DNA of 16,367 nucleotides from Candidatus Poseidoniaceae archaeon (GTDB lineage: Archaea; Thermoplasmatota; Poseidoniia; Poseidoniales; Poseidoniaceae): NCBI GenBank assembly GCA_013330015.1, contig DUJC01000051.1, positions 1 through 16,367 on the forward strand. Direction: 5' to 3'. How positions within the stretch are numbered: the stretch's first letter is position 1; each line of letters opens with the position of its first letter. A program made the position numbers and the translations under genes. Of the stretch, positions 1-16,367 are shown piece by piece. Under the pieces are notes generated by a model. The model saw only the letters and a program-made list of their open reading frames with translations. It did no database searches and was not told the origin of the DNA.

Positions 1-861
1 TTCGATGTTGCTGGTGAGGACAATGCGGTCGTAGGCGCAGTGTGTGTTTTCTGAGAAGGTCGTATCTGCTGAATCAGGTACAACCCAGAGATAGTCTGGG
101 CTTCGGATGTCAAGCTGATTGAGTTCATACGTTGAAGCATAACTGCAATCTGCATTGAAATCACCAAGAACAATGATATCCGATTCGGTTGAATTTTGTT
201 TGTACGTTTCAACAACATTGTGCAAAGCGGCTGTTTCATTGACGGCATTGGCAGGCTTGGTATGGACGGTAATGAACGTCATATTTTCAAGAACGGTTCC
301 ATTTTGTGAGAGCAGATTGAACGAAGAAATGAATGGTTCGCGTTGGAATTCATCCAACTCTGAATCATTGTGCAACCACGCAGAATCAAATTGGAAATGC
401 GATGTTCGGTAGTAAAATGCATACTGCTCCTGTCCTCCTTGATCGTCTTCTTGTTGCCCAGAGCGTTCACTCAGAACCATGGCGTAGGTGTCATTGGATG
501 CTGCATTGATGGCATCTAGGAAGTCGTACGGGACTGTTTGGTCAAGGTCTTTAATCTCTTGAACGACGAGCATATCATAGCGAAGGGTGATGTTGACAAG
601 TTCGGATACGACATCCGCTTTGCCCATTTTTGTTTCACCGAAAATTTTGATGTTGAAGGTTGCAATGCGAGCAACATCTTCTCGACTTCGAGATTCAGAA
701 CGCGCTTCTGTATCATCTGCATCCTCTCCTTCAACCTCAACATAGATGGTTCTCCACAAGGGGCTCTCATCTTGATGCACCAACAGTTGGATTGTCATCG
801 GAAAAAGAATCAGCAGGGCCACGAGCATTACACCTTGCAACGCGTTGTCATGCCGTGCCAT
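1..861 (-). CDS. DNase I-family secreted/anchored endonuclease, 3' end outside window
   Basis: I read this by translating the reverse strand from the ATG at 861; 287 codons stay open to the left edge, so the C-terminus is missing. Residues 11-28 are a hydrophobic signal peptide or single anchor, followed by an acidic spacer to about 63. The rest shows the DNase I (endonuclease/exonuclease/phosphatase) order: ATFNIKIF (67-74), VVQEIKD with the metal-binding Glu102, the QYAFYYR strand (146-152), ITVHTKP with His200, VLGDFNADCSY with Asp234 and Asn236 (231-241), and CAYDRIVL with Asp278 (275-282). The final SDH histidine of the family would lie just past the edge. DNase I enzymes cut DNA using divalent metals. 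The leader places this one outside the membrane, so DNA scavenging or biofilm DNA removal is likely (inference). It is divergent from the TPR gene at 950. Confidence 0.9.
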   Translation of the reverse strand, partial: MARHDNALQGVMLVALLILFPMTIQLLVHQDESPLWRTIYVEVEGEDADDTEARSESRSREDVARIATFNIKIFGETKMGKADVVSELVNITLRYDMLVVQEIKDLDQTVPYDFLDAINAASNDTYAMVLSERSGQQEDDQGGQEQYAFYYRTSHFQFDSAWLHNDSELDEFQREPFISSFNLLSQNGTVLENMTFITVHTKPANAVNETAALHNVVETYKQNSTESDIIVLGDFNADCSYASTYELNQLDIRSPDYLWVVPDSADTTFSENTHCAYDRIVLTSNIE

Positions 862-949
862 GAGGTTGCATAGGCTTCCATGTTATCAATCATCAAGGTC
901 CTACTTGAACGAAGCATAGGTTCTTGACGCGTATCTCTTTGGTTGCAAC

Positions 950-1780
950 ATGGCTGAGGAAGTCTCTCCAGAAAAAGCGAAGGAAATCGTGGAGATGTTG
1001 ACTGGAGGTGGTTCGATTGAATCCATCAACACTTCATTGGCCTTGGGTATATTGCCATTGGTCGAGTCAATAGGTGACTTAGATCTCCTGCATCGTTTGG
1101 TTGAACATGCTCAGCAAGTTGCAGAAGATGACGTTGAGAAGGGCTGGGCACGATTTGAGCATCTGAAGCGATACGCAGGTTCAATCGATGATGTTGCAGA
1201 ATTGGCATTCCATGCTGAGTCAATGGAAAAAGGAGCTCCACTTGCAGCCGCTGTCCTTCATCATCACGCACTGATGTTGCTCTCCATCGAGGAGATTGAA
1301 TCGGCACAAACATCCATACGTCGTTCGCTGACATTGCGAGAATCCATCGAAGATCAGGAAGGCATTGTTTACGGCTTGGCCGTACTCTCACGCTGCTCAA
1401 GACTCAACCAAGATTGGGATTCTGCCATCATCCATGATACACGCCGACTCGAGTTAGCGATTTCTATGCAGAACGATGTTCTTCGCATGGAGGCACTTGC
1501 AGATGTTGCGCATGCTCAAGCCAGTATCGGCGAACTCGCTACTGCGAGTGAAATGTATCAAGAAAGTCTCGACTTTGCCAAGCGCCTTGAAGATCCTGCT
1601 GGTCATCTTGTTGCAAGTTGGGGCCTTGCGGATCTTGCAGAAATTGAGACCCGATACGACGATGCTCTTCTGGCTTTATCGGATACGATGCATTTGTTCA
1701 TGCAACTTGGAATCCCTGCTCCAGACCTACTGAAGAAACGACTCCATGACCTTACAGCACTCGGTGAGGATGTTAACTGA
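950..1780 (+). CDS. TPR-repeat cytoplasmic protein, 276 aa
   Basis: The protein is almost wholly alpha-helical and has no signal peptide or membrane segment. Tetratricopeptide-like helical pairs occur at about residues 97-131, 137-171, 178-212 and 217-250, with the small/large residue spacing typical of TPR (for example ALADVAHAQASIGELATA, then YQESLDFAKRL). TPR proteins act as protein-binding scaffolds; no catalytic domain is visible, so the partner is unknown. The ATG at 950 is preceded by an 88-base divergent gap shared with the nuclease gene, with no clear Shine-Dalgarno site, so a short or leaderless transcript is likely. It precedes the catabolic cluster on the same strand by 52 bases, but nothing in its sequence ties it to that pathway. 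Confidence 0.8.
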   Translation: MAEEVSPEKAKEIVEMLTGGGSIESINTSLALGILPLVESIGDLDLLHRLVEHAQQVAEDDVEKGWARFEHLKRYAGSIDDVAELAFHAESMEKGAPLAAAVLHHHALMLLSIEEIESAQTSIRRSLTLRESIEDQEGIVYGLAVLSRCSRLNQDWDSAIIHDTRRLELAISMQNDVLRMEALADVAHAQASIGELATASEMYQESLDFAKRLEDPAGHLVASWGLADLAEIETRYDDALLALSDTMHLFMQLGIPAPDLLKKRLHDLTALGEDVN

Positions 1781-1832
1781 TGGTCGAACGGGTTATGTGA
1801 TTTGACGTGTTGGGAAATATGGGGCGAAGTTG

Positions 1833-3062
1833 ATGCAACACGACATTTTCTTTTCCATCAGCCAAACGCCCGACGCTGATGGCCATATTCCCGATGAACA
1901 AACCATGCTTCGAAACTACTTCGAACAACTCGAATGTGCAGATTCCTTGGGCTTTGGCGTTGGATGGATTGCTCAAGCCCACCTTTCAACTGAAACACAG
2001 AAATCAAACAGCAAACCAGTGGTTCCACACTGGCAAGGTGAAGTTGGACTTTGCACCGATTTTCCGCAACTCGCCACAGAATCGTTTCGAAGGACAAAGA
2101 ACATCGAAATCGGTAGTGCCGTTGTCTCTATTCTTGCATCGGGTGGGCCAATTGCACAAGCAGAGAGGATTGCCAACACCTTGCAACTTCTTGCTGTCAA
2201 CGACGATGCTCGCAAGCTCCACGTCGGCTTCTCAGCAGGAAGATTCGAATTCATGGCTCGCCCGTATGGGATCGTCCCACGAACAGCTGTAGAAGAAGCT
2301 GCATGGCCGGCGTTGCGTGCACAAATTTTCCTTGAAGCAAGTGAGATCTTCCTGCGATTGCTGCGAGGGGATGTCGTTTCTTCCGATTCTGTACGCTCGA
2401 CCACATTGACACGTGAGAATTTCAGAAGCGATGAAGATTGGAAGCGTGTGCAAGAGGCTCACGGTTCCGATGTTGATGCCATCGACTTTGGCCGTCGTTA
2501 CGTCTTTGAAGACATTCGAATCGTTCCAAATACATTTGACCGAAATCAATTGGTGCTTGTAGCAGGAACACACGATCCAAGGGCTCAAGTGTTCGTCAAT
2601 TCGTTCCTTCCAGTACGTGTTTTCAACCTCTCGATTACACAACCGGACGTCATTGAAGCGACACATGAGCGTATGCGGTCCTGTTTCCATCCAGATGGTG
2701 GGGAATGGAAGCGTTCGGATATGCCACGAACCAGTTTTGTGTTTGTGAACGATGAACCTGATCTGACGCCTGAGGAGCAACGCCAAGCTGCTCATCGTGA
2801 AGCGGATGAAGCACTGAGTGCCTACTGGAATGCACTTGAAGGCACCATCGACCCAAACAAAGTTCAGAATGCAGCACAAAACGCATTGATTGGAAACGTT
2901 GAGGACGTCTCCCAACAACTGGTTGAACGCTTCCATCCGGAGGACCGTGTTATGGCGTGGTTCGATTTCTTCAATCATGACAGTGCTCGGGTCTGTAGGA
3001 ACATGCGAGCATACATGGAAAAGGTCGCTCCACGTGTCGAAGAACTTCTCAATGGTGATTGA
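1833..3062 (+). CDS. Luciferase-like (LLM) flavin-dependent monooxygenase
   Basis: This 409-residue protein has the bacterial-luciferase-like TIM-barrel pattern: an N-terminal strand HDIFFSI, then ECADSLGFGVGWIAQAHL (34-51), which matches the family's 'ae.lGfd.vw.aeHh' segment. Further along are IEIGSAVVSI (91-100), PIAQAERIANTLQLL (106-120), HVGFSAGRFEF (130-140), and near the C-terminus ALIGNVEDVSQQL (351-363) and MAWFDFF (374-380). Such enzymes use reduced FMN or F420 to oxygenate small organic substrates, including N-heterocycles (RutA) and other ring-opening substrates. The substrate cannot be read from sequence, and no flavin reductase is in the window. I chose the ATG at 1833; a TTG sits directly before it at 1830. 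The stop overlaps a TTG of the next gene, which suggests one transcript with the amidohydrolase and dehydrogenase. Confidence 0.85.
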   Translation: MQHDIFFSISQTPDADGHIPDEQTMLRNYFEQLECADSLGFGVGWIAQAHLSTETQKSNSKPVVPHWQGEVGLCTDFPQLATESFRRTKNIEIGSAVVSILASGGPIAQAERIANTLQLLAVNDDARKLHVGFSAGRFEFMARPYGIVPRTAVEEAAWPALRAQIFLEASEIFLRLLRGDVVSSDSVRSTTLTRENFRSDEDWKRVQEAHGSDVDAIDFGRRYVFEDIRIVPNTFDRNQLVLVAGTHDPRAQVFVNSFLPVRVFNLSITQPDVIEATHERMRSCFHPDGGEWKRSDMPRTSFVFVNDEPDLTPEEQRQAAHREADEALSAYWNALEGTIDPNKVQNAAQNALIGNVEDVSQQLVERFHPEDRVMAWFDFFNHDSARVCRNMRAYMEKVAPRVEELLNGD

Positions 3063-3064
3063 AC

Positions 3065-4186
3065 ATGGACATCAATCATCACGATCATTCCGCTGTCAAA
3101 CCTGGTCGTCCGGGAAGCGAATTGTTTCCAAATTCGCCACTTGGTGAACAAGTTGAGGGTATTCCTACCGGTCGTGACGTTGCATGGGAGCCATTGGTCG
3201 ATTACCGAAGGAATGGGGTTTCGGAAACAACCATTCACGGTGCAGTTGCGTGGGCACATGGCGATGAAGTCATCCATTCTTTTGGAGGAAACGTTCTCTG
3301 TTACGGTCGTTCGATGATGAAACCCTTCATGCTCAAGGCCTTCGTCAATGAACTTGCAGATCTTTCATGGGAGCAAAAGGCCATTTCGGTGGCCAGCCAC
3401 AATGGCGATACAGAACATGTTGCTGCGGCACAATCACTGCTTTCCCAATCAGAATGGCCTTTGATGCTGACGCCATTGGATGTACCCCTCATTCAGTTCG
3501 GTCGTCAGGTACGTCGTCCACGACGATGGTATCACACATGCTCTGGCGAGCATGCTGCAATTCTACGGGGTTGCAGAGAGAAAGGATGGAATCGGGCGGG
3601 GTACACCTTGCCGAGTCACCAAGTGTTCGATGCGTACATGAGCGAAATACGACGCTTCCTTGGCGAGGATTGGACACCTCAACGGATTGCCAAAGACGGA
3701 TGTGGATTGCCAACCGTCTCGAACACGGTTGCTGAATTGGCTCAAATCTATGCAGGACTTGTTCAAGACAAAGATGAAGATTGGATTTGGGAATCCATGG
3801 TCCGTCATCCCGACCTCGTCGGTGGATTCAATCGCCTCGACTCAACCATTCTCAAAGCGGGTGAAGGAACAGTCATTGCAAAAGAAGGGGCTGATGGTCT
3901 ACTCGGACTTGCTATTGAGCATCCTGACTATCCAAAAGGACTCGGTATCGTCGTGAAAATTGCGCATGGATGGAACGCTCAAGCGACATGGTACGTAGCA
4001 AGAGCCATCCTCGGTGTGCTTGGTATTGACCTGAGAAATCCATACCCTCTCCATCGACAAAAGGCATTCATCGTTCCTGGAATCGTTCCTGAACGATACC
4101 TTGGCGTCCTTGAGACCATCCCTACTTGGGATGAATGGGATCCCGATCAAGACCGTTGGATGTACGATGCGGAGATGGACGCATGA
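3065..4186 (+). CDS. Asparaginase II family (class 3, Rhizobium AnsA-type) amidohydrolase
   Basis: This 373-residue protein carries the marks of the family typified by Rhizobium etli inducible asparaginase: the SxxK pair Ser83/Lys86 (GRSMMKPF), Ser111 in ASHNGDTEH, the CSG-H motif with Cys159 and His163, DGCGLP with Asp211 and Cys213, and Lys273 in AKEGADG. These match the two Ser-Lys tandems and the cysteines of the zinc site known for that enzyme. Glu162 stands where the family usually has a zinc-site lysine, so the substrate or metal use may differ. Family members hydrolyse the side-chain amide of asparagine. Here the gene sits between an LLM monooxygenase and an aminomuconate-semialdehyde dehydrogenase, so an amide arising in that pathway is a reasonable alternative substrate (inference). 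The start could also be TTG at 3059, overlapping the upstream TGA. It ends in an ATGA overlap with the next gene. Confidence 0.85.
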   Translation: MDINHHDHSAVKPGRPGSELFPNSPLGEQVEGIPTGRDVAWEPLVDYRRNGVSETTIHGAVAWAHGDEVIHSFGGNVLCYGRSMMKPFMLKAFVNELADLSWEQKAISVASHNGDTEHVAAAQSLLSQSEWPLMLTPLDVPLIQFGRQVRRPRRWYHTCSGEHAAILRGCREKGWNRAGYTLPSHQVFDAYMSEIRRFLGEDWTPQRIAKDGCGLPTVSNTVAELAQIYAGLVQDKDEDWIWESMVRHPDLVGGFNRLDSTILKAGEGTVIAKEGADGLLGLAIEHPDYPKGLGIVVKIAHGWNAQATWYVARAILGVLGIDLRNPYPLHRQKAFIVPGIVPERYLGVLETIPTWDEWDPDQDRWMYDAEMDA

Positions 4187-5634
4187 ATGCGTTGAACTTC
4201 ATCGATGGAGTCTTTGTCGATGCAGTTGATGGAAAGACGCTTGCAAACGTTAACCCAGCAACTGGGCAGGAGATTGGAACGATTGCGCGATCAAAGAAAG
4301 CCGATGTCGAAGTGGCTGTACAAGCTGCGATGCGATCACGCAAAGACTGGGCATCACGTTCCATGCTCGAACGCGCAGATTGGCTTGACAGAATAGCCGA
4401 TGGTCTTGAGCGGCGCAAGGAAGAGATTGCACAGCGAGAGTCAAGAGATACGGGTAAGCCACTTACGCTTGCGCGTCGAGTCGATGCACAACGTTCGATT
4501 GACAACTTCCGATTCTTCGCCGATTTCGCCCGACAACAAGAGCCGGAAGTGTTTGAGATGGCAGATGCGACCAACATTGTTCATCGAAATCCAATCGGTG
4601 TAGTAGGATTAATCACACCTTGGAATCTGCCACTCTATCTGTTGAGTTGGAAGGTTGCTCCTGCGTTGTTGATGGGGAACACCATTGTAGCGAAACCGAG
4701 CGAGATGACACCCCTTACAGCAGCACTGATGTGCGAAGTCGCTTCCGAGATTGGGCTTCCTTCTGGTGTCATCAATGTTGTACACGGCTATGGTCCAGAA
4801 GTGGGACAAGCCATTCTCGAGCATCCTTCCATTGGTGCGATTTCGTTCACAGGAGGGACAGCAACAGGCCGACACGTTGCTGCAACGGCAGCCCCTCTGT
4901 TCAAGAAACTCTCACTGGAACTGGGTGGGAAAAATGCAACAATTGTTCTCGATGATGCCGATTTGGACGAGGCCGTCAGTGGGGCGGTTCGAGCCGGATT
5001 CACAAACGGTGGACAAGTTTGTCTGTGCGGCTCGCGAATTCTTGTTCATCAATCGATTGCGGATGAATTCACTCAACGACTCGTTGTGGCAGTCGATGCA
5101 ATGGTCTGCGGACCACCAGAAGACGCATCCACACAAATCGGCGCTCTCATCAGTATCGAACATCTCGAAAAGGTCGAATCGTACATCGAACTCGGCGTTG
5201 AAGAGGGTGGAACCATCTTGACAGGTGGTACACGAGAAATGACTGGACCGGTCATCGCTACTAACGCTGGGGCCTTCCTGCGACCAACCATCATCGATGG
5301 TCTCGATCACACGTCGAGAACGTCAACAGAGGAAATCTTCGGACCAATTGTCACCGTTCACCGTTTTGATTCAGATGAAGAAGCAATCGAAATGGCCAAT
5401 TCCACAGAATACGGACTCGCTGGTTCGATATGGTCGACGAACATTGACCGTGCACATGCGCTTGCTCAGCAAATCGAAACAGGAATCATCTGGGTCAACA
5501 CGTGGTTGCATCGTGATTTGAGGACACCGTTTGGTGGTGTCAAGAATTCAGGTGTGGGTCGAGAGGGTGGTAATTGGAGTCTAGGATTTTTCTCAGAACC
5601 ACTCAATGTTTGCATCAAACACAGCCAAGAATGA
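4183..5634 (+). CDS. amnC: Aldehyde dehydrogenase of the 2-aminomuconate/2-hydroxymuconate 6-semialdehyde type (AmnC-like)
   Basis: The 483-residue protein has the normal NAD-dependent ALDH length and catalytic set: Asn148 in PWNLP, Lys171 in AKPSE, the general base Glu246 in LELGGK, the nucleophile Cys280 in GGQVCLC, and Glu384 in EEIFGP. The C-terminal DLRTPFGGVKNSGVGREGG and FSEPLNVCIK, together with Arg110 in NFRFFADF and Arg444 in HRDLRTP, are typical of the subgroup oxidising 2-aminomuconate or 2-hydroxymuconate semialdehydes, where two arginines hold the carboxylate. The predicted reaction is 2-aminomuconate 6-semialdehyde to 2-aminomuconate, which stops the semialdehyde cyclising to picolinate. 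The ring-cleaving enzyme and the deaminase that would flank this step are encoded at 7093-9389. The ATG at 4183 overlaps the upstream stop as ATGA, a sign of translational coupling. A 2-hydroxymuconate semialdehyde substrate is the main alternative. Confidence 0.85.
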   Translation: MNALNFIDGVFVDAVDGKTLANVNPATGQEIGTIARSKKADVEVAVQAAMRSRKDWASRSMLERADWLDRIADGLERRKEEIAQRESRDTGKPLTLARRVDAQRSIDNFRFFADFARQQEPEVFEMADATNIVHRNPIGVVGLITPWNLPLYLLSWKVAPALLMGNTIVAKPSEMTPLTAALMCEVASEIGLPSGVINVVHGYGPEVGQAILEHPSIGAISFTGGTATGRHVAATAAPLFKKLSLELGGKNATIVLDDADLDEAVSGAVRAGFTNGGQVCLCGSRILVHQSIADEFTQRLVVAVDAMVCGPPEDASTQIGALISIEHLEKVESYIELGVEEGGTILTGGTREMTGPVIATNAGAFLRPTIIDGLDHTSRTSTEEIFGPIVTVHRFDSDEEAIEMANSTEYGLAGSIWSTNIDRAHALAQQIETGIIWVNTWLHRDLRTPFGGVKNSGVGREGGNWSLGFFSEPLNVCIKHSQE

Positions 5635-5683
5635 TGGCGAGCCTTTGAAATGTTGAATTCAATCGGAAGCATGAGGCAGAACG

Positions 5684-6505
5684 ATGTCGGTTCACAGCAA
5701 AGCAACGAAAGTCACGACGCATACGCTTCAAGAAATGAAGCGTGCCAACGAACCTATCACCATGTTGACGGCGTACGACTACTCACTTGCTCGCCTTGTT
5801 GACGCAGCAGGTGTTGACGTGATACTCGTCGGCGATTCTGCTTCGAACGTTATGGCAGGTCAGGTGACAACTGTTCCCATGACGCTTGACCACATGATCT
5901 ACCATGCTCAATGTGTACAGCGTGCTGTTGATAGAGCGCTCATTGTCGTCGACATGCCTTTTGGAACCTATCAAGGAAATTCCCGGCAAGCTCTTGAAAG
6001 TGCTATCCGCATCATGAAAGAAGCAGAAGGCCATGCTGTCAAACTTGAGGGTGGTTCTGAGATTGTTGAATCGATCGAACGGATTCTGACTGCAGGTATC
6101 CCTGTTATGGGTCATCTTGGGCTCACGCCTCAAAGCATCTACAAGTTTGGAACCTACACAGTTCGCGCCAAAGAAGAAGAAGAGGCAGAGAAGTTGATTG
6201 AAGATGCAAAACTTCTCGAGGAAGCAGGTTGCTTCGCAATCGTTCTCGAAAAGATTCCAAAGGAACTTGCACAACGCGTTCAAAGTGAGTTGAGCATTCC
6301 AGTCATTGGCATTGGAGCTGGTCCTCACTGCGATGGGCAAGTCCTCGTCCTTCACGATCTTCTTGGAATTACAATGGATTTCTCACCACGATTCCTTCGT
6401 CGTTATCTCAATCTTGCAGAGGAAATCGATGGTGCCATTCGTTCGTATTGCGAGGATGTCCGTTCAGGCGATTTCCCGAATGAATCCGAATCGTACACGT
6501 CTTAG
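5684..6505 (+). CDS. panB: 3-methyl-2-oxobutanoate hydroxymethyltransferase
   Basis: PanB transfers a one-carbon unit from methylene-tetrahydrofolate (or its archaeal analogue) to 2-oxoisovalerate, giving ketopantoate for pantothenate and coenzyme A. The 273-residue length fits. Every key position is kept: Asp51-Ser52 in [11 protein letters not shown], Asp90 in [10 protein letters not shown], Lys120 and Glu122 in VKLEGG, His144 in [12 protein letters not shown], Glu189 in VLEKIP, and [15 protein letters not shown] (205-219). A GAGG at 5673-5676, seven bases before the ATG, is a plausible ribosome site. It follows the dehydrogenase by 49 bases and may be co-transcribed. Its full active site argues for the housekeeping role, not a catabolic one. 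Its TAG overlaps the stop of the convergent membrane-protein gene. Confidence 0.95.
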
Positions 6506-7011
6506 AAGTAGATGAAGGCGAGAACACTGCCGCCAAAGGCACCAACGTTGACTGCCATTCCGTGCCAGAGACCATATCGGAACGGTGGAAACTCAAACTG
6601 TAGCCAAAAGGAACTGATGAACAACCAGGCAATGGCTGGAAGGAATCCAGCAAGATAGACCGATGAGGTTCCGAACATCCAAACCATGGATAAGCAACAT
6701 GCTGTGACTGCAAAACCCATCGCATACTCTCCTGCACGGCTCATATCCAGTCCGATGAGTAGTTTGTAGATTAGTGGCGAAGTCACGAGATAGATTGCAA
6801 ACGCACCATGGACTGGATTAGGAACAAACGTGTCGATTCGAGGCATCACAGTAAGTTGCCACATTGCACCGAAGACCATTCCAATCAACAACGGAGCCAT
6901 CATGTGGCGAAGCATATCGGAGAAGATTTCGCTTCCCGTAACGCCTGCATCGTCGGTGTCGAACGTCGGTGATTCTTCTGATGCTAAAGGCGCATCGTCC
7001 ATCTCCGACAT
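6502..7011 (-). CDS. Small polytopic membrane protein, unrecognised family
   Basis: From the ATG at 7011 the protein is 169 residues: an acidic, Ser/Thr-rich cytoplasmic-looking head (1-30), then four or five hydrophobic spans near 37-56, 69-88, 95-113, 117-138 and 147-169. The C-terminus runs straight out of the last span (VLAFIYF). An in-frame ATG at 7068 would give 188 residues with a basic QQKAKPQTRR extension, but would leave only 24 bases to the divergent dioxygenase gene. I do not recognise the family and see no conserved catalytic or transport motif. It sits between the two catabolic runs, converging on panB (stops overlap at 6502-6505) and diverging from the dioxygenase gene, so it is probably an unrelated neighbour. 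Confidence 0.7.
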
Positions 7012-7092
7012 GCCTCGGGCTTGGACCCTTCTCGTTTGAGGTTTAGCCTTCTGTTGCGATGCATCCATATGCGTCCTATGCTTGGTCGAACT

Positions 7093-7989
7093 ATGGCCAA
7101 AGGTTCGATTGTCGCAGGCTGTCTTGCACCGCATCCACCTCATCTTGTGTACGCAGAAAATCCTCCACAGAATGAACCAACTTCTGAAGGGGGTTGGGAG
7201 CAGCTTCGTTGGGGGTATGAACGGCTACGTGAATCACTTTCAAAAATTGATCATGATGTCTTGGTCATCCTTTCGCCACATTGGCAAACATACGTAGGAA
7301 CACACTTCCTTGGTTTGCCTCACTTTGAGGGACTCTCGGTCGACCCTATTTTCCCCAATCTGTTTCGATATTCATACAACCTTGACATTGATGTCGAATT
7401 GAGCAAAGCCATTCATGACAAAGCAGCGGATGCAGGTCTTGCTGTGAAGATGATGGAGAATCCAGATTTCCGTGTTGATTATGGAACGATTACAACAGGT
7501 CACATGGTCAATCCAGCCTTCGACAAACCTCTTGTTGTTATTTCATCGAATCGTTCTCGACATTATTACTCGGTTGAAGTCATGCAAGAGATGATGATGG
7601 AACTTGGTAGAGTGACTCGCGATGCTATTCTCGAAAGCGGTAAGAAAGCAGTTGTACTCGCATCAAATTCACTTTCCCATCGCCACTTTACGACAGAATC
7701 CGATGTTCCTGAGGACATGAGCAAAGAGCACATCACCAGTCATGCAATGCATCTTTGGGATATGCGAATCATCGATTACATGCGAACCGGTCAAGCCCAG
7801 CGAATCATCGACGAGATGCCTGAGTTTACCGAACAAGCCATCGCTGAATCCGATGGCGGGGGTCTGACTTGGCTCCTCAGCACCTTGACCGTACCAACAT
7901 ATCCTGCCATCCTTCATGGATATGGGACCATAATCGGAACTGGAAATGCCATCGTTGAATGGCCCTGTTACGCTCACGAGGAGGTCTGA
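7093..7989 (+). CDS. amnB: 2-aminophenol 1,6-dioxygenase catalytic (beta) subunit, AmnB-like
   Basis: This 298-residue protein (from ATG at 7093) is a LigB-fold extradiol dioxygenase. Its N-terminus, with APHPPHLVY and NPPQNEP followed by GGWEQLRW, is the signature I know from the Pseudomonas AmnB and Comamonas CnbC beta subunits. The iron ligands of that family (His13, His62, Glu251) and the catalytic His195 fall at His14 (LAPHPPH), His63 (LSPHWQ), Glu252 (IAESDGG) and His196 (NSLSHRHF), a constant offset of one. DPIFPNLFRYSY, DYGTITTGHM and HGYGTIIGTGNAVVEW-like segments also fit. The predicted reaction is iron(II)-dependent cleavage of a 2-aminophenol between C1 and C6, giving 2-aminomuconate 6-semialdehyde. 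The exact ring substituents cannot be read. Upstream in-frame starts (7021, 7069, 7078) exist, but homologues begin at the MAKGSI position. The partner subunit follows after two bases. Confidence 0.88.
   Translation: MAKGSIVAGCLAPHPPHLVYAENPPQNEPTSEGGWEQLRWGYERLRESLSKIDHDVLVILSPHWQTYVGTHFLGLPHFEGLSVDPIFPNLFRYSYNLDIDVELSKAIHDKAADAGLAVKMMENPDFRVDYGTITTGHMVNPAFDKPLVVISSNRSRHYYSVEVMQEMMMELGRVTRDAILESGKKAVVLASNSLSHRHFTTESDVPEDMSKEHITSHAMHLWDMRIIDYMRTGQAQRIIDEMPEFTEQAIAESDGGGLTWLLSTLTVPTYPAILHGYGTIIGTGNAIVEWPCYAHEEV
7978..7985 (+). promoter_or_regulatory. Shine-Dalgarno site deciding a TTG start
   Basis: GAGGAGGT lies inside the last codons of the beta-subunit gene and ends six bases before a TTG at 7992. 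It supports that TTG as the start of the next gene, over the ATG at 7959, which lies upstream of the site and would add eleven residues that match nothing in the family. Confidence 0.65.
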
Positions 7990-7991
7990 TT

Positions 7992-9389
7992 TTGACCAAC
8001 CCTGTTCTTGCTTCGTACGTGGTTCCTGTCCATCCGCATCCTCTCTTGGTTCCTGAACAAAACGAAGGCTGGCAAAGGCTACGAGATGCTTTTGATGAAG
8101 CTCGCCAACAGATTTCAGACAGCGGTGCAGATGTGATCATCATCTACTCAACAACCTGGCCGAGCATCATTGGGCATCAGATTCAAGCCGACCCAAATCC
8201 AACGTGGACCTTGGTCGATCAGGATTTTCATGACCTCGGATCCATGGACTATTCGTTCCGAATCGATGCTGACTTTGCAGAGGCTTGGAACAAGGCCAAC
8301 CATTCACGAGGTCTTCAGAGTAGAACCGTTGCCTACAATGGATTCCCAATTGATGTCGGATCGGTTGTCGCCCTGAAACTCCTCAATCCAGACAATGCGA
8401 TTCCAGCAGTCATTGTTTCATCCAACGTCTATGCCAACCGTGCTGAGACCACAGTTCTTGCAAAATCGTGTCTTGATGTTTTGAAATCAACTGGAAAGAA
8501 AGCTGTTGCTGTCACCGCAATGTCAATGTCAAATCGAATGTTCACGGAATTTATTGATGCTGCTGATGATAAGATTCACTCACTCAAGGACGATGAATGG
8601 AATCGTAAGGTCCTTGAGTTCCTTGAAGAGGGGCGTCTTGAGGATGTCGCACAACTCTCCCGCACCATTCATCAACAAATTCGCGTGCAAAAGGTCGTTA
8701 CTTTCAAGCCGATGTGGTGGCTTTCTGCTATGAACGATAATCGAAACGATTTGACCGGTCGCGTCCTTGCCTACGAAGCATTGCATGGAGCCGGAGGTGC
8801 TGTTGTCCATCTTGACCCAACATCCAACGGAATGGGGGACAAGGAATACGATGAAGACGATGTTGAAGTCTATCATGGTGAACGCAACGTTCTCGATGCA
8901 GAGGCGAATGAAAGTTCTCCTGAATCCAAACACGTTGATGGCAACGGTCCAGCACTATGGGACCCTGCAGAAGGCAAGGATGCGGTGAACACAGATTCTG
9001 CGCCAAAACCTGTTGGATTGTATCCTCATGCTCGACGAGTTGGTGATCTTCTGTACCTTTCAGGCGTCGGTCCTCGGCAACCAGGAACAAATGCCATTCC
9101 TGGTGGCCCGATTCAGGATGCGAATGGAGAACCACTTGAATACGACATCAAAGCGCAAACGCGAGCGGTCGTCGAAAACATTGCTCGAATCCTTGAGGAG
9201 GCTGGATCGTCGATGGAAAAGGTCGTCGATGTAACGTCGTTCCTTGTTGATATGGATCGTGATTTTGCTGGTTACAACGAGGTTTGGGCGGAGACACTTG
9301 GCCATTATGGTCCAACGAGAACGACGCTTGCGATTCGTGCTTTACCGACGCCAATCGCAGTTGAAATGAAGGTCATCGCAAAAATCTGA
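7992..9389 (+). CDS. Fusion: 2-aminophenol 1,6-dioxygenase partner (alpha) subunit + 2-aminomuconate deaminase (RidA family)
   Basis: The 465-residue product (TTG start at 7992) has two parts. Residues 1-275 are a LigB-fold subunit like AmnA. They lack the metal site: the position of beta His63 is Thr55 (YSTTW), and that of beta Glu252 aligns near Lys234, as expected for the non-catalytic partner. Residues 276-337 are an acidic, charged linker. Residues 338-465 are a RidA/YjgF domain close to AmnD: KPVGLYPHARRVGDLLYLSG, DIKAQTRAVVENI, VVDVTSFLVDM, FAGYNEVW, YGPTRTTLAIRALP and EMKVIA, with Arg449 and Glu458 at typical Rid active-site positions. The deaminase would hydrolyse 2-aminomuconate, via its imine, to 4-oxalocrotonate and ammonia. 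In known bacterial clusters these are separate genes. The fusion puts ring cleavage and deamination in one complex; the dehydrogenase step between them is encoded at 4183-5634. Confidence 0.88.
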   Translation: MTNPVLASYVVPVHPHPLLVPEQNEGWQRLRDAFDEARQQISDSGADVIIIYSTTWPSIIGHQIQADPNPTWTLVDQDFHDLGSMDYSFRIDADFAEAWNKANHSRGLQSRTVAYNGFPIDVGSVVALKLLNPDNAIPAVIVSSNVYANRAETTVLAKSCLDVLKSTGKKAVAVTAMSMSNRMFTEFIDAADDKIHSLKDDEWNRKVLEFLEEGRLEDVAQLSRTIHQQIRVQKVVTFKPMWWLSAMNDNRNDLTGRVLAYEALHGAGGAVVHLDPTSNGMGDKEYDEDDVEVYHGERNVLDAEANESSPESKHVDGNGPALWDPAEGKDAVNTDSAPKPVGLYPHARRVGDLLYLSGVGPRQPGTNAIPGGPIQDANGEPLEYDIKAQTRAVVENIARILEEAGSSMEKVVDVTSFLVDMDRDFAGYNEVWAETLGHYGPTRTTLAIRALPTPIAVEMKVIAKI

Positions 9390-9401
9390 ATTCCGGAATT
9401 C
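9388..9401. promoter_or_regulatory. 14-bp perfect palindrome, possible operator
   Basis: GAATTCCGGAATTC is a perfect inverted repeat that starts in the stop codon of the fusion gene and lies about 110 bases before the permease ATG. A third GAATTC, followed like the second by GGG, occurs at 9481-9489 just before that ATG. The spacing would suit a dimeric regulator of the permease, but no regulator gene is present and the role is inferred. Confidence 0.35.
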
Positions 9402-9430
9402 GGGAATATGTATCCTCAAAAAATGCAAGA

Positions 9431-9440
9431 GAATATATCC
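9431..9440 (+). promoter_or_regulatory. Candidate archaeal TATA box for the permease
   Basis: GAATATATCC is the most TATA-like element in the 109-base gap before the permease. Transcription starting about 26 bases downstream (near 9462) would leave a leader of roughly 35 bases to the ATG at 9499, or about 12 to the GTG at 9475. This assumes an archaeal host. Confidence 0.35.
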
Positions 9441-9498
9441 TTTGTTTGCTTCAAGGGACATGTAAGCACTCTTTGTGCACGAATTCGGGGATTTTGCC

Positions 9499-10911
9499 AT
9501 GCCAATTTCAAAACTCGATTCTCTTGTTGAACAAGGAACTGAAACCATCAAGAAGACCTTGAAGCGAAGCGTTGGTCTTGCTGGTGTTGTGATTATTTCA
9601 CTCTCTGCCATGCTTCCTGGTATCTTCGTGACACCAACCTTTGCTGCTGATATCATGGGTGCGGGAATCTGGCTAGCGTTCATCGTCGCAGCCGCAGTGG
9701 TCTTGCCTGCTGCTATTTCCAAAGCTGAATTGGCCTCAGGTATGCCATCGAGTGGTGGTTCCTATGTTTACCTCGAACGGACCTATGGGCCGATGATCGG
9801 TACCATCAGCGGTCTCGGATTGTGGGCCTCGTTCCTGCTGAAATCCGGTTTCGCTTTGATTGGATTTTCAGCTTACTTCATTGCCGTGACAACGTATTTT
9901 GATATCGATATGGAAATGCTCGTACTTTCGATGAGTGCTTTGGTGCTCATTACCATCGTGAACATTCTTGGTGTCAAGAAGGTCAAGGCAATTCAAACAC
10001 CGGTCTTGATTCTTACGCTTGGTATGCTCCTCCTCACATGTGGTGCAGCCTTCTTTTCGGCGGATTTCGACGGAGCACGTCCGTTCAAGGCAGCCTTTGA
10101 CACCGATCTTTGGACGCTTGCTGAGACATCAGCTTTCGTGTTTGTTGCCTATGCAGGTGTTACGAAGGTAGCCGCAATCGGTGGCGAAGTCAAAGATCCA
10201 GAAAAGAACCTGCCAGCAGGCATGCTGCTCTCATTGCTCATTGCGACTGTTCTCTATGCATTGATTGCGTACCTGATGATGGCTGCTATTCCAGGAACGT
10301 GGTGGGAGGCCGATGGCAAAGTTGTCGAAAATCCAATCTTTGTGTTTGCAGAACATGTTGCAGGCACTGAGTTTGGTATCTTCGCAGCAATTATTTCCGT
10401 GCTTGCCATGATTTCAATGGCGCTTGCAGGTATTCTCGCATCGTCCCGATTCTTGTTTGCTATGGGACAAGACAAATTGCTTCCTCCTGCTCTCGAACGT
10501 GTTCACGAGAAGTACGAAACGCCTCACTGGCCCATCATCGTCACGGGTGTGGCAATGGGACTTGCGATCTTCTTCGTACCTCTCAAAGATGTCGTAAAGT
10601 TAGCATCTGGGTTCAAAATCATGATTTTCATCATGATCAACACCTGTGTCATCATTCTTCGACAAACAAGCGATCGTCACGAATGGAATCCTTCCTACAA
10701 GGGCGCTTTGTATCCCTTCATGCAATTGTGGGGCATTCTTGCAGGTCTATTCCTGATCTACTTCATTGGAGATAAGGCATTTATTGGTGCGTCAGCAGCC
10801 ATTGTTGCTGGCTTGCTGACCTATTATCTGTACGGATGGAAGCATGCGAAGATCAAGAAGACGCCTTTCCATTCATTCATTGGCCGTGACTTCAAGGGCC
10901 GTGATGACTAG
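9499..10911 (+). CDS. APC-superfamily amino acid/amine permease
   Basis: This 470-residue integral membrane protein has about 12 hydrophobic spans. It keeps the APC N-terminal features: a basic segment then GLAGVVIISLSAMLPGIF as span 1, AELASGMPSSGGSYVYLERTYGP after span 2 (the conserved 'e.P.aGG.Y.y....gp' motif), and FVFVAYAGVTKVAAIGGEVKDPEKNLP, the 'f.G.e....e..eikdP.r..P' hallmark. The C-terminus is cytoplasmic and basic. APC carriers exchange or import amino acids and amines with ions. Placed 109 bases after the ring-cleavage genes, it may import the aminoaromatic substrate or its amino acid precursor (inference). The ATG at 9499 follows GGGG at 9487-9490; a GTG at 9475 would add eight residues. 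It ends six bases from the convergent small gene. Confidence 0.88.
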   Translation: MPISKLDSLVEQGTETIKKTLKRSVGLAGVVIISLSAMLPGIFVTPTFAADIMGAGIWLAFIVAAAVVLPAAISKAELASGMPSSGGSYVYLERTYGPMIGTISGLGLWASFLLKSGFALIGFSAYFIAVTTYFDIDMEMLVLSMSALVLITIVNILGVKKVKAIQTPVLILTLGMLLLTCGAAFFSADFDGARPFKAAFDTDLWTLAETSAFVFVAYAGVTKVAAIGGEVKDPEKNLPAGMLLSLLIATVLYALIAYLMMAAIPGTWWEADGKVVENPIFVFAEHVAGTEFGIFAAIISVLAMISMALAGILASSRFLFAMGQDKLLPPALERVHEKYETPHWPIIVTGVAMGLAIFFVPLKDVVKLASGFKIMIFIMINTCVIILRQTSDRHEWNPSYKGALYPFMQLWGILAGLFLIYFIGDKAFIGASAAIVAGLLTYYLYGWKHAKIKKTPFHSFIGRDFKGRDD

Positions 10912-10925
10912 AGATGTCTATCTCT
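10910..10925. terminator. Short inverted repeat between convergent genes
   Basis: AGAGAT, a four-base loop, then ATCTCT span the stops of the permease and the small DUF6356-like gene. A six-base A/T-rich stem could mark bidirectional transcript ends, but it is weak and has no long T tract. Confidence 0.2.
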
Positions 10926-11085
10926 TGTAAGCGTCAGATGTCTTCTTTCCTGCATCAATGAAAACACCTGGAATTAATCCGTGGATGAGAAGTTGGATAG
11001 CACCAAGTCCATACCGGAAAGCGAGCTTGTACGCTCCAAGCATGTGTTCAAAATATCCCATTCCAACGTCTTTAAGATGACCCAT
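10918..11085 (-). CDS. 55-residue DUF6356-like small protein
   Basis: Reading the reverse strand from the ATG at 11085 gives 55 codons and TAG at 10918. The product begins MGHLKDVGMGYFEHMLGAYK and contains a hydrophobic amphipathic helix with QLLIHGLIPGVF near residues 31-42. This pattern (S/G-x-x-YxEHM, about 15 residues of mixed helix, then xLLIHGLxPxxF and a small G-K/S tail) is what I recall for DUF6356, small proteins of unknown function in bacteria that are often misnamed in databases. It is probably membrane-associated. It lies 72 bases downstream of the SDR gene on the same strand and could be the last gene of the aspS-hydrolase-SDR run. No function can be assigned. Confidence 0.72.
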   Translation of the reverse strand: MGHLKDVGMGYFEHMLGAYKLAFRYGLGAIQLLIHGLIPGVFIDAGKKTSDAYKR

Positions 11086-11157
11086 GGAGGACAACCAGCA
11101 AGGCTCCTTCTTGAGGTTATGTCAAACCGAGTACGTTGAGGATTGATTTTCCTTATC

Positions 11158-11970
11158 TCAGATGCTTCGCAGACGACCACCGTCAACAGGCAATGAAACG
11201 CCGCGTATTGCTCCAGCAGCAGGTGAGGCGAGGAAGGCGATGACTGAAGCAGTCTCCAACGGATCAATCAATCGCTCGATAGGGACTTGACTCATCCAAC
11301 CATCATGAATGGCTTCAATCGATTGACCTGTTCGCTCATGGATGGATTGGGCCAAACTTCCCAATCGCTCCGTATCGGTGAACCCTGGTAGAACGTTGTT
11401 GATGGTTATCGAAGGATGAAGTTCGCGTGACAAGGATTTGGCCCATGATGCCATAGCTCCACGAAGCGTATTCGATACGCCAAGGTTTGGAATTGGTTCG
11501 CGAACACTTGTCGAGATGATCTGAATGATTCGACCATAATTCGCCATAATCATACCCGGTGTAAGCAATTTCACCAAGGAATGTGCAGCGTGAAGATGTC
11601 GAGTGAACGGTTGAGCCAATTCCTCAACATTTGCGTTCAGCAATGGACCGCCTGGAGGACCTCCTGCATTGTTGACGAGAATATGAATCGGGCCAATATC
11701 GAGAACCGGTTGCACACATCCTGCGATACCTTCCGTATCCTCCAAATCCATAACCAGTGTTTGATGTTGACCGCTCCCGAGTTCTGTAAGTTCATTGAGC
11801 AGGGAATTGAGTTGTTCTTCATTCCGTGATGCGAGAATGACGTTCGCTCCTGCTTTAGCCATGATTCGAGCGGTTGCTGCTCCAATTCCACGACTTGCAC
11901 CACAAATGAGGGCAGTTTTTCCTTCGAGAGCGTTGTTTTGCAAAACGGCTTGGTCTCCTAAGAGGTCCAT
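11158..11970 (-). CDS. Atypical short-chain dehydrogenase/reductase (BKR-like) without YxxxK
   Basis: The 270-residue protein has the SDR Rossmann fold: GASRGIG (24-30) for the cofactor pyrophosphate, NNAGG (100-104), and PGFTDT (195-200). The catalytic pair is altered: counting from Ser153 (IISTS), the usual Tyr falls on Ser166 and the Lys on Arg170, in GVSNTLRGAM. A known SDR subgroup related to beta-ketoacyl-ACP reductase (CDD 'BKR-like SDR-like') has this SNxxR pattern and no proven reaction. ALASRN near 46-50 and a PVDGG end (261-265) are kept, so NADP(H) binding is likely. It follows the hydrolase by 38 bases on the same strand. Chemistry is uncertain: a redox step with a different proton donor, or a binding role. 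Confidence 0.85.
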   Translation of the reverse strand: MDLLGDQAVLQNNALEGKTALICGASRGIGAATARIMAKAGANVILASRNEEQLNSLLNELTELGSGQHQTLVMDLEDTEGIAGCVQPVLDIGPIHILVNNAGGPPGGPLLNANVEELAQPFTRHLHAAHSLVKLLTPGMIMANYGRIIQIISTSVREPIPNLGVSNTLRGAMASWAKSLSRELHPSITINNVLPGFTDTERLGSLAQSIHERTGQSIEAIHDGWMSQVPIERLIDPLETASVIAFLASPAAGAIRGVSLPVDGGRLRSI

Positions 11971-12008
11971 GATTGGCCCTATGGGTGCCCTAACTTAGTG
12001 GTTCGCTC

Positions 12009-12755
12009 TCAAAGCCAATCCAAAATTGCATCTTGCTGAACAAGCCAATCGTCGCTCGCAGCGTCGATGATGCTGTAATGGTCGCCAGGTAGCCAAACTT
12101 TCTGCACATCGCATCCTTTGGCTTTCATAGCACGTGCGTAGGTCTCGCTTTGTTCAATGGGCACATCGACATCTCGTTCTCCGTGAATCAGCAGTACTGG
12201 TGACTTTGGAGGCAGATCGATTGGATTGAGATTCTTCCACAAGGATTCGTTTTCATAGGGTGGGCAACCCATCCATTTGCGAATTGCATCTCCCTCATCA
12301 CTGAGTTGTGCATCATCCGCTCCGAACAGATCTGTAATCGGTGATTGAGCGATGGCGAGCCACGGTTTTCTTTCTGCTTTGCTTGCCATCAAAAGAGCGA
12401 GATGGCCGCCTGCGGAGTGCCCCATGACCATGCTTCGCGTGATATCAATGCCTGGAAGGAGTGCAAGTTGCCCCCATGCTCGAAGAACATCTGAAAGTGT
12501 GTCCATCCACACACCCTCATCACCGTCTTCCCATCGTCGAAATTCGATGTTCCAACTGGCCACGCCTGCATCGCTCAATGCATTCGCAATCGGTTGCATC
12601 AATTCGTAGGTGTACTGTTTCTTCCAAAATCCACCGTGAATCAACATGATGCACGGAACACCGTGGTCGTTCTGGAACGGTGAGGGTTCATCTGGCATGT
12701 GCAAGTCTGCAAACTGCCACGCTTCGGCGCCCCACTGCATTCGATCGACAGGCAT
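12009..12755 (-). CDS. Alpha/beta hydrolase, BD-FAE/kynurenine-formamidase-like esterase or amidase
   Basis: This 248-residue protein (ATG at 12755; an in-frame TTG at 12764 would add three residues) shows a complete alpha/beta-hydrolase triad: nucleophile Ser114 in GHSAGGH, Asp195 in HGERDVDVP and His226 in PGDHYS. The oxyanion motif HGGFWKK (40-46) resembles the HGGYW motif of kynurenine formamidases and the related BD-FAE/prolyl-oligopeptidase-like esterases. No signal peptide is seen, so it is cytoplasmic. It follows aspS with 10 bases between the aspS stop and its ATG, or one base if the TTG is used, and precedes the SDR, so these are probably co-transcribed. Hydrolysis of a small ester or N-formyl aryl amide is the family role; the link to the aminoaromatic genes is only by proximity. 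Confidence 0.82.
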   Translation of the reverse strand: MPVDRMQWGAEAWQFADLHMPDEPSPFQNDHGVPCIMLIHGGFWKKQYTYELMQPIANALSDAGVASWNIEFRRWEDGDEGVWMDTLSDVLRAWGQLALLPGIDITRSMVMGHSAGGHLALLMASKAERKPWLAIAQSPITDLFGADDAQLSDEGDAIRKWMGCPPYENESLWKNLNPIDLPPKSPVLLIHGERDVDVPIEQSETYARAMKAKGCDVQKVWLPGDHYSIIDAASDDWLVQQDAILDWL

Positions 12756-12765
12756 GATGGCCAAC

Positions 12766-14166
12766 TCATGGCGTAACGCGATGTCGGTCTCGAGGGAACA
12801 AGACGGTTTCTCGTACGTTTCGAGATCCGGTCAGGACCATCAAGAGTCGAGCAACACCAAGGCCCCATCCAGCGTGAGGTGGTGCTCCGAATCGGAATCC
12901 ATCGGTGTAGAAAGCGAAGTCTTCTGGATTGAGTCCCTTGCTGCGGAGATTTTCTTCAAGTACATCGACGTTGTGTTCTCGCTGTCCACCACTGGTCATT
13001 TCGTCACGACCGTAATTGAGGTCAAATCCGCGACTGAGTTGCTCTCCTGTGACACCGTTTTCCCCCTTGACATGGTGAATGTAGAACGGTTTCATGTCCA
13101 TCGGCCATCGAGGTAGGAAGTGGAAGCCAGGATACTTGGCAGCAATGATGTCACAGTGAGATGAATCGATGTCATCTCCCCATTGAATCTCTTCTCCTGC
13201 ATCCTGAATCATTTGAATCGCTTCACAGTAATCGATACGTGGGAAAGGCAGGCTTGGGACCTCGACTGCGATGGGTTCCAATTCCTGAGATTCACGGTAT
13301 GCATTAATGGTATCAATCTGCTCTTGATCGTTTTCTGCAACACACTTCCAGATGTGATGTATCATACGTTCCTGAACACCCATGACATCCTCATCGGTCA
13401 TCCAAGCTGCTTCGATATCGAATGAAATGAATTCGTTCAAGTGGCGATATGTGTCGTGATTTTCTGCTCGGAAAGCAGGGCCGATCTCAAACACGCGCTC
13501 CATGCCCCCAAGAATGGCGAGTTGCTTGTACAATTGCGGACTTTGAGAGAGGAAAGCAGGTGTATCAAAGTACATCATTGGGAACAGGTTTGTCCCTCCT
13601 TCTGAAGCAGAAGCAATGATTTTCGGCGTGTTGATTTCTTTGAAACCTTCCTTGATTAAATGCTCACGTCCGTATTGTAGAACGCGTGCTCGAAGTGTGA
13701 ACATAGCGTTGACGTGTGAACGACGAAGGTCAAGGAATCGATTGTCCAATCGTGTGTCTAGCCCAATGGAGACCATATCGGTAATGCCCAACGGAAGTGG
13801 AACATTGGCACGTGTGAGAACATTGACATCGGTAGCAACGACCTCATACGCAGGTGGAGGCGGTGTCTCGCCTTCCTTGACCTTCGGAGGTCGCTTCTGA
13901 GCAACGGTGCCTGTGAATTGCAATGTTGATTCTCGTGTCATTCTTTGAACAAGGTCGAGGTGTTCCTCTCCGATTGTATCGCCTTTGAGGAAGACTTGGA
14001 TCTTTCCAGTACCGTCGCGTAGATCGACAAAGCAAATTGCACCTTTGCCACGATTGGCTTCCATGAATCCACAAACAGTGACCTCTGTTCCGACAAGGTC
14101 TGCACCCTTGTGCTGAATTTCGCCTAGTGTGTGTGTACGGTATGCCGTTGGATGCCAGTCAGCCAT
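12766..14166 (-). CDS. aspS: Aspartyl-tRNA synthetase, archaeal/eukaryal type
   Basis: This class IIb synthetase charges tRNA with aspartate in the cytoplasm. At 466 residues it lacks the bacterial GAD insertion. The N-terminal OB-fold anticodon-binding domain (about 15-120) includes [14 protein letters not shown] and [14 protein letters not shown]. The catalytic domain shows motif 1 near EINTPKI (177-183), the substrate loop [11 protein letters not shown] (205-215), motif 2 [15 protein letters not shown] with Arg233, and motif 3 [13 protein letters not shown] with Arg440. Phe34 falls near the OB-fold position that separates tRNA-Asp-specific enzymes from non-discriminating ones in archaea, and a Pro-rich stretch (93-105) covers the second determinant, so specificity is open. 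A proline-rich insert ([10 protein letters not shown]) is mildly unusual. It heads the - strand run that continues into the hydrolase. Confidence 0.95.
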
Positions 14167-14187
14167 GTCAATTCCTGCGCGATGTTC

Positions 14188-14343
14188 CTAAAATAGCAAT
14201 CGCCAAAACATATACGTCACAAAAACCAAACCCCCGATTGTGTGGGCACCCGAACCGGATAGTACAATCGTGAACTTTTCAACCAAGTAGCCGATTCGCT
14301 CAAGTGCTGAGAACGCCTCGCTAGCATTGGTCCCATGTCGCAA
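14188..14343 (-). CDS. Possible 51-residue membrane mini-protein upstream of aspS
   Basis: On the reverse strand, a frame from TTG at 14343 to TAG at 14188 reads like a real protein: an amphipathic helix SEAFSALERIGYLVEKFTIV, then a small Gly/Ser turn and a hydrophobic end, TIGGLVFVTYMFWRLLF. Codon choice (CGA, GTT, GAG, TTC) matches neighbouring genes. It ends 21 bases before the aspS ATG in the same direction. Against it: the only usable start is TTG, it overlaps the first nine bases of the divergent secreted-protein gene, a candidate aspS TATA box lies inside it, and I recognise no family. Treat it as a hypothesis. Confidence 0.4.
   Translation of the reverse strand: MRHGTNASEAFSALERIGYLVEKFTIVLSGSGAHTIGGLVFVTYMFWRLLF
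14205..14215 (-). promoter_or_regulatory. Candidate TATA box for aspS
   Basis: The reverse strand reads GTATATGTTTT here, centred about 45 bases before the aspS ATG. A start about 26 bases downstream would leave an 18-base leader. The region between aspS and the divergent secreted-protein gene (14167-14334) holds nothing else clear apart from the mini-ORF. Confidence 0.35.
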
Positions 14344-16367
14344 CTCTCCATTCGTACGTTCGTTTTGGTTGGAATGATGCTGCTCGCAAGTGCAACGCCA
14401 CTTGCGCAGTTAAGCAAAGCGGATTCAGAAATTGAGTTGGATGTTGACATGCCTCACATGATTCTAACGCCCGGTGAATCGATGAATTTGACCCTAACAA
14501 TCCATAACAATGGTTCATCAATTGAAACGTATGATGTTGAAATTGATTCAGTGGTCTCACCACCGCCTGCCGCTTGGACAGTGACACCAACTTCCAACAC
14601 CGTATCGAACGTCCTTCCAACATACAATTCCACATTGACCATTGTTGTTCAACTTGGAGAAACAGCAACTCCAAGCGACAATGGCATGTTCACAGTCATC
14701 GTTTCTGAGAGCGACGGAACCGCATCTTCAACCATCGACGTGTACGTCAGTGTCGCCATTGTCTACAATCCTCATTTGGACGCAACAGGTGTCGGCGACC
14801 AAGGGTTGTTGGCGATTGATCCGGGACAATCGGTTGATCTATCGATTCCAGTGAGCAACTTTGGTAGCGTAACAGATTCCTATCTTCTAAGCGTTGGCCA
14901 AGAGCCTGACCTAACTGGATGGTGGGCGAACTATTCCTCTGGAGGCTCCTCCAATACAACAACGACGCCGCCAGCATGGTCGGCTTCTGTCAGCGACGTC
15001 CTCACCTTTGGAAACTCTTACACGTCTGCAAATGGTCTTTCATCCATGCTTGAGGAACTTTTGCGGAGTGCGGACAGTCCGAGCAATACCTCTGATTTCA
15101 CGAACGGTGGTTGGACCATTGCCGACCACTGGGATGACGTGAATACTTCGGGTAGTGCCCAGAATCTGTCGCTCGCATCCGGTGTATGGGACACTGTCAT
15201 TGTTCAGGATCAGTCACAAATCCCTGGATTCTTGCGGACCGATCCAGATTGGCTAGCAAGCAAAAACGGCAGCGTCCACCTCGCTGATCGCATCGATTCA
15301 GAAGGTGCTGCAATGATGCTCATGATGACGTGGGGGCGTCGAAATGGGGATGCTCAAAACCCGATCCTTTACTCCAACTTCACAGTGATGCAGGACCGAC
15401 TCGAACAAGGCTACATCGATTATCGAGACAACATTTCTCAGGAAACTTCAGCTGAGATTTACATCGCTCCAGTTGGCCTTGCATTCAAGCACATCCATGA
15501 TTCCATCGCTGCTTCGGGTGGCAATCCATTGTCCCCAACATCGACCTTCTATGGTCTCTATTCCGCCGATGGAAGTCACCCTTCGACATCTGGCTCATAT
15601 CTGGCAGCATGTGTTTTGTTTGCAGCACTCACTGGCGACTCTCCCGTCGGTCTGACAGACAATACAACGATGGATGCAACCTTGCGTCTCACCCTTCAAC
15701 AAGCGGCTGCAGAAGTTGTCTTGAACGGGTCTTCTGAGTACACCTATCCTTGGGAGTCCTCAGGTACCATTCAACCCATGAGTCAGCATTCTTCCTTCCC
15801 TGCTGGTTGGGAGGTCCGTTGGCTCGACGACCAGATTGAGAACCTCTCTGCAAACGGCCAAGAGACTGCCACACTCAGAATTACCATTCCTTCGGATGCC
15901 AGCCCTGGTGCAACCGGTATCCGATTGTATGCAGGTTCATTATTCGGAAACGTGACCACATCGACCCTCATGATCGTCGATGTCCAACCTGATTATGATT
16001 TGCAAGTCGATTTCTTGAATGCAGGTGATGCGTTCTTGCCTGGTGAGCAGACCAATTCCTCGGTTCGCTTGACGAACACGGGCACAACCGACGCATCCTA
16101 CGAGTACACCTTGACGGTGCTTTCTGGTCCATGTACTGCAGCTCTTCTCACCTATGCTTCTTCGCTCGTTGTTGATGCAAGCGACGATCTTGCCTTCAGC
16201 GCCGATATCGGAAGCGCTGCCAACGTAGGCGATGTATGTTCACTTCGACTAACTTCAACACTTGCTTCAGATGTTTCTGTATCGTTTGTTCGTGATTTCT
16301 CGTTTGAAGTCGATCGTGACATCAATTTCACGCTTCAGGGTCCCAACGGAGCCGTTGTGATGGACCC
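14335..16367 (+). CDS. Large secreted surface protein with embedded SGNH-hydrolase-like domain, 3' end outside window
   Basis: I read this frame from the ATG at 14335; 677 codons stay open to the right edge. Residues 1-28 are a signal peptide (IRTFVLVGMMLLASATPLA). Residues 30-205 hold two NEW3/CARDB-like beta modules (LTPGESMNLTLTIHNNGSS at 45, IDPGQSVDLSIPVSNFGS at 161). Residues about 221-440 look like an SGNH/DUF4886-type hydrolase: LTFGNSYTS with Ser228, TVIVQDQSQIP (287-297), EIYIAPVGLAF (374-384), and ADGSHPSTSGSYLAACVLF with Asp412 and His415. More beta modules follow (about 490-550 and 555 onward, with LPGEQTNSSVRLTNTGTT). SGNH enzymes cleave ester or acetyl groups from glycans and lipids; here the enzyme would act at the cell surface. 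Many Asn-x-Ser/Thr sites fit archaeal glycosylation. A C-terminal anchor would lie beyond the window. Confidence 0.85.
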   Translation, partial: MSQLSIRTFVLVGMMLLASATPLAQLSKADSEIELDVDMPHMILTPGESMNLTLTIHNNGSSIETYDVEIDSVVSPPPAAWTVTPTSNTVSNVLPTYNSTLTIVVQLGETATPSDNGMFTVIVSESDGTASSTIDVYVSVAIVYNPHLDATGVGDQGLLAIDPGQSVDLSIPVSNFGSVTDSYLLSVGQEPDLTGWWANYSSGGSSNTTTTPPAWSASVSDVLTFGNSYTSANGLSSMLEELLRSADSPSNTSDFTNGGWTIADHWDDVNTSGSAQNLSLASGVWDTVIVQDQSQIPGFLRTDPDWLASKNGSVHLADRIDSEGAAMMLMMTWGRRNGDAQNPILYSNFTVMQDRLEQGYIDYRDNISQETSAEIYIAPVGLAFKHIHDSIAASGGNPLSPTSTFYGLYSADGSHPSTSGSYLAACVLFAALTGDSPVGLTDNTTMDATLRLTLQQAAAEVVLNGSSEYTYPWESSGTIQPMSQHSSFPAGWEVRWLDDQIENLSANGQETATLRITIPSDASPGATGIRLYAGSLFGNVTTSTLMIVDVQPDYDLQVDFLNAGDAFLPGEQTNSSVRLTNTGTTDASYEYTLTVLSGPCTAALLTYASSLVVDASDDLAFSADIGSAANVGDVCSLRLTSTLASDVSVSFVRDFSFEVDRDINFTLQGPNGAVVMD

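Follow-up and report, generated by a model that had tools for sequence, protein, structure and literature searches.

The stretch of DNA analyzed here (the window) is 16,367 nucleotides of contig DUJC01000051.1 from a Candidatus Poseidoniaceae archaeon, a member of the Poseidoniales. It contains, on the forward strand at 7992..9389, a gene whose product joins a predicted non-catalytic alpha subunit of 2-aminophenol 1,6-dioxygenase to a Rid domain of the 2-aminomuconate deaminase type. The genes of interest are arranged in the order luciferase-like flavin monooxygenase (LLM), asparaginase-II homologue (AsnII), aldehyde dehydrogenase (ALDH), panB, dioxygenase beta subunit, alpha-Rid fusion and amino-acid permease. 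The LLM gene (1830..3062, forward strand), whose product is proposed below to be a Baeyer-Villiger enzyme acting on kynurenine, follows a gene for a TPR-repeat protein (950..1780, forward). AsnII (3059..4186, forward), a class 3 homologue with matches to PF06089 (E 3e-48) and ReAV-type structures, is a proposed beta-aspartyl ester hydrolase. It overlaps the ALDH gene (4183..5634, forward) by four bases, and LLM and AsnII overlap to the same extent if a TTG start is used; the proposed ALDH start lies at the ATGA overlap, in a longer frame that opens at 4135. Between ALDH and the beta subunit gene is panB (ketopantoate hydroxymethyltransferase, 5684-6505), and the predicted catalytic beta subunit (AmnB/CnbCb-like; 8ihg_A, E 2.1e-111) occupies 7093..7989 on the forward strand.

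Downstream of the fusion lies an APC amino-acid permease gene (9475..10911, forward), which adjoins the fusion in several relatives. Two genes are found on the reverse strand: an atypical SDR (11158..11970), the usual companion of LLM, with SNxxR in place of YxxxK, and an alpha/beta hydrolase containing the motif HGGFW (12009..12764), a weakly supported candidate for the kynurenine formamidase of the Poseidoniales. A long frame at 14335-16365 runs off the window; by eye its product contains repeated domains and looks secreted or surface-exposed.

The fusion is encoded by a single, stop-free frame of 465 codons that runs from a TTG at 7992 to the stop codon at 9387-9389. AGGAGG stands immediately 5' of the TTG, and the homologues P0004 and P0044 have a Met start in the same alignment column. 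Pfam searches placed a LigB domain at residues 21-263 (E 1.1e-11) and a Ribonuc_L-PSP domain at residues 335-464 (E 1.1e-25), both above cut-off. In a sequence search of the PDB, residues 5-273 matched the alpha subunit of 2-amino-5-chlorophenol 1,6-dioxygenase (3vsg_A, E 3.9e-38) and residues 334-463 matched 2-aminomuconate deaminase (6izh_A, E 1.2e-25). These matches bear out the identities given to the two domains in an earlier, sequence-only reading of this DNA. An AlphaFold2 model (18 sequences in the input, mean pLDDT 75.9) has two folded domains, which Foldseek matched to 3vsg_A and 6izh, respectively; 6izh was the best match of the Rid domain both by sequence and by Foldseek E-value. 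Both Pfam domains were also present in all 120 matches listed, of 3379, in a protein search for domain architecture, and the close relatives among them, where named, are Candidatus Poseidoniales or Poseidoniaceae. We divide the protein into a LigB-fold alpha subunit that is without the Fe ligands of beta (residues 1-281, 7992..8834), a conserved acidic motif (282-302, 8835..8897), a tether that varies in the alignment and is predicted from pLDDT to be disordered (303-334, 8898..8993), and the Rid domain (335-464, 8994..9383).

In the window's beta subunit, H14, H63, E252 and H196 align with positions 13, 62, 251 and 195 of CnbCb, the first three of which we take to be the Fe(II) ligands His, His and Glu and the last the active-site His, and the ligand and active-site columns were invariant in 74-75 alignment rows. 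In the same columns the alpha subunit has V, T, Q and N, and its model is similar to 3vsg_A (TM 0.89 by target length). The Arg and Glu of the Rid domain, presumably functional residues, were conserved in 72 of 72 rows. By fold and residues, alpha and beta are of the 2-aminophenol 1,6-dioxygenase type and are predicted to cleave the ring of 2-aminophenol, and the Rid domain is predicted to be active as a 2-aminomuconate deaminase.

The closest known counterparts, AmnAB/CnbCab (8ihg, 3vsg) and the ARO microcompartment dioxygenase (7txy), also pair a catalytic beta with a non-catalytic alpha subunit, and the active-site residues of beta are kept. Unlike them, the window's alpha subunit bears a conserved acidic tail and a fused deaminase, and it belongs to a separate clade. 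Its identity to the alpha subunits of five classical clusters is 28.5-34.1%, and that of beta to their beta subunits is 53-57%. The Rid domain is 42% identical over 132 columns, with Arg and Glu kept, to the 2-aminomuconate deaminase of Pseudomonas sp. AP-3 (6izh), which stands alone, whereas the Rid domain of the window is fused. In the classical amn/cnb clusters examined, alpha and Rid are indeed separate genes, as the sequence-only reading had stated.

The segment between the two domains was first described as an acidic 60-residue linker that could serve as a flexible tether. This description fits residues ~303-334, which vary in length and composition between homologues and fall in the part of the AlphaFold2 model (residues 296-339) with pLDDT <50, but not residues 282-302 (GDKEYDEDDVEVYHGERNVLD), which recur, with changes, from archaea to Acidobacteria. 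The same 21-residue motif terminates the alpha subunit at loci L039-L042, where alpha and Rid are separate genes, and we suggest that it is part of the alpha subunit, where it may serve in docking. At L039-L041 the stop codon of alpha overlaps a Rid start codon (TGATG), so a small indel could toggle the split and fused forms. A glycine-zipper-like hydrophobic stretch (for example AGGALGAAAGVAVGGPVGGIVGGVVG in L041) precedes Rid in the fused loci L031 and L032 and in the separate Rid of L039-L041, though not of L042. L031 and L032 are two of the three fused loci of one family (f2, see below). Such a stretch might allow the deaminase to attach to a membrane.

To place the fusion among its relatives, we use the code names f1 (the window's own family) and f2 for two families of one order, the Poseidoniales. 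The genome search covered 60 genomes, the window's own (57% complete) and 59 relatives. By hand count, a stop-free frame spanning the linker was present in 33 of 35 relatives of the same genus or family, including two (G003 and G027) in which only a linker-spanning piece was found; of the exceptions, G020 had no match and G028 had a fragment (residues 4-162 only) that ends before the linker. We scored 73 loci with matches to beta, alpha and Rid, and 58 were truly fused: 30 from the genome search (the window's copy included), 13 Poseidoniales-type records, which may overlap in species with those 30, and 15 of 20 others. The titles of the last 15 records assign them to Acidobacteria, Planctomycetota, Myxococcota, Krumholzibacteriota, Deltaproteobacteria, unassigned bacteria and two Thermoplasmata archaea. 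The fusion is therefore present in at least four bacterial phyla as well as archaea, and the archaeal setting implied by the sequence-only reading proved too narrow; these fused bacterial loci rule out a fusion confined to archaea. Eleven of the unfused loci were unfused by frame, one had an in-frame stop (L109), and two (L110 and L111) were rearranged, with the Rid gene away from alpha. The joined frame at the remaining one, L033 in genome G053, was spurious, an undetermined base being followed by a shifted frame, and it was excluded from the 58.

Within f2, three of 13 loci were fused, one was the spurious joined frame and nine had separate genes. A stop or frameshift in the linker of relatives had been named in the sequence-only reading as grounds for doubting the fusion. 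Interrupted forms do occur, as the nine f2 loci show, but in a phylogeny built from concatenated alpha and beta sequences (65 rows, 13 same-genus near-copies having been dropped from 78; quick method, SH-aLRT support only) the splits were nested within fused rows, so the separate genes are read as fissions and not as errors. The loci with the fusion and their split relatives formed a clade whose separation from the five classical AmnAB pairs was fully supported. The fused and split states require at least six changes. The simplest reading of the tree is an early fusion with several later fissions, although deep branching within the clade is poorly supported and regain of the fusion would be compatible with it. 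That split forms recur indicates that the covalent link is not essential. These data also bear on whether the fusion might be an assembly or frameshift artefact. One joined frame, that of G053, was spurious, but the stop-free fusion was found in genomes and metagenomes of many sources, and this conservation makes an artefact virtually untenable. The alpha-Rid fusion is real.

Comparison of the neighborhoods began with the Poseidoniales. The sequence-only reading had reasoned that an aldehyde dehydrogenase must act between ring cleavage and deamination; such a gene is present in the window two genes upstream of beta, and its product best matches 2-aminomuconate 6-semialdehyde (AMS) dehydrogenase (4i1w, E 1.4e-142). 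AsnII and ALDH were beside the fusion at eight of 20 relatives' loci (L023-L026, L028 and L030-L032), as was LLM except at L030, and the remaining 12 had no LLM, AsnII or ALDH within the fetched stretch, save the end of an ALDH gene in L029. At the genome level, LLM was found in 58 and AsnII in 59 of the 60 genomes. The two genes were adjacent even where the dioxygenase was elsewhere (e.g., G040 and G058), and in f2 outside genus g15 the pair was away from the dioxygenase genes. Two other neighbors were also observed. The panB gene was in or beside the cluster at 18 of 22 Poseidoniales LLM loci, with no apparent link to the pathway, and the TPR-repeat protein was seen at Poseidoniales loci only, with no match at bacterial loci.

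To extend the comparison beyond the order, we surveyed the best 80 of 321 genome loci with LLM, 22 from Poseidoniales and 58 from elsewhere, many on short contigs. Among these 58, SDR was found at 48, ALDH at 40, AsnII at 36, beta at 24, alpha at 23 and Rid at 20; arylformamidase was found at 19 and tryptophan 2,3-dioxygenase (TDO) at 17, with either at 28 and both at eight. At locus L091, eight genes run in a row from TDO to formamidase. The TDO and arylformamidase proteins tested scored above the Pfam cut-offs and below the NCBIfam equivalog cut-offs. The association was closest at the 24 loci that carry beta: AsnII was present at all 24, TDO or formamidase at 21 and SDR at 21. We scanned 116 further neighbor ORFs (of 202 called) at these loci, and formamidase, with 15 members, was the sole family with more than two. 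No recurrent family of flavin reductases, nor of decarboxylases, hydratases or aldolases, was found among these 116, and a single kynureninase probe had no match in any cluster.

Not every LLM gene has such company. Beta was absent from the fetched stretch at 34 of the 58 loci, and AsnII was present at 12 of those 34. L121, L122 and L129 had LLM with none of its partners in the 19-21 kb read, and a tblastn search of plasmids with LLM matched only three S. clavuligerus records. Of the 21 ORFs called around the S. clavuligerus LLM, the 10 that were scanned included no partner gene. These records were the starting point for a distinct LLM subfamily and for the 80 loci surveyed above. Seven loci (L107, L119, L125, L127, L132, L139 and L154) had LLM, SDR and ALDH without AsnII or dioxygenase in the stretch read; these may have a reduced cluster, or the other genes may lie elsewhere. 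Two of them, L132 and L154, carry the cluster's SDR, LLM and ALDH under the title of a Klebsiella pneumoniae MAG, and the titles look like those of mislabelled metagenome bins.

One explanation of these patterns is that the cluster degrades 2-aminophenol, or a similar aminophenol, that is taken up from the surroundings or has some other origin, with TDO and formamidase as mere neighbors in aromatic catabolism and LLM and AsnII acting on other substrates. The classical amn clusters come from degraders of pollutants such as nitrobenzene and aniline, and the LLM loci that lack a dioxygenase as fetched, together with the separation of the two in most of f2, would fit such a reading. The constant presence of AsnII at beta-bearing loci, the frequency of TDO or formamidase there and the want of any other recurrent neighbor family among the ORFs scanned weigh against it, as does the result that LLM and AsnII had no match in any of the five classical amn loci. 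We consider this explanation fairly unlikely. The classical operons of Comamonas CNB-1, P. veronii T1 and Ensifer M8 group the genes for the dioxygenase, the semialdehyde dehydrogenase and Rid, as the window does. They also have genes of the lower pathway: all three carry genes of the FAA-hydrolase type or a named decarboxylase/hydratase, and two carry an aldolase. They have no annotated TDO (the plasmid annotation being incomplete); the new clusters are the reverse. In the order as a whole, PF01557 (FAA hydrolase) was found in 50 of 60 genomes, though not in that of the window, which is incomplete, and the PF07836 aldolase domain in none of the 60, as was also the case in the control genomes.

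We favor instead a pathway in which the cluster makes its own 2-aminophenol from tryptophan. As judged from family assignment and gene linkage, TDO and formamidase would convert tryptophan to kynurenine. LLM would then insert an oxygen between the ring and the carbonyl of kynurenine to form an aspartate 2-aminophenyl ester, and hydrolysis of its beta-aspartyl ester bond by AsnII would release 2-aminophenol and leave aspartate. Beta and alpha would open the ring to give AMS, ALDH would oxidize AMS to 2-aminomuconate, and the Rid domain would deaminate that product to 4-oxalocrotonate, again by family and linkage. A last step, in which SDR turns 4-oxalocrotonate into 2-oxoadipate, is a guess. 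The aminomuconate enzymes are shared with the kynurenine pathway through 3-hydroxyanthranilate. Kynurenine pathways through 3-hydroxyanthranilate or anthranilate likewise start with TDO and arylformamidase, whereas the present clusters have no kynureninase match and 2-aminophenol is proposed in place of hydroxyanthranilate.

Along almost its entire length, the predicted fold of LLM resembles those of 3,6-DKCMO, a type II Baeyer-Villiger monooxygenase, and of bacterial luciferase, with 15% and 14% identity, respectively, in structural alignments. Because sulfonate, F420 and other enzymes share this fold, Baeyer-Villiger chemistry on kynurenine is a guess from context. In AsnII, both catalytic tandems of ReAV (Ser48-Lys51 and Ser80-Lys263) are kept, as Ser85, Lys88, Ser113 and Lys275 in all of the 93-95 rows covering them. 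The Cys-Lys-Cys zinc site of ReAV is not: Lys138 is replaced by Glu in 92 and Gln in two of 94 rows, while the cysteines are kept in 92 and 91 of 94, L098 having lost both. Lys138 is reported to be 97% conserved among ReAV orthologues (PMC11024299). The Glu may weaken zinc binding, and since the zinc-site Lys is replaced we call the protein a class 3 asparaginase homologue and not an asparaginase. The SDR has SNxxR where the canonical Tyr and Lys of YxxxK are expected in all nine sequences aligned, and it accompanies LLM also where no dioxygenase was seen. The want of a recurrent decarboxylase, hydratase or aldolase among the ORFs scanned makes a reduction by SDR possible, and 2-oxo-3-hexenedioate may undergo reduction to 2-oxoadipate according to PMC7842363.

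A different assignment for LLM leads to a second alternative, that LLM is an aromatic hydroxylase and the dioxygenase acts on another tryptophan metabolite, such as a hydroxylated kynurenine made by LLM. The varied chemistry of the LLM fold and the fully supported separation of the clade from classical AmnAB would allow this. It is difficult to reconcile with the similarity of beta to its classical counterparts, in which all ligand and catalytic columns are kept, and with ALDH and Rid best matching aminomuconate enzymes, and it leaves the beta-aspartyl hydrolase homologue without a role. We therefore regard it as quite improbable.

Among the archaea, TDO was found in 55 of the 60 genomes of the order but did not occur at any of the 22 Poseidoniales LLM loci. 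The genome of the window, which is 57% complete, had no TDO match. Kynureninase scored above cut-off in one of the 60 genomes. The bacterial-type formamidase PF04199 was found in none of the 60, with the control positive in eight of 14, and for this reason we propose the HGGFW hydrolase as the formamidase. It was present at 19 of 22 Poseidoniales LLM loci and at none of the 58 others in the fetched stretch. We take its HGGFW motif as a link to kynurenine formamidase; its match to kynurenine formamidase 4e11 (E 0.0078) ranked behind many other hydrolases, and the assignment is a weakly supported one. Across the phylum (243 genomes), LLM occurred in five of 179 genomes outside the two Poseidoniales families, all with TDO and four with it within 2 kb, and TDO occurred in nine of the 174 genomes there that lack LLM (eight above cut-off). 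The association is significant by Fisher's test (p ~1e-6), based on hand counts in which three of the five LLM genomes are from one genus.

Several observations count against the tryptophan route: the low frequency of AsnII at LLM loci without beta, the unlinked LLM-AsnII pair in f2, the position of TDO outside the Poseidoniales cluster, the lack of a recurrent flavin reductase among the ORFs scanned and the sub-equivalog NCBIfam scores. Taking these into account, we consider it probable that the fusion belongs to an operon for tryptophan breakdown through kynurenine and 2-aminophenol that includes the LLM and AsnII steps. With less confidence, we lean toward the same route operating in marine Poseidoniales and several bacterial phyla, to 4-oxalocrotonate and perhaps 2-oxoadipate.

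What the fusion itself contributes is a separate question. The structural alpha subunit would carry the third enzyme of ring cleavage, and the tether would hold the deaminase close to where unstable intermediates arise; a third enzyme placed on a structural subunit would also stay with the complex in fixed ratio. The sequence-only reading suggested a channelling assembly that would also recruit the dehydrogenase, whose step falls between the other two. According to PMC10470539, both subunits of the ARO dioxygenase were insoluble on their own, and AMS cyclises to picolinic acid when its dehydrogenase is missing. The fusion could also be neutral, with no channelling and merely equal expression of two neighbors, a reading that concerns the role of the tether only and could hold alongside any of the pathways above. 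The repeated changes between fused and split forms, and the displacement of Rid from alpha in L110 and L111, are what a neutral fusion would look like, whereas retention of the fused form at 58 of 73 loci in several phyla and the instability of AMS speak for a role. We lean slightly against neutrality, and hold it to be a serious possibility.

No account of an alpha-Rid fusion, or of a route from kynurenine to 2-aminophenol, was found in the open-access literature, a scope that leaves most subscription papers and all of bioRxiv outside. The sequence-only reading had raised the prospect that the fusion was already described as common in bacteria; it is common there, but no description of it was found in that literature. 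Neither item appears in the accessible portions of PMC3790839, PMC8706424 and PMC8602277. A survey looking for Rid fusions names, in the sections available, only tandem Rid fusions (PMC4433059). The degradation of 2-aminophenol and of tryptophan are listed as separate predicted functions in part of PMC12113859, and kynurenine, Baeyer-Villiger and 2-aminophenol occur together only in PMC10466732 among the papers found, where they are mentioned in unrelated contexts. The fusion would be a new form of a known enzyme pair, and the pathway, if right, a new route assembled from known enzyme families.

The larger point, absent from the sequence-only reading, is the link of 2-aminophenol cleavage to tryptophan. 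If true, it would give a natural, ordinary metabolic source for 2-aminophenol meta-cleavage, which is described as shown only in pollutant degraders, and two new activities would be predicted, Baeyer-Villiger oxidation of kynurenine and hydrolysis of a beta-aspartyl aryl ester. The naturally fused and split versions offer a ready comparison of tethering against loss to picolinic acid. The tryptophan link would then extend to a group of ocean archaea and to several bacterial phyla.
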